From Candidatus Methanoperedens sp. (GTDB lineage Archaea; Halobacteriota; Methanosarcinia; Methanosarcinales; Methanoperedenaceae), in assembly GCA_012026795.1 (NCBI GenBank), contig VEPM01000025.1, positions 1 to 60,008 of the forward strand: 60,008 bases of DNA, given 5' to 3'. The notes under the pieces were generated by a model. That model had not been told where the DNA came from and did not search any database. It was given only the letters and a program-made list of their open reading frames with translations. The translations under genes and the position numbers were made by a program. Each line of letters begins with the position of its first letter. Positions within the stretch are counted from its first letter, which is position 1. Below, piece by piece: positions 1-60,008 of this stretch.

Positions 1-91
1 ATTTTAAAAAACGATAAGCATAGGACTAACCGTTTGTTAGGCTAACACACATATGGGCAATAGATAGCGGATTTTCGATCATCTTTGAAAG

Positions 92-430
92 GTGAGTTTT
101 ACTGCTATTCCAGGCTTGAGCAGGTCTGGGACAACAGTTTCAATGCTGATGTTCAGGGGTTATTCAGCCAGGGAGGCCCTAAAAGTTAGCTTTCTTGTTA
201 GTATTCCTGCTGTTTTAGGAGTAGAAGTCCTGCTTGGATTACTGAAAACCAAAACAATCAATGTTTTAATCATTCCTGGAATAATTGCTTCGTTCATTTT
301 TGGTTTGATTACGATAAAATCCCTTGTAAAACTTGCAGAGACGATAAATTTTGGCTATTTCTGCTCTGGATTCAGTCTTATCATTATACTGTATGTTATA
401 GCATCTTCTTCGTACAACATATTTGGCTAG
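92..430 (+). pseudogene. uppP: UppP/BacA undecaprenyl-diphosphatase, C-terminal half only
   Basis: The reading frame opens with the PGLSRSGTT motif, the second conserved phosphate-binding loop of UppP-type polyprenyl diphosphatases, and continues with about 100 residues containing three hydrophobic segments, as in the C-terminal part of the family. Intact family members are about 270 residues and carry this motif near residue 170, so the N-terminal half is missing. A TGA lies two codons before the GTG at 92 in the same frame, and none of the three plus-strand frames between 1 and 91 shows UppP-like sequence. The family recycles membrane lipid carriers. The break is probably a deletion or rearrangement; a non-functional remnant is the simplest reading. 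Confidence 0.75.
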
Positions 431-544
431 AATATTTTTATCGCATTTCTCTCATCCCGCATCAATCCGGTGACTTGAAAATCTATATAGAGTATATATA
501 TTATTAAGATCATCTTTATTTTTCCAATATAATAATTGTACTGC

Positions 545-1441
545 ATGGAAGAAATAAATCAAGATAATCGGCAGGGTATAGCAGACATCCATACTCATAC
601 CAGGTGTTCAGGCTTCGGAAAATACTCCTTTCTACATTTCCCCGAATCGGTTACAGATCCCGTAAAAGCAATCGAAGCTGCCCAAAGGAAAAAACTTGAT
701 ATCCTGTGCATAACAGACCATAACACGATACAGGGTGCTATTAAAGCTAAAAAACACGCAGAGGATATCGATGTTGTAATCGGTGAAGAAATATCAAGCA
801 CAGACGGTGAAATCCTGGCATTGTTCATCCAGGAAAAGATCAAACCCCTGCTTGGCGCACCTGAGACTATAGACCTAATACACGACCAGGGAGGTGTTGC
901 CATAGCAGCTCATCCTTTCAGCCCGCAATGTTCCTCCCTTGGAAAGAAGATATGTCATCTAAAACTGGATGGCGTGGAAGTATTCAATGCATACCATCGT
1001 GATGCCTACTCAAATTTAATGGCGCAGACTTTCGCTCCCGGAAACCTGGCACGGCTGGGAAGCAGCGATGCCCACTCAATGGATATGATAGGCAACGGGT
1101 ACACAATTTTTGAAGGGAGGACTTCCGAGGAACTTCGCAAATCCATAATTAAAAGAAAAACAACCTTTGGCGGAAACAAAACTTCCCTGTCGGAATGTAT
1201 GTCATGGAGCAGGGAAATAGCAGTGGAAAGCATCGGGATGATATATAATTCCCTGAAAGGCGAAAAAAGCCAGGACATATTGTACATGGCAATAGATAAG
1301 ACTACAAAAAAGACAAAAGCTCTTGGATTAATAGGTGCGGGACTGTATATCGGGTTACAGCTATCTTATTTTTTCGGAGTATCCGGGGAAATCATCCTGA
1401 ATGTCAAAGGTAAAAGAAAATGGATTGAGAATACAGGTTAA
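545..1441 (+). CDS. PHP-domain metal-dependent phosphoesterase
   Basis: The protein has the metal-binding signature of the PHP superfamily: an IADIHTHTRCSGFG motif near the N-terminus, ITDHNTIQG around residue 60, a GEEISSTDGE strand, an AAHPFSP motif and SSDAH near residue 175. Such proteins hydrolyse phosphoester bonds using two or three bound metal ions; the substrate cannot be told from sequence. The last 80 residues lie outside the PHP fold and include a glycine-rich hydrophobic segment that could touch the membrane. An ATG at 545 is preferred over the TTG at 536, which has no ribosome site. It is a single-gene unit upstream of the phosphate region and may be part of that response, but only position suggests this. 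Confidence 0.85.
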   Translation: MEEINQDNRQGIADIHTHTRCSGFGKYSFLHFPESVTDPVKAIEAAQRKKLDILCITDHNTIQGAIKAKKHAEDIDVVIGEEISSTDGEILALFIQEKIKPLLGAPETIDLIHDQGGVAIAAHPFSPQCSSLGKKICHLKLDGVEVFNAYHRDAYSNLMAQTFAPGNLARLGSSDAHSMDMIGNGYTIFEGRTSEELRKSIIKRKTTFGGNKTSLSECMSWSREIAVESIGMIYNSLKGEKSQDILYMAIDKTTKKTKALGLIGAGLYIGLQLSYFFGVSGEIILNVKGKRKWIENTG

Positions 1442-1477
1442 TGGCTGAAATATGCCAGATTATTAAAGGGGTCTTTC

Positions 1478-1523
1478 TACTGATTTTATTTAGTATCTAT
1501 AGATTATTGTGATAAATTATATA
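1478..1523 (+). promoter_or_regulatory. Repeated promoter element, copy A
   Basis: A 46-base block containing the palindrome ATCTATAGAT followed about 15 bases later by a TATA box (AAATTATATAA). It is identical to copy B at 1788-1833 and closely matched by copies at 2775 and 4075. The TATA box lies about 40 bases before the ATG at 1557, which fits archaeal promoter geometry with a short leader. The conserved palindrome directly upstream of the TATA box is a candidate operator. Confidence 0.7.
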
Positions 1524-1556
1524 ACTCCGTGAATGAAATCTTAATCTGTGATAGAT

Positions 1557-1775
1557 ATGAATGAAAATGAGAACATTATAAATAATCCTTTATTTTGCGG
1601 TAAGCAGCCTGGTCAAAAAATCTTGCTGAAAATAGATTGGGATGCTCTGGATAGTGCCTGGGCGGACCTGTACAGAGAAGACTATGGATATCTTTTTTCC
1701 AGCACTTTCTTCAGCAATAATCGTATCAACATACAAGCCGCACATATTGAGACCGGTATGGTGGATTTGGCATAA
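1557..1775 (+). CDS. Small hypothetical protein, 72 residues
   Basis: I do not recognise this protein. It is a short acidic, soluble-looking product with one cysteine near the N-terminus (FCGKQPGQ) and no obvious membrane segment. Its first 15 residues resemble those of the next small gene at 1867 (MNENENIIN against MKENEKIMN, both followed by a GK pair), and the two share an identical promoter 310 bases apart, so they probably arose by tandem duplication followed by divergence of the C-terminal parts. A GTG at 1548 is in frame, but the ATG at 1557 matches the equivalent start of the paralogue. Its location among phosphate-stress genes suggests, but does not show, induction under phosphate limitation. 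Confidence 0.6.
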   Translation: MNENENIINNPLFCGKQPGQKILLKIDWDALDSAWADLYREDYGYLFSSTFFSNNRINIQAAHIETGMVDLA

Positions 1776-1787
1776 AGCCACTATTTA

Positions 1788-1833
1788 TACTGATTTTATT
1801 TAGTATCTATAGATTATTGTGATAAATTATATA
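1788..1833 (+). promoter_or_regulatory. Repeated promoter element, copy B
   Basis: Identical over 46 bases to copy A, including the ATCTATAGAT palindrome and TATA box. The similarity continues into the leader (an AATCTTAATCTGTGATAGA stretch) up to the start codon at 1867. It drives the second small gene. Confidence 0.7.
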
Positions 1834-1866
1834 AATTTGCGGGTAGAATCTTAATCTGTGATAGAA

Positions 1867-2007
1867 ATGAAAGAAAATGAAAAAATTATGAACAAATCCC
1901 TCTCATACGGTAAACTTAACAATCCAACCGAAGAGGGATTTATGGAATTAAATCAGGAAGATAAGGAGATATACTTGTTCATGCGTGGAGGATTTGCAGC
2001 CAAGTAG
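1867..2007 (+). CDS. Small hypothetical protein, 46 residues
   Basis: A 46-codon frame from an ATG 39 bases downstream of the TATA box of copy B. The N-terminal 15 residues are related to the product at 1557; the rest (ending LFMRGGFAAK) is different. No known domain is visible. The conserved promoter, leader and N-terminus argue that it is a real gene rather than chance, but its function is unknown. It is followed after 14 bases by another small frame. Confidence 0.5.
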   Translation: MKENEKIMNKSLSYGKLNNPTEEGFMELNQEDKEIYLFMRGGFAAK

Positions 2008-2021
2008 GCTGAGATGAAATT

Positions 2022-2177
2022 ATGAATCCACTCGATATCCTGTTATTTATCTGCGAAAAAAGAGAAGAATTTGTAGAACAGGGGTTAAATGCGCATGATG
2101 CCTTAAGAGAAGCAAAGCATGTGGCAGCTGAAGAATTTCACATATGCTCTGCATCTATGACAAAATTAATTCCATGA
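2022..2177 (+). CDS. Small hypothetical protein, 51 residues
   Basis: A 51-codon frame beginning MNPLDILLFICEKREEF, starting 14 bases after the stop of the preceding small gene and so probably on the same transcript. The sequence looks amphipathic and helical with two cysteines. No family is recognised. Support is only its position, an ATG and a protein-like composition. Confidence 0.4.
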   Translation: MNPLDILLFICEKREEFVEQGLNAHDALREAKHVAAEEFHICSASMTKLIP

Positions 2178-2251
2178 AACAGTAATGATGTTAATTAACC
2201 TGAAATCTATTAAAATGGGATATATTAAAATATAAACATATTAAACTGGAA

Positions 2252-2326
2252 ATGAGCTTGAATAAGATTGAATCTTTTCTGATAATAATTCTTCTTATAC
2301 TTGCCCTCTGGATGGTGGTTAAATGA
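2252..2326 (+). CDS. Predicted 24-residue membrane peptide coupled to psiE
   Basis: A 24-codon frame, MSLNKIESF followed by an uninterrupted hydrophobic stretch of about 14 residues and ending WMVVK. Its stop codon overlaps the start of psiE in an ATGA, the usual sign of translational coupling. A peptide with a single membrane helix next to a four-helix membrane protein could be an accessory subunit, or the frame could simply be a leader that sets psiE translation. An AT-rich stretch with TATA-like runs lies just upstream (2215-2245). Confidence 0.45.
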   Translation: MSLNKIESFLIIILLILALWMVVK

Positions 2327-2730
2327 TAGATCACAGAAAAATTTTTAAAAAAGTTACCGACTCTATCGTTACCATCATCCTGTATATACTGCTGCTGGCA
2401 CTTATAGCAGGGATGTTGCGGATTTTACTTGATATAGGCTCTGTTGCGATAGACTCGCTTGATGGCGGTTTTAATAAAATTGTTACTAACGTTCTAACGC
2501 TCTTTATTGTAATCGAGTTCTTCAAGACCTTTGCAGACTACTCCAGATTCGAAAGAATAAAGCTCACCGACATAACAGACGTCACGATTTTAATAACCAT
2601 GCGTGAGGCCACGGTTGGGTTTTATTCCAAAACATTTGGATTTGAAACGATTTTCGCACTCTCGGCATTGCTGCTGGTGCTCGGAGTGATCAGGGTAATG
2701 GCCATCAGGTACTCACCGGAAAAGGCTTGA
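2323..2730 (+). CDS. psiE: PsiE-family phosphate-starvation membrane protein
   Basis: A 135-residue membrane protein, the same length as Escherichia coli PsiE (about 136), with four predicted membrane helices: one near residue 15-40, one at 55-70, one around 85-95 and one at 108-127. The charged loop after helix two, with FADYSRFERIKLTDITD and the REAT pair in helix three, fits the PsiE family pattern. PsiE is induced by phosphate starvation in bacteria; its biochemical role is unknown. Its placement 1.5 kb before pstSCAB-phoU supports the assignment. Its start overlaps the stop of a 24-residue membrane peptide gene. Confidence 0.75.
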   Translation: MIDHRKIFKKVTDSIVTIILYILLLALIAGMLRILLDIGSVAIDSLDGGFNKIVTNVLTLFIVIEFFKTFADYSRFERIKLTDITDVTILITMREATVGFYSKTFGFETIFALSALLLVLGVIRVMAIRYSPEKA

Positions 2731-2774
2731 AAAGATTTGAAAGCATTGCGCTTCTTTGAAAGGAAATCTAATTT

Positions 2775-2820
2775 ATACGATAATATATAGAATATATAGA
2801 TTATTTAGATAAAATATATA
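2775..2820 (+). promoter_or_regulatory. Repeated promoter element, copy D (divergent)
   Basis: A diverged version of the element at 1478: it keeps TATAGATTATTTAGAT, then a TATA box (AAAATATATAA), and a TCTAATCT leader motif before the ATG at 2845. The palindrome is less perfect here (ATATATAGAT). Confidence 0.5.
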
Positions 2821-2844
2821 ATGTGTAAATTCTAATCTAAAGTT

Positions 2845-2913
2845 ATGAAAGACTTAAAGAGGATTATTAAAAGTTATATACCTAAACGGATAAGTGATAT
2901 TACTGGGTTTTAA
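2845..2913 (+). CDS. Possible 22-residue peptide
   Basis: A 22-codon frame, MKDLKRIIKSYIPKRISDI and four more residues, strongly basic. It starts at the place equivalent to the small genes behind promoter copies A and B. Being so short it could be chance, or an upstream peptide affecting the TIM-barrel gene at 2978. Function unknown. Confidence 0.3.
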   Translation: MKDLKRIIKSYIPKRISDITGF

Positions 2914-2977
2914 AATATATACTACAACTCCTAAAAATAATTAAGATATATTTGTGAGATAACGATAAAAGAACTAT

Positions 2978-3859
2978 ATGAATACAAAAGTAGGTATGAA
3001 TTCTCCCCGGATAAAAGAATTTGGTGGAGAAATCGATGCTCAGGAGGTGGAAATTATTGAGCTCGGTCTTGACAGGGTGGATTTTCTGGACGAACAAAGA
3101 AAGAAAGAATTATTGTCAAAAGCCAAATATCTTGCCTCATCTTTTGGCACTGAATTTACTATTCATGCCCCACACATTGATTCCAGGATCGAGGGAATAA
3201 AAATAGATTTTTCAGCCAGTAACGGAAAAAATTTCACTGTTATGGAAAAAGTCGTCAAGATAGCCGCAGAAATCGGAGCGGGATATGTAGTTGTTCATCC
3301 AGGCAGTCAGAATGGCGAAAGAAAGTGTCTTAACTCTAATATACTCAATTTAATTCGCCTGTGTGCTCTCGCCGAAGAATACGGCGTCATCCTGCTCTTA
3401 GAGAACCTTTTTGACAGGGAAGGAGGAAATAAAGTTGGTGTATTCCCGGGAGAAATTTTCCATATAATTGAAATGGTGGGCTCAGAAAGTTTAAAGATAA
3501 ATCTGGATATCGGTCATGCGTTTATTGCCTCCAGAGCAAATGGGCTATTCCTGGAAGATTATTTTGAGTTAGGCAGCTACATACATCAAATGCATCTTCA
3601 TGATAACTTCGGTATCCTGGAGTCAGAAGAAGCAATGTTTGGAGACCGCCACCTTCCTCTGGGACTTGGAAAAATAAATTTCAGGGAAGTATTTAAAAAT
3701 ATATTGAAGACAAATACAAGAAATTTGATCCTGGAACTTAAAAACTCATCGAAAGAAAATACCCTTGAAAGCCTTGTACAAATCAGAGAATTTTGCAATT
3801 TAAGGTATGGTTTAACGCCCCTGCATCCTATTGAATCTGCTATCGTATGCGTTCAATAA
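2978..3859 (+). CDS. Sugar phosphate isomerase/epimerase-like TIM-barrel protein
   Basis: A 293-residue protein of the xylose isomerase-like TIM-barrel superfamily (AP endonuclease family 2). Visible metal-site and strand motifs in order: FTIHAPH near residue 63, VVVHPGSQ near 108, LLLENL near 145, NLDIGHA near 175, MHLHDN near 208, HLPLGLGKINF near 227 and LILELK near 252. These supply the His, Glu and Asp ligands typical of the fold. Members isomerise sugars or cyclitols, or cut DNA at abasic sites; the length and HLPLG motif fit the isomerase-like branch of archaea, whose substrate is unknown. It lies between two copies of the putative phosphate promoter. Confidence 0.75.
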   Translation: MNTKVGMNSPRIKEFGGEIDAQEVEIIELGLDRVDFLDEQRKKELLSKAKYLASSFGTEFTIHAPHIDSRIEGIKIDFSASNGKNFTVMEKVVKIAAEIGAGYVVVHPGSQNGERKCLNSNILNLIRLCALAEEYGVILLLENLFDREGGNKVGVFPGEIFHIIEMVGSESLKINLDIGHAFIASRANGLFLEDYFELGSYIHQMHLHDNFGILESEEAMFGDRHLPLGLGKINFREVFKNILKTNTRNLILELKNSSKENTLESLVQIREFCNLRYGLTPLHPIESAIVCVQ

Positions 3860-4074
3860 AGCTTAGGCAACTCCCGTTAATAAGTTGGCATCTATAAATC
3901 AAGACAAAATCAGTCGCATATTTACGATAGGAATAAGAAAAACATTAAGGAGTATCATACCCTGATCGGGATGTGCAGTTTCAGCATATTAACAGATAAT
4001 GCGAACTGTTTGAGAACAGATTAAGAAAGCAGGATTTGTAAATGTTGGTCTCCATCATTTCTTGAACCATAATT

Positions 4075-4122
4075 TACTGATTTTATATAGTATCTATAGA
4101 TTCTTGGGAGTAGCTATATATT
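4075..4122 (+). promoter_or_regulatory. Repeated promoter element, copy C, before pstS
   Basis: It shares TACTGATTTTATATAGTATC and the ATCTATAGAT palindrome with copies A and B, then has its own TATA box (CTATATATTA) about 40 bases before the pstS start. The rest of the gap from 3860 holds no visible gene. Its presence in front of the phosphate transporter is the main argument that the element is phosphate-responsive. Confidence 0.7.
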
Positions 4123-4157
4123 ATTTGATTCAGAATTCTTGCTGGTGAAAAAATAAA

Positions 4158-5282
4158 ATGAATAGATTAAAGATGATACTAATTCTGATCCTGGCAGGCG
4201 TGCTGTTAGCGGGATGCGTAAGCAAGCAACCTGCCGAAGTACAGCCTACGGTACAACCTGCGCAGTCGACAGGCGTACCAACCGACCAGACCACAAAAGC
4301 CCCGGAAACCTTAAATGGCGCAGGTGCAACATTCCCCTATCCCCTGATATCAAAATGGAGTTCGGAATACAATAAGATAAAGCCGGATGTCCAGATCAAT
4401 TACCAGAGCGTGGGAAGCGGTGCGGGTATAAAGCAAATAACCGAAAGAACGGTAGATTTCGGTGCAAGTGATGCGCCCCTGACAGAGCAGGAATTTTCAA
4501 ATATTTCCGGAGTCCTCCAGATACCCGAGTCTATAGGTGCAGTCGTTGTAGCTTATAACCTGCCAGGCATACAGACCGGGGTTAAACTTAGCGGAGATGT
4601 GGTTGCTGATATATTCCTCGGGAAAATCACAAAATGGAATGATCCGAGGATAGTTTCCATTAACTCAGGTATCCAGCTCCCGGATAAAGATATTATTGTT
4701 GCACACAGGAGCGATGGAAGCGGAACGACCTTTGTCTTCACGGATTATCTTTCAGCCGTCAGTCCCGACTGGAAATCAAAGGCTGGAAAGGGTAAATCGG
4801 TTAACTGGCCTGTCGGTCTTGGCGGAAAAGGGAATGAAGGCGTTGCAGGTCTATTAAGCCAGAACCCTTATTCAATAGGTTATATCGAGCTGGCTTATGC
4901 CAAACTCCAGAAAATCTCATATGCTTATATCAGGAATAAAGCAGGAAAGTTCATCGAACCGACCCTTGAAACCACTGCAAACGCTGCGGCAGGCGCAGTG
5001 CAGACACTGCCAGCAGGCGATGCAAACTGGTCAACCGTGAGTATTGTAAATGCCCCGGGAGATAATTCATATCCTATAGGCAGCTTTACCTATTTCCTTG
5101 CCTATAAAGACCAGAAAGACCAGACAAAGGGTAAATTATTGGCTGAATTCCTCTGGTGGGCAGTACATGACGGCCAGAAATATTCCTCAGACCTTCTCTA
5201 TGTACCGCTGCCGGACGAAGTCATAAGCATTAATGAAAAAACCATAAAACTTATGAACTACAACGGACAACAATTTATTTAG
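4158..5282 (+). CDS. pstS: Phosphate ABC transporter, substrate-binding lipoprotein
   Basis: The product has a lipoprotein signal peptide with the lipobox LLAGC (Cys20), a threonine/proline-rich linker to about residue 50, then a PstS-type periplasmic binding fold: LNGAGATFPYPL, VGSGAG, DFGASDAP and HRSDGSGTTFVF, whose serine, threonine and aspartate residues contact phosphate in the family. It captures phosphate outside the cell and delivers it to PstC/PstA. At 374 residues it is the usual length. It is the first gene of pstSCAB-phoU, has promoter copy C in front, and its TAG is followed directly by the pstC start codon. Confidence 0.97.
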   Translation: MNRLKMILILILAGVLLAGCVSKQPAEVQPTVQPAQSTGVPTDQTTKAPETLNGAGATFPYPLISKWSSEYNKIKPDVQINYQSVGSGAGIKQITERTVDFGASDAPLTEQEFSNISGVLQIPESIGAVVVAYNLPGIQTGVKLSGDVVADIFLGKITKWNDPRIVSINSGIQLPDKDIIVAHRSDGSGTTFVFTDYLSAVSPDWKSKAGKGKSVNWPVGLGGKGNEGVAGLLSQNPYSIGYIELAYAKLQKISYAYIRNKAGKFIEPTLETTANAAAGAVQTLPAGDANWSTVSIVNAPGDNSYPIGSFTYFLAYKDQKDQTKGKLLAEFLWWAVHDGQKYSSDLLYVPLPDEVISINEKTIKLMNYNGQQFI

Positions 5283-6242
5283 ATGGATCGATCGAAATTG
5301 TCTTTTTTCCATATCAGCCGGAGTAAACTCTCCGGCGATTTTATTTTTGAAGCTGCTATCGGCTTCTTTGCCCTTAGCATAATGATTCTAGCATTTTTAT
5401 TGTTCAGAGAGCTTTTTATCGGGTCAGCACTTTCAAGAGACATTTTTGGCATGGGTTTTTTGACAGGTTCCACATGGGACCCCGTCGCTGAGGTATTTGG
5501 CGCCCTGCCTTTTATCTTCGGGACTCTCGTATCATCATTTCTTGCCCTGGTCATTGCCGTCCCTTTTAGTCTTGGAATAGCGATATTTCTTTCAGAACTC
5601 GCCCCGGAAAAGCTGAGAACACCCTTATCTTTCATAATAGAGTTGCTGGCTGCTATTCCAAGCGTCATTATCGGCCTCTGGGGGATATTCATTCTCGCCC
5701 CTTTCATCCGCGACTATCTTGCACCGCCTCTTTCAACATACCTTGGTTTTCTTCCGCTCTTCCAGGGACCGATGTATGGATTATCCATGCTCACCGGCGG
5801 AGTGATACTTGCAATCATGATTATCCCAATAACATCATCGGTATCCAGGGAAGTCATTATGACAGTGCCCACACACCAGCGGGAAGCAGCCCTGGCTCTG
5901 GGCGCTACAGGCTGGGAGACCACACGAATTGCTGTTCTTCCTTATGCCAGATCAGGAATATTCGGGGCTGTAATCCTTGGGTTTGGCAGGGCGATAGGCG
6001 AAACAATGGCAGTGACTATGGTCATCGGGAACAGTCCCAGGATATCAGAGTCACTTTTCTCACCATCGTACACTATGGCCTCGGTTATTGCAAATGAGTT
6101 TGTGGAGGCTACCTCAAAGCTTTACATCTCATCTCTTATTGAGATCGGGTTTTTGCTACTGGTCATATCTTTCATAATCAATATTGCAGCCAGGATTCTG
6201 GTGTGGAAGCTGCTTAAAGTTGAGGGCGGTGGAGTGACGTGA
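5283..6242 (+). CDS. pstC: Phosphate ABC transporter permease PstC
   Basis: A 319-residue inner permease with six predicted membrane helices and the binding-protein-dependent transport motif around residue 210-245 (REAALALGATGWETT and FGRAIGETMAV). The short N-terminal cytoplasmic segment and the loop with FLPLFQGPMYG are typical of PstC. With PstA it forms the membrane channel for phosphate. The ATG at 5283 follows the pstS stop with no gap and the 3' end overlaps pstA by four bases, so translation is coupled. Confidence 0.95.
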   Translation: MDRSKLSFFHISRSKLSGDFIFEAAIGFFALSIMILAFLLFRELFIGSALSRDIFGMGFLTGSTWDPVAEVFGALPFIFGTLVSSFLALVIAVPFSLGIAIFLSELAPEKLRTPLSFIIELLAAIPSVIIGLWGIFILAPFIRDYLAPPLSTYLGFLPLFQGPMYGLSMLTGGVILAIMIIPITSSVSREVIMTVPTHQREAALALGATGWETTRIAVLPYARSGIFGAVILGFGRAIGETMAVTMVIGNSPRISESLFSPSYTMASVIANEFVEATSKLYISSLIEIGFLLLVISFIINIAARILVWKLLKVEGGGVT

Positions 6243-7075
6243 AATGGAATAAAAGAAGAATAATAGACAGGGTTATGGCAATTCTTACAGCTGCCTGCGT
6301 GGCAATTGCCATAATCCCGTTGCTGAGCATCCTCTACACGGTAACCATCAACGGGATATCAGCTGTAAACCTGGATTTTCTTACACAGATCCCCAGGCCT
6401 GTTGGTGAACCTGGAGGCGGACTCGGGAATGCAATCCAGGGGACATTCATAGTCGTGGGGATTGCATGCTTAATCGGGCTTCCTGTGGGCATCCTCGCTG
6501 GTGTATATCTTTCAGAATATGGACAGAACAGGTTTGGCCGTATAGTAAGTTTTGTTGCTGATGTGCTTACTGGCACACCTTCAATAGTGGCAGGGATGTT
6601 CGGTTATACTTTCATTGTCCTTTATTCTGGAAGCTTTTCGGCTATTGCAGGCGGAGTGGCACTATCGGTTTTGATGATACCGATTGTTACAAGAACTACT
6701 GAGGAATCCCTCAGGCTTGTGCCCGGATCGATCAAAGAAGCTTCCCTGGCATTAGGAATACCAAAGTGGAAAACAACATTATACATCGTTATAAACACTG
6801 CAAGAAGCGGCATAATAACAGGCGTTTTACTTTCCATTGCAAGGATATCAGGTGAGACTGCACCACTTTTGTTTACATCTTTTGGCAATATGTTCTGGGC
6901 TAACGGATTAGATAAACCAATATCTACCATGCCAGTACAAATCTATACATACGCAATAACACCCTTCCCTGACTGGCATGCTAAAGCCTGGGGAGGCGCT
7001 CTTATTCTGATTATCCTGATTCTTATTTTAAACATTGGAGTGAGGTTTGTTACCAGGAAAAAATATGGAATGTAA
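6239..7075 (+). CDS. pstA: Phosphate ABC transporter permease PstA
   Basis: A 278-residue permease with six predicted helices. It has the PstA pattern: a first helix, then PRPVGEPGGGLGNAIQGT around residue 52-68, the TGTPSIVAGMFGY loop near 110, and the EAA-type motif IKEASLALGIPKWKTT near 163 that contacts the ATPase. It starts with GTG, overlapping the pstC TGA (GTGA), which fits a coupled operon. Partner of PstC in the membrane channel. Confidence 0.95.
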   Translation: MKWNKRRIIDRVMAILTAACVAIAIIPLLSILYTVTINGISAVNLDFLTQIPRPVGEPGGGLGNAIQGTFIVVGIACLIGLPVGILAGVYLSEYGQNRFGRIVSFVADVLTGTPSIVAGMFGYTFIVLYSGSFSAIAGGVALSVLMIPIVTRTTEESLRLVPGSIKEASLALGIPKWKTTLYIVINTARSGIITGVLLSIARISGETAPLLFTSFGNMFWANGLDKPISTMPVQIYTYAITPFPDWHAKAWGGALILIILILILNIGVRFVTRKKYGM

Positions 7076-7087
7076 AAAGGAGTATAA

Positions 7088-7846
7088 ATGCAGAATAAAA
7101 TCACAGTAGAAAATCTCAATGCATGGTTTGGAGCCAAACAGGTACTCCATAACATCGATATTGGTATTGAGAAAAACGGGATAACTGCTATCATCGGTCC
7201 GTCAGGATGCGGGAAATCCACATTCATCCGATGCATCAATAGAATGCATGAAGTCGTACCAAAAGCAAGAGTCCAGGGTAAAGTGATGGTTGATGACACG
7301 GATATCTATGGTAACGATATCGACCCTGTGGATATCAGGAGGCGCATCGGTATGGTATTCCAGAAACCCAATCCATTTCCGACAATGTCAATACGTGATA
7401 ATGTTGTGGCCGGGTTGAAACTGGGTGGAGTAAAGGATAAAAAGAAGCTCGATCATATCGCCGGGGAGAGCTTAAAAAAGGCCGCTCTCTGGGATGAGGT
7501 CAAGAGTGACCTTAACAAATCCGGCGCAAGCTTATCTGGCGGCCAACAGCAGCGCCTGTGCATAGCAAGGGCATTAGCTGTTGAGCCGGATGTTATCCTT
7601 TTTGATGAACCCTGCTCAGCCCTTGACCCTATATCTACAAGCAAGATAGAAGACCTGATGATGGAACTTAAAGAAAAATATACCATAGTCATAGTAACGC
7701 ATAATATGCAGCAGGCAGCAAGAGTCAGTGATCATACGGCTTTCTTCCTGTATGGAAAGCTGGTAGAGTTCGGAGAAACAAATCAGATATTTAAGAAGCC
7801 AAAGGAAAAGAGCACTGAAGATTACATAGTCGGGAGGTTTGGATAA
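7088..7846 (+). CDS. pstB: Phosphate ABC transporter ATP-binding protein
   Basis: A 252-residue ABC ATPase with Walker [10 protein letters not shown] at residues 37-45, Q-loop FQKPNPFP, signature [16 protein letters not shown], Walker [14 protein letters not shown] and switch histidine VTHNM. The QKPNPFP sequence and the strong similarity in length place it in PstB rather than another importer ATPase. It powers phosphate import through PstCA. It begins 12 bases after pstA behind a GGAGT ribosome site, and stops just before phoU. Confidence 0.97.
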
Positions 7847-7847
7847 T

Positions 7848-8501
7848 ATGGTCCGGGAAGCGTATCACAAAGACCTTCACAGGTTGAAGGGAGATATAGT
7901 TAACATGGGAAACCTTGTTGGAAGTGCAATAAGGGATGCAGTAATTTCTCTTAGAAATCGTGATGTGGAGATGGCCCAGAATGTCATTGACATGGATAAT
8001 GAGATAGATGCCCTGGATCATGAAATTGAGGAGAACTGCATGCGTCTTCTTGCTCTCCAGCAACCTATGGCGCGGGATTTGCGGCTGATAATCGCAGTTT
8101 TAAAAATGTCTATTGATCTTGAAAGGATTGGCGATCTTTCTTTAGAAATAGCGGTTATTACGAAGATGAGTGCTGATGTGCCTCCCGTTAAGCCTCTCAT
8201 CGATATACCAAGAATGTCAGATATCTGCCAGGAAATGATCAGGGATTGCATGAATGCCTTTGAAAATAAGGATGTGGAGCTTGCAAGAAAGACCGCCAGG
8301 AGAGATGATGAGATCGATGCGCTCTTTGACCAGGTAAGAAGGGAACTTATTACAATTATGATCGAGGAACCAAAAAAGATAACTGGCGCACAACACCTGA
8401 CTTTTGTCGCAAGATATCTTGAGAGAATAGGGGATCACATAACGAACCTGTGCGAAAGCGTTGTTTTTATGGTGACAGGAGAAAGGGTGGAGTTAAATTA
8501 G
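7848..8501 (+). CDS. phoU: PhoU phosphate signalling protein
   Basis: A 217-residue all-helical protein made of two PhoU repeats, each with the family metal-binding pattern (ALQQPMARDLRLIIAVLKMS then DLERIGD in the first, EEPKKITGAQHLTFVARYLERIGDH in the second is the equivalent region). PhoU senses the state of the Pst transporter and restrains phosphate uptake and the phosphate response. I choose the ATG at 7848, which follows the pstB stop by one base, over an in-frame TTG at 7839 inside pstB. It is the last gene of the operon, converging with modE. Confidence 0.95.
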   Translation: MVREAYHKDLHRLKGDIVNMGNLVGSAIRDAVISLRNRDVEMAQNVIDMDNEIDALDHEIEENCMRLLALQQPMARDLRLIIAVLKMSIDLERIGDLSLEIAVITKMSADVPPVKPLIDIPRMSDICQEMIRDCMNAFENKDVELARKTARRDDEIDALFDQVRRELITIMIEEPKKITGAQHLTFVARYLERIGDHITNLCESVVFMVTGERVELN

Positions 8502-8523
8502 CTCCTCTGAATAATTCTTTCTT

Positions 8524-9069
8524 TTATTCTTTTCCGATCATGACTTCTGTCGCTTTTACTATAGCCATTACTTTATCATTCTTTTTGATATCGAGGGATT
8601 CAACCGCTTCTGTTGTTATTACCGCAGTTATTGTTGCAGGTTCTATCTGGATCTTGACTTTTGACACAAGGTCCCCTTTCTCGATATCCAATACTTTACC
8701 TTTCATCTGATTTCTTGCAGATATTTTCAACCCGATCACCTCCCAGAATGTTTTATCATACACTGTTTGAGTAAGTATATTTTGATATGTACTATATTCG
8801 TCTATTAAGTCTATTGCTTTTTCGGTCAAAAATGTTCCCTGGTCTTTTCCGCCCCTTCTTTTGATTATTACGGGCTCTCCCACGCTTTCTTGAATTTCGT
8901 TTAGCAGAAGCCATGCATGCTTATAAGAGATATTTGTTTTTTTGCAGGCTTTGTTCAAAGAACCCTCTTCTTTAATGGCTTTAAGGAGAGAGACTTTTCC
9001 CTCACCCATGATTGGTTCATCTTTGTTGTTTACCAGCCATAATTTTGTTTTAACCTGTGTTCGTTCCAT
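8524..9069 (-). CDS. modE: ModE-type molybdate/tungstate-responsive regulator
   Basis: A 181-residue regulator. Residues 1-110 form a LysR-like winged helix of the ModE type (GEGKVSLLKAIKEEGSLNKACK, SYKHAWLLLNEI, then RRGGKDQGTFLTEKA), and residues 112-180 form one Mop/TOBE oxyanion-binding domain (ISARNQMKGKV, ITAVITTEAVE). Bacterial ModE has two Mop copies; a single one is common in shorter archaeal forms. It should bind molybdate or tungstate and control the adjacent transporter and moeA genes. It lies at the 3' end of moeA-tupB-tupC-modE but also has a TATA-like sequence at the end of tupC, so it may have its own promoter. Confidence 0.88.
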   Translation of the reverse strand: MERTQVKTKLWLVNNKDEPIMGEGKVSLLKAIKEEGSLNKACKKTNISYKHAWLLLNEIQESVGEPVIIKRRGGKDQGTFLTEKAIDLIDEYSTYQNILTQTVYDKTFWEVIGLKISARNQMKGKVLDIEKGDLVSKVKIQIEPATITAVITTEAVESLDIKKNDKVMAIVKATEVMIGKE

Positions 9070-9092
9070 CGCAACCTTGAATTAAGAAAGGT

Positions 9093-9108
9093 TTATTAAT
9101 ATATAAAC
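9093..9108 (-). promoter_or_regulatory. Probable modE promoter (TATA box)
   Basis: On the minus strand the sequence GTTTATATATTAATAAAC spans the tupC stop codon and ends about 25 bases before the modE ATG. It is itself nearly palindromic. The spacing would give a leaderless or very short-leader modE transcript, allowing modE to be made independently of the transporter. Confidence 0.45.
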
Positions 9109-9824
9109 TCTCCATTTATAAACGCGTAAGACCTCGCATCTTTAGGGTAAGTGAATATCTGCTCTTTAGTATTTACCTCAATCAACTCTCCATTAAGCAG
9201 AATTCCCACCCTGTCGGCGATGCGCCTGACCTGGTGCATATTGTGGGATGCCATAATAATCGTCGTGCCAGGATCGTTTCTTATCTTTCTGATAATTTCC
9301 TCTATCTTCGCAACATTGGCCGGGTCAAGATTAGCCGTCGGCTCATCAAGAAGAAGGACATCAGGTTTAAAGACAATCGCCCTTGCAAAAGCCATTCTCT
9401 GGGCTTCCCCGCCTGAAAGGGTCAGAGCTTTTTGTTTCTCACAGCCTCTAAGTCCCACAAGATTTAGCGCATCAGCTACTTTTTCTTCAATTTTGTTTCT
9501 ATCTGCGCCCCGAATGGCCAGTCCATAGGCTACATTATCGAAGACCGAAGAATTGAATATCGCAGGTTTCTGAAAAAGCATTGACATCCTGGACATGATA
9601 TTGTTTTTCTTATTGATCAAATATTCATTCCCATTAAACACTATTCTTCCTGATGAGTGTGTATCCAAAAAATTTATGATCCGAAGCATTGTGGTCTTCC
9701 CAACCCCGCTTGGCCCCATGAAAGCAAAAATCTCCCCTCGATAAATTTCAAGGTTGATATTTTTCAATACTTCTTTATTCCCAAAGGATTTGCCAAGGTT
9801 CTCTATCCGGAACAATTCCTCCAT
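9096..9824 (-). CDS. tupC: Tungstate/molybdate ABC transporter ATP-binding protein
   Basis: A 242-residue ABC ATPase with Walker A GPSGVGKTT, Q-loop LFQKPAIF, signature LSGGEAQRMAFARAI, Walker B VLLLDEPTANLDP and switch region ASHNMHQ. It lacks the C-terminal TOBE domain found in ModC/WtpC, which fits TupC. The ATG at 9824 is chosen because a GGAGA ribosome site lies 7 bases upstream; a longer in-frame start at 9875 would sit inside tupB. It energises the TupB permease encoded one base upstream. Confidence 0.85.
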   Translation of the reverse strand: MEELFRIENLGKSFGNKEVLKNINLEIYRGEIFAFMGPSGVGKTTMLRIINFLDTHSSGRIVFNGNEYLINKKNNIMSRMSMLFQKPAIFNSSVFDNVAYGLAIRGADRNKIEEKVADALNLVGLRGCEKQKALTLSGGEAQRMAFARAIVFKPDVLLLDEPTANLDPANVAKIEEIIRKIRNDPGTTIIMASHNMHQVRRIADRVGILLNGELIEVNTKEQIFTYPKDARSYAFINGEFIY

Positions 9825-9825
9825 T

Positions 9826-10560
9826 TTAATTTCTCCTCTGGAAATAGTTTGCCAGGATATTAAGGGAAAGTACAAGGGAGATAAGTATAATTCCGAGAGC
9901 TATCGATGTTGAGATATCGCCTTTACTGGTTTCGGATGTGATTGCGGTGGTGAGCGTTCTGGTTTCAGAGAGTCCTTCACCTATTCCCCCTACACTTCCC
10001 GTGCGTGCTATGTTGCCACCTACGATGAGAATGGCCCCAACTTCTGCCAGTCCCCTTCCAAGTCCTGCAAGTATCGCTGTGATGATGCCAAACCTTGCCT
10101 CTTTTAATGTCGCAATCACTGCATCTGTTTTGTTTCCACCGAGAGTATAGACCGTCTCGATTATCGATTGGGGAACAGATTTTATTGCAGCAAGAGAAAT
10201 GCCGGATATTATTGGTGTAATAAGAATATACTGGACAAGGATCATTGCTTCCTGCGTGTAAATAATATCCAGGAACCCAAAGGGACCAACAGGCACAACC
10301 ATCAGGAAAACAAGGAGGCCAACAAAAACAGGGGGAAGCCCCATACCAGTATTAATCAGTGTGATGATGACCTGCTTACCCCTAAAGTGCATGAAAGATA
10401 TGGCAAACGCCAATGGTATTGCAGTAAAGGTAGCAAGTATAGTGGCGGTGCCTGATACTTTGACAGAAACGCCTGTTATGCTCAGGATATATGGGTTCTG
10501 GCTGAATATCAGCTCAAACGCTTTAATAATTCCCTGTATCAAAAAGTCAGAGCTGCTCAT
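9826..10560 (-). CDS. tupB: Tungstate ABC transporter permease
   Basis: A 244-residue permease with about five or six membrane helices and a conserved cytoplasmic loop (TLGGNKTDAVIATLKEAR then GLGRGLAEVGAILIVGGNI) that is very characteristic of TupB, the tungstate permease, rather than ModB. It works with TupC to import tungstate or molybdate oxyanions. The expected substrate-binding lipoprotein TupA is not adjacent: the next gene upstream is moeA, and the region beyond is repeats. The binding protein must be encoded elsewhere, or has been lost. Confidence 0.85.
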   Translation of the reverse strand: MSSSDFLIQGIIKAFELIFSQNPYILSITGVSVKVSGTATILATFTAIPLAFAISFMHFRGKQVIITLINTGMGLPPVFVGLLVFLMVVPVGPFGFLDIIYTQEAMILVQYILITPIISGISLAAIKSVPQSIIETVYTLGGNKTDAVIATLKEARFGIITAILAGLGRGLAEVGAILIVGGNIARTGSVGGIGEGLSETRTLTTAITSETSKGDISTSIALGIILISLVLSLNILANYFQRRN

Positions 10561-10590
10561 GTCCGGCCTTTCTGTTGATTCATGTTTACT

Positions 10591-11763
10591 TCAATAGAAA
10601 AGATATGCATTCACCAGCTCACCTTTTTTAATATCCCTGTCTGTCATTACATACCCTTCAACGACGCAGGACCTCGGAGATGCCGAGATTATAGCAGTAT
10701 TATATTCCTTATCAACCAACTTCATCTCTTTGCCGTATCCGATGGCTTTGTTATTTATTATCTTCATGAAAAGGATATATTCAAAACCTTTTTCCGGCAG
10801 CACAACATCCTCATTTATCGTAAGTTCATGCATTGCCCTTGGCATATCCGTGAAATATCTCTTCACGACTATTTCAAGAGCAGTGAAAGCCCCTGTTGGT
10901 TTGCCCGGAAGTGCAAATACAGGAGTGTTATTCACAATGCCGACAGCACAGGGTTTTCCTGGCCTGATAGCGACCCCGTGGAATACTATTTCTCCTGTCC
11001 GGGCAATGATATCTGCAACGAAATCGCGCTCACCCACTGAAATACCGCCTGTCGTAAATACTGCGTCGTATTTTTCACATGCTTGCAGCAGCATATTCTT
11101 TGTTCTGTCATAGTCGTCAGGGACAGCGCCTATAAATTCGGACTCGTGGCCTGATTCTTTCAAAAATCCCTGTATCAGCACTGCACTTGTATTTTTTATC
11201 ATTCCGTTATAAATTTCTGTGCCCGTGGAAATTATACCGGCTTTGATTTTTTTATAAACAGGAACCTTTTCGATGCCAAGACTATATAATAGCGCAGCGC
11301 TCTGGGGCATTATCCGGTGATTTTTCTCAAATATCCTGTCTCCGGCACTGTAATCCGAGCCTTTTCGGAACACGTTTTCCCATGTATTTAGCTTTTTTCC
11401 GTATAGAAGGTCCCTTTTAACCTCCGCATCCTCGATTTTCAGCACTGCATCAGCGCCTTCCGGGAGTATTGCGCCTGTTGCGATTGCCATAGCCTCGCCG
11501 CTCTTTATCTTTACAATGCTGTCGCCAGCGTATACTTTCCCGGATATTTTGAGCGGGTAAGGTTCAGAGCTTCTGACTGCAAACCCGTCCATCGCAGAAA
11601 TATCGAACGCAGGGGACATGGATTCCGCAATAATATCTTCACCGAGCTCCCTTCCCACAGAATCGGGAAGGGCAACCTTTTCTGATTCGCGCCTGAAGTA
11701 ATATGTGCTCTTTAGCTGCTTTATTCTTTCAAGCGCTTCTGTGAGTGTTATTATTGTTTTCAC
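10591..11763 (-). CDS. moeA: Molybdopterin molybdenumtransferase MoeA
   Basis: A 390-residue MoeA. Visible blocks: FDISAMDGFAVRS near residue 53, IATGAILPEGADAVLKIED near 95, the MoCF-biosynthesis domain with ISTGTEIYN near 172 and FTTGGISVGERDFV near 233, then GVAIRPGKPCAVG and ALPGKPTGAF near 270-300, and the beta-barrel domain IV to the end. It inserts molybdenum or tungsten into molybdopterin. In archaea it serves formylmethanofuran dehydrogenase and other tungsten or molybdenum enzymes. It is first in the minus-strand unit with tupB, tupC and modE, which links metal import to cofactor assembly. Confidence 0.95.
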   Translation of the reverse strand: MKTIITLTEALERIKQLKSTYYFRRESEKVALPDSVGRELGEDIIAESMSPAFDISAMDGFAVRSSEPYPLKISGKVYAGDSIVKIKSGEAMAIATGAILPEGADAVLKIEDAEVKRDLLYGKKLNTWENVFRKGSDYSAGDRIFEKNHRIMPQSAALLYSLGIEKVPVYKKIKAGIISTGTEIYNGMIKNTSAVLIQGFLKESGHESEFIGAVPDDYDRTKNMLLQACEKYDAVFTTGGISVGERDFVADIIARTGEIVFHGVAIRPGKPCAVGIVNNTPVFALPGKPTGAFTALEIVVKRYFTDMPRAMHELTINEDVVLPEKGFEYILFMKIINNKAIGYGKEMKLVDKEYNTAIISASPRSCVVEGYVMTDRDIKKGELVNAYLFY

Positions 11764-11767
11764 ATTA

Positions 11768-11803
11768 TTATGTTAGCTTAAACATAACATAATTGATATA
11801 AAC
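11768..11803 (-). promoter_or_regulatory. moeA promoter with inverted-repeat operator
   Basis: Reading on the minus strand there is a TATA-like sequence (TTTATATCAATT) and then a perfect inverted repeat, TTATGTT-N6-AACATAA at 11768-11787, ending four bases before the moeA start codon. An inverted repeat between the TATA box and the start would block transcription when bound. A ModE-type repressor is encoded at the end of this gene set and is the natural candidate. Confidence 0.6.
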
Positions 11804-11854
11804 TTATCGAAAGTCGGTAACAACATAAATTAGTTTTTGTAATAGATAAAAATC

Positions 11855-11925
11855 TGGCGCGCATCGACCGGCGCTGGGTTAGAGCGCTGAGATTTCAGGG
11901 TGGGGATTCCATAATTGGCAGCACC
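11855..11925. repeat. Island repeat, alpha segment (copy 1)
   Basis: GC-rich segment with the family core GCATCGACCGGCGCTGGGTT followed by a GGGATTCCATAATTGG stretch. Related segments are at 12862, 14107, 16331 and 17967. In this copy the alpha and beta parts are split by about 185 bases that include another palindromic repeat. The surrounding gap (11764-12316) has no gene that I can see. Confidence 0.7.
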
Positions 11926-11992
11926 TTTATTTTCCTTCAGAAGGGTGCTGTAAAAATATGTCTTAAATGAAGAGCATGGATTTTAGAAGAAG

Positions 11993-12074
11993 GAACACGG
12001 ATTGCACGGATCATACGGATTTTCACGGATAATCAAATCCGTGGGTATCCGCGTCATCCTCACAATCTGTGTTC
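11993..12074. repeat. ACGGAT-type palindromic repeat
   Basis: A long imperfect hairpin bounded by GAACAC and GTGTTC and made of ACGGATT, CACGGAT and ATCCGTG words. A relative lies at 59042-59126. Repeats of this composition are scattered in many methanogen-related genomes; no coding function. Confidence 0.75.
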
Positions 12075-12110
12075 GTATATACAACATCGCTGCAAAAATA
12101 GTTCTGGCTG

Positions 12111-12255
12111 TCAGGCGCCGCCGATGCGCATGGGGGCATGGGGATGGACGATGAGGGTGCTGGTTTGCGTTGTTTGTGGTTTTATATATTCTTTTCACCG
12201 CAAAGGGCGCAAAGATTTTGAGGGACGCGCCAGTCTCATTTTAGGCGGCGCATGA
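12111..12255. repeat. Island repeat, beta-gamma segment with inverted ends (copy 1)
   Basis: This 145-base segment starts TCAGGCGCCGCC and ends GGCGGCGCATGA, which are inverted copies of each other at 11 of 12 positions. Inside are a GCGCATGGGGGCATGGGGATG stretch in part and a CCGCAAAGGGCGCAAAGATT word. Copy 17208-17367 has the same ends. It resembles a miniature inverted-repeat element, though similarity to other copies also extends about 25 bases to its left. Confidence 0.65.
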
Positions 12256-12316
12256 GCAGGATAAGGGGGTCTTCTGGGTTGTTGATATACAAATAATGGC
12301 AAAATTTGGCTCATGA

Positions 12317-12539
12317 CTATTTATGCAAAAGTTCATTAAATTCTTCCACTGTAAGTCCTGCTTGCTTAATTATAGTTCTTAAAGTTCCGCGTGCAATCTC
12401 ATTATGGTTTGGAATTGTTAGAGCCTGTTTTTCAGGGTTTCTTAAAGGATATGACTTCTGTTTGACCTCGAACATAATATCCGATTTTAGTCAGTGCTTT
12501 TATTACTTCTTGTCCAGAGACAATGGGCAATTTGCTCAT
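12317..12539 (-). pseudogene. hicA: HicA toxin, frameshifted (copy 1)
   Basis: From the ATG at 12539 the frame reads MSKLPIVSGQEVIKAL, TKIGYYVRG and then hits a TGA at codon 36. In the next frame the usual HicA C-terminus continues: NPEKQALTIPNHNEIARGTL and QAGLTVEEFNELL. The two parts join if two single bases are restored around the expected GSH catalytic-histidine region, so the protein has lost exactly its active-site segment. HicA is an mRNA interferase with a double-stranded RNA-binding fold. The start overlaps the hicB stop (ATGA). The identical lesion occurs in copy 2. A systematic sequencing error is possible but must have occurred in both copies. Confidence 0.8.
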
Positions 12540-12757
12540 ATGGCAACAGAAACCATTGTTTCTTTAATTCCGGCATGGGGAGTTATCGGAATACCATCTT
12601 CCGCCAACATCGATATATGCAACTCGATAGCATCCTTAATGTTTTCCTGGGCTTCTTTTTCTGTTTTGCCCTGGGATATACAGCCGGGTAAAGATGGCAC
12701 TGTAGCCACATACCAGCCGTCTTCGTCTTTTTCCAGTAATACTTTAAATTTCATCAA
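12536..12757 (-). CDS. hicB: HicB antitoxin (copy 1)
   Basis: A 73-residue HicB of the short type: MMKFKVLLEKDEDGWYVATV, PSLPGCISQGKTEKEA, NIKDAIELHI. This is the RNase H-like HicB fold with no added DNA-binding domain. It should bind and neutralise HicA. Here hicB precedes hicA with a four-base overlap, the less common order. The partner toxin is broken, leaving the antitoxin intact. The protein is identical to copy 2 at 17648. Confidence 0.88.
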   Translation of the reverse strand: MMKFKVLLEKDEDGWYVATVPSLPGCISQGKTEKEAQENIKDAIELHISMLAEDGIPITPHAGIKETMVSVAI

Positions 12758-12861
12758 AATGCCTCAATTGATGTATATCAATAATATTTATTGAATAGAT
12801 AAAGTATTTATGGTACCAATATACGGTAACAATTTCATCGTTTTTCCATGGCACGAAGCTG

Positions 12862-12948
12862 GCGGCATGGCGGGGCAGCCGGATGCGCGCGCATTGACCG
12901 GCGCTGGGTTCGTGGGCTGAGGGTGAGATTCCATAATTAGCGGCAGCG
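12862..12948. repeat. Island repeat, alpha segment only (copy 2)
   Basis: Contains GGATGCGCGCGCATTGACCG and then GCGCTGGGTTCGTG, and a GAGATTCCATAATTAG end. It has no beta or gamma part and sits between the first hicAB and the vapBC cluster. Confidence 0.75.
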
Positions 12949-12979
12949 CAAAGGGTGTGAAGAATTATAGTGAAAGCTT

Positions 12980-13231
12980 ATGAATTTCCGGGTAATAAAG
13001 AATATTATGCAAGTCCAGAAATTGATGAGCCGGATGAAAAAATTAGAAAAAGAGATGCAAGAGTTAAGAAGCAGTATCTATTCTAATGTTAAAGTTTCTA
13101 GAATAAAATCAAAAACGAGGATGCATAAAGCTGCACTGGATTTTCTAATTCTAAAGAATATCCCGGATAAACTTGAATTGGATTCTGTTGAAATGATCAG
13201 AAATGAGAGAAAGCATGCCAGAGGCTATTAA
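12980..13231 (+). CDS. Probable antitoxin of a decayed VapBC pair
   Basis: An 83-residue basic protein, with a helical N-terminal half rich in Lys, Arg and Met (LMSRMKKLEKEMQEL) and a C-terminal half KAALDFLILKNIPDKLELDS. It overlaps the first codons of a PIN-domain fragment at 13215, the arrangement of an antitoxin followed by VapC. No DNA-binding fold is certain. If the assignment holds it is an orphan antitoxin, because the toxin beside it is cut off after 30 residues. Confidence 0.5.
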   Translation: MNFRVIKNIMQVQKLMSRMKKLEKEMQELRSSIYSNVKVSRIKSKTRMHKAALDFLILKNIPDKLELDSVEMIRNERKHARGY

Positions 13232-13307
13232 TAATAGAGTAAACCTGGATTCAAATGTTTTTATCTTTGTTCTCAAAGAGAATGAAAAGTATAGCAAAGA
13301 ATTTTGA
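13215..13307 (+). pseudogene. VapC PIN-domain toxin, N-terminal stump
   Basis: Thirty codons that begin a PIN domain (VNLDSNVFIFVL, with the first catalytic aspartate and the following Asn and Phe) and then stop at TGA. PIN toxins are 130-150 residues long. No PIN sequence continues in any frame after the stop; instead another antitoxin gene begins at 13366. The start overlaps the preceding antitoxin gene. This is a deletion remnant formed when two VapBC modules were joined. Confidence 0.65.
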
Positions 13308-13365
13308 TAGCCTATTTTTTGATTTCATGTTAAGTTTTATATGTATATTCTGCGTTAGGTTTAAT

Positions 13366-13590
13366 ATGCAAGCTGATGTCATTAAAGAAGGACTTGTTAT
13401 TCCTTATAGGACTCTTCATGATGCAAGAATATCCGGAACCCTTGAAGTCAAGATCGGAGAGAAAGAACTCATAATCAAGGAAAAAAATATCACACGAAGA
13501 ATGAAGGGCTATTGTGGGAAATTGAGAATCTCTCAAAAGGAAATGAAGGAGATTTATTCGGATAGCATTTTAGAAAAATATGAGAAATGA
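13366..13590 (+). CDS. VapB-like antitoxin of the intact VapBC
   Basis: A 74-residue protein (GTLEVKIGEKELIIKEKNIT in the middle, charged C-terminus ending SDSILEKYEK). The ATG at 13366 is chosen because the residues upstream in the frame are hydrophobic and unlike the rest. Its 3' end overlaps the toxin gene by 11 bases, as is usual for toxin-antitoxin pairs. The family is not certain; position makes it the antitoxin. Confidence 0.55.
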   Translation: MQADVIKEGLVIPYRTLHDARISGTLEVKIGEKELIIKEKNITRRMKGYCGKLRISQKEMKEIYSDSILEKYEK

Positions 13591-14086
13591 GCTGTCAAAC
13601 TTTAGAGATAAGCCAATATTTGTTGATGCAAATATATTTGTCTATCATGCGGCAGAATCAAAATATAGCGAATCGGTAACCGCTTTTTTGGAAAAAGTTG
13701 AGTTTAAAGAAGTAGAGGCTTATACTTCCCCGTCAGTTATTGATGAGGCAGCTTATGTCCTTATTATAAATAAAGGACTTGATTTACTTGAATCCAGAAG
13801 TTCTCGAAAAGTGAGAGAAAAGATTGAAAATGATCGGGATTTCGCCCTGAAGTGCTATTCTGTCCTTGAAGATTTTTTGGGTTATGTTAAATCATTGGAC
13901 GGCCTGAAACTTCTAGAGGTCACAGGCGAGGATGCTTTCAGGATATATGAGTTTGGAACATCATATCTTCTTCATCCAAAAGATGCGCTGCATCTGTCTG
14001 TTATGAAACGATACAGGATATTTGACATTGCTACTAACGATAGCGATTTCGAGAGAGTTAAATGGATCAAAGTCTGGAAACCATGA
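13580..14086 (+). CDS. VapC-type PIN-domain ribonuclease toxin
   Basis: A 168-residue PIN protein with the acidic residues of the active site in place: PIFVDANIFVYH near residue 12-23, SVIDEAAYVL near 52, HPKDALHLSV near 137 and IATNDSDFE near 155. PIN toxins cut specific tRNA or rRNA sites using metal ions. It overlaps its antitoxin by 11 bases. It is longer than average VapC, as in several archaeal members. Complete, and flanked on both sides by island repeats. Confidence 0.85.
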   Translation: MRNELSNFRDKPIFVDANIFVYHAAESKYSESVTAFLEKVEFKEVEAYTSPSVIDEAAYVLIINKGLDLLESRSSRKVREKIENDRDFALKCYSVLEDFLGYVKSLDGLKLLEVTGEDAFRIYEFGTSYLLHPKDALHLSVMKRYRIFDIATNDSDFERVKWIKVWKP

Positions 14087-14106
14087 GTAGTTCGCATATA
14101 TTTGCA

Positions 14107-14304
14107 GGCTGCGGGGCAGCCAGATGCGCGCGCATTGACCGGCGCTGGGTTCGTGCGCTGAGGGTGGGATTCCGTAATTGGAAAGGTGGCACAGCCATGC
14201 AAAAATAGTTCTGGCTGTCAGGCGCCGCCGGAACGATGCACATTGGGGGGGCACGGGGATGTGCGATGAGGGCGCTGGTTTGCGTTGCTTGTGGTTTTAT
14301 CGGT
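14107..14304. repeat. Island repeat, alpha plus beta (copy 3)
   Basis: Full alpha segment (14107-14180) joined by about 25 conserved bases (ATGCAAAAATAGTTCTGGCT) to a beta segment starting TCAGGCGCCGCC at 14218. The gamma end is absent: similarity stops near 14304, just before the HEPN gene. Confidence 0.8.
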
Positions 14305-14334
14305 GTTTGATAACTCAAAGTAAATATCTTATAT

Positions 14335-14763
14335 CTATTTGATCAGTACATCCACCACTTTCATAAATTCTCTACAAACTGCGATTCCAACATGCAAATC
14401 CATCCCTATTTCCGCAAAATCAAGCGAATACTGAGTCTCATGCCTGGCATCGCGAAGGGTATCGAGGTAATCGAGGAAATCCCTGTTTAGCAACTTTGTA
14501 TTAACATATTTTTCTTCAACGTAGCGGGCAATGCAAAAATGGCTTCTTTCTTTTATCCCGTCTTTAAAAAGCAGTGCCCTTGCAACGTGAAAGAAGGCAT
14601 TATAAAGAGCAATCGTACCCATTCGTTGTTTGCCAATTTTAACTAAATCTTCGGCATCAGTCAGGAAAAGCCCAGCCTGTATAAGGCTTTTTTTCGCCAG
14701 TCCTGTGCTGGGACTTACACCTGTGAGCAATTTTCGCTCAAAACAATCAGATAGCTCAGTCAA
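14335..14763 (-). CDS. HEPN-domain protein of a HEPN/MNT pair
   Basis: A 142-residue all-helical protein of the HEPN class. The helix with IALYNAFFHVARALLFKDG and the motif RDARHETQY near residue 110 are typical; the Arg and His of the latter form the RNase centre in active relatives. In such pairs HEPN is the toxic ribonuclease and the MNT partner inactivates it, probably by AMP addition. It starts with a TTG that overlaps the MNT stop (TTGACTGA), giving tight coupling. Island repeats lie directly downstream. Confidence 0.78.
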   Translation of the reverse strand: MTELSDCFERKLLTGVSPSTGLAKKSLIQAGLFLTDAEDLVKIGKQRMGTIALYNAFFHVARALLFKDGIKERSHFCIARYVEEKYVNTKLLNRDFLDYLDTLRDARHETQYSLDFAEIGMDLHVGIAVCREFMKVVDVLIK

Positions 14764-15310
14764 ATATATCTTCTCCTGCAGATGTCAGTTTCAATCTGAA
14801 ATAAAATTCAGGGTCGTTTTCTTTTAAGTCTTTTATTTTTTTATCGGTCAGGAGCAGTAATTTTACCTCTTTCCTGAAATCTGTTTCTATTTTGCGCGTT
14901 ATGTTTTTTAGCTTTATGGCATCTGAATGATTTTTTGTATAAATCCACATATCGATATCGCTTTGCAGCGTATCTTTTCCTGCGGCAAAACTGCCGTATA
15001 TGCCGACAATCCCGTGCTTATTCAGTTCTTTGAAAGAAATGTGGTTGAGCATATCATTAATATTGATAAGCTGTCTGATTTTACTGAGAAGCAAGTTATT
15101 TAAATCCAGGGACAGGATTTTTTTATTTTTGACCTTCTTTTCTTTGATAAAACCTAATTTTTTGAATATTTTAATTGCCTGATGAACCTGCGCTGGGGAT
15201 GCGCCTGTATTTTCTGAAATTTCTCTTATATATGTTTCATTTTTACTTGATAGGTCTTTCAGGATTACCAGATTCTTTTTTGTAAACAATCTTTGTAAAT
15301 CGTTCATCAT
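14756..15310 (-). CDS. Winged-helix/nucleotidyltransferase (MNT) antitoxin
   Basis: A 184-residue fusion. Residues 1-70 form a winged helix (TYIREISENTGASPAQVHQA, IFKKLGFIKEKK) and residues 95-170 a minimal nucleotidyltransferase with GIYGSFAAGKDTLQSDIDMW, the GS-x10-DxD metal site. It is the antitoxin partner of the HEPN gene at its 3' end; the winged helix likely lets it repress its own promoter. The start is one of two adjacent ATG codons at 15310 and 15307. An AT-rich promoter lies upstream at 15311-15370. Confidence 0.8.
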   Translation of the reverse strand: MMNDLQRLFTKKNLVILKDLSSKNETYIREISENTGASPAQVHQAIKIFKKLGFIKEKKVKNKKILSLDLNNLLLSKIRQLININDMLNHISFKELNKHGIVGIYGSFAAGKDTLQSDIDMWIYTKNHSDAIKLKNITRKIETDFRKEVKLLLLTDKKIKDLKENDPEFYFRLKLTSAGEDIFD

Positions 15311-15387
15311 TACTAAACATATTGTTTATTTATAATAAACATTTTGTTCCTTTTTTGTGAACAATTATATGTAACCATCTGATAGCG

Positions 15388-15480
15388 CCTAGGGAGCGCA
15401 GCCTGAGGGGACGTGTCAGGGAAACTTGTTTAGGTATATTCGACCCGCGCCGGGCATTCGGGTGTGGAGGGCGGAGAAAT
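15388..15480. other. GC-rich spacer, possibly a decayed island repeat
   Basis: This stretch (GCGCCTAGGGAGCGCAGCCT at its left, ACCCGCGCCGGGCATTCGGG at its right) has the base composition and some words of the island repeat but does not align across its length. It occupies the same place between cassettes as the real copies. No coding potential is seen between 15311 and 15523. Confidence 0.35.
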
Positions 15481-15523
15481 TAGGATGCGGATTGAAATGC
15501 GTGGTGAAGAAATTTAACTTGCC

Positions 15524-15823
15524 TTAAAATATTACCAGAATTCTAAGGTCGCCATATATTTTCTTAAAAAGCTCGGTTGCCAGTTTCTCAGCAATCCTTT
15601 TGCCCTCATCTGTCAAACAATAATTCTGTGAGCGATAATACCTTAAAAGCCCTTTACTGTGCAGGCTTTTAATAGTCTCGTGCAGGTTGCCATGATATTT
15701 TGAAGGTAACTTTTTACGTATGGTTGCTTCATTGATATTTTTATTCTGTGATACATGCAGCTTGCCGAGCAGCTCAAGGACTTTATGCTCATCCTGTGTT
15801 AGATCAAAATCAATGTCGCTCAT
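15524..15823 (-). CDS. Small winged-helix protein
   Basis: A 99-residue protein that looks like a stand-alone winged helix: TQDEHKVLELLGKLHVS for helix one, EATIRKKLP and LHETIKSLHSKGLLRYYR for the recognition helix and wing, then CLTDEGKRIAEKL. This is the DNA-binding pattern of archaeal MarR/PadR-like regulators. No partner gene is adjacent on this strand. It is transcribed away from the next winged-helix gene at 15922, with a shared AT-rich promoter region of about 100 bases between. Confidence 0.6.
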   Translation of the reverse strand: MSDIDFDLTQDEHKVLELLGKLHVSQNKNINEATIRKKLPSKYHGNLHETIKSLHSKGLLRYYRSQNYCLTDEGKRIAEKLATELFKKIYGDLRILVIF

Positions 15824-15921
15824 TGGAGGCTCAAAATATTAAGAGACTTTATAAATCCAGCGCAAAAGGGTTAAATAGGATAAAAACTAAACTTGAAGAA
15901 TAGATATTAAACTATAGGTGC

Positions 15922-16296
15922 ATGATGTACGTATTATCAGAATTGTTTGGCGACTGTCCGCAGGTTAAAATAGTTGAAACTTTTGCGGAGAACTATGAAG
16001 ATACCTTATCGGGTCCGGATATCGCTCGAATGACAGGTGTGACAAAGGCAACGGTTTATGCCCATATAAATAAACTATTGAAAGAAGATATTATCCGAAA
16101 AGTTAGAAAGGTTGGAAAAACTCATCTTTACCAGCTTAATAATGATAATCCGAAAGCAAAGATTGTTTTGATGCTGGAGCGATTTATTGTTTCAGAACGC
16201 CTTGGAAAACTTGTCGAAAAAGAAAAAAGAGGCGCTGCTTCCAAAATTATGAGTACTTCACTTGATACTGAAGCTGCAGAGCTAACTTCCTTCTAA
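15922..16296 (+). CDS. Winged-helix transcriptional regulator
   Basis: A 124-residue protein with an N-terminal winged helix: PQVKIVETFAENYEDTLSG, PDIARMTGVTKATVYAHINK and LLKEDIIRKVRKVGKTHLYQ. The C-terminal 50 residues are charged and helical and may dimerise. The layout resembles many small archaeal regulators, including antitoxin-type ones that resemble a transcription factor fused to nothing else. Two adjacent ATG codons (15922 and 15925) are possible starts. Divergent to the winged-helix gene at 15823; target unknown. Confidence 0.7.
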   Translation: MMYVLSELFGDCPQVKIVETFAENYEDTLSGPDIARMTGVTKATVYAHINKLLKEDIIRKVRKVGKTHLYQLNNDNPKAKIVLMLERFIVSERLGKLVEKEKRGAASKIMSTSLDTEAAELTSF

Positions 16297-16330
16297 AAGT
16301 TGGTTTATCGCACACCGTAAGCAGATTACG

Positions 16331-16568
16331 AGGCAGCCGGATGCGCGCGGTTTGTCCGGAGCTGGGTTTGTGCTGAGGGTGGGATTCCGTAATTGGAAAG
16401 GTGGCACAGTTATGCAAGAAAAATTCCGGCTGTCAGGCGCCGCCGGGATGATGCGCATGGAGGCATAGGGGTGTGCGATGAGGGCGCTGGTTTGCGTTAT
16501 TTGTGTTTTATCTATTCTTTTGACCCAAATATTTGAGGGGGCAACATTCTCATCTTAGGGATGGCGCC
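16331..16568. repeat. Island repeat, alpha-beta-gamma (copy 4)
   Basis: Alpha part at 16331-16400, the beta start TCAGGCGCCGCC at 16433, and a degraded gamma end (ATGGCGCC) near 16568. It fills most of the gene-free gap 16297-16676. The left part matches copy 3 closely through GGGATTCCGTAATTGGAAAG. Confidence 0.8.
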
Positions 16569-16676
16569 GAGGCAGCTGAATGTGTGCAGCCAACCTGCAT
16601 AATGATATCATAGTAGGGAGAGTTGCAGTGTGAAAGATAAGATTTTATATTCGATAAAGATAGTATTAGTAATATT

Positions 16677-16862
16677 ATGGATTCAACCATCTGCATACCT
16701 AAAAGTAAATATAATGAATTATTACAAAAAGTAGACCTTCTTAATACCATAATTGACTCGGAGAACTTGACTTTGGAAGAACTTGAAAGGTTAAAACGAG
16801 CGAGGATGGGTCCCGGCATGACCGAAGAGGATTTTCTAAAACAACATCCAGAGCTCAAATAA
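16677..16862 (+). CDS. Antitoxin of a RelBE-like pair
   Basis: A 61-residue acidic protein: MDSTICIPKSKYNELLQKVD, then LTLEELERLKRARMGPGMTE and EDFLKQHPEL. The short N-terminal strand followed by helices and an acidic tail is the pattern of antitoxins that wrap RelE-type toxins. It ends 9 bases before a RelE-like toxin gene in the same direction. It is complete. Confidence 0.65.
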   Translation: MDSTICIPKSKYNELLQKVDLLNTIIDSENLTLEELERLKRARMGPGMTEEDFLKQHPELK

Positions 16863-16871
16863 ATATTAAAA

Positions 16872-17126
16872 ATGTACGAACTTATAATAAAAGAACAGTT
16901 CGATAAGTCTTTCTCAAAAATAAAGGATCTTAAAACAAAAAAGCAAATCTGGACCAAGATACTGGAACTTAAAACAATGGCTCCCATAGGCAAAAAATTA
17001 GTAGGAAATCCATATTGGTCAATACATATCGGAAAATTCAGGGTGATTTATATTTTACACAAACATAGCAGTGAGATCGAAATTGTGGATATATTGAGCA
17101 GAAAACACGATTACAGGGAGATTTAA
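16872..17126 (+). CDS. RelE/ParE-superfamily toxin
   Basis: An 84-residue protein with the RelE fold signature: MYELIIKEQFDKSFSKIKDL, KKLVGNPYWSIHIGKFRVIY and EIEIVDILSRKHDYREI. The LVGNPYWSIHIGKFRVIY stretch and the C-terminal KHDY are the typical catalytic strand and tail of ribosome-dependent mRNA interferases. Encoded directly after its antitoxin. It looks intact. Confidence 0.82.
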   Translation: MYELIIKEQFDKSFSKIKDLKTKKQIWTKILELKTMAPIGKKLVGNPYWSIHIGKFRVIYILHKHSSEIEIVDILSRKHDYREI

Positions 17127-17207
17127 TCATATTTTTTGTATTTTGATTGAATTTTTTTAATCCTCTAATAAATTCAGTTAATGTCACTGCAAGAATAATT
17201 CGGGCTA

Positions 17208-17367
17208 TCAGGCGCCGCCGGGACGATGCGCATGGGGGCATGAGGATGTGTGATGGGGGCGCAGGCTTGTGTTATTTGTTGGCTTTATTCATTTTTTTTA
17301 CCGCAAAGCACGCAAAGGGCGCAAAGATTTTGAGGGACGCGCCGGTCTCATTTTAGGCGGCGCATGA
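17208..17367. repeat. Island repeat, beta-gamma with inverted ends (copy 5)
   Basis: A 160-base element beginning TCAGGCGCCGCC and ending GGCGGCGCATGA, the same ends as the copy at 12111. Its right part belongs to the long duplication that carries hicAB. No alpha part is present; the left flank goes straight into the end of the RelE gene region. Confidence 0.75.
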
Positions 17368-17428
17368 ATAGGATAAGGGTGTCTTCTGGGTTGTTGATAT
17401 ACAAATTATGGCAAAATTTGGCTCATGA

Positions 17429-17651
17429 CTATTTATGCAAAAGTTCATTAAATTCTTCCACTGTAAGTCCTGCTTGCTTAATTATAGTTCTTAAAGTTCC
17501 GCGTGCAATCTCATTATGGTTTGGAATTGTTAGAGCCTGTTTTTCAGGGTTTCTTAAAGGATATGACTTCTGTTTGACCTCGAACATAATATCCGATTTT
17601 AGTCAGTGCTTTTATTACTTCTTGTCCAGAGACAATGGGCAATTTGCTCAT
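17429..17651 (-). pseudogene. hicA: HicA toxin, frameshifted (copy 2)
   Basis: Same sequence and same double single-base lesion as the copy at 12317: the frame from the ATG ends at codon 36, and the C-terminal part (IPNHNEIARGTLRTIIKQAG) is in the next frame. The catalytic-histidine segment is lost. Confidence 0.8.
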
Positions 17652-17869
17652 ATGGCAACAGAAACCATTGTTTCTTTAATTCCGGCATGGGGAGTTATCG
17701 GAATACCATCTTCCGCCAACATCGATATATGCAACTCGATAGCATCCTTAATGTTTTCCTGGGCTTCTTTTTCTGTTTTGCCCTGGGATATACAGCCGGG
17801 TAAAGATGGCACTGTAGCCACATACCAGCCGTCTTCGTCTTTTTCCAGTAATACTTTAAATTTCATCAA
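17648..17869 (-). CDS. hicB: HicB antitoxin (copy 2)
   Basis: The 73-residue product is identical to that of copy 1 at 12536. An intact antitoxin beside a broken toxin; it could still act on other HicA toxins of the cell or repress shared promoters. The intergenic sequence upstream differs slightly from copy 1 only beyond about 17930. Confidence 0.88.
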   Translation of the reverse strand: MMKFKVLLEKDEDGWYVATVPSLPGCISQGKTEKEAQENIKDAIELHISMLAEDGIPITPHAGIKETMVSVAI

Positions 17870-17966
17870 AATGCCTCAATTGATGTACATCAATAATATG
17901 TATTGAATAGATAAAGTATTTATGGTACCAATTTATGCAAAAATTTCATCGTTTTTCCATTGCACT

Positions 17967-18210
17967 GGCAGCCGGATGCGCACGCTTTGACTGGCGTCGG
18001 GCATTGTGTGATTGAGGGAAGTGCGGAGTCTCCATGCTAAATAATTCGGTCAGGCGCCGCCGGGATGATGTGCTTGGTGGGCATGGAACTGTAAGGTGAG
18101 GGCGCAGAGTTGCGATATTTGTGGTTTAATTATTATTTTCACCGCAAAGTACGCAAAGGGCGCAAAGATTTGAGGGAGACGCCATTCTCATTTTTTGGAT
18201 GGTGCGCATG
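17967..18210. repeat. Island repeat, alpha-beta-gamma (copy 6)
   Basis: Alpha core GCCGGATGCGCACGCTTTGA at its left, beta start TCAGGCGCCGCC at 18050, and a degenerate gamma end GGATGGTGCGCATG at 18197-18210. It is the last copy in this island and fills most of the gene-free gap 17870-18324. Confidence 0.8.
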
Positions 18211-18324
18211 TTTTTGAGAGAAACAGCCAAGTATATAATATAATTTAGGAGAGTTGCTGAAATATTCGATAGTGTCAGAATATCTCAATTGTAGCTTCAT
18301 CATCTTAAAATTAACACTGAATTA

Positions 18325-19386
18325 TCATTCTAAGACTCTTCCTTGCTTTGAAAAATCTTGATAAAATTTTTCATAAATTGTTTTGTTTACAGGAAAAGGG
18401 AACGATAGAAAACCTGAACCATTGAAATAACCAGTTTCATTTGGGAATGGAAACTCTTTCATAAAAATCATTGGTCTAACCCATTCAAAATTACCTTCCT
18501 TGAATGGGAACTCATATTTTGTAGCGGGTTCTTTCCTCACGTATTCAGCGTTAAAACTATACCTTGTGTAATTTGCGCTTGTTCTGGTTAATATTTTAAT
18601 CGGTTTTATCTCATTTTCTTTAAAATCCATATCCCAGCTATAAATCAAAACGTTTGTTTTATTTAATTTTGTTCTATTTATATCCGGACGAATTATATTT
18701 CCATCCACAAGGATAAAATCTGGATTGTTTTGAATCTTATCGAGTAACCAATCTGTTTCGTTCTCGTTAATTATCCAATTTGCGCGATAAGAAGTTATTT
18801 TAGCATTTTCTGCATTTTCTAAAATAAGATTTTCATCAATAGTTGTATTAACTACAACACCACTGTAGTCTAATAAAATAACAGTTGGGTTTCTTAACTG
18901 TTTATAGCTGAAACTTATTTGTATGTTTTCTATTTCAGAACGACTTTCATAAAAATTAAAGACAATTTGTTTATTAACATCATCAATTTTATACTTATAT
19001 TTGTCACTTGGATTTATTTTAAAATCAAAACTGTCTTTTGGTAGGAAAAAGGTTTTACTGTTAAATAATTTTAAAGGTAAAGATGTAGGTTTAATATCAA
19101 TTATTTCCGTGGTTTTTAATACATAATTCGGAGTCTCCAAACTCGCACCCATCAAATAATCTTCTGGAGCATAATCCCGGATAATTTCTGAAGTTAGGAT
19201 ATACGGAATAATATAAATCTTAATAATTAACATAGAGGCTATAAAAGTAATAATTGCAATAACTGAAGCAGTGAAAGTCAGATATGGATTACAATCTTCA
19301 AACCATTCTTTACTAAATAGTGTTACTTTTGAATTTTCATTTATTACAGTTTCTGATTTATTAACTTCATTGGCTTTCTTCTTCAT
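18325..19386 (-). CDS. Membrane-anchored protein of unknown function
   Basis: A 353-residue protein I do not recognise. A short charged N-terminus is followed by one strong membrane helix at about residues 35-60 (FTASVIAIITFIASMLIIKI inside it). The remaining 290 residues are rich in Asn, Glu, Lys and Ile with beta-strand character, and would face outside if the N-terminus is cytoplasmic. Base composition is lower in GC than the genes around it. It follows top6A by 64 bases on the same strand but nothing ties it to topoisomerase function. It borders the repeat island and may be acquired. Confidence 0.6.
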   Translation of the reverse strand: MKKKANEVNKSETVINENSKVTLFSKEWFEDCNPYLTFTASVIAIITFIASMLIIKIYIIPYILTSEIIRDYAPEDYLMGASLETPNYVLKTTEIIDIKPTSLPLKLFNSKTFFLPKDSFDFKINPSDKYKYKIDDVNKQIVFNFYESRSEIENIQISFSYKQLRNPTVILLDYSGVVVNTTIDENLILENAENAKITSYRANWIINENETDWLLDKIQNNPDFILVDGNIIRPDINRTKLNKTNVLIYSWDMDFKENEIKPIKILTRTSANYTRYSFNAEYVRKEPATKYEFPFKEGNFEWVRPMIFMKEFPFPNETGYFNGSGFLSFPFPVNKTIYEKFYQDFSKQGRVLE

Positions 19387-19450
19387 ACAAATAATTCATC
19401 TTAATATGCCTGCAATTTTTTCAATCATCACTCTATTATCGTATACGCCT

Positions 19451-20560
19451 TCAAATCACTCCCATCTCCGTCAACCTCTCCGGCAAATACTTATCCGTAA
19501 CATAATCCAGACCCTTCCCCGCAAATGCCTGCTGTTCAGCCTTCTTCCCGATCTTTAGCATCAGGTTTATCTGGTCTTTCCAGTATGGCGTATCAAATCT
19601 CGGATCAGTAAGCTCGCTCTCAAGCGCCTTGATGTCCTGGTCATTCAGCTTGTCAGTAGAAAGCTGGTACTCCACGATATCAGATGCCTGCACCCCGATA
19701 AATTTCGCCGCAGGCGTTGCCATGAACTCGGATAGATGCGCACTCTTGATGGCGCCGTAGGCTACGCTTGCGTATATGCGAAAGCTCCAGGGATCACCGT
19801 CCGTGAATACGACAACGGGCAGCTTGAGTTCCTCGTTCATGCGCTTGATAATGCGCCGGGTACTTCGTGCGGGCTGGCCTTTCAAGTGCACAAGAATGGC
19901 ATCGAATTTCTCATCAAACCCGTTCTCGATAAGCCTGTCCTGCATACCGCCTGTCTCGATGGCTATAATGAATTTGGCATCATGCTCCACGAACTTTATG
20001 GTCTCCACATTATAAGGTATCTGGTATCCTGCCTCGCCAACCTCATCCTGGCAGTGCATGGTGCGGTCGCCGCGCTTTGTTAATTCCTTGATCTTGATAG
20101 GTCCGTACAGTGTCGCGCCATTCTCTTCGGGACGGACATGGAAATCCTCGCGCTGCAAGCCAGTTATTATCTCAAGGTCTTCGATCAGGCGGTCGCTTTC
20201 TGCCTGTTCGTTGAATTTTGCGACATCCCAGTTTTCGCTGATATAATACAATTCTCTCAGGGTCGAGCTCTTATTCTGGTCAAGATGTCCCTTCATCAAG
20301 AGTTCCACCACATGCGATGTCTTAAGAAGCTGGGTTGCGCCCTTTACGGTTTTGGCGCTGCGCATGCTCTCGTTATCACCATAAACCCATACGTCGCTGT
20401 CCGTGTTCAATTCGATGTTCTTCTTGGTTCGCGAGGGCAGCGTGATATGAGGAATGGTCTCGCTCTCAAATTGCTCATAGAAATCCTGGATGAGTTTCTT
20501 TAAAGTCGTCTTTGAGAGGGAATCCCGTATCTCCTTATTGCTTTTTTCAGTTTCATTCAT
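19451..20560 (-). CDS. top6A: DNA topoisomerase VI subunit A
   Basis: A 369-residue Spo11-like subunit. The winged-helix domain holds the catalytic tyrosine in [13 protein letters not shown] (Tyr105 or Tyr106), and the Toprim domain has the acidic residues in [14 protein letters not shown] and [11 protein letters not shown]. The enzyme cuts and passes double-stranded DNA, relaxing supercoils and unlinking chromosomes, as an A2B2 complex with top6B. The length is standard. Its start overlaps the top6B stop by four bases, indicating coupled translation. Confidence 0.97.
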
Positions 20561-22407
20561 ACGTTGACCGCCTTTGCGCCTGTAATAAGTTCGCTCTCAA
20601 TGCCCTCGACCACAAGCTGTGGCAGTTTTGCCGCCTCTTCAAGAGCGATATCCAGCCTGTAGATGATGGCTTTCTGCTCACCCGGTTTAAGAGAGACTTT
20701 CCACACATAATCGACCTGTTTTCCCACAGGGATCTTTTTTGGCTCAGGACTTGGCGATACGATAGAATACGGGAGCGTCTCATGAAGATTAAAATGATGC
20801 ACCGAATCCCCATGATTTTTAAAATGTATCTCTACCTCGCACCCGTTCCCGTTCTGCTTTACCACGCGCTGGCAAAATACATTTCTCATTATTTTTGCAA
20901 CGATCGGCGTAATATCAGGTGTGGGGCGCTCTAATATCTCTCCCACTTTCTTTGCAATGCGGGGCAGGATAGAATAGATTATTTCTTCCTTTTCACGCCT
21001 TTTTTCAAGATTATCCTGCCTTGACAGATAATTCTTGAGCCTTCGCGCCACATCCTTGAGCGCAAGTTCCACCTCACTTATGATTTCAGGTACATCTGCT
21101 ATTGCTTCTTTTGATTCGGAAGTAAAAGGGATATGTGTTGATGCCACATGCACCAGGATTATTACAGGACCGATAGGCAATGATCCACCTGGCTGGTTTA
21201 ACGAATAACCCCTCCAGTTAAGATTCTCAATCGCATGTGTTATGGCGCATGCTCCCTGCTGGTATAAAAGAGGCACACGATTTGCAAATCTTAGAATCTC
21301 TACCTTTTCCTCCTTTGGGAGATTGCCGCCATAAGCAATGCCAGCTTCCACCTGGAATGGATGGCCGTTATGCACAGACGCAGGACGCGTGGTAGTTTCA
21401 ATGAAATCCACAGTATGTTCCTTCCCCACACCTTTCCGGATAAGTTCCTCGGTTATGGGAGACAGGCAGTCAGTGGACGGCGCCAGTATCCTGACGATCT
21501 TGAATGCCCCGTGAAGCCTTTTTGCTTCATCCAGCTTGATCGCTTTTGGATTTGTTTCAGGATCCAGGCTTGCTTTCATGCAGATCTCATCAGCGGTTTT
21601 TGGTCCCATTCTTGAAAATGAGCTTCGCAAAAACGAATCAAGCCTGTCTGTTTCACAGTACCGCAGCATCTTCATTAACGTACCAAGCTCAATGCCATGA
21701 GGATGCGGCAGTATTTCCTTAGCCTGCAAAGGCAGTTTGTCGGTCGCCCTTTCAAATATTATCTGGTTATTATCAGGTTCAATAAGAGTTATGCGGGCAT
21801 GGGGATTTACAATCGCCGTATCCTTCAGGTATTCGTAAACAGATTGTCTTCGTCCCCTGGCATAGGAAGCTTCCATCTCAAGTTCAAGACGCGTTCCCCG
21901 CATCCTGTCCCAGTCCACGATCTTATCGACAAGTATCTCAGGTTCGTTGGTATGGGTGTTTATAAGCAGTTCAAAATAATGAGCCGGAGCATCGCGATCT
22001 ATTTTGGAAATAATCTTTACGGGCCTGCCTGAAGTTAACTGGGAATAAAGCACGGTTGCAGAGATGCCGATGCCCTGCTGCCCGCGGCTTTGTTTTACCG
22101 CATGAAAGCGTGAGCCATAAAGCAATTTTGCAAAAACCCTGGGGATCTGTTCCTTTACGATCCCGGGCCCATTATCCTCAACTATCAGGGTTAAATTCGT
22201 TTTAGATGTATTTTCAAGTTTAATAAAAATATCAGGTAAGATGCCCGACTCTTCACAGGCGTCAAGGGAATTATCTACCGCTTCTTTTACGGATGTTAAC
22301 AGGGACCTTGTGCCTGAGTCAAAACCCAGTATCTGCCTGTTCTTTTCAAAAAATTCGGCGATACTAATGGCCTTTTGCTTTTTTGCCAGTTCCTCTGCAA
22401 TGACCAT
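20557..22407 (-). CDS. top6B: DNA topoisomerase VI subunit B
   Basis: A 616-residue ATPase subunit of the GHKL family: [13 protein letters not shown] (ATP-binding Asn), [26 protein letters not shown] for the nucleotide lid, then a helix-two-turn-helix region and a transducer domain with the conserved [11 protein letters not shown] lysine near residue 420, and a C-terminal Ig-like domain. ATP binding closes the dimer and opens the DNA gate. The ATG at 22407 ([20 protein letters not shown]) is chosen over the upstream ATG at 22431 because it matches the family N-terminus and leaves 10 bases to the preceding gene. Confidence 0.96.
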
Positions 22408-22417
22408 TAAGCATCCC

Positions 22418-22648
22418 TTAGAGTTCAGCACCCACTATTGTTTGAGTGGCCGTGATGTTTTCACTTTCCCTTATCGTATCAACGAGTTTGTTTAATGCGC
22501 TCAGTCCCTCAACATTGCTTATGACAACAAAATCATATTCTCCGAACACATGATATACGTCTTTGATTCCTTTTACTTTTACAAGCTCATTATAAGCTGC
22601 TTTTTCCTGCCCCGGTACTACATTCACAAGTGTTACTCCGATTACCAA
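22418..22648 (-). CDS. Stand-alone Lrp/AsnC ligand-binding (RAM) domain protein
   Basis: A 76-residue protein that is only the effector domain of Lrp/AsnC regulators: [20 protein letters not shown], then [20 protein letters not shown] and a final strand [12 protein letters not shown]. There is no helix-turn-helix. Stand-alone RAM domains form dimers or octamers that bind amino acids and may modulate full-length regulators. It starts with TTG, has a TATA-like sequence on the minus strand near 22717-22732 and is 10 bases upstream of top6B, so it probably opens the topoisomerase VI operon. Confidence 0.85.
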
Positions 22649-22699
22649 TTCTTATCACTGGTCCTTTGATATTTAATTCCAATTATCAACAATGATAAC

Positions 22700-22800
22700 C
22701 TTAAGTACTAAAAAGGTTTGTATATAATGGGAGTTTGGGTTTTCAGATTAAGTCAATATACTATCTATCAAGGAAAACCTCATATATAATAAATAACAAT
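22700..22800. promoter_or_regulatory. Divergent promoter region, RAM-top6BA and Tes-like gene
   Basis: Within the gap 22649-22831 a minus-strand TATA-like sequence (CCATTATATACAAACC) lies at 22717-22732 and a plus-strand one (CATATATAATAAATA) near 22782-22796. They fit the starts of the two divergent transcripts. Confidence 0.5.
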
Positions 22801-22831
22801 ATCCTTATTAAATAATCTAGGGTGTGTGTCT

Positions 22832-24316
22832 ATGAGATCAACAAAATCGGTGTGCCCTGAGTGTCTTAAAGTTATCGATGCTTCGATAATTGAAGAGAAT
22901 GGAAAAATGGTTCTTGAAAAAACGTGCACAAAGCACGGTCATTTCAAGGATATCTACTGGTCTGATCCGGAGCAGTTCAGACGTTTTGAACATTACTGGC
23001 ATGATGGTGGCGGTGTAATGAATCCAAACGGACCTGATGGGAATTGCCCCCAGTCATGCGGGATATGCACGTCTCATAAAACAACTACAATTCTTGCCAA
23101 TATTGATGTAACAAACCGCTGCAACCAGGCATGCCCTGTATGTTTTGCCAATGCTTCAGCATCAGGTTATCTTTATGAACCAGCGCTATCCCAGATCAGG
23201 GCAATGATGCAGACGCTTCGAAATGAAAAGCCAGTTCCCTGCCCTGCTGTCCAGTTCGCAGGAGGTGAGCCCACGATGCGCGAGGATATTGTGGAGATCG
23301 TGAAGATGGCCCGTGAATTTAATTTTACGCAGGTTCAGATGGCAACAAATGGGATTAAGCTTTCAAGGAGCCTGGAATTATGCAGGCAATTAAACGATGC
23401 AGGTCTTCATACTGTTTACCTGCAATTTGACGGGGTGACCGAAGAACCCTATATCAAGAACCGGGGTTTCAATGCGCTCCCGATAAAACTCAAAGCTATC
23501 GAGAATTGCAGAAAAGGGGGGCTTACCAGCGTTTCTCTTGTGCCCACACTTGCAAAAGGTGTAAACGATATGCAGGTAGGCGATATTATCCGCTTTGCAG
23601 TAAAGAATATGGACACTGTAAAAGGAATCAATTTCCAGCCAATTTCATTTACAGGAAGGATACATAAAGAAGAGAGGATGGAAAAGAGGATTACTATTTC
23701 GGACTTATTCAGATTGATTGATGAACAGACAGGAGGGGCGATTACTGCGGATGATTTCTATCCGGTACCCTTTGTGGTTCCGATTTCTCATTTTGTGGCT
23801 GCAGAAGAAAGAATCCCGAATATTGAATTTACGGTTCATCCGCATTGCGGAACAGGCACATATATTTACATTGAAAACGGGAAAATAATTCCTATAACCC
23901 GCTTTATTGATGTGGAAGGGCTTCTTGAATACATTGATGACCTGGCCTTAAATGGAGATAAATGGATTGGCAAGTCTCTTGGAAAAATAAAAAGGATAGG
24001 AAGTCTTATATCAGCATTACCCAGATACATTGATGCCTCAAAGGCGCCAAAATCGATCGATGTGAAAAAATTATTTATCGATGTCCTGAAGGAAGGAACA
24101 GGGGAAGCTACCAAGGAATTCCACAGGCATACTCTTTTTATCGGCTCAATGCATTTCATGGATCTGTATAATATGGATCTTGAGAGGATCAAGAGATGCG
24201 GGGTTCATTATGCAACACCTGATGGAAGGATAATCCCTTTCTGTACTTATAATACCATCCACAGGGCACAGGTGGAGAAAAAATTCTCAACACCATTATT
24301 AAGGGTAAGAGCATGA
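22832..24316 (+). CDS. Tes/MJ0619-type radical SAM enzyme, probable tetraether lipid synthase
   Basis: A 494-residue radical SAM enzyme. An N-terminal cysteine-rich part (CPEC, a second CT, then GNCPQSCGICTSH) precedes the radical SAM motif CNQACPVC in DVTNRCNQACPVCFANAS near residue 100; further motifs are QFAGGEPTMRED and HPHCGTG. This arrangement and length match the MJ0619/MA_1486 family, which joins two archaeol chains into tetraether lipids. Several paralogues share the layout, so the exact reaction is inferred. An ATG at 22832 is preferred; a GTG two codons upstream is possible. It is followed after 19 bases by another radical SAM gene. Confidence 0.72.
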   Translation: MRSTKSVCPECLKVIDASIIEENGKMVLEKTCTKHGHFKDIYWSDPEQFRRFEHYWHDGGGVMNPNGPDGNCPQSCGICTSHKTTTILANIDVTNRCNQACPVCFANASASGYLYEPALSQIRAMMQTLRNEKPVPCPAVQFAGGEPTMREDIVEIVKMAREFNFTQVQMATNGIKLSRSLELCRQLNDAGLHTVYLQFDGVTEEPYIKNRGFNALPIKLKAIENCRKGGLTSVSLVPTLAKGVNDMQVGDIIRFAVKNMDTVKGINFQPISFTGRIHKEERMEKRITISDLFRLIDEQTGGAITADDFYPVPFVVPISHFVAAEERIPNIEFTVHPHCGTGTYIYIENGKIIPITRFIDVEGLLEYIDDLALNGDKWIGKSLGKIKRIGSLISALPRYIDASKAPKSIDVKKLFIDVLKEGTGEATKEFHRHTLFIGSMHFMDLYNMDLERIKRCGVHYATPDGRIIPFCTYNTIHRAQVEKKFSTPLLRVRA

Positions 24317-24335
24317 TGTGTCATAAGATTTAAAA

Positions 24336-25394
24336 ATGCCCATTTCTAATCCCTTTTCTGATTCTATTTCAGACCCTGTTTATCTTAGCAGGTACCTGAA
24401 AGTGGTGAGAAATAAACTACCATCCCATTTCCTTATTTCACAATCCATACATGTTGATTTCAGCCGGGATTCGGATATTCATGAGCTATGGAGATTACAT
24501 GAAGGGGCCATGAAATCATTCCAGGAAAGATTAGATAATATAAACTCTGTCGAAGAACTTCTTCCGCGTGCAGCATCTTCTCTTCTTGACCTGAAAGTTG
24601 CTATTGCCGATAAAATTCTCCGGGATTGCTGTTTCTGTGAACGCAGGTGCGGAATAAACCGGAAAAAGAAGGAAACAGGATATTGCAAGATGGATGCTGT
24701 CTCCCGATATTCTGCCGAGTTCCTGCATCATGGTGAAGAACCGGAACTGGTGCCTTCACATACGATATTTTTTACGGGCTGCAATTTTTCCTGCGTCTAT
24801 TGCCAGAACTGGCAGATCTCGACAGCGCCGAAAAGAGGTATTCCAATATTGCCAGAAGAACTTGCACACAGGATAACATTGCAGCGGGCATACGGTTCAA
24901 GAAATGTAAATTTCGTAACGCCCACGCCGCATACCCATACGATCCTGAAAATCCTGAATGCGCTAAAGATCAATGTTCCTGTTGTATGGAACTCCAACAT
25001 GTATTATTCCAGCGAGGTCGCAAAGCTCCTTGAGGGTGTGGTAGATGTGTATCTCGGGGATTTTCGATATGGGAATGATGAGTGCGCCCTGAAATATTCA
25101 AATATTCCTGATTACTGGTCTGTTGTCACACGAAATTTCAAGACCGCGTATATCAGGGGTGAAATACTGCTGCGCCATCTTGTTATTCCAAACAATATCG
25201 AGTGCTGTACAAGACCTGTCATTGAATGGACAAAAGAGAATATCCCGAAGATAAGGTTTAACCTGATGTTCCAGTATTCTGCACATTACAGGGCAAATGA
25301 ATTTCCTCAGATCAACAGGGCGCTGACAGGTGAGGAATGCCGGAAAGCGGTTGATATTTTGAAAAAATCGGGACTTGCGGATGTAATTGTTTAA
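24336..25394 (+). CDS. PflX-like radical SAM protein (COG1313 type)
   Basis: A 352-residue radical SAM protein with the pyruvate formate-lyase activase-like motif CNFSCVYCQNW (Cys149, 153, 156). An N-terminal region of about 95 residues leads to CCFCERRCGINRKKKETGYC, a cysteine set typical of the PflX branch. Further motifs are NVNFVTPTPHTHT, VWNSNMY and DVYLGDFRYG. Members of this branch have no established substrate. Its close spacing behind the Tes-like gene suggests one transcript; a role in lipid chemistry is possible but unproven. Confidence 0.8.
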   Translation: MPISNPFSDSISDPVYLSRYLKVVRNKLPSHFLISQSIHVDFSRDSDIHELWRLHEGAMKSFQERLDNINSVEELLPRAASSLLDLKVAIADKILRDCCFCERRCGINRKKKETGYCKMDAVSRYSAEFLHHGEEPELVPSHTIFFTGCNFSCVYCQNWQISTAPKRGIPILPEELAHRITLQRAYGSRNVNFVTPTPHTHTILKILNALKINVPVVWNSNMYYSSEVAKLLEGVVDVYLGDFRYGNDECALKYSNIPDYWSVVTRNFKTAYIRGEILLRHLVIPNNIECCTRPVIEWTKENIPKIRFNLMFQYSAHYRANEFPQINRALTGEECRKAVDILKKSGLADVIV

Positions 25395-25495
25395 GTTTAA
25401 CATCCGGACATATCCTGGAATGTGTAGTCCTGAAGAGATAATCTATTTAAATCAGAATTACTATCATATTAAATGATAAGGGGAGTTTAATAGTT

Positions 25496-26746
25496 ATGGT
25501 AAATAAAATCGCTATAGCATGCCAGGGAGGAGGTAGTCATACAGCCTTTACCGCAGGCGTGCTGAAAAGAATTCTAAAAGAAAATGAGAAAAAGTACGAT
25601 ATTATAGCTCTTAGTGGAACATCAGGTGGCGCTATTTGCGCTTTATTGACCTGGTATGGGCTATTAACAGAAGGCAGCGATAAGGCGATCAGGCTGCTGG
25701 AATCGTTTTGGAAAGATATTTCAGCAAATACATTTGGAGATCTGCTTTTGAATGAATGGATCGTTGAAACATCTTATATCCAGGATAAAATTTTAGTCCC
25801 GCAAATAAGCCCATATGATTTCCCATCTTATTATCAGGATTACCTGAGGAGCCTTATTGAAAAGCAAGTGGATTTTGAAAAAATTAATGAATTCAAAAAT
25901 CCAGGACCTGAATTGATTATTGGGGCAGTTGATGTTTTATCAGGTAACTTCAGTGTGTTTAAGAATTCCACGGTCAATTCTGATGTGATCATGGCTTCGG
26001 CTGCAATACCAACTTTCTTTCGGGCAGTACCTGTTAATACATATTTGTTCAACTGGGATGAAATTCCGGGAAACGATAGCGTAAGATTTATTGACTTTCT
26101 AAAAAAGAATTATGGTATTGATTGGTTAAAAACAGCAAAAATTGAAAAAACCGATGAGAATAAGATCATTAGAGCATCTACTGAAGGAAATTATCTATCT
26201 CTGAGTCTTAACAATGAAAAAAATAAGGTAAACCTTAGAATAGATGATGGTAGAACCGATGAATTCATTGTAGAGAGAAATAGTACGTTAAATGTTATTA
26301 TGAAAAGTCAATACTGGGACGGTTTGTTTTCACAGAATCCTCCTTTACGGGATTTTGTTGATGGAGTTAATGTAAAACCTGATGAGATATGGGTAATACA
26401 GATCAATCCAAGAACAATTCCAAAGTTACCGGTATCAGTAGGAGCTATTCGAGATCGGCGAAATGAACTTGCCGGTAATCTTTCATTATATCAGGAGTTA
26501 TATTTTATTGAAAAAGTAAATGAATGGATAGAAAAGGGATTATTAAAAAAAGGAAAATATAAACGCATTAATGTTAGATTCATTAAAATGCTCCGGGAAC
26601 TGGATGTTGAAACAAAGATGGATCGAAACCCGAAATTCATAGAAAATATGATGAACTATGGTGAAGAACAGGCCGGGGAATTCATAAAACAGCTGCCATC
26701 AAAACCCATCAAAAAAGAACCATTCAGTAATGTTATATATAAATAG
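25496..26746 (+). CDS. Patatin-like phospholipase with an inserted domain
   Basis: A 416-residue serine hydrolase. The oxyanion loop is CQGGGSHTAFTAG, the nucleophile Ser43 is in SGTSGG, and the catalytic Asp275 is in YWDGLFSQNPPL. In most patatins the strand IPTFFRAVPV runs almost directly into the DG motif; here about 90 residues (182-271) are inserted between them, including LSLSLNNEKNKVNLRIDDGR and DEFIVERNSTLNV, which look like a small beta domain. The enzyme should cleave acyl esters; in an archaeon with ether lipids the substrate is open. It has its own promoter and a strong terminator follows. Confidence 0.85.
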   Translation: MVNKIAIACQGGGSHTAFTAGVLKRILKENEKKYDIIALSGTSGGAICALLTWYGLLTEGSDKAIRLLESFWKDISANTFGDLLLNEWIVETSYIQDKILVPQISPYDFPSYYQDYLRSLIEKQVDFEKINEFKNPGPELIIGAVDVLSGNFSVFKNSTVNSDVIMASAAIPTFFRAVPVNTYLFNWDEIPGNDSVRFIDFLKKNYGIDWLKTAKIEKTDENKIIRASTEGNYLSLSLNNEKNKVNLRIDDGRTDEFIVERNSTLNVIMKSQYWDGLFSQNPPLRDFVDGVNVKPDEIWVIQINPRTIPKLPVSVGAIRDRRNELAGNLSLYQELYFIEKVNEWIEKGLLKKGKYKRINVRFIKMLRELDVETKMDRNPKFIENMMNYGEEQAGEFIKQLPSKPIKKEPFSNVIYK

Positions 26747-26776
26747 TCTTTGATTCATCTAATTTCCGTTCATGGT

Positions 26777-26804
26777 ATGAAAAACCCGGCAGCCGGGTTT
26801 TTCA
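26777..26804 (+). terminator. Hairpin terminator after the patatin gene
   Basis: A perfect hairpin, ATGAAAAACCCGG-CAG-CCGGGTTTTTCAT, with the T-run inside the right arm. It lies 30 bases after the stop codon. A second inverted repeat, CTTTGCGA and TCGCAAAG 15 bases apart, follows at 26838-26868 before the next gene. Confidence 0.7.
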
Positions 26805-26918
26805 TGTTCTTATTTATGAGCTACAGTTGATCGCCGACTTTGCGAGGATCAAATCATACATCGCAAAGCGTGCCAAGGATATTTATAGTAATGTTACTTT
26901 ATTAATGTCGTCATTGCT

Positions 26919-28910
26919 ATGAGCGAACTTGGTTTCTTGAGGGATTTTGTCATTATTTTTAGTGCTGCTATAGCTATTAATTTTTTGTTCTATCGTCTTC
27001 GCATTGCCCCAATTGTAGGTTATTTGATCGCAGGAGTACTGCTTGGTCCTTCGATGCTTGGCATCATATATGATGTGGAACTGATCGAAATTCTGGCTGA
27101 AGTCGGTGTAATTCTATTATTGTTTTTGATCGGTATTGAATTCTCGATTGAAGAACTTTTCAGGATCAATCGTTCGGTGTTTCTTGGCGGATTTATCCAG
27201 GTCTTTTTAACTACTGTAGTGGTTCTGTTAATTTCTCTTTCCTTCGGTATTTCCATTGAAAAAGGTATTTTTATGGGCCTTCTGGTTGCAATGAGCAGCA
27301 CAGCTATTGTATTTAAAGTTCTCTCAGACCGTGGTGAGATGGACTCTCCGCAGGGCCGGATTTCGGCAGGGATCCTGATATTTCAGGACCTCAGCGTTGT
27401 AGTATTAGTTTTGATTTTGCCAATGCTGGCAGGAAGATCCGGTTTTTCTGCTTTTAATGTTTTATCAAATCTTTTCTGGGCATTTTCTATAATGGGCATT
27501 GTTATCGTAGTAGCCAGGTTTGTTGTTCCTTTAATACTGAACAATGTAGTACAGACACACAGCCGTGAGTTATTTTTGATCAGCATTGTCCTGATCTGCA
27601 TAGGAACTGCATGGCTAACATCGCTTGTGGGTTTATCGCTGGCACTTGGAGCTTTTCTTGCAGGTCTTGTGATCTCTGAATCGCAGTACGGGCACCAGGC
27701 ATTCAGTGAGATACTTCCTCTTAAGGATATTTTCGTTATTCTTTTCTTTGTTTCAATTGGTATGCTGCTGGATATAAATTCTGTAATTCGCAATCCACTT
27801 TATGTACTTCTGGGGGTGCTTGCAATTCTTGTGATCAAATTTATTGTTGGGATGCTTGTACCTGTTGTGCTGGGTTACCCGCTCAGGATAGGAGTACTTG
27901 TCGGAGTAATCCTTTCCCAGATAGGTGAATTCTCTTTTGTACTCTCAAAGGAAGGGATAAATCTTGGTTTACTTTCAGGCGATGATTACCAGGTTTTTCT
28001 GGCATCTTCGATCATTACAATGATGTTCACCCCATTTATGATACAGGGAAGCGGCAGGTTTTCAGAATATTTTGAACGTCTGCCAATATCCAATACCCTG
28101 AAGTTCGGGCGCTTCCATGAAAATGTCCTCAAGAAACCAGAGCTAAAAAACCATGTTATTGTTGTGGGTTTTGGCTTAAACGGGAGGAATGTTTCAAGAG
28201 TTTTATCGGCATCCGGGATTCCCTTTGCTGTTCTGGAGATGAATCCTGAAACTGTGCGAAATGAAAAAAAACGAGGTGTTCCAATATTTTATGGTGATGC
28301 TTCCAAAGAGGCGGTACTTGCGCATGTTAATTTAATTGGCGCGTTGTCTATCGTAATTGCTATTTCTGATGCCTCTGCCACGCGAAGGATAGTAGAACTG
28401 GCAAGGAGGATTAATCCCCAGGTGTACATCATTGCAAGAACCCGTTATACAAAAGAAGTAAATCCGTTGTATTCTCTTGGTGCAAATGATGTCATACCTG
28501 AAGAGTTTGAAACCTCGATTGAGATCATTTCAAGGGTGCTGCATCGGTATTTTATTCCTGTGAACGAGATAGATAAGCATATCAGTGAAATCCGCAAAGG
28601 TGGTTACGGGATATTTCGCAATCAGGAGCAAAAATATACTGTATTTCCGGAATTGAAACAACAATTGCCTGATATTGACATCGAGACCGTCAGAATAGAA
28701 GAAACTTCACAGTTGGCAGGAAAGACCCTGGCAGAGGTTGGTTTAAGAAAGAATTATGGGGTTATGGTACTGGCAATAAAGCGCGGAAGAGAAACTATAA
28801 CCAATCCTACCGGTGATATTCGATTGGATGCTCAGGATATTGTTATTTTGATCGGGACAAGGGACAGTATCACAAAAGTTTCTTCAATAGTTTTGGCATC
28901 GGCTGAATAG
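26919..28910 (+). CDS. CPA2-type cation/proton antiporter with TrkA domains
   Basis: A 663-residue protein of the KefB/KefC type. Residues 1-390 form about 12 or 13 membrane helices of a Na+/H+ or K+/H+ exchanger, including LLLFLIGIEFSIEEL, MSSTAIVFKVLSDRGE and GAFLAGLVISES. Residues 410-530 are a TrkA-N nucleotide-binding Rossmann domain (NHVIVVGFGLNGRNV), and residues 575-660 are a TrkA-C regulatory domain. It exports potassium or sodium in exchange for protons under nucleotide control. It is a single gene with TATA-like sequence upstream (GGATATTTATAGTAATG) and converges with the next transporter. Confidence 0.9.
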   Translation: MSELGFLRDFVIIFSAAIAINFLFYRLRIAPIVGYLIAGVLLGPSMLGIIYDVELIEILAEVGVILLLFLIGIEFSIEELFRINRSVFLGGFIQVFLTTVVVLLISLSFGISIEKGIFMGLLVAMSSTAIVFKVLSDRGEMDSPQGRISAGILIFQDLSVVVLVLILPMLAGRSGFSAFNVLSNLFWAFSIMGIVIVVARFVVPLILNNVVQTHSRELFLISIVLICIGTAWLTSLVGLSLALGAFLAGLVISESQYGHQAFSEILPLKDIFVILFFVSIGMLLDINSVIRNPLYVLLGVLAILVIKFIVGMLVPVVLGYPLRIGVLVGVILSQIGEFSFVLSKEGINLGLLSGDDYQVFLASSIITMMFTPFMIQGSGRFSEYFERLPISNTLKFGRFHENVLKKPELKNHVIVVGFGLNGRNVSRVLSASGIPFAVLEMNPETVRNEKKRGVPIFYGDASKEAVLAHVNLIGALSIVIAISDASATRRIVELARRINPQVYIIARTRYTKEVNPLYSLGANDVIPEEFETSIEIISRVLHRYFIPVNEIDKHISEIRKGGYGIFRNQEQKYTVFPELKQQLPDIDIETVRIEETSQLAGKTLAEVGLRKNYGVMVLAIKRGRETITNPTGDIRLDAQDIVILIGTRDSITKVSSIVLASAE

Positions 28911-28919
28911 TGAAGATAA

Positions 28920-28966
28920 AGAGAAAAAAGAAAAAAAAAGTCCTGGAAAAAATTAAATTTTCAGGA
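28920..28966 (-). terminator. Terminator of the DUF1646 gene
   Basis: On the minus strand the hairpin GTCCTG...CAGGAC with an AT-rich inner stem covers the stop codon and runs into nine T residues followed by CTTTTTTC. It sits between two convergent genes and may act for both. Confidence 0.65.
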
Positions 28967-30050
28967 CAAACAGGATGACATAGTAAACAACCATTATAAC
29001 TATGCCAAGCGGCACACCAAGTTTTGCCCATTCTTTGCTGGTTATACCCAGCTTATTTGCTGATATGATATTGGGAATGTTCCCCGGTATAAGCATACCT
29101 CCTGCGATCAAAAGTCCCATAAGTGCGGCATTGATCTGCAAGGTCGCCATGCCTTTTGTTATCTCGGCTGAAGCAAGTGTGGCATTATCCAATATTGCTG
29201 AAACTGAATTGACCCAGTACAGGATTTCAGGTGACAGCGCTTTAATGTACCATTCAATTATTGGGGTAAACCCGATTCCAAGGAAAACAAGCGCCATTAC
29301 AAAGATATACACTTTGAATGCCCGAATCCCGACATCTTTCAAGGTTTCTTTTTCTTCTGCAGCTTCCAATGAATCTTTTGCTTTTTCTTTTTTCCCGACA
29401 AAGAAAATGCTGAGAATTCCCAGGGCAAGTACTCCCGGAATGATATATTTTCCGATCTGATCAAACAAGAACCAGAAGTCTTCCTGCAATTTTGTCTTTA
29501 TCACAATTGTGGACAACGGCTCGCCAACAGGAGTAAGTGCAGCCCCAAGACCAATTGCAAAACAGGCGATAATCACAAGATTGATCTCGGTTTTGCGGTT
29601 CAACTTCAAGGCGCTGACCAGTTCAACTAAGAGCAATGCAGCAATAATCGCTGTTACAATGCTTGATAAAATTCCAAGTATAACTACGATCAGGAACACG
29701 AAAACTTTTAAAGGTACCTTTTCAAGTATAGAATCCGTAAAACCCTTGAGACTTTTGCGACCATAATGGAATAACAATCCTGCTATCAGAACGGCCAGTG
29801 TGATCTCTATCGGGTCAACAATTGCTTTTTCAATAAGTGTCAGGTTCCAACCGGGTGCGATCTCATCTGCTGCTACCGAAGATACTTTCAATAAAAAGTG
29901 ATCCAGTGTAACCGCAAGGATACCCATGGAAAACAGGAATGCTTCAAGATTATGTTCAATTTTTTTAACTAAAAACGGTCCTAATAATACTATCAGGAAT
30001 ATGACAAACAAACCTGCTGAAAGTGTCATATCCTTTGGTGGTAGTTCCAT
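28953..30050 (-). CDS. DUF1646 family membrane transporter
   Basis: A 365-residue membrane protein with about 10 helices matching the DUF1646 family of the ion transporter superfamily, which is related to ArsB and NhaD. Two internally related halves are visible: GLGAALTPVGEPLSTIVIKT in the first and the DNATLASAEIT...GGMLIPGNIPNIISAN pattern in the second, both with the small polar residues that line ion sites. Substrate is unknown; cation export or organic anion transport is likely. A GAGG ribosome site precedes the start and a 15-base palindrome lies 28 bases further up. Confidence 0.8.
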   Translation of the reverse strand: MELPPKDMTLSAGLFVIFLIVLLGPFLVKKIEHNLEAFLFSMGILAVTLDHFLLKVSSVAADEIAPGWNLTLIEKAIVDPIEITLAVLIAGLLFHYGRKSLKGFTDSILEKVPLKVFVFLIVVILGILSSIVTAIIAALLLVELVSALKLNRKTEINLVIIACFAIGLGAALTPVGEPLSTIVIKTKLQEDFWFLFDQIGKYIIPGVLALGILSIFFVGKKEKAKDSLEAAEEKETLKDVGIRAFKVYIFVMALVFLGIGFTPIIEWYIKALSPEILYWVNSVSAILDNATLASAEITKGMATLQINAALMGLLIAGGMLIPGNIPNIISANKLGITSKEWAKLGVPLGIVIMVVYYVILFVLKI

Positions 30051-30077
30051 ACGATTGCCTCCTATAACAATTTTTTC

Positions 30078-30092
30078 ACGTTCAGAACGTGT
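30078..30092. promoter_or_regulatory. Perfect 15-base palindrome before the DUF1646 gene
   Basis: CACGTTC-A-GAACGTG, located 28 bases upstream of the minus-strand start at 30050 and about 100 bases beyond the herA stop. It could be an operator for the transporter gene. It lacks a T-run on the minus strand, so it is a poor terminator for herA. Confidence 0.4.
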
Positions 30093-30187
30093 TTGTTCTT
30101 AACTTTTTTGGTTTGATCGCACAGGAATTTATGCAGAATATCCCGAAGACGACAGACTTTACTTCATTTTGCAGGAATCAGAAAAAA

Positions 30188-31756
30188 TTACACCCCCACA
30201 TCCATCTCCTCATCCGCCCTCACTTCCGGCGCCCTGTGCTTTTCCTCATACTTCCTTTCTGCCGCCCAGATAGCCGGTGCATCCTTGCTCCTCCCTTTCG
30301 TATCACTCGTGAGTCTCTTTCGAATCTTAACCAGCGCAGGCGTATTTATCGCCACCCCTGAAATGACCGCCTGGCCTTTTGCAAGGGATGGCAGCTCCAT
30401 GATCAGGTCCCTGCTTGCGGATTCAATGCTCTGGGCTATCTGCTGCTGGTCTGTGGGATTTACGATTCGCATCGTTATCTGGGTCATGCATTGCGACAGG
30501 GAATCCGCATCCAGTTTGCTGGGGCGCTGTGATACGAGACATACGCCTATCCCGAACTTCCTGCCTTCGGAAAGAATGGTCTTTAAGACGCTCTTGGATT
30601 TTGCTTCGCCGCTTTGCGGAGCGAACCTGTGAGCTTCCTCGATCACCAGAAAGACAGGATAGGGGAGGAATTTATCCACATGGGATTCATTGTACCTGTT
30701 ATTCTCTGTGCCTTCGCGCGCATCGAACAGGCGGCGCAGCATTACCGAGGCGATCAATTGCTGGAATGTCTCTTCAATTCCTGAAACATCCATTATTGTG
30801 AGCTGACCCACTTTGAAATAATCGGCAAGGGGGATTGTCTGGAAATCATCGAAAATGGGTGCGTACAGTTTCCCGAACCTCCAGTTGATGCCTTCGATCG
30901 TGGACTCGTTATTCTTATCCCGGAGAGCCTCTATCTCCTGTTTCAATTCATTGCGGATGAACTGTTTCTTACTATTATTCTTCAGGCTATGAAAAGCCGA
31001 ACGGAACAGTGTCTTCATTTTATCAGACATCGTACCGTCATCCATAATGCTGATAAAATCACTGATAAGGAGGTCGCTTATCCTGATCTTTATATCTTTT
31101 GGTTTAACTATCTTTACTTTCGGGCGGTAAGTTGCAGTCACAAATTCTGCGTTGTTTGAAATTTCAAGAAGCGTGGAGTATTCCCCGTGAGGATCAAAAA
31201 TAAGAACAGGGGCCATGTTATAAGGCTTCAACAGTTCTTCGACCAGAACGCCGACAGTATATGATTTCCCCGCGCCTGTGGATGCTATCACCGATATATG
31301 CTGGCTCACAATATCACGTACGGATAAAACGATCCCTGTCTTTTCACCAAGCACGTTCCCGATCAGTGCAGAACCGGGATCTCCTGCTTTTACTTTACTT
31401 ATATCTTTCAGGACATCCTCGCCCGCGCGGTCGATTTTCACGCCGCTGGCAGGATTTGTCCTGGGATTTATGAATTCACCCATCGATGCATCAAAAAACC
31501 CAACGACTGATGTTGAATATGAATAATATTTGAAATCCTGGAGATCAAACCCATAAAACGCCGAAACGTCATCAGGAGAAAGCTCCATATCCATAAGGAA
31601 TTCCTGCGGATACTGTTTGAGGGGCACTCCATATTTCACCCTGCACAGGACCTTTCTTTCTCCTTCAAGATAGAATGCGAACATCCCTGCAGGGAGCCGC
31701 TCGCTTGAAATGAATGAAAATCCCTCTTCATCCGAATGATTGACAATCCCGATCAT
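30188..31756 (-). CDS. herA: HerA-family bipolar DNA helicase/translocase
   Basis: A 522-residue FtsK/HerA-type hexameric ATPase. Residues 1-130 form the HAS-barrel region, Walker A is ASTGAGKSYT near residue 175, the HerA-typical LIFDPHGEYSTLLE follows, and Walker B/arginine motifs occur in PVFLVIEEAHRFAPQ and VSQRPSKLD. HerA pumps DNA for the NurA nuclease during end resection. I choose the ATG at 31756, which overlaps the stop of the previous gene by four bases; the longer frame to 31804 would intrude further. It is the last gene of the mre11-rad50-nurA operon. Confidence 0.95.
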   Translation of the reverse strand: MIGIVNHSDEEGFSFISSERLPAGMFAFYLEGERKVLCRVKYGVPLKQYPQEFLMDMELSPDDVSAFYGFDLQDFKYYSYSTSVVGFFDASMGEFINPRTNPASGVKIDRAGEDVLKDISKVKAGDPGSALIGNVLGEKTGIVLSVRDIVSQHISVIASTGAGKSYTVGVLVEELLKPYNMAPVLIFDPHGEYSTLLEISNNAEFVTATYRPKVKIVKPKDIKIRISDLLISDFISIMDDGTMSDKMKTLFRSAFHSLKNNSKKQFIRNELKQEIEALRDKNNESTIEGINWRFGKLYAPIFDDFQTIPLADYFKVGQLTIMDVSGIEETFQQLIASVMLRRLFDAREGTENNRYNESHVDKFLPYPVFLVIEEAHRFAPQSGEAKSKSVLKTILSEGRKFGIGVCLVSQRPSKLDADSLSQCMTQITMRIVNPTDQQQIAQSIESASRDLIMELPSLAKGQAVISGVAINTPALVKIRKRLTSDTKGRSKDAPAIWAAERKYEEKHRAPEVRADEEMDVGV

Positions 31757-32268
31757 AAATCTCTCTTGATATATTTCCGAACAAGCGTAAGCATGGCTTT
31801 GCATTCAGGGCACTGCGCCTCGATCTTGTCGGCCATCGTGATGAGGACGTCCTGTGAAAGAGCATCGCTGTTGGAGTGAAAATAAGCAATACAGGGCTTC
31901 CCGTTCATAAAATGAAATGACTTTAATTCCTCATTGTCCAGCATTTCGACATTATCCCTCACATCGGGCGGTGAATCGATATCGTATTTTACAATCCCGT
32001 TACGGATTATTCCAAGCCCGTGGATAAAATAATAGCTGTTCCTGAAATCCTCATTAAAAGGAGCATATTTGGCCTTCAATTCAGGACTGATATATGGAAT
32101 AAGGTCTTCTCTTATTGAATTTGTAATGTTCTTAATCACACCGACTATCAATCCGTCATCTTTTTTTATTTTTATGAAACTGCCGATGCGTTCCTTTTTA
32201 GCATCAGGCGGTATTTTTGCCACATATGTCTTCGCATCTTCAACCCTGATTATGTCTCCTAATGTCAT
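31753..32268 (-). CDS. Unknown protein between nurA and herA
   Basis: A 171-residue protein with no assigned family that I recognise. The first 50 residues (MTLGDIIRVEDAKTYVAKIP, then GSFIKIKKDDGLIVGVIKNI) look like the beta-barrel that begins HerA and ATP synthase subunits (HAS barrel). The middle is mixed alpha/beta, with DVLITMADKIEAQCPECKAM near the end carrying a CxxC pair. It overlaps herA by four bases and follows nurA by 22, so it is cotranslated with the resection machinery. A likely role is an adaptor or regulatory subunit of HerA-NurA. Confidence 0.65.
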   Translation of the reverse strand: MTLGDIIRVEDAKTYVAKIPPDAKKERIGSFIKIKKDDGLIVGVIKNITNSIREDLIPYISPELKAKYAPFNEDFRNSYYFIHGLGIIRNGIVKYDIDSPPDVRDNVEMLDNEELKSFHFMNGKPCIAYFHSNSDALSQDVLITMADKIEAQCPECKAMLTLVRKYIKRDL

Positions 32269-32290
32269 TTTATCCTCCTATCTGATAATT

Positions 32291-33436
32291 TTATTTATGA
32301 CTTTTATGAAAATCCTTTTCACTTCTATGTATCTTTATCCCATGAACCTTACAAAAATTCTCAAGCATCCCGTAAAAAAGCTCATGCTCGTTCGTCCTTA
32401 TCACCGCCGCATCATGCGCCCGCATCACTATATCGGGATAATTGCCGCGAATGATACATTCTGCCCTGATAAGGTCTGCGATCTTATCAACCATATTTTC
32501 TTTCTGGACCCATGCAGGAAATTCCACACGTGCGGGAAGACCATTGCCTGTCCTCATGTAAAAAAAAGCGATGTCCTTATTGAATCTTCCGTAATTATCA
32601 AGAACGGATTTTGCCTCATCGCCGCGCCTGTCATCGCGGTCACAGAGAAAAGCCGCTGTCCGCTCTCCCCATAACATATTTGAAAAAAGATGCGTATCTG
32701 AAAGTTTACTTTTCCTCAAACCGAAAAGGAAATGCATCATAAGCGTAATGTCCCGCGGCATGGTAGTATCAATAAAACCGATCACGGGATTTCCGGTTTT
32801 TTCCGAAGTTTCAAACAGTTTCATTATTGATTTTATATAAATTTCCCTCGTATTTTTGTTCAGAACGTTAATATGCGAAAGAATAAGCGCTCCATCAAGC
32901 AGTATAAAGATACTTTCATATTCATTCATCAGGCGGGCAATCCCATCGCATTCCATGGAAAAACGGCGCGCATCGACGTATTCGCTTCCGAAGGAATAAA
33001 CGCTTGCCTCTTCAAACTCATCCGGCGTGATTATAATTGCATCAGTTTCCTGCTTATAATCCATATTTTCCGTGTGCCTGTTAAAAATACGTGAAACCTG
33101 AATAACAGCAAGGGGTATCTCATAATTCTTATCCGAATATATCTGGCTCCCATCCACAGCCCCAACAGGAATACCTGACAGCACAGAATCAACCCATACC
33201 ATCGCATCCTTGCGGTTTTCCCAGTTGAATGGGAATGGATGAATGAGTTTTCCCGGCTCAAGAAGCTTCGCGCCACTGTAAGACGGAAGGTTCTTATTAA
33301 GCCCCATGTTGATTATGTTCAATTTATCAAGTTCGGTCCTGTATTCCCTGGTCAATTCGGAGAGTTCGGCATCATAGGATTTTATTGCGGAAAGCTTCTC
33401 ATCGAACTGAAGGGAGATATTTTTTAAGTCGAGCAT
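32291..33436 (-). CDS. nurA: NurA 5'-3' nuclease
   Basis: A 381-residue NurA with an RNase H-like core. Metal-binding acidic residues are in PVGAVDGSQIYS near residue 93, IFILLDGALILS near 178 and VIGFIDTTMPRD near 222; the C-terminal part has VMRAHDAAVIRTNE near 345. A coiled-coil-like N-terminal 60 residues precedes the core. NurA degrades the 5' strand within the ring formed with HerA. It overlaps rad50 by 13 bases. Confidence 0.93.
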   Translation of the reverse strand: MLDLKNISLQFDEKLSAIKSYDAELSELTREYRTELDKLNIINMGLNKNLPSYSGAKLLEPGKLIHPFPFNWENRKDAMVWVDSVLSGIPVGAVDGSQIYSDKNYEIPLAVIQVSRIFNRHTENMDYKQETDAIIITPDEFEEASVYSFGSEYVDARRFSMECDGIARLMNEYESIFILLDGALILSHINVLNKNTREIYIKSIMKLFETSEKTGNPVIGFIDTTMPRDITLMMHFLFGLRKSKLSDTHLFSNMLWGERTAAFLCDRDDRRGDEAKSVLDNYGRFNKDIAFFYMRTGNGLPARVEFPAWVQKENMVDKIADLIRAECIIRGNYPDIVMRAHDAAVIRTNEHELFYGMLENFCKVHGIKIHRSEKDFHKSHK

Positions 33437-36400
33437 GATTCAACCCTGCTTTCGCCATCGATCTTCTGGACCTTCACTACGTGCGCGTATTTTTCGTTGA
33501 AAGTATCATCATGGGATATGACGAAAACCTGCTTGAAACCTTTGATCCTGGTTATCTGTTCTGACAGATTCTCCCGCCTTATTTCATCCATGTTTTGTGT
33601 GGGTTCATCGAGGAATACAAAGTCACAGTTAGAGAGATTCTTTAGAAGCGCAAGCCTTACAGAAAGGGCTGCGCTCATGCGCTCCCCGCCGCTTAACTGC
33701 TTGAAGGAGCTTATTTCCCCGCCAGACCCGATCTCAATATCATAATCATTTGTCCATCGAAGAGATGCGCTATGATTACCCATTATTTCACAATAGATAT
33801 TGTTTGCTTCGCTGCTGATCTCCCCGATAAATTCATTTATGACGAATTCCGAAGAGGATTTAATAGTGTCACGGATGAAATTTGAGAAGGACAGAAAATC
33901 CTTTTCTTTTTCAAGATTTCTTTGATTTTCCTTTATTTTGATGATGAGGGATTCCATCTCCGAAAGTTCCTTTGATATTTTTTGTAGGTTCCTGTTCTTC
34001 TGTTTTATGGCTTCTGTTATACTGCTTGCGGTTTTTCCAATATCATCAAGTTGCAGGATAGTCTCATCAAGGTCAGATTCTTTGAATTCTTTTGAAAGCG
34101 CCTCATGGTTGCTGACCGATATGTTTAAAGAAGCACCGGCTGCAGCGATGGTATTTTCAAATTCCAGTGTTTCCCGTGTATATTCATCGAATCTGGATGC
34201 AAGCGGGAGAGCCTGCAAATATTTATTATGCAGGGGTTCAAGTTTATTTATTTCTTCTTCAAGCGCTAAGATAGTTCCATCAAGCCCTTCGAATTTCAAA
34301 AGATTTTGTATCAATACATCCCGTTCTTTATTGCTCGAATCCATAAGCTCCGGTACTTTTTCAAGTGTTTTCAGTTCCTTAAGGTTTTTCTTGATATTTT
34401 CATCCAGCGCTTCAAATTGCTTATCCGGAGATGCTAACGATTTCAGGTCCTGCTTCTTTTTTTCCATCAAATTATTAACAAGTTCGATTTCCCCTTTTTC
34501 GCCTCCTAACGAATCTTTCAAATGGAACCTTTGATTGAGTTCATCAAGTTGTTCCAGACAACCATCTATCATTTGCGGCACATCCTTGTGTGAACCAATA
34601 TCTGACCTTTTTGAATCAATGAGATTTTCAATTATGACAATTTGCTGCGAAGGATTATTGAGATCTTTCAGGTCTTTTTCGCTGGATATTATCTCTGAAG
34701 CAATATTCTTGATATGGTTATTAATAGAATCGATCTCAACGTTAAGGCTGGATTTTTCGTTAATTCCGGATAATCTTTCCTGTATTCCAATAAATGCTGC
34801 AGGAATATCAGGTAATTCTTCAATGTCCTTGTTTTTTGAGACTGCCAGTGCCGTAATATTTTGAAATTCAGTGACGGATTTTGTGAAGTCATCAAATTCC
34901 TTTTTTTTAGATTGCAGGTTCTGTGATATCTCTTTGAGTTCTTCGTCGCTTCCTGTTAATGGCCTGGTGTATGATGAAGATAAAGATTCCAGTTTTTCCC
35001 GGATTGCATCGATTTCTTCTTCAATTCCTTTATACAACTCAAGGTCCTTCTTTTTTGATCCGGCCAGCACAAGTTTTTCCTGTGTCTTTTTTCGCGGATC
35101 ACCGAGCCGGGAAAGTTCTTTTATGTTGTTTTTCAAACTCGTCTCTAACCCGTCTAATTCCCGGTTCTTCTGATTTAGTTCATCATTGAAATAGATATTA
35201 AAATCACTTACCGAGGTACATTTGATGCCATTCAATATCGGACAGACTCCATGCGTTCCTGCAAGCTTCATATTTTTCTTTGTCTGCGTAATTGACGATT
35301 TTAAAACTGCATTCTTGCTGTTAAGCTCCTGCTGCGCCTGTTCAAGAGCAGTCTGTTTTTCAGCAAGCGGAATAAGAGATGCGATCTCATTTTCAAGGTT
35401 TGTTAACTCTGCTTTGATGGTTTTTGCGCGCTCTTTTTTTTCATGTGCCATCCTTAATTGAAAATTAATAGCAGTGAGTGATTCAAACAGGGTTGATAAT
35501 TTTTTAATTTCTTCAGAAATGGATTTTTGCCTTTCAATGACCGGAAAAAGTTCATTTTTTCGTGATTCGAGGCGCGCTATCTCATCGCGCAATTTTCTGG
35601 CAAGAACTTCCTTTTCTTTTAAGGAAGATATTTCCAGGGACAGATTCTTCAATAACGTTTCGATATCTTTCAATTCTTTAATCCTGTTCTCAAACTCAAC
35701 CTGCCTGTTTTTCATTGGTAAAAGCATCGATATCTTCTGGTTTTGCTGCAATATCTCCTGTTTCATATTCTCAACAAGCTGCGCTTTTTCCCGAAGGTTT
35801 GAAAGACGCGAAATAAGTTCAGTCATCGGTTCTTTTAGTTCTTTTTGAAGAAGTTGTATAGATTCTTCAAGTTTGTGCGCAGCTTCTATCTTTGGAATAA
35901 GAAGTTTCTTGTTCTCTTCAAGCCCCTCATTTTCAATAAAAAGCGTTCTTCTGCGCTCAAATTTTTCATTAAGGCGGCCAATTTCAAGATCTATTTTTGC
36001 ACACTTTTCTTTCAGTTTATCCCGTTCTGCACGTGATATATTGAGTTCTTTTAGCTTTCCCGACTTTTTATGGAACTCTTTTTCAACTGGCTCAAGTTCA
36101 TTTTTGATATCCCTTGCATATTTAGCCCGCGCAAGGTCAGAGCGCGCCTTTTCAAGCTGTTTTGAAAGACCTGCAAGATGTATCCGTTCATTTGCGATCT
36201 GAGTGTTAAGAGCATCCAGATGTGCCTTCTTCTCTGTAAGATCTTTTTTTTTCAGGGTAAGTGCGGAAATCCTCTGATTTAATTCGTTGATCTCTTTTTT
36301 CAACTCTTCTATCTCAGTTTGCAGTGCTACTTTTTCATTTTTCAATTCAGGATACTTCTCTGTGCGGGTTGCAAGCGGGATGAGTTCTCTTTCCATTTCC

Positions 36401-36948
36401 TCGATCGTCTTTTTTATCGCATTCGTTACAGGAAGCAAATTATCAAATGCCGTCTTATATTCTTCAACTTTCAAAATATTATCAAATATGATCTTCCGGT
36501 TTCTTGCAGCCTCAAGAAAGGCAGTGGTAAACGTAGCCTGCGGCACACCTATGGCATTCTCAAAAAGCGCTGGCAGTTCTTCTTCTGACCTGATACTTCG
36601 GAACATATTGCCTGCAAGCCATGCCTGGACATCTTTTTTTCCCTTTATCTCCCCAATGGGAGTCCTTATGAAATAATCGCTTCCACTTCCGATTTTCCTG
36701 TGTATCGTATATTCTATCTCATCTTTTCCCTCAATAGTCACTGCAACAAAGCCTGATTTTTCGCCATGGCGCAGGAAATCCCCGTGGTTAAATGGCAGGA
36801 AATCAAAGAGCGCATAGCCTATTGCTTCAAGTATGGTTGTTTTCCCGTGCCCGTTCTCCCCGCAGATGCCGTTTATGCCTTCAAAAAATTCAATCGTTTC
36901 ATTTGAGTAGGATTTTATTTTTTTAAGCTCCAGGGATTTTATGAGCAT
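33424..36948 (-). CDS. rad50: Rad50 ATPase of the Mre11-Rad50 complex
   Basis: A 1174-residue SMC-like ATPase: Walker A GENGHGKTTILEAIG near residue 34, long coiled coils from about 180 to 1000, signature QLSGGERMSAALS and Walker B CDFVFLDEPTQNMDE near the C-terminus. The apex of the coil, where Rad50 normally has a CxxC zinc hook, here reads CPILNGIKC (residues about 569-577), with seven residues between the cysteines. With Mre11 it senses and tethers broken ends and drives resection. It is longer than the usual 880-residue archaeal Rad50 because of longer coils. Its first codon shares a base with the mre11 stop. Confidence 0.93.
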   Translation of the reverse strand: MLIKSLELKKIKSYSNETIEFFEGINGICGENGHGKTTILEAIGYALFDFLPFNHGDFLRHGEKSGFVAVTIEGKDEIEYTIHRKIGSGSDYFIRTPIGEIKGKKDVQAWLAGNMFRSIRSEEELPALFENAIGVPQATFTTAFLEAARNRKIIFDNILKVEEYKTAFDNLLPVTNAIKKTIEEMERELIPLATRTEKYPELKNEKVALQTEIEELKKEINELNQRISALTLKKKDLTEKKAHLDALNTQIANERIHLAGLSKQLEKARSDLARAKYARDIKNELEPVEKEFHKKSGKLKELNISRAERDKLKEKCAKIDLEIGRLNEKFERRRTLFIENEGLEENKKLLIPKIEAAHKLEESIQLLQKELKEPMTELISRLSNLREKAQLVENMKQEILQQNQKISMLLPMKNRQVEFENRIKELKDIETLLKNLSLEISSLKEKEVLARKLRDEIARLESRKNELFPVIERQKSISEEIKKLSTLFESLTAINFQLRMAHEKKERAKTIKAELTNLENEIASLIPLAEKQTALEQAQQELNSKNAVLKSSITQTKKNMKLAGTHGVCPILNGIKCTSVSDFNIYFNDELNQKNRELDGLETSLKNNIKELSRLGDPRKKTQEKLVLAGSKKKDLELYKGIEEEIDAIREKLESLSSSYTRPLTGSDEELKEISQNLQSKKKEFDDFTKSVTEFQNITALAVSKNKDIEELPDIPAAFIGIQERLSGINEKSSLNVEIDSINNHIKNIASEIISSEKDLKDLNNPSQQIVIIENLIDSKRSDIGSHKDVPQMIDGCLEQLDELNQRFHLKDSLGGEKGEIELVNNLMEKKKQDLKSLASPDKQFEALDENIKKNLKELKTLEKVPELMDSSNKERDVLIQNLLKFEGLDGTILALEEEINKLEPLHNKYLQALPLASRFDEYTRETLEFENTIAAAGASLNISVSNHEALSKEFKESDLDETILQLDDIGKTASSITEAIKQKNRNLQKISKELSEMESLIIKIKENQRNLEKEKDFLSFSNFIRDTIKSSSEFVINEFIGEISSEANNIYCEIMGNHSASLRWTNDYDIEIGSGGEISSFKQLSGGERMSAALSVRLALLKNLSNCDFVFLDEPTQNMDEIRRENLSEQITRIKGFKQVFVISHDDTFNEKYAHVVKVQKIDGESRVESCST

Positions 36949-38252
36949 TATTCCTCCATGCGGGAAAGCAGGGTTTGCTGCTGTGCCTGGCGTTTGCCGT
37001 TATTCCTGACAGTTTCAGATGCAGGCGGGCGTATTTTTTCAAAACACCACCTGAGGTCGGTCCTTATTTCATTTTCTTCAATTCCCGCAGCAGCCTTCTT
37101 TTTGACATCGATCATGGTATTTACTATTGTATCGACGTTATCCCTGAACCTGGCGTCAAGTTTTACTCTTTCGGAAAAGACACGTTGTTCGATCTGCTCG
37201 CGTGAAAGCCCCCGTACATCACCCTCATTGATAGTATATTGTGAATTGCTCTTCTCTATTTTAACCTCGCAGGCAAGGGGCTTGAATTCTTCTTCCAGCA
37301 TTTTCTTTATATGATCTATATCGATATCCGATTTAGGAAAGTTCAACTCGCCGTACAATAAAAGTTCAACAAGAGGTTTATTATCAGAAAGGGTTGCAGG
37401 CTGTTTCTTCAGGATATTCCCAATATTTAAATAAAGCGCAGCAGGATTGGCAATACCACCAACATCCATTTTCATTCTCCTGACTGGCCTGGCCATCGGT
37501 GTTATGAGTTTTGCGCCGCTATCTCTTACATGATAGAAACCCTTGGGCAGCCCGTACTCGTTCATGGATATCATTTCAATGCTGCCGGAATTGTATACCC
37601 AGCTATCTACTTCATACTGCATATGGTAATGCCCCAATGCAAGGTAATCCACAACTTCTTTTAACTGCATAAGCGAACTGTAAGGAATTTCACCGGCTTC
37701 TGCCTGCTTTACCTGTCCTTCCATCCCAAAATGCATCATCAGGACAGTATATTTTTCCCCATTAGCCGATGTAATTTTTCTAATTTCATCTGCTATCTGG
37801 GGAATTATTGAACTGGTGTTGGAGCCAAGGTATCTTACTCCAAAGATACGGACTTTTTCAAGCTCGACATAATCCCCCATGAGCTTTACGCCACTTACAC
37901 CATCAGCTTCTTTTAGCCTGATGAGTCTTAGCAAACCCTGTGAATTCAATATCTCAAGCCAGCTTTTCCCATCCTTGTGAAATGCAAGGTCATGGTTTCC
38001 TTCGATGGCATAGACCTGTGTAGACGGACTTCTGTCTTTGAGTTCACGGAGGACTTTATATGCCTGTAGATAGGTAGGCGCATTTATATTCCTCTTATGA
38101 AAAAGGTCGCCTGATATAAGAATGAATTCAGCCCTGTGTTCAATGGCATATTTTATGACAGATTGGAAAGCACGGGCATAATCACGGAAGCGTTCTTCAA
38201 GGCCATATTGTGCATAGCCCAGATGGAAATCGCTTGCATGGATGAAGTTCAT
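36948..38252 (-). CDS. mre11: Mre11 nuclease
   Basis: A 434-residue metallophosphoesterase nuclease with the family motifs: HASDFHLGYAQ, LISGDLFHKRNI, IEGNHDLAFHKDG, MMHFGMEGQVK and ALGHYHMQY. These supply the two-manganese site. The C-terminal 130 residues include the capping and Rad50-binding helices. It forms the MR complex with the product of the next gene and starts the operon mre11-rad50-nurA-unknown-herA. An AT-rich region with TATA-like runs lies upstream and is shared with the divergent lipoprotein gene at 38417. Confidence 0.96.
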   Translation of the reverse strand: MNFIHASDFHLGYAQYGLEERFRDYARAFQSVIKYAIEHRAEFILISGDLFHKRNINAPTYLQAYKVLRELKDRSPSTQVYAIEGNHDLAFHKDGKSWLEILNSQGLLRLIRLKEADGVSGVKLMGDYVELEKVRIFGVRYLGSNTSSIIPQIADEIRKITSANGEKYTVLMMHFGMEGQVKQAEAGEIPYSSLMQLKEVVDYLALGHYHMQYEVDSWVYNSGSIEMISMNEYGLPKGFYHVRDSGAKLITPMARPVRRMKMDVGGIANPAALYLNIGNILKKQPATLSDNKPLVELLLYGELNFPKSDIDIDHIKKMLEEEFKPLACEVKIEKSNSQYTINEGDVRGLSREQIEQRVFSERVKLDARFRDNVDTIVNTMIDVKKKAAAGIEENEIRTDLRWCFEKIRPPASETVRNNGKRQAQQQTLLSRMEE

Positions 38253-38416
38253 GTGGTGTTAAGATGTTGTTAGGGGTTAAAAATTGTTGCGGGGGCGGAT
38301 TGAAAGTGAAGGACTTTTCTTGATCAATTTATTTATACTCAATAAATGCCTTTCCAATATCTTGGAAAAGTTTAAGTTCTTGAAAATACTATATATAATA
38401 GGACAGTGATAGAACG

Positions 38417-38944
38417 ATGGAGAATAGACTTTTAGTAACAATTTTGTTTCTTGGAATTGTCGGATTAAGTGGCTGCGTTCAAAAAGATACCGGGACATTA
38501 GCCATAGAGATCACAGATGCCCCTTCCGGTTTAAACATACAGAAGGCTTTAGTGACAATATCTGATGTAGAAGTACATTTAGCAGGTCCTGGCGATGATG
38601 AAAATACAACGGCTGAGACAGGATGGGTCACAGTAGTTAAAGAAGAGAAGACGTTTGACCTGATAGCAATAAAAAATGTAACGGAGTTTCTGGGAAGCTC
38701 AGAATTAAAGGCAGGTAAATATACTCAGGTAAGGCTGAATGTTAACAAAGCCCTGGTGACAATTGATGGAACAGAGCAGGACCTTACAATCCCATCCAGG
38801 ACAATCAAACTGATTAAACCATTTAATATTGTTGAAAACCAGACAACAGCACTAATTCTTGATTTTGATGCGATGGAATCTATCCAATCTACAGGAAAAG
38901 ATAAGTATGTTATGAAACCGACTATTAAAGTAATACAAAAATAA
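38417..38944 (+). CDS. DUF4382 secreted lipoprotein
   Basis: A 175-residue lipoprotein with signal peptide and lipobox GLSGC (Cys20). The mature part matches DUF4382: TGTLAIEITDAPSGL, ALVTISDVEVHLAG, then ELKAGKYTQVRLNVNKALVT. It is an all-beta domain of unknown function common in methanogen relatives. It is likely anchored outside the membrane. A TATA box (ACTATATATAATAGG) lies about 25 bases before the start. It converges with the subtilase gene. Confidence 0.82.
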   Translation: MENRLLVTILFLGIVGLSGCVQKDTGTLAIEITDAPSGLNIQKALVTISDVEVHLAGPGDDENTTAETGWVTVVKEEKTFDLIAIKNVTEFLGSSELKAGKYTQVRLNVNKALVTIDGTEQDLTIPSRTIKLIKPFNIVENQTTALILDFDAMESIQSTGKDKYVMKPTIKVIQK

Positions 38945-38971
38945 TTTTTTAAATCAACGTGCTAAGCACTC

Positions 38972-38993
38972 TGTTGGATATTTATATCCAACA
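38972..38993. terminator. Bidirectional hairpin between convergent genes
   Basis: Perfect stem TGTTGGATAT-TT-ATATCCAACA, preceded by a shorter hairpin GTGC-TAA-GCAC at 38959-38969. It lies between the DUF4382 stop and the subtilase stop. Confidence 0.55.
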
Positions 38994-38995
38994 AT

Positions 38996-41521
38996 TTACC
39001 TATTTTCCACCACGCCGCTAATATTACCTGTTTGCTTCTTCAAAAGCACAACATCATGAACCACAGTGGTTCCAGCCACAGCTGTAACTACCGGGATATT
39101 CGGATAGAATTCCGGCTCTCTGGTCACTGTGAGATTGTAAGTGCCTTCAGGGACAAGTAGTGAATAAAATCCTGATGGACTGGTTGTTGTGGAGATGGTG
39201 GTATTTGTAGTAACAAATGCTCCTGCTATTCCAGTGCCGTTGTGCAGAACAGTACCATTGATGTAACCCGGCGGATTAACATAAACAGGGCTCGTATTTG
39301 ATCCTGAATAAGCTTCGTTATACGATAGCGAATTGAAACTTGCATTTAAAGAGTAATTTCCTCCAGTGGAGGATGAATTTACCGTCCAGTTCGCATTTTT
39401 CCTGCTTCCTGCGGCAATACTTCCCAGATAGGAGTAATTTTGACCCGAAATAATCGAAAAACCGGATGGTAAGGACAATGTAACGTTTACATTATGGGCA
39501 GATACATTTCCCGGATTCGTAATATTTACACTGACATTGAAATTATTATTTTGAACTACTTTATCGGGATTTGAAATTTCCACTCGCAAATCAGGAAGGG
39601 ATGTTAAATTAAATCCTTCTTCAGAAGCAAGTGCAAACTGTTCTGACGAGATACCACCTGCAAAATTTTTGGCATTGATTTTTAAAACAGTGTCGGTGTT
39701 TGCATTTGATAATACCTGCTCTACATTTTCATCGGTACTTTCAGAAAAAGATATTAATGCGCCATCCGATTCATTATACATATATATATCCAGATCTGAG
39801 AGGCTGTAGTAGTTTGTCGGATATGAGGACCCGGAATAAGTGACATGGCGATTCCATACCAGAGATGCCTTATCCCCTGAAAATGAATAGCCTTTGTATA
39901 GTAAATAGCGGTTAGAGCTATTGACAACTCCTGATCTTACATCAGGTGTATGAAAAAAAGTGTGATTTAAGTCCACATAACCCCAACCATAATTATAGTC
40001 TCCGCCCGTAGTGCCTTTGTCATCTGCTGTATTTATCAGAAGCGCCTTTATTTCTTCAGGATAATAAACTCCTGCGCTCATTAGTAAAGCCGCTACCCCG
40101 GAAATATGGGGGGTTGCCATACTTGTTCCGCTCTTTGTCACAAAGTCAGGATTTACACCCTCCCAGTTATTGTAAGCAGATGTTATAGATGAGCCTGGGG
40201 CCATAATATCAGGCTTAATCCTGCCTGTTCCATAGACAGGACCACGGCTGCTGTAATAAGCAATTATATCATCTGCCCTGCTGACAGAACCCCTGTCATC
40301 CATCGCGCCGATTGTTATTGCATTATAAGAAATACCAGGATCATTGATCGAACCGGAATATCCATCATTCCCGGCAGCGATTACTGCTACAACTCCAAGG
40401 CTATCAACTACTGCGTCAAAATAGCGGGACAGACCGGATTCCGGAGATACTGCAGTACCTCCAAAACTAAAGCTGATTATCTCTGCCCCGTCGCCTTTTG
40501 AACTATCAATAGCCCAGTCGATGGCTTCCATAGCATCGCTATCATAACCACTCCCGCCATTGCTTATTGTTCTCCATGCAAATTTTGCGTTCATAAGGAC
40601 AGTACTATTTGCAACACCCCTGTATGTAGTATCCTTACTGCTTACAATGCCCGCTACATGGGTGCCATGCCCCTGTAAGTCATCTTTAATTTGTCTATCA
40701 TTGTAGTCCGGATCAAAACGCCCTGCCGAATGGAATACCCCTTCGTAGCTGACTGACAGTGCAGGATGTGTCTTGTCTATTCCGGTATCAGCAACAGCCA
40801 CACCCCAGGTAGACCCAAAATAGCCATTACTCCAGAATGTGTTGGCATTAATGGAATAAGTACTCGTATCAAGTAAAGACCGATAAATATTGATTTTTTC
40901 TATGTAATCGACATCAGGCAAATCTACAAGATATTTTATTTTGCTTGCAGGAATCCTTGCGAAAACAACATTATAAAAAGTACCTTCTCCTTCAGTTGAA
41001 CCCCCGAGTTCTTTAATTTTATTTTCGATTTCTTGTTGTTGAGGCCGGATTTGTTCTTTTGTATTGTTAATGATTTCCTGTATCATTTCCTGCCTTGTTT
41101 TTTCGAACTTTGAATTTTCATCCGAAATAACTTTTTTGTCGGCATCTGTAAAACCAGAAGTGAAATCAATAGATATCTCTTCATTAATCTTGACCTTACC
41201 GGTTGCATTTATGTCTGCTCTTTTTTTCACTATGGCATTTTTTCTTGCTTCGTTGTAATGTGTTTGAATATCAGACTGGATTTCCTGCAACCCGGGTTTG
41301 TATTTTTCTTTGGTTTTTTGGGAAATATTATGAAGGGGCTGTTCTTTCAGGAAAATCGAAACAAAAACAATCTCATCAGGAGATTCATTAATTATTTTTT
41401 GGAGTCCAGGATTTATTTTTGGAATTTTTTCAGGTAGAGCTGAGATTTGGATTGAAAAAACCAATGCGATTAAAATTACAATGAAAATAACAAACAACGA
41501 TTTATAAACCCTCAAGATCAC
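38996..41521 (-). CDS. Secreted subtilisin-like serine protease
   Basis: An 841-residue S8 protease. A signal peptide (residues 1-29) is followed by a propeptide to about 215, with a charged coiled region. The catalytic triad is Asp245 in VAVADTGIDKTHP, His288 in GHGTHVAGI and Ser467 in SGTSMATPHISG, with oxyanion Asn385 in AAGND. After the catalytic domain come a beta domain, a CARDB-like domain near 645-750 (VVQNNNFNVSVNITNPGNVS) and a carboxypeptidase-regulatory-like domain to the end. The last domain ends TGNISGVV plus three residues, as in the secreted hydrolase at 54524. Probably cleaves extracellular proteins or peptides. Confidence 0.93.
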   Translation of the reverse strand: MILRVYKSLFVIFIVILIALVFSIQISALPEKIPKINPGLQKIINESPDEIVFVSIFLKEQPLHNISQKTKEKYKPGLQEIQSDIQTHYNEARKNAIVKKRADINATGKVKINEEISIDFTSGFTDADKKVISDENSKFEKTRQEMIQEIINNTKEQIRPQQQEIENKIKELGGSTEGEGTFYNVVFARIPASKIKYLVDLPDVDYIEKINIYRSLLDTSTYSINANTFWSNGYFGSTWGVAVADTGIDKTHPALSVSYEGVFHSAGRFDPDYNDRQIKDDLQGHGTHVAGIVSSKDTTYRGVANSTVLMNAKFAWRTISNGGSGYDSDAMEAIDWAIDSSKGDGAEIISFSFGGTAVSPESGLSRYFDAVVDSLGVVAVIAAGNDGYSGSINDPGISYNAITIGAMDDRGSVSRADDIIAYYSSRGPVYGTGRIKPDIMAPGSSITSAYNNWEGVNPDFVTKSGTSMATPHISGVAALLMSAGVYYPEEIKALLINTADDKGTTGGDYNYGWGYVDLNHTFFHTPDVRSGVVNSSNRYLLYKGYSFSGDKASLVWNRHVTYSGSSYPTNYYSLSDLDIYMYNESDGALISFSESTDENVEQVLSNANTDTVLKINAKNFAGGISSEQFALASEEGFNLTSLPDLRVEISNPDKVVQNNNFNVSVNITNPGNVSAHNVNVTLSLPSGFSIISGQNYSYLGSIAAGSRKNANWTVNSSSTGGNYSLNASFNSLSYNEAYSGSNTSPVYVNPPGYINGTVLHNGTGIAGAFVTTNTTISTTTSPSGFYSLLVPEGTYNLTVTREPEFYPNIPVVTAVAGTTVVHDVVLLKKQTGNISGVVENR

Positions 41522-41786
41522 GATTCATCAGCTCCATTATTCACTATCCTGAAGATGCGGAACGATATTTATCATATGAAATTAATCCTATCCGAAACCT
41601 ATCCATTGGAAGATAGTCTCTTTTTCTGTAAGATGACTACTTAACATATGTTTTAAACCTGCGAGTATAAAATAGTATCTCGAATATTTATCAAGAATAC
41701 ATCATCATCAGATCTTTGAACGATATTCGGCCTTTTCCGGTCTCTTCGTAAAAACCTTTATATTCACAAACGACTATTTCTATTTG

Positions 41787-42368
41787 ATGGACAACAGGGG
41801 CCTGGCTGGCGCATTCATGTTCGTTGGCGGAATGCAGTTTGCAATAGGAATGGTTCTTGCAGAAATCCTCTATCCGGCGTATAACGTATCCGGGAATTAT
41901 ATAAGCGATCTCGGGGCCACGTGTCGCGAAACTTGCACTGTTTACCAGCCCTCCGCTATTATTTTTAACACATCTGCCATTTTCCTCGGCATACTTATTC
42001 TCATGGGTTCATATTGCATCTGGCTTGAATTTAACAACTATCTGATATCCATTCTCATCGGCCTTTCAGGACTGGGAGCACTCGGTGTCGGGTTGTTCCC
42101 TGAAACAACAGGTGTTCTTCATTTGATCGTATCGCTTATTACTTTTCTCTTTGCAGCCCTGTCAGCAATAGCAGCCAGGAATTTTGTGAAATCACCATTT
42201 AATTTTTTCTCAGTGTTCCTGGGGATCGAAAGCCTGGTAGCACTTGTTTTATTCGGATCGGAATATTATATGGGGCTTGGCCCCGGAGGAATGGAAAGGA
42301 TGATCGCATATCCTGTCCTCCTCTGGGTGATCGGGTTTGGGGGATATTTGATGAACAGTAACCAGTAA
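41787..42368 (+). CDS. DUF998 family membrane protein
   Basis: A 193-residue protein with six predicted helices: the first contains AFMFVGGMQFAIGMVLAEIL, and the loop NVSGNYISDLGATCRETC and the segment LGVGLFPETTGVLHLIVS are typical of DUF998. The function of the family is unknown. The ATG at 41787 follows a TTG by no gap; it is preferred. TATA-like sequence (AACCTTTATATTCAC) lies about 25 bases upstream, giving an almost leaderless transcript. Confidence 0.8.
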   Translation: MDNRGLAGAFMFVGGMQFAIGMVLAEILYPAYNVSGNYISDLGATCRETCTVYQPSAIIFNTSAIFLGILILMGSYCIWLEFNNYLISILIGLSGLGALGVGLFPETTGVLHLIVSLITFLFAALSAIAARNFVKSPFNFFSVFLGIESLVALVLFGSEYYMGLGPGGMERMIAYPVLLWVIGFGGYLMNSNQ

Positions 42369-42408
42369 TTGATTTATAGAAATAAAAATAAATATAAAAG
42401 GGGCTATT

Positions 42409-43395
42409 ATGGAAAACCGGATAATATGGCTTAACAGGAACGAAGTGGAGTCACTTCTTGATATGAAAGGAACGCTAAAAGTCGTGGAAGAAGCATTCAG
42501 GCAGCACGGCCTTTCGAAAGTGCAGATGCCTCCGAAGCTTTATCTTTATTTTAAGAACCACAATGGAGACCTTCGGACAATGCCGGGATATCTTGAAGAG
42601 CAGGATATTACCGGGGTAAAGATAGTGAATGTCCATCCCGATAACCCCAAAATCGGACTGCCAACAGTGATGGCGCTTGTGATCCTGAATTCCACAGAAA
42701 CAGGCGCGCCTCTTGCTATCATGGACGGGACCTATCTTACAGATATGAGAACAGGCGCTGCCGGGGGTGTGGCTGTGAAATATCTTGCCAGGAAGAATGC
42801 AAAAACAGTGGGTTTTGTGGGAACCGGGAACCAGGCAAGAAGCCAATTGATGGCGATAAATGAAATTATAGATATCCACGAGATAAAAGCCACAAGCGCT
42901 TCTGAAAAGCAGACGCTTGCATTCAAGGATGATATGGAATTAAAAATAGAGTGTGAAATCACGCCTGAAAAAACGATCAGGGGGGTGTGCGATTGTGATA
43001 TTCTTGTGACTACGACTCCTTCAAGAGAGCCAATCGTAATGAACGAATGGATATCTGAGGGAACTCATATTAATGCGATAGGCGCAGATGCACCCGGAAA
43101 GGAAGAACTTGACCCGTTGATCCTGAAGCGGGCAAAGGTCATTGTGGATGATATCGGGCAGGCATCACATTCAGGAGAGGTCAATGTGCCGATATCAAAA
43201 GGGTTGCTGTCTGTAAAAGATATTTTTGGGGAACTTGGCGAGGTGATTACCGGGAAGAAGAAAGCAAGGACGAATGATTCGGATATTACGGTGTTTGATT
43301 CGACAGGGCTTGCGATACAGGATATAGCGACTGCGGATATGGTTTACAGGAAGGCGCTGGAAGCGAATAAGGGGATGAAACTGCAGCAGTTCTGA
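42409..43395 (+). CDS. Ornithine cyclodeaminase/alanine dehydrogenase family enzyme
   Basis: A 328-residue enzyme of the OCD/mu-crystallin family. Motifs: a substrate-binding KVQMPPKLYLYF and DLRTMPGYLE, TYLTDMRTGAAGGVAVKYLA, the NAD-binding loop GFVGTGNQARSQL near residue 135, HINAIGADAPGKEELDP near 225 and the C-terminal FDSTGLAIQDIATADMVY. Relatives deaminate ornithine to proline or oxidise alanine reversibly; archaeal members with this pattern often act on alanine. A GGGG ribosome region precedes the ATG. A fragment of its 3' end is repeated 2 kb downstream at 45337. Confidence 0.85.
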   Translation: MENRIIWLNRNEVESLLDMKGTLKVVEEAFRQHGLSKVQMPPKLYLYFKNHNGDLRTMPGYLEEQDITGVKIVNVHPDNPKIGLPTVMALVILNSTETGAPLAIMDGTYLTDMRTGAAGGVAVKYLARKNAKTVGFVGTGNQARSQLMAINEIIDIHEIKATSASEKQTLAFKDDMELKIECEITPEKTIRGVCDCDILVTTTPSREPIVMNEWISEGTHINAIGADAPGKEELDPLILKRAKVIVDDIGQASHSGEVNVPISKGLLSVKDIFGELGEVITGKKKARTNDSDITVFDSTGLAIQDIATADMVYRKALEANKGMKLQQF

Positions 43396-43482
43396 TCATT
43401 ATAATTTTTGCGCGAATATGTGAACTGCTGAAGGCAATTTCGCGAAGCCTTTTATCCGCTGTTAGGCGCCGTTGCGATATTT

Positions 43483-43908
43483 TCATTTTGGTGCTGAACC
43501 CATTAAATGAAAGAGGAAGGTATCTTTATTGTCAGACTTAGATAAACCAATATCTTTTCTTATCGCTAATATAAGTTCTTTGAGTAAAATATCATGTCTT
43601 TCCATTGATTTGTTTGGATTAGAATACCTTATTTCATCGTGAAATTTCATTAATGCAGTTACCACATCTTGTTGAGCAACAAGACATATTGTATTTGAAG
43701 CCAATGAAAAACGTTCATTAGCCTCTTTTTTATCTTTTCCATCTACAACAGCATCAGACATCGCAGATAAAAGAACTTTATAATGATTCATTTTTTCATG
43801 CTGCCATTCAGTTTTTGTTTGTAAACGTTTTGTTAAATAATAGGATAGTGAAGCAACTAAAATACTTCCAGAAACAGGAATTATAGCAACCAAGACATTT
43901 ATGTCCAT
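43483..43908 (-). CDS. Small membrane-anchored hypothetical protein
   Basis: A 141-residue protein with one N-terminal membrane helix (residues 4-25, LVAIIPVSGSILVASLSYYL) followed by a basic stretch and a helical cytoplasmic domain with TEWQHEKMNHYKVLLSAMSD. I do not recognise the family. The layout of a single helix followed by helices of this type is common in small accessory proteins of mobile islands. It lies at the left end of a toxin-antitoxin cluster. Confidence 0.6.
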   Translation of the reverse strand: MDINVLVAIIPVSGSILVASLSYYLTKRLQTKTEWQHEKMNHYKVLLSAMSDAVVDGKDKKEANERFSLASNTICLVAQQDVVTALMKFHDEIRYSNPNKSMERHDILLKELILAIRKDIGLSKSDNKDTFLFHLMGSAPK

Positions 43909-43980
43909 TAATAAATCTCCATGATATTTTTACGAATGTTGGTTTCCATTTCGAGGACATATAATATTCGGCATTTAATT

Positions 43981-44241
43981 TCAATTCTCATAAATGTTGT
44001 CGTGATGGTCAAAATCAAGGAATTTTACCTTATTTTTTTCTACCCGAAAAGTGAGTACAAAAGATTTTGCGATATGAACTCTTCTTATATTTTTCATATT
44101 ATGCTTGAGAGGCTTATACTGTTCAGGATTATTGGCAATCTGTTCAATTTTCTTGAGACAAATTTCATAAAGCTTTTTATCTTTCTTAAAGAATTTTTTA
44201 AGGGTTTCCTGCAGCTTCTCCTCTATTAGAATTTCATACAT
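43981..44241 (-). CDS. RelE-type toxin
   Basis: An 86-residue RelE/ParE-superfamily protein: EKLQETLKKFFKKDKKLYEI for the two helices, then PEQYKPLKHNMKNIRRVHIA, FVLTFRVEKNKVKFLDFDHH for the strands. The final DHHDNIYEN carries the catalytic His/Tyr tail. It should cut mRNA on the ribosome or block gyrase-like targets. The antitoxin gene lies 18 bases upstream. Confidence 0.82.
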   Translation of the reverse strand: MYEILIEEKLQETLKKFFKKDKKLYEICLKKIEQIANNPEQYKPLKHNMKNIRRVHIAKSFVLTFRVEKNKVKFLDFDHHDNIYEN

Positions 44242-44259
44242 TTCATCATCTTATTAATG

Positions 44260-44499
44260 TTAATCGGCAGCTTCAATGGCGTTTCTCAATTCATCAATAC
44301 TCTTGTATGAATTAAATTTGCCTTCCTTATCTATTTTTTTCAGCTTTTTTAAGTATTCCGGGCGAACTATGTGAAGATCACTGCTTATTGCATCAACTTC
44401 TTCTTCCATGATAATTATTTTCTTAGTTAGAAAAAAAAGTTCATCCCTTATTTCCTTTAATAATTTAACTTCAATTTTGTCTTCAACTGGAAATTTCAT
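44260..44499 (-). CDS. Antitoxin of the RelE-type pair
   Basis: A 79-residue acidic helical protein ending IDKEGKFNSYKSIDELRNAI plus four residues. The FNSYKSIDELRNAIEA tail is typical of the segment that wraps around RelE toxins. Placed directly upstream of the toxin on the minus strand; the TATA-like sequence (AAGGTATATAAATTC) about 30 bases before its start supports a promoter here. Confidence 0.7.
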   Translation of the reverse strand: MKFPVEDKIEVKLLKEIRDELFFLTKKIIIMEEEVDAISSDLHIVRPEYLKKLKKIDKEGKFNSYKSIDELRNAIEAAD

Positions 44500-44616
44500 A
44501 TGATATTAACTAATAGATTCAAGAATTTATATACCTTTTCAAGATTTCAGATGATCCGCTCGTTGAACTTGAGAAAAGCATCGGTTTTCTCGCTCCGATC
44601 CATCCGTCATTGGCCG

Positions 44617-45018
44617 TCATATAAAAACCACATCCTTCAATCTTTCAAAATGCGGATCCCCGCTGACCACTTTGCAGCCCATTCTCTTTTGCTGGGCAAT
44701 GATAAGCGCATCCATCATACCTAAGCCTTTTTTTGTTTTCCTGAGTTCACTTCTAATCGTTGCAGCATCCAGCCAATCCTGAGTTAAAATACACCTGATA
44801 TCAGAAACTTTCCTCACAATTGAATATAGTTCTTCAAAATCCATATTTTCCCTGATAGCCCAGCCTTTTATCTCAGCCAGGCAGCATTCGGGAGTGAGGA
44901 TTACATTATTTTCATTTTCTATTATTCTTTTAACATTTTCACCTCTTTTTGAACCTGTGAAATATTCAACCCATGCATAAGTATCTATCAGGTACACAGC
45001 ATCACCAGAGGTCTTCAT
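44617..45018 (-). CDS. VapC-type PIN-domain toxin
   Basis: A 133-residue PIN protein: VYLIDTYAWVEYFTGS (first catalytic Asp), LTPECCLAEIKGWAIRE, and GLGMMDALIIAQQKRMGCKV followed by SGDPHFERL. These supply the four acidic residues. The ATG at 45018 is chosen because it leaves a 17-base overlap with the antitoxin and starts just before the PIN strand; a longer frame to 45066 would overlap the antitoxin more. Intact. Confidence 0.87.
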   Translation of the reverse strand: MKTSGDAVYLIDTYAWVEYFTGSKRGENVKRIIENENNVILTPECCLAEIKGWAIRENMDFEELYSIVRKVSDIRCILTQDWLDAATIRSELRKTKKGLGMMDALIIAQQKRMGCKVVSGDPHFERLKDVVFI

Positions 45019-45208
45019 GCTCAGGTTCTTCTCTTTCAAATGGTCTTTTTCCCTTTGCAATCCCAAACCCGCTTACTTTTTCTTTCTTCAAAATATTGAT
45101 ATCAATTATATCCTTTTCAGATAATCCCAGCTCTGCGACCTTGTCCTTTGGGATGATCACACCAAGAGAATTACCCCATTTTTTTACTTCTACAGCAGCA
45201 TGGCACAT
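45002..45208 (-). CDS. VapB antitoxin, AbrB/MazE-type DNA-binding
   Basis: A 68-residue protein with the swapped-hairpin AbrB motif VEVKKWGNSLGVIIPKDKVA followed by ELGLSEKDIIDINIL, then a charged toxin-binding tail ending EEPEHEDLW. It represses its own promoter and neutralises the VapC encoded by the overlapping downstream gene. A TATA-like region (TATATAGATAGAATAC on the minus strand) lies upstream near 45225. Confidence 0.87.
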   Translation of the reverse strand: MCHAAVEVKKWGNSLGVIIPKDKVAELGLSEKDIIDINILKKEKVSGFGIAKGKRPFEREEPEHEDLW

Positions 45209-45336
45209 AAATACAATAATGTATTCTATCTATATAAGTTATACGATATTGTATAACAAAAAAGGAACTTAATAGAATTGTTGGATGCACGATGAGCAGA
45301 TGATAAAAATCCAGCCAATATCCAGGTTCTACGGGA

Positions 45337-45368
45337 CTTGCGATACAGGATATAGCGACTGCGGATAT
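45337..45368 (+). repeat. Stray copy of the 3' part of the dehydrogenase gene
   Basis: Thirty-two bases identical to 43309-43340 inside the ornithine cyclodeaminase-family gene (CTTGCGATACAGGATATAGC onwards), with weaker similarity on the left flank. It sits in the gap after the toxin-antitoxin cluster and has no coding role. It marks an old duplication or the far border of an insertion. Confidence 0.85.
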
Positions 45369-45448
45369 TTTGACCCCAGGTTGGATAAAATTGACGAATA
45401 GGTTTAAAAGGATTGAGCGGGTATTATAGAGTGGATAAAGTGGGAAAA

Positions 45449-47347
45449 ATGTTAAGAAATATAACATATAGTAGATATTATAGTAGATATTATTCTGGAA
45501 TAGTAGTTGAAATAACGGTATTATCTATTCTTTTACTGCTAAGCATTGGAATGGTTGGAGCACAGACAGGAACTCAAGAAGCTCTCCAACAAACACAACT
45601 TCAGGATGCACTTCAAATGCCTGGAGGACTTGAGGCTAATGGGGCACATTTTGAAGTGAAAGATAATCGTTATTTAAATATTACGCTAGACAGTTCCGAA
45701 CCTATTAACCTCAACATCGAATCTCTTCCTGGAATGGTTACCATGCGCCTTGGATCATTATCTAGTGCCACTACAACAAAGATAGTAATGAAGGGTTTTG
45801 CCCCGAAGACAACTTACCAAAAATACCAGGATGATTATCACAATCTTGTGACTTTTACTACAGATGATAGTGGAAGCTATACGTATACACAGGACATATC
45901 AAAGCCGCATTTTGTATTCATCCAGCCGGAACCAGATAAGGTAAGTAAAAGCAGTGACATTGTTGCTATTGCCGCTAATCCTCTTTCCGGTACAATATTC
46001 ATCCGGGATGATGTAACAGGTGGTGACTGCACCTTAGTAGGCACATGGGACAATAGCACAAAGACATGCACCCTGACAACAAATCTGGCTGAAACAGTTC
46101 AGATCGATGATGATGGAATAACCTTAAACGGCAATGGGCATATATTAACGGGCAGCGGCACGGGTAGAGGCGTGTATCTTCCGGGAAGGAGCGGTGTCAC
46201 AATCAAGAGTCTGACTGTGAAAAACTTTACGGATGGAATTTATTACAATAATTATCCACCGGACATTGGTTTTGAAAATACCTTAATTGATAACAATGCA
46301 AATTCAAATCATCGCAATGGCATTTACTTTTACTTTGGCGGAAGAAACAACCTGACTAATAATACCGCAAACTTGAACCTGGACGGGGGAATTGTTCTAG
46401 AACGTACTGAGCACGACACTTTACTCTACAATAATGCCTCTTACAACAGTATGTCCGGAATTTTTCTGTATCAAACCCGCAATAATATGTTAATTGGCAA
46501 TAATGCCTCTAATAACGGCTATGGGATTATGTCTTACCAGAGCAGCGAAAATACATTAAAAAACAACATCGTAAACACAAATTGCTATGGGATTTATTTC
46601 AGAAGTGGTAGAAATACCTTTATTAATAATATCGCAAACTCGAATTATTGCGATGGGATTTTCCTTTTTTATTATACCTTCGAAAACAATCTGACTAATA
46701 ACACCGCAAACTTCAACCGGGGTAATGGGATTGTTCTAGGATATGTCGATAGCAACAATACGCTGCTTGGGAATAATGCTTCCAATAACAATAATAGTGG
46801 CATTTATATTGCCTATTCCGGAGACAACAACACAGTGACTGGCAATACTGCCTCTAACAACTCTTATGGTATCCATCTATATTTTTCCGGCAAAAATATA
46901 ATTTATAATAATATCTTCAACAATACAAACAATTCTTGGATAGATGATGATCGGATGAACACGTGGAACATAACAAAAAAGATGGGGTCAAACATAGCTA
47001 GTGGCCCTTATCTGGGCGGCAACTTCTGGGCTTATCCTGACGGCACAGGCTTCAGCCAGACCTGCCCGGATGCAGATACAGATGGTTTATGCGATACTCG
47101 ATATACGCTTGATGAAAACAATATCGATTACCTGCCACTTGCAGCGAAGACAGCAACCAGCAATCTTATCAGGAATCCGGGATTTGAATCAGGAACGACT
47201 CCCTGGATATTCTATACGGACGGAACCGGGAAATTCACCTCAGCTTCCCCGGGCTATGAAGGGAATAATTCTGCAAACATTGTCCTGTATACCGGTGGTA
47301 CAAATTTTCAATTGAATTTACCACAACCGGCTTCACTGGTGCGGTAA
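45449..47347 (+). CDS. Secreted NosD-like parallel beta-helix protein, C-terminus disrupted
   Basis: A 632-residue protein. A signal peptide runs to about residue 40 and is followed by a 140-residue beta domain, then a right-handed parallel beta-helix from about residue 190 to 510 built of repeats such as NNLTNNTAN, GNNASNNN and GIYFRSGRN (NosD/periplasmic copper-binding-like). After it comes a linker with DADTDGLCDTRYTLDENNID, as in calcium-binding repeats, and the start of a carbohydrate-binding-like domain (IRNPGFESGTTPWIFYTDG). That domain is broken near 47310; its final strands continue in another frame. ATG 45449 is preferred to the upstream TTG. Probably binds cell-surface polysaccharide. 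Confidence 0.82.
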   Translation: MLRNITYSRYYSRYYSGIVVEITVLSILLLLSIGMVGAQTGTQEALQQTQLQDALQMPGGLEANGAHFEVKDNRYLNITLDSSEPINLNIESLPGMVTMRLGSLSSATTTKIVMKGFAPKTTYQKYQDDYHNLVTFTTDDSGSYTYTQDISKPHFVFIQPEPDKVSKSSDIVAIAANPLSGTIFIRDDVTGGDCTLVGTWDNSTKTCTLTTNLAETVQIDDDGITLNGNGHILTGSGTGRGVYLPGRSGVTIKSLTVKNFTDGIYYNNYPPDIGFENTLIDNNANSNHRNGIYFYFGGRNNLTNNTANLNLDGGIVLERTEHDTLLYNNASYNSMSGIFLYQTRNNMLIGNNASNNGYGIMSYQSSENTLKNNIVNTNCYGIYFRSGRNTFINNIANSNYCDGIFLFYYTFENNLTNNTANFNRGNGIVLGYVDSNNTLLGNNASNNNNSGIYIAYSGDNNTVTGNTASNNSYGIHLYFSGKNIIYNNIFNNTNNSWIDDDRMNTWNITKKMGSNIASGPYLGGNFWAYPDGTGFSQTCPDADTDGLCDTRYTLDENNIDYLPLAAKTATSNLIRNPGFESGTTPWIFYTDGTGKFTSASPGYEGNNSANIVLYTGGTNFQLNLPQPASLVR

Positions 47348-47436
47348 ATGATGGTCGGTTGATGTTCTTCCTTGCACCATATGTAAATGCAGGAGATAAA
47401 TACTACATAGATAATGTCCGGTTGGAAAAAACCTAA
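47302..47436 (+). pseudogene. Out-of-frame tail of the beta-helix protein CBM domain
   Basis: In a different frame from the gene body this stretch reads ISIEFTTTGFTGAVNDGR, then LMFFLAPYVNAGDKYYIDNV and RLEKT before a TAA. These are the last strands of the carbohydrate-binding-like domain begun in the upstream frame. About 35-45 residues that usually lie between the GGTN strand and IEFTT are absent, so a deletion with a frame change removed the middle of the domain. Confidence 0.75.
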
Positions 47437-47450
47437 TGAGGAAATAAAAG

Positions 47451-47471
47451 GTGCTGGATTGTTTCCAGTAC
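47451..47471 (+). terminator. Hairpin terminator after the beta-helix gene
   Basis: Stem GTGCTGGA and TCCAGTAC around a TTGTT loop, followed by TTTAGTTTTCTTTG. It lies 15 bases after the original stop codon at 47436. The rest of the gap to 47763 shows no further feature. Confidence 0.6.
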
Positions 47472-47763
47472 TTTAGTTTTCTTTGAGCAGGTAATGGGCT
47501 ATTAACATGCCAGGTCGGCCTTAAATGGAGGTAGCATTTGCAATTATCAATAATTACTTATTAAAATTTAACAATATGAATCGAAACTGTCTAATAAAAT
47601 ATACTGTGTTGGATATATGCTTCTTGATCGATATGCTCTGGCACAATTATAATCTGCATTGATGTTAATAAAATTGACACAGATAAACCAGAAAGATTGG
47701 AATTATTTAACGCAAAAACAAAACCGGAAAGTTTATGTAAGAATTACTATATACATTTTTGAC

Positions 47764-47997
47764 ATGAAGAAAGATTCCTTACAATACATCTTAATGGTAC
47801 TGACGCGCAACCTTGAATCACATGCGACATCGGAACAGGTAACCAAATTCAAGAAAAAACATTGTGGAGTAAGATGGGGAAAATCTCTTGAAAAAGACCT
47901 GCTGAATTATGCGAGAAATGCATATAATTTAAGGCGCTGGATTGAAAATGTTGTAACTTTTATGGTAGAAAATAATATCAATATATCAAGTCGATAA
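47764..47997 (+). CDS. Hypothetical protein, 77 residues
   Basis: A basic helical protein beginning MKKDSLQYILMVLTRNLESH, with KHCGVRWGKSLEKDLLNYAR in the middle and ending NNINISSR. No family is recognised. The frame is open back to 47659, but the upstream residues have a different composition and the ATG at 47764 seems the better start. It may be a real small gene or part of a decayed one. Confidence 0.4.
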   Translation: MKKDSLQYILMVLTRNLESHATSEQVTKFKKKHCGVRWGKSLEKDLLNYARNAYNLRRWIENVVTFMVENNINISSR

Positions 47998-48071
47998 GTA
48001 TATACTTTTCATTTATTGAACCAAAACATTTAATCCTGATTAACAACAGTATCGAAACGGAGTAAAAAATC

Positions 48072-48284
48072 ATGGTAGTTAAGAAATATAGCGAAGGCGC
48101 CATAATAATTGAAATTGATGAAGAAAAGTGCAATGCTGATGGAGAATGTGTAAATGTCTGCCCCACCAATGTTTTTGAAATCGTGGATGGCAAATCAAAA
48201 GCGCTCCGCGTTGCTGATTGCATAGAATGCTGCGCATGCGTTGATGCATGCCCCACAAAGGCTATCAAGCATCATTCCTGTTAA
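48072..48284 (+). CDS. Two-cluster 4Fe-4S ferredoxin
   Basis: A 70-residue ferredoxin with two 4Fe-4S motifs: CNADGECVNVCP near residue 20 and CIECCACVDACP near residue 50. Such small proteins shuttle electrons among the many iron-sulfur enzymes of anaerobic archaea, here perhaps to the radical SAM proteins close by. It has a GGAG ribosome site and its stop overlaps the stop of the convergent phosphoesterase gene by four bases. Confidence 0.93.
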   Translation: MVVKKYSEGAIIIEIDEEKCNADGECVNVCPTNVFEIVDGKSKALRVADCIECCACVDACPTKAIKHHSC

Positions 48285-48958
48285 GTTCCATCTCGAAGCC
48301 GGAAGGCAAGTTTTTCTGGAAGATGTGCTTTTTGCATATCTTCTATCACTTTTTCTATATCATACTTTTTTCGTTTGAGCTGTATTTTCATTGTATCGGT
48401 GTCAAGAATCGCAAAAGCAGAGTCCGGGTCGAGATCCCTGGGCTGCCCGACTGAACCCGGATTTATTACTGTGCCTCCAGGAAATTCCATATTGAATTGT
48501 ACATGCGTATGACCAAGCACAAGTTTGTCAGAATCTGTAATTGTGAGAAATTCCGGTTCAACATCCTCAGGATAAACATACTCGTCAAAATCTTTCGGGC
48601 TTCCATGAACTATGACTATTTTTGTATCCTCTACCCTTATTGCTTCAACATCTTTAAGTCTTGAAATAAATCCAAGATTCTCACGGGTTATTACCTTTCC
48701 AGTCCAGTCAAGAGCCTTTGCAGCATATGGATTGAATCCCGATATATCTTCTGTGGCAAGCGCCCTATCATGATTTCCCCGGATAGAAATGATCTTTCTT
48801 TTTTTAAATAACCCAATCGTCTCATTCGGATAAGGATTATACCCAACTATGTCTCCTGCATGCAATATTTTTTCAACACCCAGTGCATCCATTTCAGAAA
48901 GTACTGCTTTTAGCGCAACCACGTTTGAATGAACATCTGCTATCAACCCCACGAGCAT
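48281..48958 (-). CDS. YfcE/MJ0936-type metallophosphoesterase
   Basis: A 225-residue phosphodiesterase of the calcineurin-like superfamily with all metal-site blocks: LIADVHSNVVALK, ILHAGDIVGYNPYP, ISIRGNHDRAL, IVIVHGSPKDFDEY and VLGHTHVQF. Relatives hydrolyse phosphodiesters using two metal ions; the cellular substrate is unknown. ATG 48958 (MLVGLIADVHSN) is chosen because it matches the family start; the frame to 48985 adds residues of no similarity. It is divergent to the radical SAM gene beginning 16 bases away. Confidence 0.88.
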   Translation of the reverse strand: MLVGLIADVHSNVVALKAVLSEMDALGVEKILHAGDIVGYNPYPNETIGLFKKRKIISIRGNHDRALATEDISGFNPYAAKALDWTGKVITRENLGFISRLKDVEAIRVEDTKIVIVHGSPKDFDEYVYPEDVEPEFLTITDSDKLVLGHTHVQFNMEFPGGTVINPGSVGQPRDLDPDSAFAILDTDTMKIQLKRKKYDIEKVIEDMQKAHLPEKLAFRLRDGT

Positions 48959-48973
48959 ATCAATAAATATACT

Positions 48974-50002
48974 ATGGTTTCCCAAATAGTTTACTGTATG
49001 AAAATGGTCAGGGCTTCAATGGGAACACTTGGCGTACTCGGGCTTGAGCTTGTACAGATGGATACGCCTCCTACTACTGCATATCTTCAGATCTACACTG
49101 AAAAACGCTGCATGGCAAATTGTCAGTTCTGTGCCCAGGCATCCGGTTCATCAGCAGACATGACACATATTGCGCGCGGCATGTACATGCCTTTTGACCT
49201 TGAAGCAGTGGTCGGGCGGTTAAAAATTGCATATGAACGCGGGTACCTTGCACGCGCCTGTATACAAACGGCGCTTTATGATACGTGGTGGGAGGATACT
49301 GTCTGCCTTATCAAAAAGATCCGCGAAGAAAGCCGGATCCCCATTTCTCTGTCAGTTTTCCCCCTGAGTAAAATCAGGTACGAAGAATTGAAAAAACTTG
49401 GAGTCAACGAACTTGTAATTCCCCTTGATGCCTGCACACCCGGATTATTTGATAAGATAAAAGGAAAAACAACCGGCGGACCCTACTCGTGGGAAAAACA
49501 TATTAAAGGGATAAAAACTGCGTCCCTTGTATTTGAAAAAGTCGGCACCCATTTGATAATAGGTTTTGGGGAAAGCGATGAAGATGCTATAAAAGTCATT
49601 TCTGATTTATGGAATAATAACGTTAATACAGCGCTGTTTTCATATACATATATACCAGGGACACAATCAAAAGCATCCGATAAAGCAGAAAGTGAGACCG
49701 TAAAACATTATCGAACAGTGCAGCTGGCAAGGCACCTGATTATGGAAAAACTCGCATTTTACTCTGATATGAGGTTCAAAGATGGAACGCTTATTGATTA
49801 TGGGGTACAGGAGGAAGTTCTTCTTAACATCATTGAAGACGGAAGTGCTTTCCAGACATCCGGATGTCCGGGATGCAACCGACCGATGGCAAATGAAACT
49901 TTTTCAAAAATATTCAATTTTCCGAAAAAACCAGACGAAGTTGAAAAGGACATTATAAAAAACGATCTGGGGTTACAGTCAAAACATATAGCCAAAACAT
50001 AA
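48974..50002 (+). CDS. Biotin-synthase-like radical SAM protein
   Basis: A 342-residue radical SAM protein with the motif CMANCQFCAQASGSS (Cys46, 50, 53), ACIQTALYDTWW, IPLDACTPGLFDKI and a glycine-rich GTHLIIGFGESDED. The C-terminus has TSGCPGCNRPMANETFSKIF, whose two cysteines could hold an auxiliary iron-sulfur cluster. The order resembles biotin and lipoyl synthases; archaeal lipoyl synthase needs two such proteins, and this could be one of them, but no partner is nearby. The start at 48974 is approximate; ATG codons at 48998 and 49004 are also possible. Confidence 0.72.
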   Translation: MVSQIVYCMKMVRASMGTLGVLGLELVQMDTPPTTAYLQIYTEKRCMANCQFCAQASGSSADMTHIARGMYMPFDLEAVVGRLKIAYERGYLARACIQTALYDTWWEDTVCLIKKIREESRIPISLSVFPLSKIRYEELKKLGVNELVIPLDACTPGLFDKIKGKTTGGPYSWEKHIKGIKTASLVFEKVGTHLIIGFGESDEDAIKVISDLWNNNVNTALFSYTYIPGTQSKASDKAESETVKHYRTVQLARHLIMEKLAFYSDMRFKDGTLIDYGVQEEVLLNIIEDGSAFQTSGCPGCNRPMANETFSKIFNFPKKPDEVEKDIIKNDLGLQSKHIAKT

Positions 50003-50059
50003 CCACAATCTTAATTTGCACTCCCGACAAGATTACATATAGACAGGGAGAGGAATACT

Positions 50060-51163
50060 ATGGAAATACACGAACAAATATTCGAAATAACAGATGAAAT
50101 AGGTCCTGAAAAGATCGTTCACCTATATGAACCGCGAACAAAAATGAAAGCCATCATCGTTGTGGATAACACAGCGGCAGGCCCTGCTATCGGTGGCGTG
50201 AGGATGGCTCCTGATGTAACACTGAATGAGGTCAAGAGGCTTGCGCGTGCCATGACCTATAAAAATGTCATGGCAGGTCTTCCCCACGGCGGTGGAAAAT
50301 CCGGGATTATCGCTGATCCTAAAACCGTAAACAAGGAACAGGTAATAAGGACTTTTGCCCGCAGCATAAAAAACATCCTGGAATATATTCCGGGTCCGGA
50401 TATGGGTACTGATGAAGCAAGCATGGCTTATGTTTATGATGAAACTTCCCGCGTAGTGGGACTTCCGAGAGAACTTGGTGGTATCCCTCTTGACGAAATT
50501 GGCGCAACCGGGTACGGGGTGGCTGAATGCACGGATGTGGCAAAAGATTACATCAATCTCGACCTGAACGGGGCACGCGTTACAATCGAAGGGTTGGGGA
50601 ACGTGGGAAAACCTGCGGCGCGTTTTCTTGCCAAAAAAGGTGCAGTACTTGTCGGTGCAAGTGACTCTAAAGGTACGATCTATAATTCAAATGGATTGGA
50701 TGTCGAGGAATTGATACGCATTAAGGAATCCACCGGTTCTGTAATTAATTATAAAGACGGGGAGGTTTTAAAAACAACAGACCTTTTGCTGATAAATACG
50801 GATATCCTTATCCCTGCAGCAAGACCTGATGTGATAAGTGATGCAAACGCGGATGTTATTGATGCAAAACTGATTGTTGAGGGTGCAAATATCCCCATCA
50901 CCGAAAGTGCGGAAAAATTGCTGCACGACAGGGGGATCCTGGTAGTTCCTGATTTTGTGGCAAATGCAGGCGGTGTAATCACCGCCTCAGTCGAATATCA
51001 TGGGGGAACAGAATTGATCGCGCTTGACAGGACAAAAAGCATGATCCGGAAGAACACAAAAGAACTCCTTGATAAAGTGTATAGCGACAAAACATACCCC
51101 CGCGAAACCGCTGTCGGGATTGCAAAACAACGTGTCATGCGGGCGATGAAATACAGGAAGTAA
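50060..51163 (+). CDS. Glu/Leu/Phe/Val-type amino acid dehydrogenase
   Basis: A 367-residue oxidative deaminase. Motifs: GPAIGGVRMAPDVTLNEVKR, AGLPHGGGKSGIIADP with the catalytic lysine, YIPGPDMGTDEASMAYVYDE, GATGYGVAE, the NAD(P)-binding IEGLGNVGKPAARF near residue 177, and EGANIPITESAE with PDFVANAGGVITASVEYH near the end. It converts glutamate or a branched amino acid to the 2-oxo acid. The length is closer to leucine/valine dehydrogenase (about 365) than to hexameric glutamate dehydrogenase (about 420), so the substrate is uncertain. A GGGAGAGG ribosome site precedes it. Confidence 0.88.
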   Translation: MEIHEQIFEITDEIGPEKIVHLYEPRTKMKAIIVVDNTAAGPAIGGVRMAPDVTLNEVKRLARAMTYKNVMAGLPHGGGKSGIIADPKTVNKEQVIRTFARSIKNILEYIPGPDMGTDEASMAYVYDETSRVVGLPRELGGIPLDEIGATGYGVAECTDVAKDYINLDLNGARVTIEGLGNVGKPAARFLAKKGAVLVGASDSKGTIYNSNGLDVEELIRIKESTGSVINYKDGEVLKTTDLLLINTDILIPAARPDVISDANADVIDAKLIVEGANIPITESAEKLLHDRGILVVPDFVANAGGVITASVEYHGGTELIALDRTKSMIRKNTKELLDKVYSDKTYPRETAVGIAKQRVMRAMKYRK

Positions 51164-51168
51164 CTTTA

Positions 51169-51191
51169 CTCCGCACTTTAAAAGTGCGGAG
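51169..51191. repeat. Right-end hairpin of the TnpB element
   Basis: A perfect 11-base stem, CTCCGCACTTT-A-AAAGTGCGGAG. The tnpB stop codon lies inside it. In IS605-type elements such a hairpin marks the right end and forms the 3' part of the guide (omega) RNA. It may also end the transcript of the convergent dehydrogenase gene. Confidence 0.7.
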
Positions 51192-52332
51192 CATTATCAC
51201 TATGTTCAGTCTCAATTCCCTTACGGGCTTCAACTTCATCACATGCGATGTACGGCTGAGTTACAGGCAGCCTCCCGTTTCCAGATATACCGAGAACGGC
51301 AATATTCCGAGCAGCATTGAGGTCAGCATGTATTTGAAAACCACACGTAACACATTTGAAAGAATGTCCTTTCCTGTTTCCTTTGTAGATATGTCCGCAA
51401 ACAGAACATTTCTGGCTTGTGTACCGCGGGTCAATAGTTACAACAGATTTACCCATAGCTTCAGCCTTATATCTGAGAAATTGGTCAAGTTCATAGAACG
51501 CCCAATTATTGAGTTTGCGAGTAAAATCTGTTCCTTTAGTTCTGCTCTGAACTCTTATACTGGTCAAATCTTCAATAGCAAAAATATCAAAAGGCATCGC
51601 CACAATTCCCTTAGAGATACAGTGATTGACACCGGAAACAAACCGTTGCTCTTTCCCGCTCATCTTCCTGAGAAGTTTTTTAGCAGATTTAGTGCCTTTG
51701 CTTTGAAGTTTCGCTCTAAGATATGCGTACTTTGCCCTCACGTTCTTGAGAGGTTTACTATTGAAAAATCTATTATTGGAAGTCACGGCGATATTAACGA
51801 TCCCCCGATCAATTCCAAGAACCTTATCGCCAACGGGTTCAGGAGAAAGTTTATGAATAACCACATGCAAATAAAAAGTATCCTTCTGTCTGTTATATCT
51901 CAACGTGGACGTTTTAAATTCCCAATTAAGATATTGCCTGTAATATTCAGGAATAGAGTATGTTGCAGTCACTCTCCCCTTAACCGAAGAAAGACTAACA
52001 TTCTGTTTGATAAGATTGATTCTATGCACACGCTTATTATACCGAATAGCAGAGAATGGTTTGCTTGCAGGACATTTTTTAAGTTCGAGTCCCTTGAGAG
52101 ATTCGCAGGCAACATCTCTGATTCCTTGAAGAATAGAACATGGAAGTTCAGGATGCTTTTCCCGGATACTGTAATAAGTGGCACGGTGAACAGATACCTT
52201 GCTGCAAGTATGGTTTTCAAAACCGTATCTGGCAATTTCATTGAAAACCTGATTGCTCAAAGCCATTGTCTGTCTAAGCGTTTCTTTATTTTCCTCAGAC
52301 AATCCCAGTTTCAGTTTAATCGTTCTTTCCAT
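51178..52332 (-). mobile_element. tnpB: TnpB RNA-guided nuclease of a lone IS605/IS1341-type element
   Basis: A 384-residue TnpB. The RuvC-like active site is complete: Asp175 in VLGIDRGIVNIAV, Glu254 in IFAIEDLTSIR and Asp337 in HADLNAARNIAV. The zinc finger between has Cys309, 312, 327 and 330 (CSVCGH and CVTCGF), and the N-terminal half is the usual helix-turn-helix and wedge. TnpB cuts DNA next to a short target motif under guidance of an RNA made from the element 3' end. No TnpA transposase is present, so the copy depends on help in trans. It sits between the dehydrogenase and acetyl-CoA synthetase genes, interrupting neither. Confidence 0.93.
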
Positions 52333-52415
52333 TCAAGATTCCATTATAATAAGGGATTATATAGCCATTATGATAGCGATGTGAAAGTATTATTTTGGGG
52401 CGGGGTACGATTCCT

Positions 52416-52435
52416 CCCCGTATTGAAATACGGGG
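52416..52435. repeat. Left-end hairpin of the TnpB element
   Basis: CCCCGTATT-GA-AATACGGGG, a perfect 9-base stem upstream of tnpB on its strand. Hairpins near the ends are what the single-strand transposase of this group recognises. The exact left border must lie between here and about 52455, where a strong GGAGG ribosome site for the next gene begins. Confidence 0.55.
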
Positions 52436-52466
52436 TATCCTCTACCCCTGAGCCCCGGAGGACACA

Positions 52467-53876
52467 ATGAATGTAATGCTATCTTCTATATTTGAACCGG
52501 AATCAGTGGCAGTAATAGGCGCATCAAATAATGAGTCTAAATGGGGAGGGCGGATACTGAAAAACCTGCTAAGCGGTTTCCAGGGAAAGATATATCCTGT
52601 CAACCCGAATGAAAATATTGTCCAGGGGCTTGATTCCTATCCGTCGGTGCTTGATATTCCAGGAACAGTGGAGCTTGGTGTGATAATTGTGCCCTATAAA
52701 TATGTCCATACGATCGCTGAAGAATGCGGAAAAAAAGGAGTTAAGGGTCTTGTCGTGATAAGTGCAGGATTCAGCGAGGCCGGGAATGAAGGTGCTGAAC
52801 TTGAACTTGTCTCAATCGTAAGAAAATACGGCATGCGGATGATAGGGCCCAATACGCTTGGTATTGTCAATGAGCGCGCAAGGCTGAATGCAAGCATTAT
52901 CGGAAGACTTCCGCATCCGGGATCTATATCTTTTATCACCCAGAGCGGCTCGCTTGGTCTTGCCCTTGCAGAATGGACGATCGCTACTGAACTGGGTCTG
53001 AGTAAAGTGATAAGCACCGGCAATAAGGCTGAGACGGATGACGTTGACCTTATCGAATACTTAAGCAGCGACCCCTCAACTGGCGTCGTAGCCATGTATG
53101 TTGAGGGGATAAAGAGAGGGAGGAGGTTCCTCGACGCTGCCCGAAACATCAAAAAACCGATAGTCGCTATCAAGACCGGACGGTCAAAGCGGGGGGCAAA
53201 AGCAGTTTTTTCACATACGGGCTCAATTGCGGGATCCGATGAGGTTTATTCAGCTGCTTTCAGGCAGGCAGGAATATTGCGAGTGGATACGATCGATGAA
53301 CTTTTTGACGCTGCCCTTGCCTTTTCATGCCAGCCTCTTCCACATGGGAATAACGTTGCCATATTATCGAATGGGGGCGGAGCGTCAATAGTTGCAACTG
53401 ATGAATGTGAGAGGCAGGGACTAAATATTGTAGATTTGACCGGGGAAACGAAGGAAAAAATTAAAAAAGTCATCCCGGAATTTGCATCTGTTTCAAATCC
53501 GATAGATACGGCAGGAACAGTTTCATTCAGGATATATAATGATTCAATAAAAGCACTTCACGATGATCCCAACGTGGATGCCATCATAGTCATTTACGTC
53601 CATACAATGATCTCAAACGCGATGCCTCCTGCTGAAGCAGTGGTTGAGATGAAACAAAAATGCGACAAGGAAATTGGAAAAAAACCCATAATCGCATGCT
53701 GGATGGGGGGCATGGGGACTGAGGAAGGAGTGGATCTTTTAAAGAGCGGATGTATCCCGAATTACCCGGTTCCTGAGAGGGCTGTGAAAGCTCTTTCTGC
53801 CCTCATAAAACACAGGGAATTCCTTGAAACGGTAAAGACAGATTTTGCATATGCAAAACCCCAGGAGAGCTTATGA
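52467..53876 (+). CDS. acdA: ADP-forming acetyl-CoA synthetase, alpha subunit
   Basis: A 469-residue subunit with a CoA-binding Rossmann domain (VAVIGASNNESKWGGRI), a succinyl-CoA ligase-like flavodoxin domain (FITQSGSLGLALAEW) and the phosphohistidine loop VFSHTGSIAGSDEVY, where His250 corresponds to the histidine phosphorylated in the Pyrococcus enzyme. It converts acyl-CoA, ADP and phosphate to acid, CoA and ATP, so it yields energy from acetyl-CoA or other acyl-CoA. A GGAGG site lies 7 bases before the start. It overlaps the beta subunit gene by four bases. Confidence 0.94.
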   Translation: MNVMLSSIFEPESVAVIGASNNESKWGGRILKNLLSGFQGKIYPVNPNENIVQGLDSYPSVLDIPGTVELGVIIVPYKYVHTIAEECGKKGVKGLVVISAGFSEAGNEGAELELVSIVRKYGMRMIGPNTLGIVNERARLNASIIGRLPHPGSISFITQSGSLGLALAEWTIATELGLSKVISTGNKAETDDVDLIEYLSSDPSTGVVAMYVEGIKRGRRFLDAARNIKKPIVAIKTGRSKRGAKAVFSHTGSIAGSDEVYSAAFRQAGILRVDTIDELFDAALAFSCQPLPHGNNVAILSNGGGASIVATDECERQGLNIVDLTGETKEKIKKVIPEFASVSNPIDTAGTVSFRIYNDSIKALHDDPNVDAIIVIYVHTMISNAMPPAEAVVEMKQKCDKEIGKKPIIACWMGGMGTEEGVDLLKSGCIPNYPVPERAVKALSALIKHREFLETVKTDFAYAKPQESL

Positions 53877-54520
53877 AAATACTTACGGAACATGAAGCAA
53901 AAAAGCTTCTTTCAAAATATGGCATACCTGTTACGAAAGAGAGCCTTGCAGAAAACGCTACCGAAGCCCTTGCAATCGCTGCACAGATAGGAACTCCAGT
54001 TGCCATGAAAATATCATCACCTGATATTTCACATAAGAGCGATGCAGGGGGCGTTGAATTAAATGTGGTTGTGGGAAAGGTGAAGACGACCTATAACAAA
54101 ATAATTTCCCGAATTAAAAAAGCGGCTCCGGATGCAAGGATCGAAGGAATCCTTGTCCAGCAGATGGCGCCACAAGGTCATGAGATAATCGTTGGCCTTA
54201 AAAAGGATGCGCAGTTCGGTCATGCCCTGATGTTCGGTCTTGGCGGGATATTCGTTGAAGTTTATAAGGATGTTTCATTCAGGGTCGTTCCTATAGAACA
54301 AAATGAAGCTCTGGATATGATCTCGGAAATAAAGGGATATCCGATATTAAAAGGTATCAGGGGAAGGAAACCTGCGGATATTGAGGCGATAGCCGCTGTT
54401 CTTGTTTCAGTGTCCCGGATGGCGCAAAAAGAAAACATTGCCGAGCTTGATATCAATCCGTTGATAGTGGGTGAAACCGGAGCGGTAGCGGTGGATGCAA
54501 GAGCTATGATAGATGTCTGA
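53873..54520 (+). CDS. acdB: ADP-forming acetyl-CoA synthetase, beta subunit
   Basis: A 215-residue ATP-grasp protein: LTEHEAKKLLSKYGIPVTKE at the start, PVAMKISSPDISHKSDAGGV, the second swivel histidine-like region GHEIIVGLKKDAQFGHALMF and LRG-type IKGYPILKGIRGRKP, and a closing AELDINPLIVG. It binds ADP and takes the phosphate from the alpha-subunit histidine. A separate beta subunit is the normal state in Methanosarcinales relatives and Pyrococcus. Translation is coupled to acdA through the ATGA overlap. Confidence 0.94.
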   Translation: MKILTEHEAKKLLSKYGIPVTKESLAENATEALAIAAQIGTPVAMKISSPDISHKSDAGGVELNVVVGKVKTTYNKIISRIKKAAPDARIEGILVQQMAPQGHEIIVGLKKDAQFGHALMFGLGGIFVEVYKDVSFRVVPIEQNEALDMISEIKGYPILKGIRGRKPADIEAIAAVLVSVSRMAQKENIAELDINPLIVGETGAVAVDARAMIDV

Positions 54521-54523
54521 ATC

Positions 54524-57500
54524 CTATGAATTCACCACCCCACTTATATTTCCGGTTGGCTTCTTAACAAGCTCAATATCATTTACAATAACGGCGCTCG
54601 ATATAGTCGAGACCGTAGTACTGTTCATATAATACTCCGGATCGAACCTCGCAGTAACCTCGTATGTTCCTTCCGAAACAGCAAGCGAATAAAAACCGGA
54701 GCCATCAGTGGTTGCCGAGGTTCCGTTGGTGAATAAAGTCACACCCGGTATCGCAGTTTCATTGATGCTATCAATTACTGTACCGTTAATGTACCTGACT
54801 TCAGATAGTGCATCTGTGTACAGCGTGATGATTGTCGCAGAAAATGCAGGATAAACATGCTTGAAAGAATCTCCCGGATTATCCACAGGTATGCCGGAAC
54901 CAGTAATATTTTGCGCCGAATCTATAATACTCTGTGCGGAAGTACTATCAATCTCAAGGCCATTGATAGATGTTCCACCCCATACATTTGCCTTATCCGT
55001 AGCGGCCACAAACTCCTGGTTCGTCATTTCATAGTATTTGCCGCCTGTTGGATGAAGGCCATTTAAACTTAAGTTTGCTTCAACAGGTTCATCCGCCAGG
55101 TTAACGACCATCAATTTTAATGTATTTGCCTGTGCTGAATCAGTACTTGCCCATATCGAGAGGTTATCTTCCATGGAACTTGAAGAATTTACCAGCATAT
55201 CCCCGAATAATTGGGCATACATGAAATATGTGTAATAAACCGGTGTAGGGTAGAACTTATCCTCTATGGTTATCTCTCGTGTCGAGTAACCTATAGATAT
55301 GGAAGATCCATTGGAATTGAGCAAACCGTAACTTGTATCTAAGTTCCCTGAAGGGCTGATAGGCTGGTCATAGAGTTCCCAGTGCATCACAATATCTGCG
55401 CCGCTATTTGCCTGCCTTGCCAGTGTGTCGGCCATGTACAGGGCATTGGCATGATTAAACGTATATGAGGTAGCAAGGTCAGCTGCCATGGAGTTGAACT
55501 CAGTTACAGCGATCATGGTATCATTTAGTTCGCGGTTATCCAGAAGTTCTCTTTTTTCCTTTACGCAGGAATCAATGTGTTTACGCGAGGAAAAATCAAA
55601 CATATCCTCATAATTTTTCTCACCGCCGTTGTGATTCCATAACGGGTAATAGTGATAACTCAGAACATCAAGGGATTTGTTAGCCCGAATTTCCGGATCC
55701 AGTGTAAGAGGATCGATAAAATCCAGATATGCCCTCCAGAAAGTGTCATTGTCATGTGCTGCGGTTGTGGGACCCGTAACAAGAATATCAGTATCCACGT
55801 CTTTTAATGCATTATAATACTTCTTGTACCTGGAAACATATTCCTGGCCGAAAGGAACGGATTTCCCGCTGACCCTTTCAAGATCCAGCTCATTCCCAAG
55901 TTCCCAGTATTTGAAATTATAATTATTCTCTATGTTTGTATATCGAAGCATATCGGCCCAGAGGTCGGGGTCGCAGGTGTTGATATCTACTTCGATCATT
56001 ACATCGGCTCCTACATAATCTGCAAATGCCGCCAGTGCATCGATCTCATCCTTCTGGTAACCCTTAGTGTATGCATTTTGAACAACGGTCGGCGTTGGGC
56101 TGCTGCACCTGTCATATCCCACAGTCAGGGGATTACCTTCGTTATAATATGAACGCTGCTTCCAGGCGTCCAACAGGCCGTCACCATCTGTATCGTAATA
56201 GCCCGCAGCATAATACTGGGTGTTGTTCCTGTCCCAGGTAACGCTGTTAGAGGCCAGGCCCCCGGCGTATCTTAAAACCCCGGGTTTGATTAACCTGGTT
56301 AACTCCCGCAATTTTAACGAGTCATTCGGATAGGGCCTTCCCCAATAGAATGCCCAGTTGCCAAGACCTGCGCCCAGGATATTCCTGCTAAATGGATGGG
56401 TCTTGTTTGTAATATCCACCTCCAGTGTCGCTTTCGGATAAATGGTAGTTGTGAAATTCATGGGCGGATTTTCTTCGTATTCTGCCTGGTTTCCTGATTC
56501 ATCCATGGAAACGATCCTGTATTGATAGGTGCTCTGGTTTTTTAGCCCGGTGATAACCACGCGATGGCTGGTGGTAAGGCTGCCATCGCTCTTATTTATG
56601 CCATAATTATTTTCCCCGTAATATACTCTTGAATCAGAGGGTTCATCAGTAACCCAGGAAATCGTTGCCCGATCAGACCGGATATCAGCCGCTGTAACAT
56701 TACTGATCACCGGAGGTACTTCATCCGGAGGAGCTGTTGTGAATTCACCCTGATCCTGCGCGGTGTTTTGAGATGTATTGACCTGGTGATCCCTGGAAAT
56801 GATGCTAAAATTATAGCGGGTATTAGCAGTGAGATTATTTAGTACGATCTTATGGTTTTTGCTGAACTCCTGCTCCTCAATAAATGAGTTTATTGCATCT
56901 TTCCCAAAACCCAGGGTTGAATTTGTGTATTCATCCGTCTGCCATGTGACCGTTGCGCTTTTCCATGTAATATTCGTTATTGACAGATTGTAAACAAGAG
57001 GGGGATCAGGATCATCTACCCATTCAAGGAAAATATCATCCAGGTAGTAACGGATCGTACCTGAAGAGGTAAACCAGAAAACCAGCCTGAAAAATCGGCC
57101 TCCTTTATTAATATCATCAAGAGATATATTTATCCTGTACCAGGTATCCGGATTTACCGTTCCGTTGATATAATCTCTTATCTTTACTGAATAACCGTTA
57201 TCTGCAGTTACAACAAGATAGTCCAGATTATCAAGATTATTTCCGGGATTGAATGAGAAAGATAGATTCCTGTATTGGTTGGGATACATCCAGTACAGGG
57301 CTGTCCATTGCTCTGATCTTCTATCCAGATCAAAGGCACCCCATCCGCCCTGACAGGAAGGGCCGTAATGGTTAACATCGATTGCATAATTACCGCTGTA
57401 AACAGCATCGGATTGTGTTATATTATATGCAGGTGAACCGCTGATCCCGCATGGCCAGGTACCATCGGCCCATTGCTCTGCGATCGTATCATCATATACA

Positions 57501-57610
57501 GTATCCTGATTTTGGGCAGCTGCTATACCAACAACATGGAATGTTATTAGCAGTAAAACTATGCTGATTAAAGTTGATATCGATTTTGAGAATATTTTAA
57601 CGTTTTTCAT
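54524..57610 (-). CDS. Secreted clan GH-A glycoside hydrolase-like protein
   Basis: A 1028-residue secreted protein. After a signal peptide (1-33) come a jelly-roll carbohydrate-binding-like domain (to about 200), two fibronectin type III domains (205-292 and 298-392), and a TIM-barrel region from about 395 to 800. The barrel has the clan GH-A pair: acid/base Glu574 in YWELGNELD and nucleophile Glu704 in IAVTEFNS, as in arabinofuranosidases and xylosidases of GH51/GH39 type. A beta-sandwich follows, then a carboxypeptidase-regulatory-like domain ending TGNISGVV and two residues. It would cleave surface or biofilm polysaccharide. Such an enzyme is unusual for this type of archaeon. Confidence 0.78.
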   Translation of the reverse strand: MKNVKIFSKSISTLISIVLLLITFHVVGIAAAQNQDTVYDDTIAEQWADGTWPCGISGSPAYNITQSDAVYSGNYAIDVNHYGPSCQGGWGAFDLDRRSEQWTALYWMYPNQYRNLSFSFNPGNNLDNLDYLVVTADNGYSVKIRDYINGTVNPDTWYRINISLDDINKGGRFFRLVFWFTSSGTIRYYLDDIFLEWVDDPDPPLVYNLSITNITWKSATVTWQTDEYTNSTLGFGKDAINSFIEEQEFSKNHKIVLNNLTANTRYNFSIISRDHQVNTSQNTAQDQGEFTTAPPDEVPPVISNVTAADIRSDRATISWVTDEPSDSRVYYGENNYGINKSDGSLTTSHRVVITGLKNQSTYQYRIVSMDESGNQAEYEENPPMNFTTTIYPKATLEVDITNKTHPFSRNILGAGLGNWAFYWGRPYPNDSLKLRELTRLIKPGVLRYAGGLASNSVTWDRNNTQYYAAGYYDTDGDGLLDAWKQRSYYNEGNPLTVGYDRCSSPTPTVVQNAYTKGYQKDEIDALAAFADYVGADVMIEVDINTCDPDLWADMLRYTNIENNYNFKYWELGNELDLERVSGKSVPFGQEYVSRYKKYYNALKDVDTDILVTGPTTAAHDNDTFWRAYLDFIDPLTLDPEIRANKSLDVLSYHYYPLWNHNGGEKNYEDMFDFSSRKHIDSCVKEKRELLDNRELNDTMIAVTEFNSMAADLATSYTFNHANALYMADTLARQANSGADIVMHWELYDQPISPSGNLDTSYGLLNSNGSSISIGYSTREITIEDKFYPTPVYYTYFMYAQLFGDMLVNSSSSMEDNLSIWASTDSAQANTLKLMVVNLADEPVEANLSLNGLHPTGGKYYEMTNQEFVAATDKANVWGGTSINGLEIDSTSAQSIIDSAQNITGSGIPVDNPGDSFKHVYPAFSATIITLYTDALSEVRYINGTVIDSINETAIPGVTLFTNGTSATTDGSGFYSLAVSEGTYEVTARFDPEYYMNSTTVSTISSAVIVNDIELVKKPTGNISGVVNS

Positions 57611-57748
57611 AATTCCCTCTTACCTATTTATGGTTTCCATTTTTTCATTTTTGATTTAATGTATATATCGATTAAATAATCCTTGTAACATAATCATGAT
57701 TATCATTAATGAACGTGTCGGTTAGATATTTCAGAATGGAGAATTCTT

Positions 57749-58924
57749 TTATTCTTTTCCCAGTAGTTCCCCTGCGACTATCAATCTCATGATATTCTGG
57801 GCGCCTTCTGCCCCAACTATATATGATGTAATGCCCCTGAAACCCCGCTCAAGTCCTGCTTCCCTGGTATATCCGTAGGCGCCATGCCACATCATTACTT
57901 CCTTGATTATGTCAAAAGCCGCAGTTGGAGCCGCAAGTTTTGCTGCTGCCACTGCTTTATTTAATTCCTGATGGCTAAACCTTTTCTGATCAAGCATCCA
58001 GGCAGCCTTATGGACAAGAAGCCTTGCAGATTCAAGTTTGATAAAATTCTCAGCAAGCTGGAACTGGAGCCCTTCAAACTTAGCAAGAGGGGAGCCGAAA
58101 ACAGTCCGTCCTTTCATATACCCGATGCCAGCCTCCAATGCCTTTTGCGCCGCACCGATGCAGGCTGCGGCTACAAGTGTCCGTGCACAGTTGAATCCTT
58201 CCATTGCGTAATAGAAACCTTTGTTCCATTCCCCTATAAGATAGTTATAGGGTATCCTGACATTTTTCATCATTATAATTCCGTTGGACATACCCGCCCT
58301 TCCCATCTGTTTGATTGTACTGATAGTAACACCTGACATATCTTTTACAGGAAGGTAACAGAAAGACAATCCCTTATGACCGTGTTCAGGGTCTGTTTTC
58401 ACGATGGTTACATAGCCTCCGCCGTATCTTGCTGTTTCCCTGACCCCGCTTATGTATGTCTTTGTGCCGTTTAACACAAGTTCCCCGTTCTTTTTTTCCA
58501 TAATTGTTGAAATTGAAGCAATATCCGAGCCTCCACTTGCCTCTGTGGAAGCTATGCCAAGAAATGTCTCTCCTGCTGTAACCAGCGGCAGGATTTCTTC
58601 CTTTGCACTTTTTGTTCCATATTTTTCAAATATATATCCCCATCCTGCTTCTACCAGATAATACACGGCTGTGGCCATGCTTATATCTGCCCTTGCAATT
58701 TCCTCGGCTGCTATGGATGCTATTGTGAAATCAGCCCCTTTGCCTCCGTATTCCTGTGAAATCGTTATGCCAAGAAGCCCGAAGTCGGCCATGTCCTTCA
58801 GGAGTTCGGGTGGGATTTCTCCGTTCTCATCTATTTCAGAAGCGCGAGGTGCGATGTTTTTTGAACAAAATTCCCGGACTGATTTCCTGAAAAGTTCCTG
58901 TTCCCCGGTAAATGCGAAATCCAT
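57749..58924 (-). CDS. Acyl-CoA dehydrogenase
   Basis: A 391-residue flavoenzyme of the acyl-CoA dehydrogenase family: an N-terminal helical domain beginning MDFAFTGEQELFRKSVREFC, FAD/substrate motifs FLGIASTEASGGSD and YISGVRETARYGGGYV, and a C-terminal helical domain with YGYTREAGLERGFR. The Glu in VGAEGAQNIMR is at the place of the catalytic base of the YEGT motif. It oxidises acyl-CoA to enoyl-CoA, passing electrons to an electron-transfer flavoprotein that is not encoded nearby. Together with acdAB it suggests acyl-CoA metabolism. The gene has a TATA-like upstream region. Confidence 0.92.
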   Translation of the reverse strand: MDFAFTGEQELFRKSVREFCSKNIAPRASEIDENGEIPPELLKDMADFGLLGITISQEYGGKGADFTIASIAAEEIARADISMATAVYYLVEAGWGYIFEKYGTKSAKEEILPLVTAGETFLGIASTEASGGSDIASISTIMEKKNGELVLNGTKTYISGVRETARYGGGYVTIVKTDPEHGHKGLSFCYLPVKDMSGVTISTIKQMGRAGMSNGIIMMKNVRIPYNYLIGEWNKGFYYAMEGFNCARTLVAAACIGAAQKALEAGIGYMKGRTVFGSPLAKFEGLQFQLAENFIKLESARLLVHKAAWMLDQKRFSHQELNKAVAAAKLAAPTAAFDIIKEVMMWHGAYGYTREAGLERGFRGITSYIVGAEGAQNIMRLIVAGELLGKE

Positions 58925-59041
58925 AATTCCCCTTTTTATATTTTGATTTCACACTATAAAAATGCTTCCTATTAGTGAGCGATGGGATTTTCCATCTTGA
59001 CTTTGTTTTGTATAGGCGCACCACCTTCATTCAGTCTAAAA

Positions 59042-59126
59042 TGGAACGCGGATGACGCAGATGACACGGATTAACACGGATACGAAATCCGTGAGTACCC
59101 GCCCAATCCACGCTATCCTTGTTCCA
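59042..59126. repeat. ACGGAT-type palindromic repeat
   Basis: Imperfect hairpin bounded by TGGAAC and GTTCCA with the words ACACGGATTAACACGGAT and AAATCCGTGAGTA. It is of the same type as 11993-12074. The whole gap 58925-59430 holds only this and the next repeat; I see no gene. Confidence 0.75.
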
Positions 59127-59222
59127 TCGCTAAGAGCTTGTCTGAAAATTTGATTTACATTTGTTTTCACACCGATTCGATGCACATAATTGGTTATGAG
59201 TGAGTATTCAGATGCATTTTTA

Positions 59223-59273
59223 GACAGGATTTACTGGATGGAAATTAATCCTGTCCATCCTGTAAATCCTGTC
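59223..59273. repeat. GACAGGATT-type inverted repeat
   Basis: GACAGGATTTACTGGATGGA and TCCATCCTGTAAATCCTGTC, 20-base arms 11 bases apart with one mismatch. A common kind of dispersed palindrome in archaeal and bacterial genomes. Confidence 0.8.
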
Positions 59274-59442
59274 CAGAATAAATATTTAGACATGCTCTAA
59301 AACCCCATCGACTGGCGTTGCCATTTTACCCTTTTGACCTTATTTCGAAAAAAGAGACGCTTCGCATTTCGAAGGGTCGCCCAGCCCAAACGATTCACAT
59401 GGCGTGCCGGATGAATTGGCGCTCGCGTCCCGCCTGCTGAAT

Positions 59443-59510
59443 AAGAGAGAGCGGTTTTCCGCCCTCTCTCTTCTAAGAACCGTACATGCGACTTTCACCG
59501 CATACGGCTC
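59443..59510 (-). ncRNA. Group II intron domains V and VI (outer intron)
   Basis: Read on the minus strand, 59510-59477 is a 34-base domain V: GAGCCGTATGCGGTGAAAGT followed by CGCATGTACGGTTC, a hairpin with the bulge and tetraloop of catalytic group II introns. It is followed by a GAGAGAG hairpin (59472-59443) suited to domain VI. The 3' splice end should be near 59435-59440, in TTATTCAG. This domain V lies just downstream of the maturase fragment. Confidence 0.85.
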
Positions 59511-59527
59511 AAGCACTTGATAACCCT

Positions 59528-59912
59528 TTAAATCGGGCAGCAGTTATTTATCATGGTCTCAGTTTCAGGTTGCCAATCTTTTTTTTTTGTCTTATCCCAC
59601 ACTCGATTTGTTAGGTTTGTTAGTCTCTTGACTCCCAATTTTATCTTTCGCAAGATAAAATAGTCTTTGTCAAGATGGGGGTTCATATCTAACTTCAATT
59701 TTGTATGTCTGACTATCTTTGTATCAGATAGAAGGTTCAGTTGTTTATCTCCCTCAGAAAATATCCATTTTCTCTTTCCATCGGAATGCCAATATTTATT
59801 AGCAATCCAATGTCTGGATTTATGAGGATGTCTTCTTTTAGCCCAATGCCAGAGCATATTCCAGATTATTGAATCAAGTTTTTGGAATATTTCACTGGAT
59901 ACAACTGATTGC
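59528..59912 (-). pseudogene. Group II intron-encoded protein, maturase-domain fragment
   Basis: On the minus strand, codons from about 59912 read [18 protein letters not shown] and then MLWHWAKRRHPHKSRHWIAN, KYWHSDGKRKWIF, which is the maturase (domain X) signature of intron-encoded reverse transcriptases. The frame closes at 59528, about 17 bases before domain V. The reverse transcriptase domain is missing: upstream the sequence changes abruptly to the 3' end of another intron. An ATG at 59857 opens a 109-residue frame, but it is only a piece of a 400-600 residue protein. Confidence 0.8.
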
Positions 59913-59918
59913 CGAATA

Positions 59919-59985
59919 AAGAAGAACGGTTGCCCGTCCTTCCTCTTCTAAGAACCGTACGTGAAACTTTCATCTCATACGGCTC
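59919..59985 (-). ncRNA. Group II intron domains V and VI (second, probably nested intron)
   Basis: A second 34-base domain V on the minus strand at 59985-59952: GAGCCGTATGAGATGAAAGT followed by TTCACGTACGGTTC, then a domain VI-like hairpin to 59919 and a TTATTC end motif. Its sequence before domain V (an AAAGGGTTAT stretch) matches that of the outer intron, so both are of one subclass. The rest of this intron lies beyond the window edge. Confidence 0.82.
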
Positions 59986-60008
59986 AAGCGTTCTATAACC
60001 CTTTGATC

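Follow-up and report, generated by a model that had tools for sequence, protein, structure and literature searches.

The phosphate genes at this locus of Candidatus Methanoperedens sp. are interspersed with copies of one promoter-like block, an arrangement that raises the question of what the block does and which protein reads it. To our knowledge, the control of phosphate uptake in archaea is poorly known outside the haloarchaea. The relevant features of the window, which is the whole 60,008-nt stretch of DNA analysed, are listed below; the E-values of the four blocks come from a profile (R1) whose training set included these copies.

1476..1526, + strand: putative operator/promoter block 1, before small ORF A (46-nt repeat; profile E=6.8e-12)
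1548..1775, + strand: small ORF A, 75 aa, with a start duplicated from that of small ORF B and without the conserved C-terminal motif
1786..1836, + strand: putative operator/promoter block 2 (46-nt repeat; profile E=1.9e-10)
1858..2007, + strand: small protein gene B, 49 aa, with the conserved C-terminus YLFxRGGFxAK
2022..2177, + strand: small ORF C, 51 aa, found in the same place in several relatives at 57-100% identity
2323..2730, + strand: psiE (PF06146, E=8.7e-10)
2773..2823, + strand: putative operator/promoter block 3, diverged, before the TIM-barrel gene (74% repeat; profile E=1.6e-7)
2978..3859, + strand: TIM-barrel gene, AP_endonuc_2 / sugar-phosphate isomerase-like (PF01261, E=1.7e-32)
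4073..4123, + strand: putative operator/promoter block 4, before pstS (85% repeat; profile E=7.2e-13)
4158..5282, + strand: pstS, phosphate-binding protein (PF12849, E=6.5e-44)
5283..7846, + strand: pstC, pstA and pstB, read from ORFs; pstC homology was used in the family comparison
7839..8501, + strand: phoU, stand-alone and without a DNA-binding domain (PF01895, E=2.4e-52)

The assignments of psiE and pstS in the initial annotation are upheld by these Pfam matches (PF06146 and PF12849), and a Pfam search of small ORF A returns no family. In a direct-repeat search of the window, the stretches at 1478-1523 and 1788-1833 show 100% identity across their 46 nt, and the copies at 4075-4120 and 2775-2820 follow at 85% and 74%, respectively. 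All four copies lie on the + strand and have the TATA box in the same place. They cannot be put down to chance, since profile R1 scores them strongly (E from 7e-13 to 2e-7) and does so also for copies outside its training set (C20:63361, E=2e-12; C20:78507, E=9e-7), and the four blocks with a fixed TATA position that had been described are thus real. The first two sit inside a longer 130-nt tandem repeat (1474-1603 and 1784-1913, 82%). Block 3 lies about 151 nt from the TIM-barrel gene, as against 23-30 nt in relatives.

Profile R1, built from the block and its relatives, was run against 34 Methanoperedenaceae genomes, with matches at E ≤ 1e-5 regarded as strong. A short 15-mer search of this genome had proved unspecific (8+9 matches vs 11+4 in the backwards control), and for this reason the full profile was used instead. 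The profile returns 123 strong copies across the family, and its letter-reversed control (R2), run on the same set, yields nothing below E = 0.01. Eight strong sites are found in this genome, namely the four of the window, three more next to abrB-phoU genes and one before an alkaline phosphatase gene, after which the score drops from 30.7 to 19.6 bits; the weaker matches in this genome adjoin no related gene.

Within the family, the neighbour is a PhoU-fusion, phosphatase, PiT-transporter or pstS gene for 81 of the 123 copies; a further 34 stand before TIM-barrel or small-protein/psiE genes, in most cases inside the pst cluster. By class, the strong sites are head-to-head with abrB-phoU1 (35) or stand before pstS-type genes (29), small-protein/psiE genes (about 20), the TIM gene (14), abrB-phoU2 (13), PiT+DUF47 (3), PHA synthase (2) and alkaline phosphatase (1). 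Small protein gene B is the first gene downstream of the block in about 25 family loci. The other or unclear neighbours comprise one HTH-like ORF, one contig end, three sites near the phosphatase locus and the two at PHA synthase. The block precedes every assessable pstS orthologue (20/20), and its presence extends to pst operons with a PstS identity as low as 23-45%. In the other families of the order most genomes show no copy of it, and viral contigs do not match its strict pattern. At least 115 of the 123 family sites, and all eight in this genome, are therefore at phosphate genes or pst-cluster genes, so that the search of genome and relatives proposed in the initial annotation yields a list dominated by phosphate genes, the opposite of a block placed widely before housekeeping genes. 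Membership of the block in a set of Pho regulon operators is well supported by this genomic distribution, in keeping with the earlier proposal of a phosphate operator of this lineage.

Two of the four window copies belong to the 130-nt tandem duplicate, as might be expected if the block were just a strong constitutive promoter spread by local tandem duplication and devoid of regulatory meaning. This reading is very improbable. In over 30 species, the copies found at phosphatase, PiT, PHA, pstS and abrB-phoU genes occupy separate contigs with unrelated flanks, hardly any being located away from phosphate genes, and the 35 nt upstream of BRE/TATA include positions conserved as strongly as the TATA box itself.

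What, then, is the conserved part? Among the family copies, the core is TACTGAT–N13–TATAGATTnTTGGGA, located directly upstream of BRE/TATA. Block positions 39-48 (AAAnTATATA) constitute the BRE/TATA element, which is usually followed by the gene start after 23-63 nt, and positions 3-37 (TACTGAT-N13-TATAGATTnTTGgGA) are the predicted, and in our judgement likely, protein-binding part. The initial annotation had described a palindrome joined to a TATA box at fixed spacing; the position of the TATA box holds, but the palindrome does not survive as the core. The exact ATCTATAGAT is present in window copies 1478, 1788 and 4075, with ATATATAGAT in its place in copy 2775, but across the family only 11 of the 29 pstS-type copies have it, and none of the 35 beside abrB-phoU1. 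The inverted symmetry of the block as a whole is modest, being matched by 2.7% of shuffles. Direct repeats of 10 nt within the block were likewise considered and rejected, as the best pair is equalled by 22% of column shuffles.

The gene content around the block resembles the bacterial Pho regulon, and a bacterial-type PhoR-PhoB two-component system working through a Pho box might accordingly be envisaged. It is the least probable of the readings considered here, since the PhoB-type domain Trans_reg_C has no match at E<=0.001 in this near-complete genome, in a search that was positive in 10 of 14 control genomes, and the direct repeats in the block are not significant.

A different candidate is encoded beside the block. 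This genome harbors a type-1 fusion of a MazE/AbrB domain with PhoU (contig C57, 5780-6799); it is accompanied by a 74% paralogue as well as a distant type-2 relative on C20 (73525-74502). The type-1 protein combines a PF04014 match of 30.6 bits (cut-off 24.7) with a C-terminal PF01895 domain (E=1.4e-21); in type 2 the MazE/AbrB match falls under the Pfam cut-off (22.2 bits in genome G006). In the AlphaFold model of the fusion (pLDDT 83), the C-terminal part matches PhoU crystal structures, the middle weakly resembles Alba (E=0.54) and the MazE/AbrB part is of low confidence, at about 50-70 pLDDT. All 36 abrB-phoU1 genes have the block head-to-head, 11-16 nt from the start codon, with 35 strong sites and one weak one in G014, and the block probably covers the promoter of abrB-phoU1 itself. 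Because its gene adjoins the block, the MazE/AbrB-PhoU fusion is the leading candidate for a block-binding phosphate regulator; the head-to-head location is in itself an association and not a proof. None of the literature searched assigns phosphate regulation to an AbrB-PhoU protein of archaea. The initial annotation had noted no obvious DNA-binding regulator with the operon, which is correct for the window but not for several relatives, in which the candidate gene adjoins the pst cluster, nor for the rest of this genome. It had also left the binder as not known from the window, a statement to which a concrete candidate can now be attached.

The operator could instead be bound by an unlinked factor, such as another AbrB protein, a TrmB or an HTH protein, with the AbrB-PhoU genes as mere members of the regulon, much as phoU in bacteria is usually a regulon target rather than a DNA binder. 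Genome G006 (99% complete) has seven site matches and a type-2 fusion only, so that type 1 cannot be the sole binder; this genome contains 18 MazE/AbrB-family matches, mostly small proteins, any of which could be a binder; and one site, on contig C11 of G011, stands before the HTH-like ORF. Against this, AbrB-PhoU possesses a DNA-binding-type domain of its own, no other gene accompanies the block as constantly as its type-1 gene does, and the position of the site at abrB-phoU1 is the one expected of autoregulation. At least one AbrB-PhoU gene is present in all genomes with a strong site, and the only genome that lacks such a gene, G033 (67% complete), has no strong site. Speaking against the fusion, its homologues of 28-39% identity in the other families of the order show no strong upstream block, in a scan in which gene starts were missed at several loci. 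Taken together, we regard an unlinked binder as rather unlikely, and judge it likely that the block is the operator and core promoter of a Methanoperedenaceae Pho regulon with MazE/AbrB-PhoU as its most likely binder.

If the fusion is indeed the binder, its PhoU domain would read phosphate status, either via the Pst transporter, in the manner of bacterial PhoU, or via a ligand. Since the fusion would act on DNA itself, neither a sensor kinase nor PhoB would be needed. At the outward genes, pst among them, the fusion would sit just upstream of BRE/TATA, the typical place of archaeal activators, and so promote transcription, whereas at its own gene the bound protein should repress, because its site there probably covers the TATA region. 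We would place just short of an even chance on the full version of this scheme: a one-protein switch, composed of a PhoU sensor, an Alba-like middle and a MazE/AbrB DNA-binding domain, that acts through one operator without a kinase, represses its own gene and induces those for Pst, phosphatase, PiT and, in some species, PHA synthesis, with the conserved small protein of about 45 residues, encoded first in the pst cluster, joining in.

The same operator and binder could also work by repression everywhere, the protein covering the BRE edge (TTGGGA) when phosphate is replete and being released on starvation. The conserved part reaches position 37, right at BRE/TATA, where a protein on the operator could obstruct TFB; in bacteria, PhoU has a negative role; and autorepression of the fusion gene would agree with such a mode. 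However, the bulk of the conserved operator is found at a fixed distance upstream of BRE, an arrangement that appears better suited to recruitment of TBP/TFB, and archaeal repressor sites usually overlap the TATA box or the start site, both arguments being inferential. Repression throughout is thus a serious possibility, albeit one that we hold to be somewhat doubtful.

Methanoperedens, a group of uncultured anaerobic methane oxidisers, gains a defined putative operator, a candidate regulator and a gene list, and a conserved small protein previously without assignment would be placed in the phosphate response. The sites before PHA synthase suggest a direct link in some species between phosphate limitation and carbon storage.

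These features can be set beside known systems. The bacterial PhoR-PhoB regulon contains similar genes (pst, phoU, psiE, alkaline phosphatase and sometimes ppk), but Methanoperedens has an archaeal BRE/TATA promoter, a different site architecture and, in this genome, no PhoB-type domain. In Methanosarcina mazei, transcripts of pst (pstSCAB-phoU) and of phoA, the alkaline phosphatase gene, rise under phosphate starvation (PMC6864096), and the same PHO stimulon genes bear the block in Methanoperedens; the available text of that paper names no operator or regulator, and describes the control of polyphosphate genes as unknown in M. mazei and in archaea generally. It also reports that ppk1 falls in starved M. 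mazei; in Methanoperedens, some genomes have weak block-like sites before this gene. TK2245 of Thermococcus kodakarensis, a SpoVT/AbrB regulator with a PhoU domain, is listed among chromosome-associated proteins (PMC7325993) and shares its domain names with the Methanoperedens fusion; no target operator is given for it in the accessible part of that source, whereas the Methanoperedens gene adjoins a conserved operator that it has in common with pst. A further parallel is the pho-box of the Halobacterium salinarum pst promoters, which is reported to be needed for up-regulation and is described as a PhoU-regulator binding motif (Furtwangler et al. 2010, as cited in PMC6560208). Both are archaeal cis-elements at promoters of phosphate-specific ABC transporters. 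In contrast to the haloarchaeal element, the Methanoperedenaceae site is also present at genes for phosphatase, PiT, PHA synthase and regulators, and stands head-to-head with an AbrB-PhoU fusion gene. As an archaeal pho-box as such is already known from haloarchaea, the Methanoperedens block represents a new variant of such an element and not a new kind.

The 46-nt block occurs four times in the window, which is the whole of contig C25 (60,008 nt) in a source genome of 3.59 Mb and 68 contigs. A direct-repeat search recovers the four copies of the initial annotation, two of them identical (1478 and 1788, both part of a 130-nt tandem duplication) and the others matching at 85% (4075) and 74% (2775). 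A search of the source genome with a 15-nt core and up to 2 mismatches was unspecific, a backwards control matching equally often; among its hits was one further good copy, the fifth, on contig C57. With a profile of the block (R1) trained on 40 copies, eight matches in this genome score strongly (E 5e-13 to 9e-7), and below them scores drop from 30.7 to 19.6 bits; the weaker matches have no related gene adjoining.

Strong R1 sites in the source genome
Window: the four copies
C57:6815: head-to-head with an abrB-phoU gene
C20:63361: head-to-head with an abrB-phoU gene
C20:73434: before an abrB-phoU gene of the second type
C20:78507: upstream of the gene for a secreted alkaline phosphatase (Pfam PF00245, E=3e-82)

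In the window, the gap between block and TIM-barrel gene (2824-2977) is about 151 nt, compared with 23-30 nt in relatives, and another TATA-like run, AAAATATATA, lies near 2913 in the extra stretch. After the pst operon, 8524-10560 encodes an HTH+TOBE protein resembling ModE, along with an ABC transporter, by reading probably of the tungstate/molybdate type; the R1 search finds no block there. On C57, the stretch from just downstream of the abrB-phoU1 block to the contig end (locus L009:6927-7424) is occupied by a transposase fragment of ISAzo13 type (PF07592, E=2e-68); several relatives carry the small gene and pst at this position.

Across 34 genomes of the Methanoperedenaceae, R1 gives 123 matches at E <= 1e-5, and the letter-reversed profile (R2) gives none below E 0.01. 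In the list, abrB-phoU1 denotes the MazE/AbrB-PhoU fusion gene and abrB-phoU2 a distant second kind of fusion.

Neighbours of the 123 sites
35: head-to-head with abrB-phoU1, 11-16 nt from the start codon
29: before pstS-type genes
About 20: before the small-protein gene or psiE
14: before the TIM-barrel gene
13: before abrB-phoU2
3: before a DUF47/PhoU-like and PHO4 (PiT) transporter pair
2: before PHA-synthase genes (PhaE/PhaC)
1: before alkaline phosphatase
Remainder: 3 near the phosphatase locus, 1 at a contig end, 1 before an HTH-like ORF, 1 upstream of a pstS-like leader

Genes with independent phosphate annotation adjoin 81 of these copies, and a further 34 precede small-protein/psiE and TIM-barrel genes, mostly inside the pst cluster; the block is therefore not spread before unrelated housekeeping genes, and its initial reading as a phosphate-responsive operator is supported. 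It is present at all 20 assessable pstS orthologues and is retained before divergent pst operons, whose PstS shares 23-45% identity, in genomes G001, G002, G004, G015, G031, and G032. Weaker copies are also seen before alkaline phosphatase in G006 and close to it in G022. In four species (G029:C121:3486, G027:C95:25572, G016:C25:7106, G010:C54:1115), weaker block-like sites scoring E 7e-5 to ~1e-3 precede a 165-aa gene and the polyphosphate kinase gene ppk1. The PHA-synthase copies, both strong, come from two species (L140, G027:C106:17486; L108, G008:C170:48177) and may link phosphate to carbon storage.

The consensus of the 123 sites is T.TACTGATtTTaTaTAgtATaTATAGATTaTTGgGA.AAa.TATATA, best conserved at TACTGAT, TATAGATTnTTG, and the BRE/TATA part. 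The exact palindrome occurs in 11 of 29 pstS copies and in 0 of 35 abrB-phoU1 copies, 28 of which carry ATATATAGAT at its position. Inverted symmetry is modest overall (reached by 2.7% of column shuffles) and direct repeats in the block are non-significant (22%); the site appears to be asymmetric. Because the abrB-phoU1 start is so close, the same bases probably double there as the TATA region of the opposite-strand gene.

The candidate regulator of the block is the AbrB-PhoU fusion itself, a protein of 340 aa in which Pfam recognises a PhoU domain and, at the N-terminus, a MazE/AbrB domain scoring 30.6 bits against a cut-off of 24.7. The block stands at all 36 type-1 genes of the family (35 strong, 1 weak), and a domain search of the source genome finds no PhoB-type domain. 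In the AlphaFold model (pLDDT 83) the PhoU part matches solved PhoU structures of Aquifex, Pseudomonas, and others, and the middle (residues ~56-130) weakly resembles Alba (1udv, 8xap; Foldseek E 0.5-0.7, including 0.54, probability 1.00) and could be a second nucleic-acid-binding part. A protein of this description, TK2245, was recovered among the chromosome-associated proteins of Thermococcus kodakarensis (PMC7325993). Counting against the candidate, G006 has sites with only the type-2 fusion, and the source genome encodes other AbrB proteins. The site, its positions, its spacing, its neighbours, and the domains of the protein are observed. In the most likely mechanism, AbrB-PhoU would bind the upstream part, sense phosphate through its PhoU domain, help bring TBP/TFB, under phosphate shortage, to pst and the remaining outward genes, and shut off its own promoter. 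The main mechanical alternative, plausible on sequence grounds, is repression of all targets in phosphate-replete cells.

The small protein that follows the block in Methanoperedens (window 1858-2007; relatives in loci L155, L156, L158, and L193-L212) belongs to a family of ~45-60 aa whose C-terminus is conserved: YLFxRGGFxAK in Methanoperedens, LYRFMxGGxxxK in a different family of the order. In the latter, relatives lie before pst in some genomes and in others next to cysteine-desulfurase-like genes; versions of 30-44 aa (RRFLRGGFGAK) occur elsewhere in Methanoperedens. Among 150 genomes of the order, eight weak block matches (E 3e-5 to 9e-4) come from genomes outside the family; six of them precede pst genes, and most searched genomes of other families have no block-like site.

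Outside-family sites before pst genes
Two genomes: 30 nt upstream of a PstS-like gene
One genome: 49 nt upstream of pstC
Three genomes of another family (L155:4410, L156:4332, L158:4409): about 500 nt upstream of pstS, the site being followed by a small ORF related to the window's small protein and by a small CxxC protein

The uppP gene is split between contigs, with residues 1-164 at the end of C20 and 163-271 at window 98-424. The break shows a shared 8-nt GTTTTACT, an apparent target duplication, and inverted CTTTCAAAG ends (window 1-97; L096:5380-5472). uppP seems to be interrupted by an insertion sequence, and C20 and C25 are probably neighbours with that element between them, so that the second abrB-phoU1, abrB-phoU2, alkaline phosphatase, uppP, and pst would form one locus; G004 and G027 carry most of these genes on one contig. 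The source genome also encodes, near abrB-phoU2, a binding protein resembling PstS (PF12849) whose start is pilin-like (L095:13883-14848); relatives of it lie near abrB-phoU2 in other genomes.

The literature searched held no description of AbrB-PhoU as a phosphate regulator. Haloarchaeal pst promoters carry pho-boxes, described as PhoU binding motifs and required for induction (Furtwangler et al. 2010, cited in PMC6560208), and in M. mazei pst and phoA are induced by starvation (PMC6864096).
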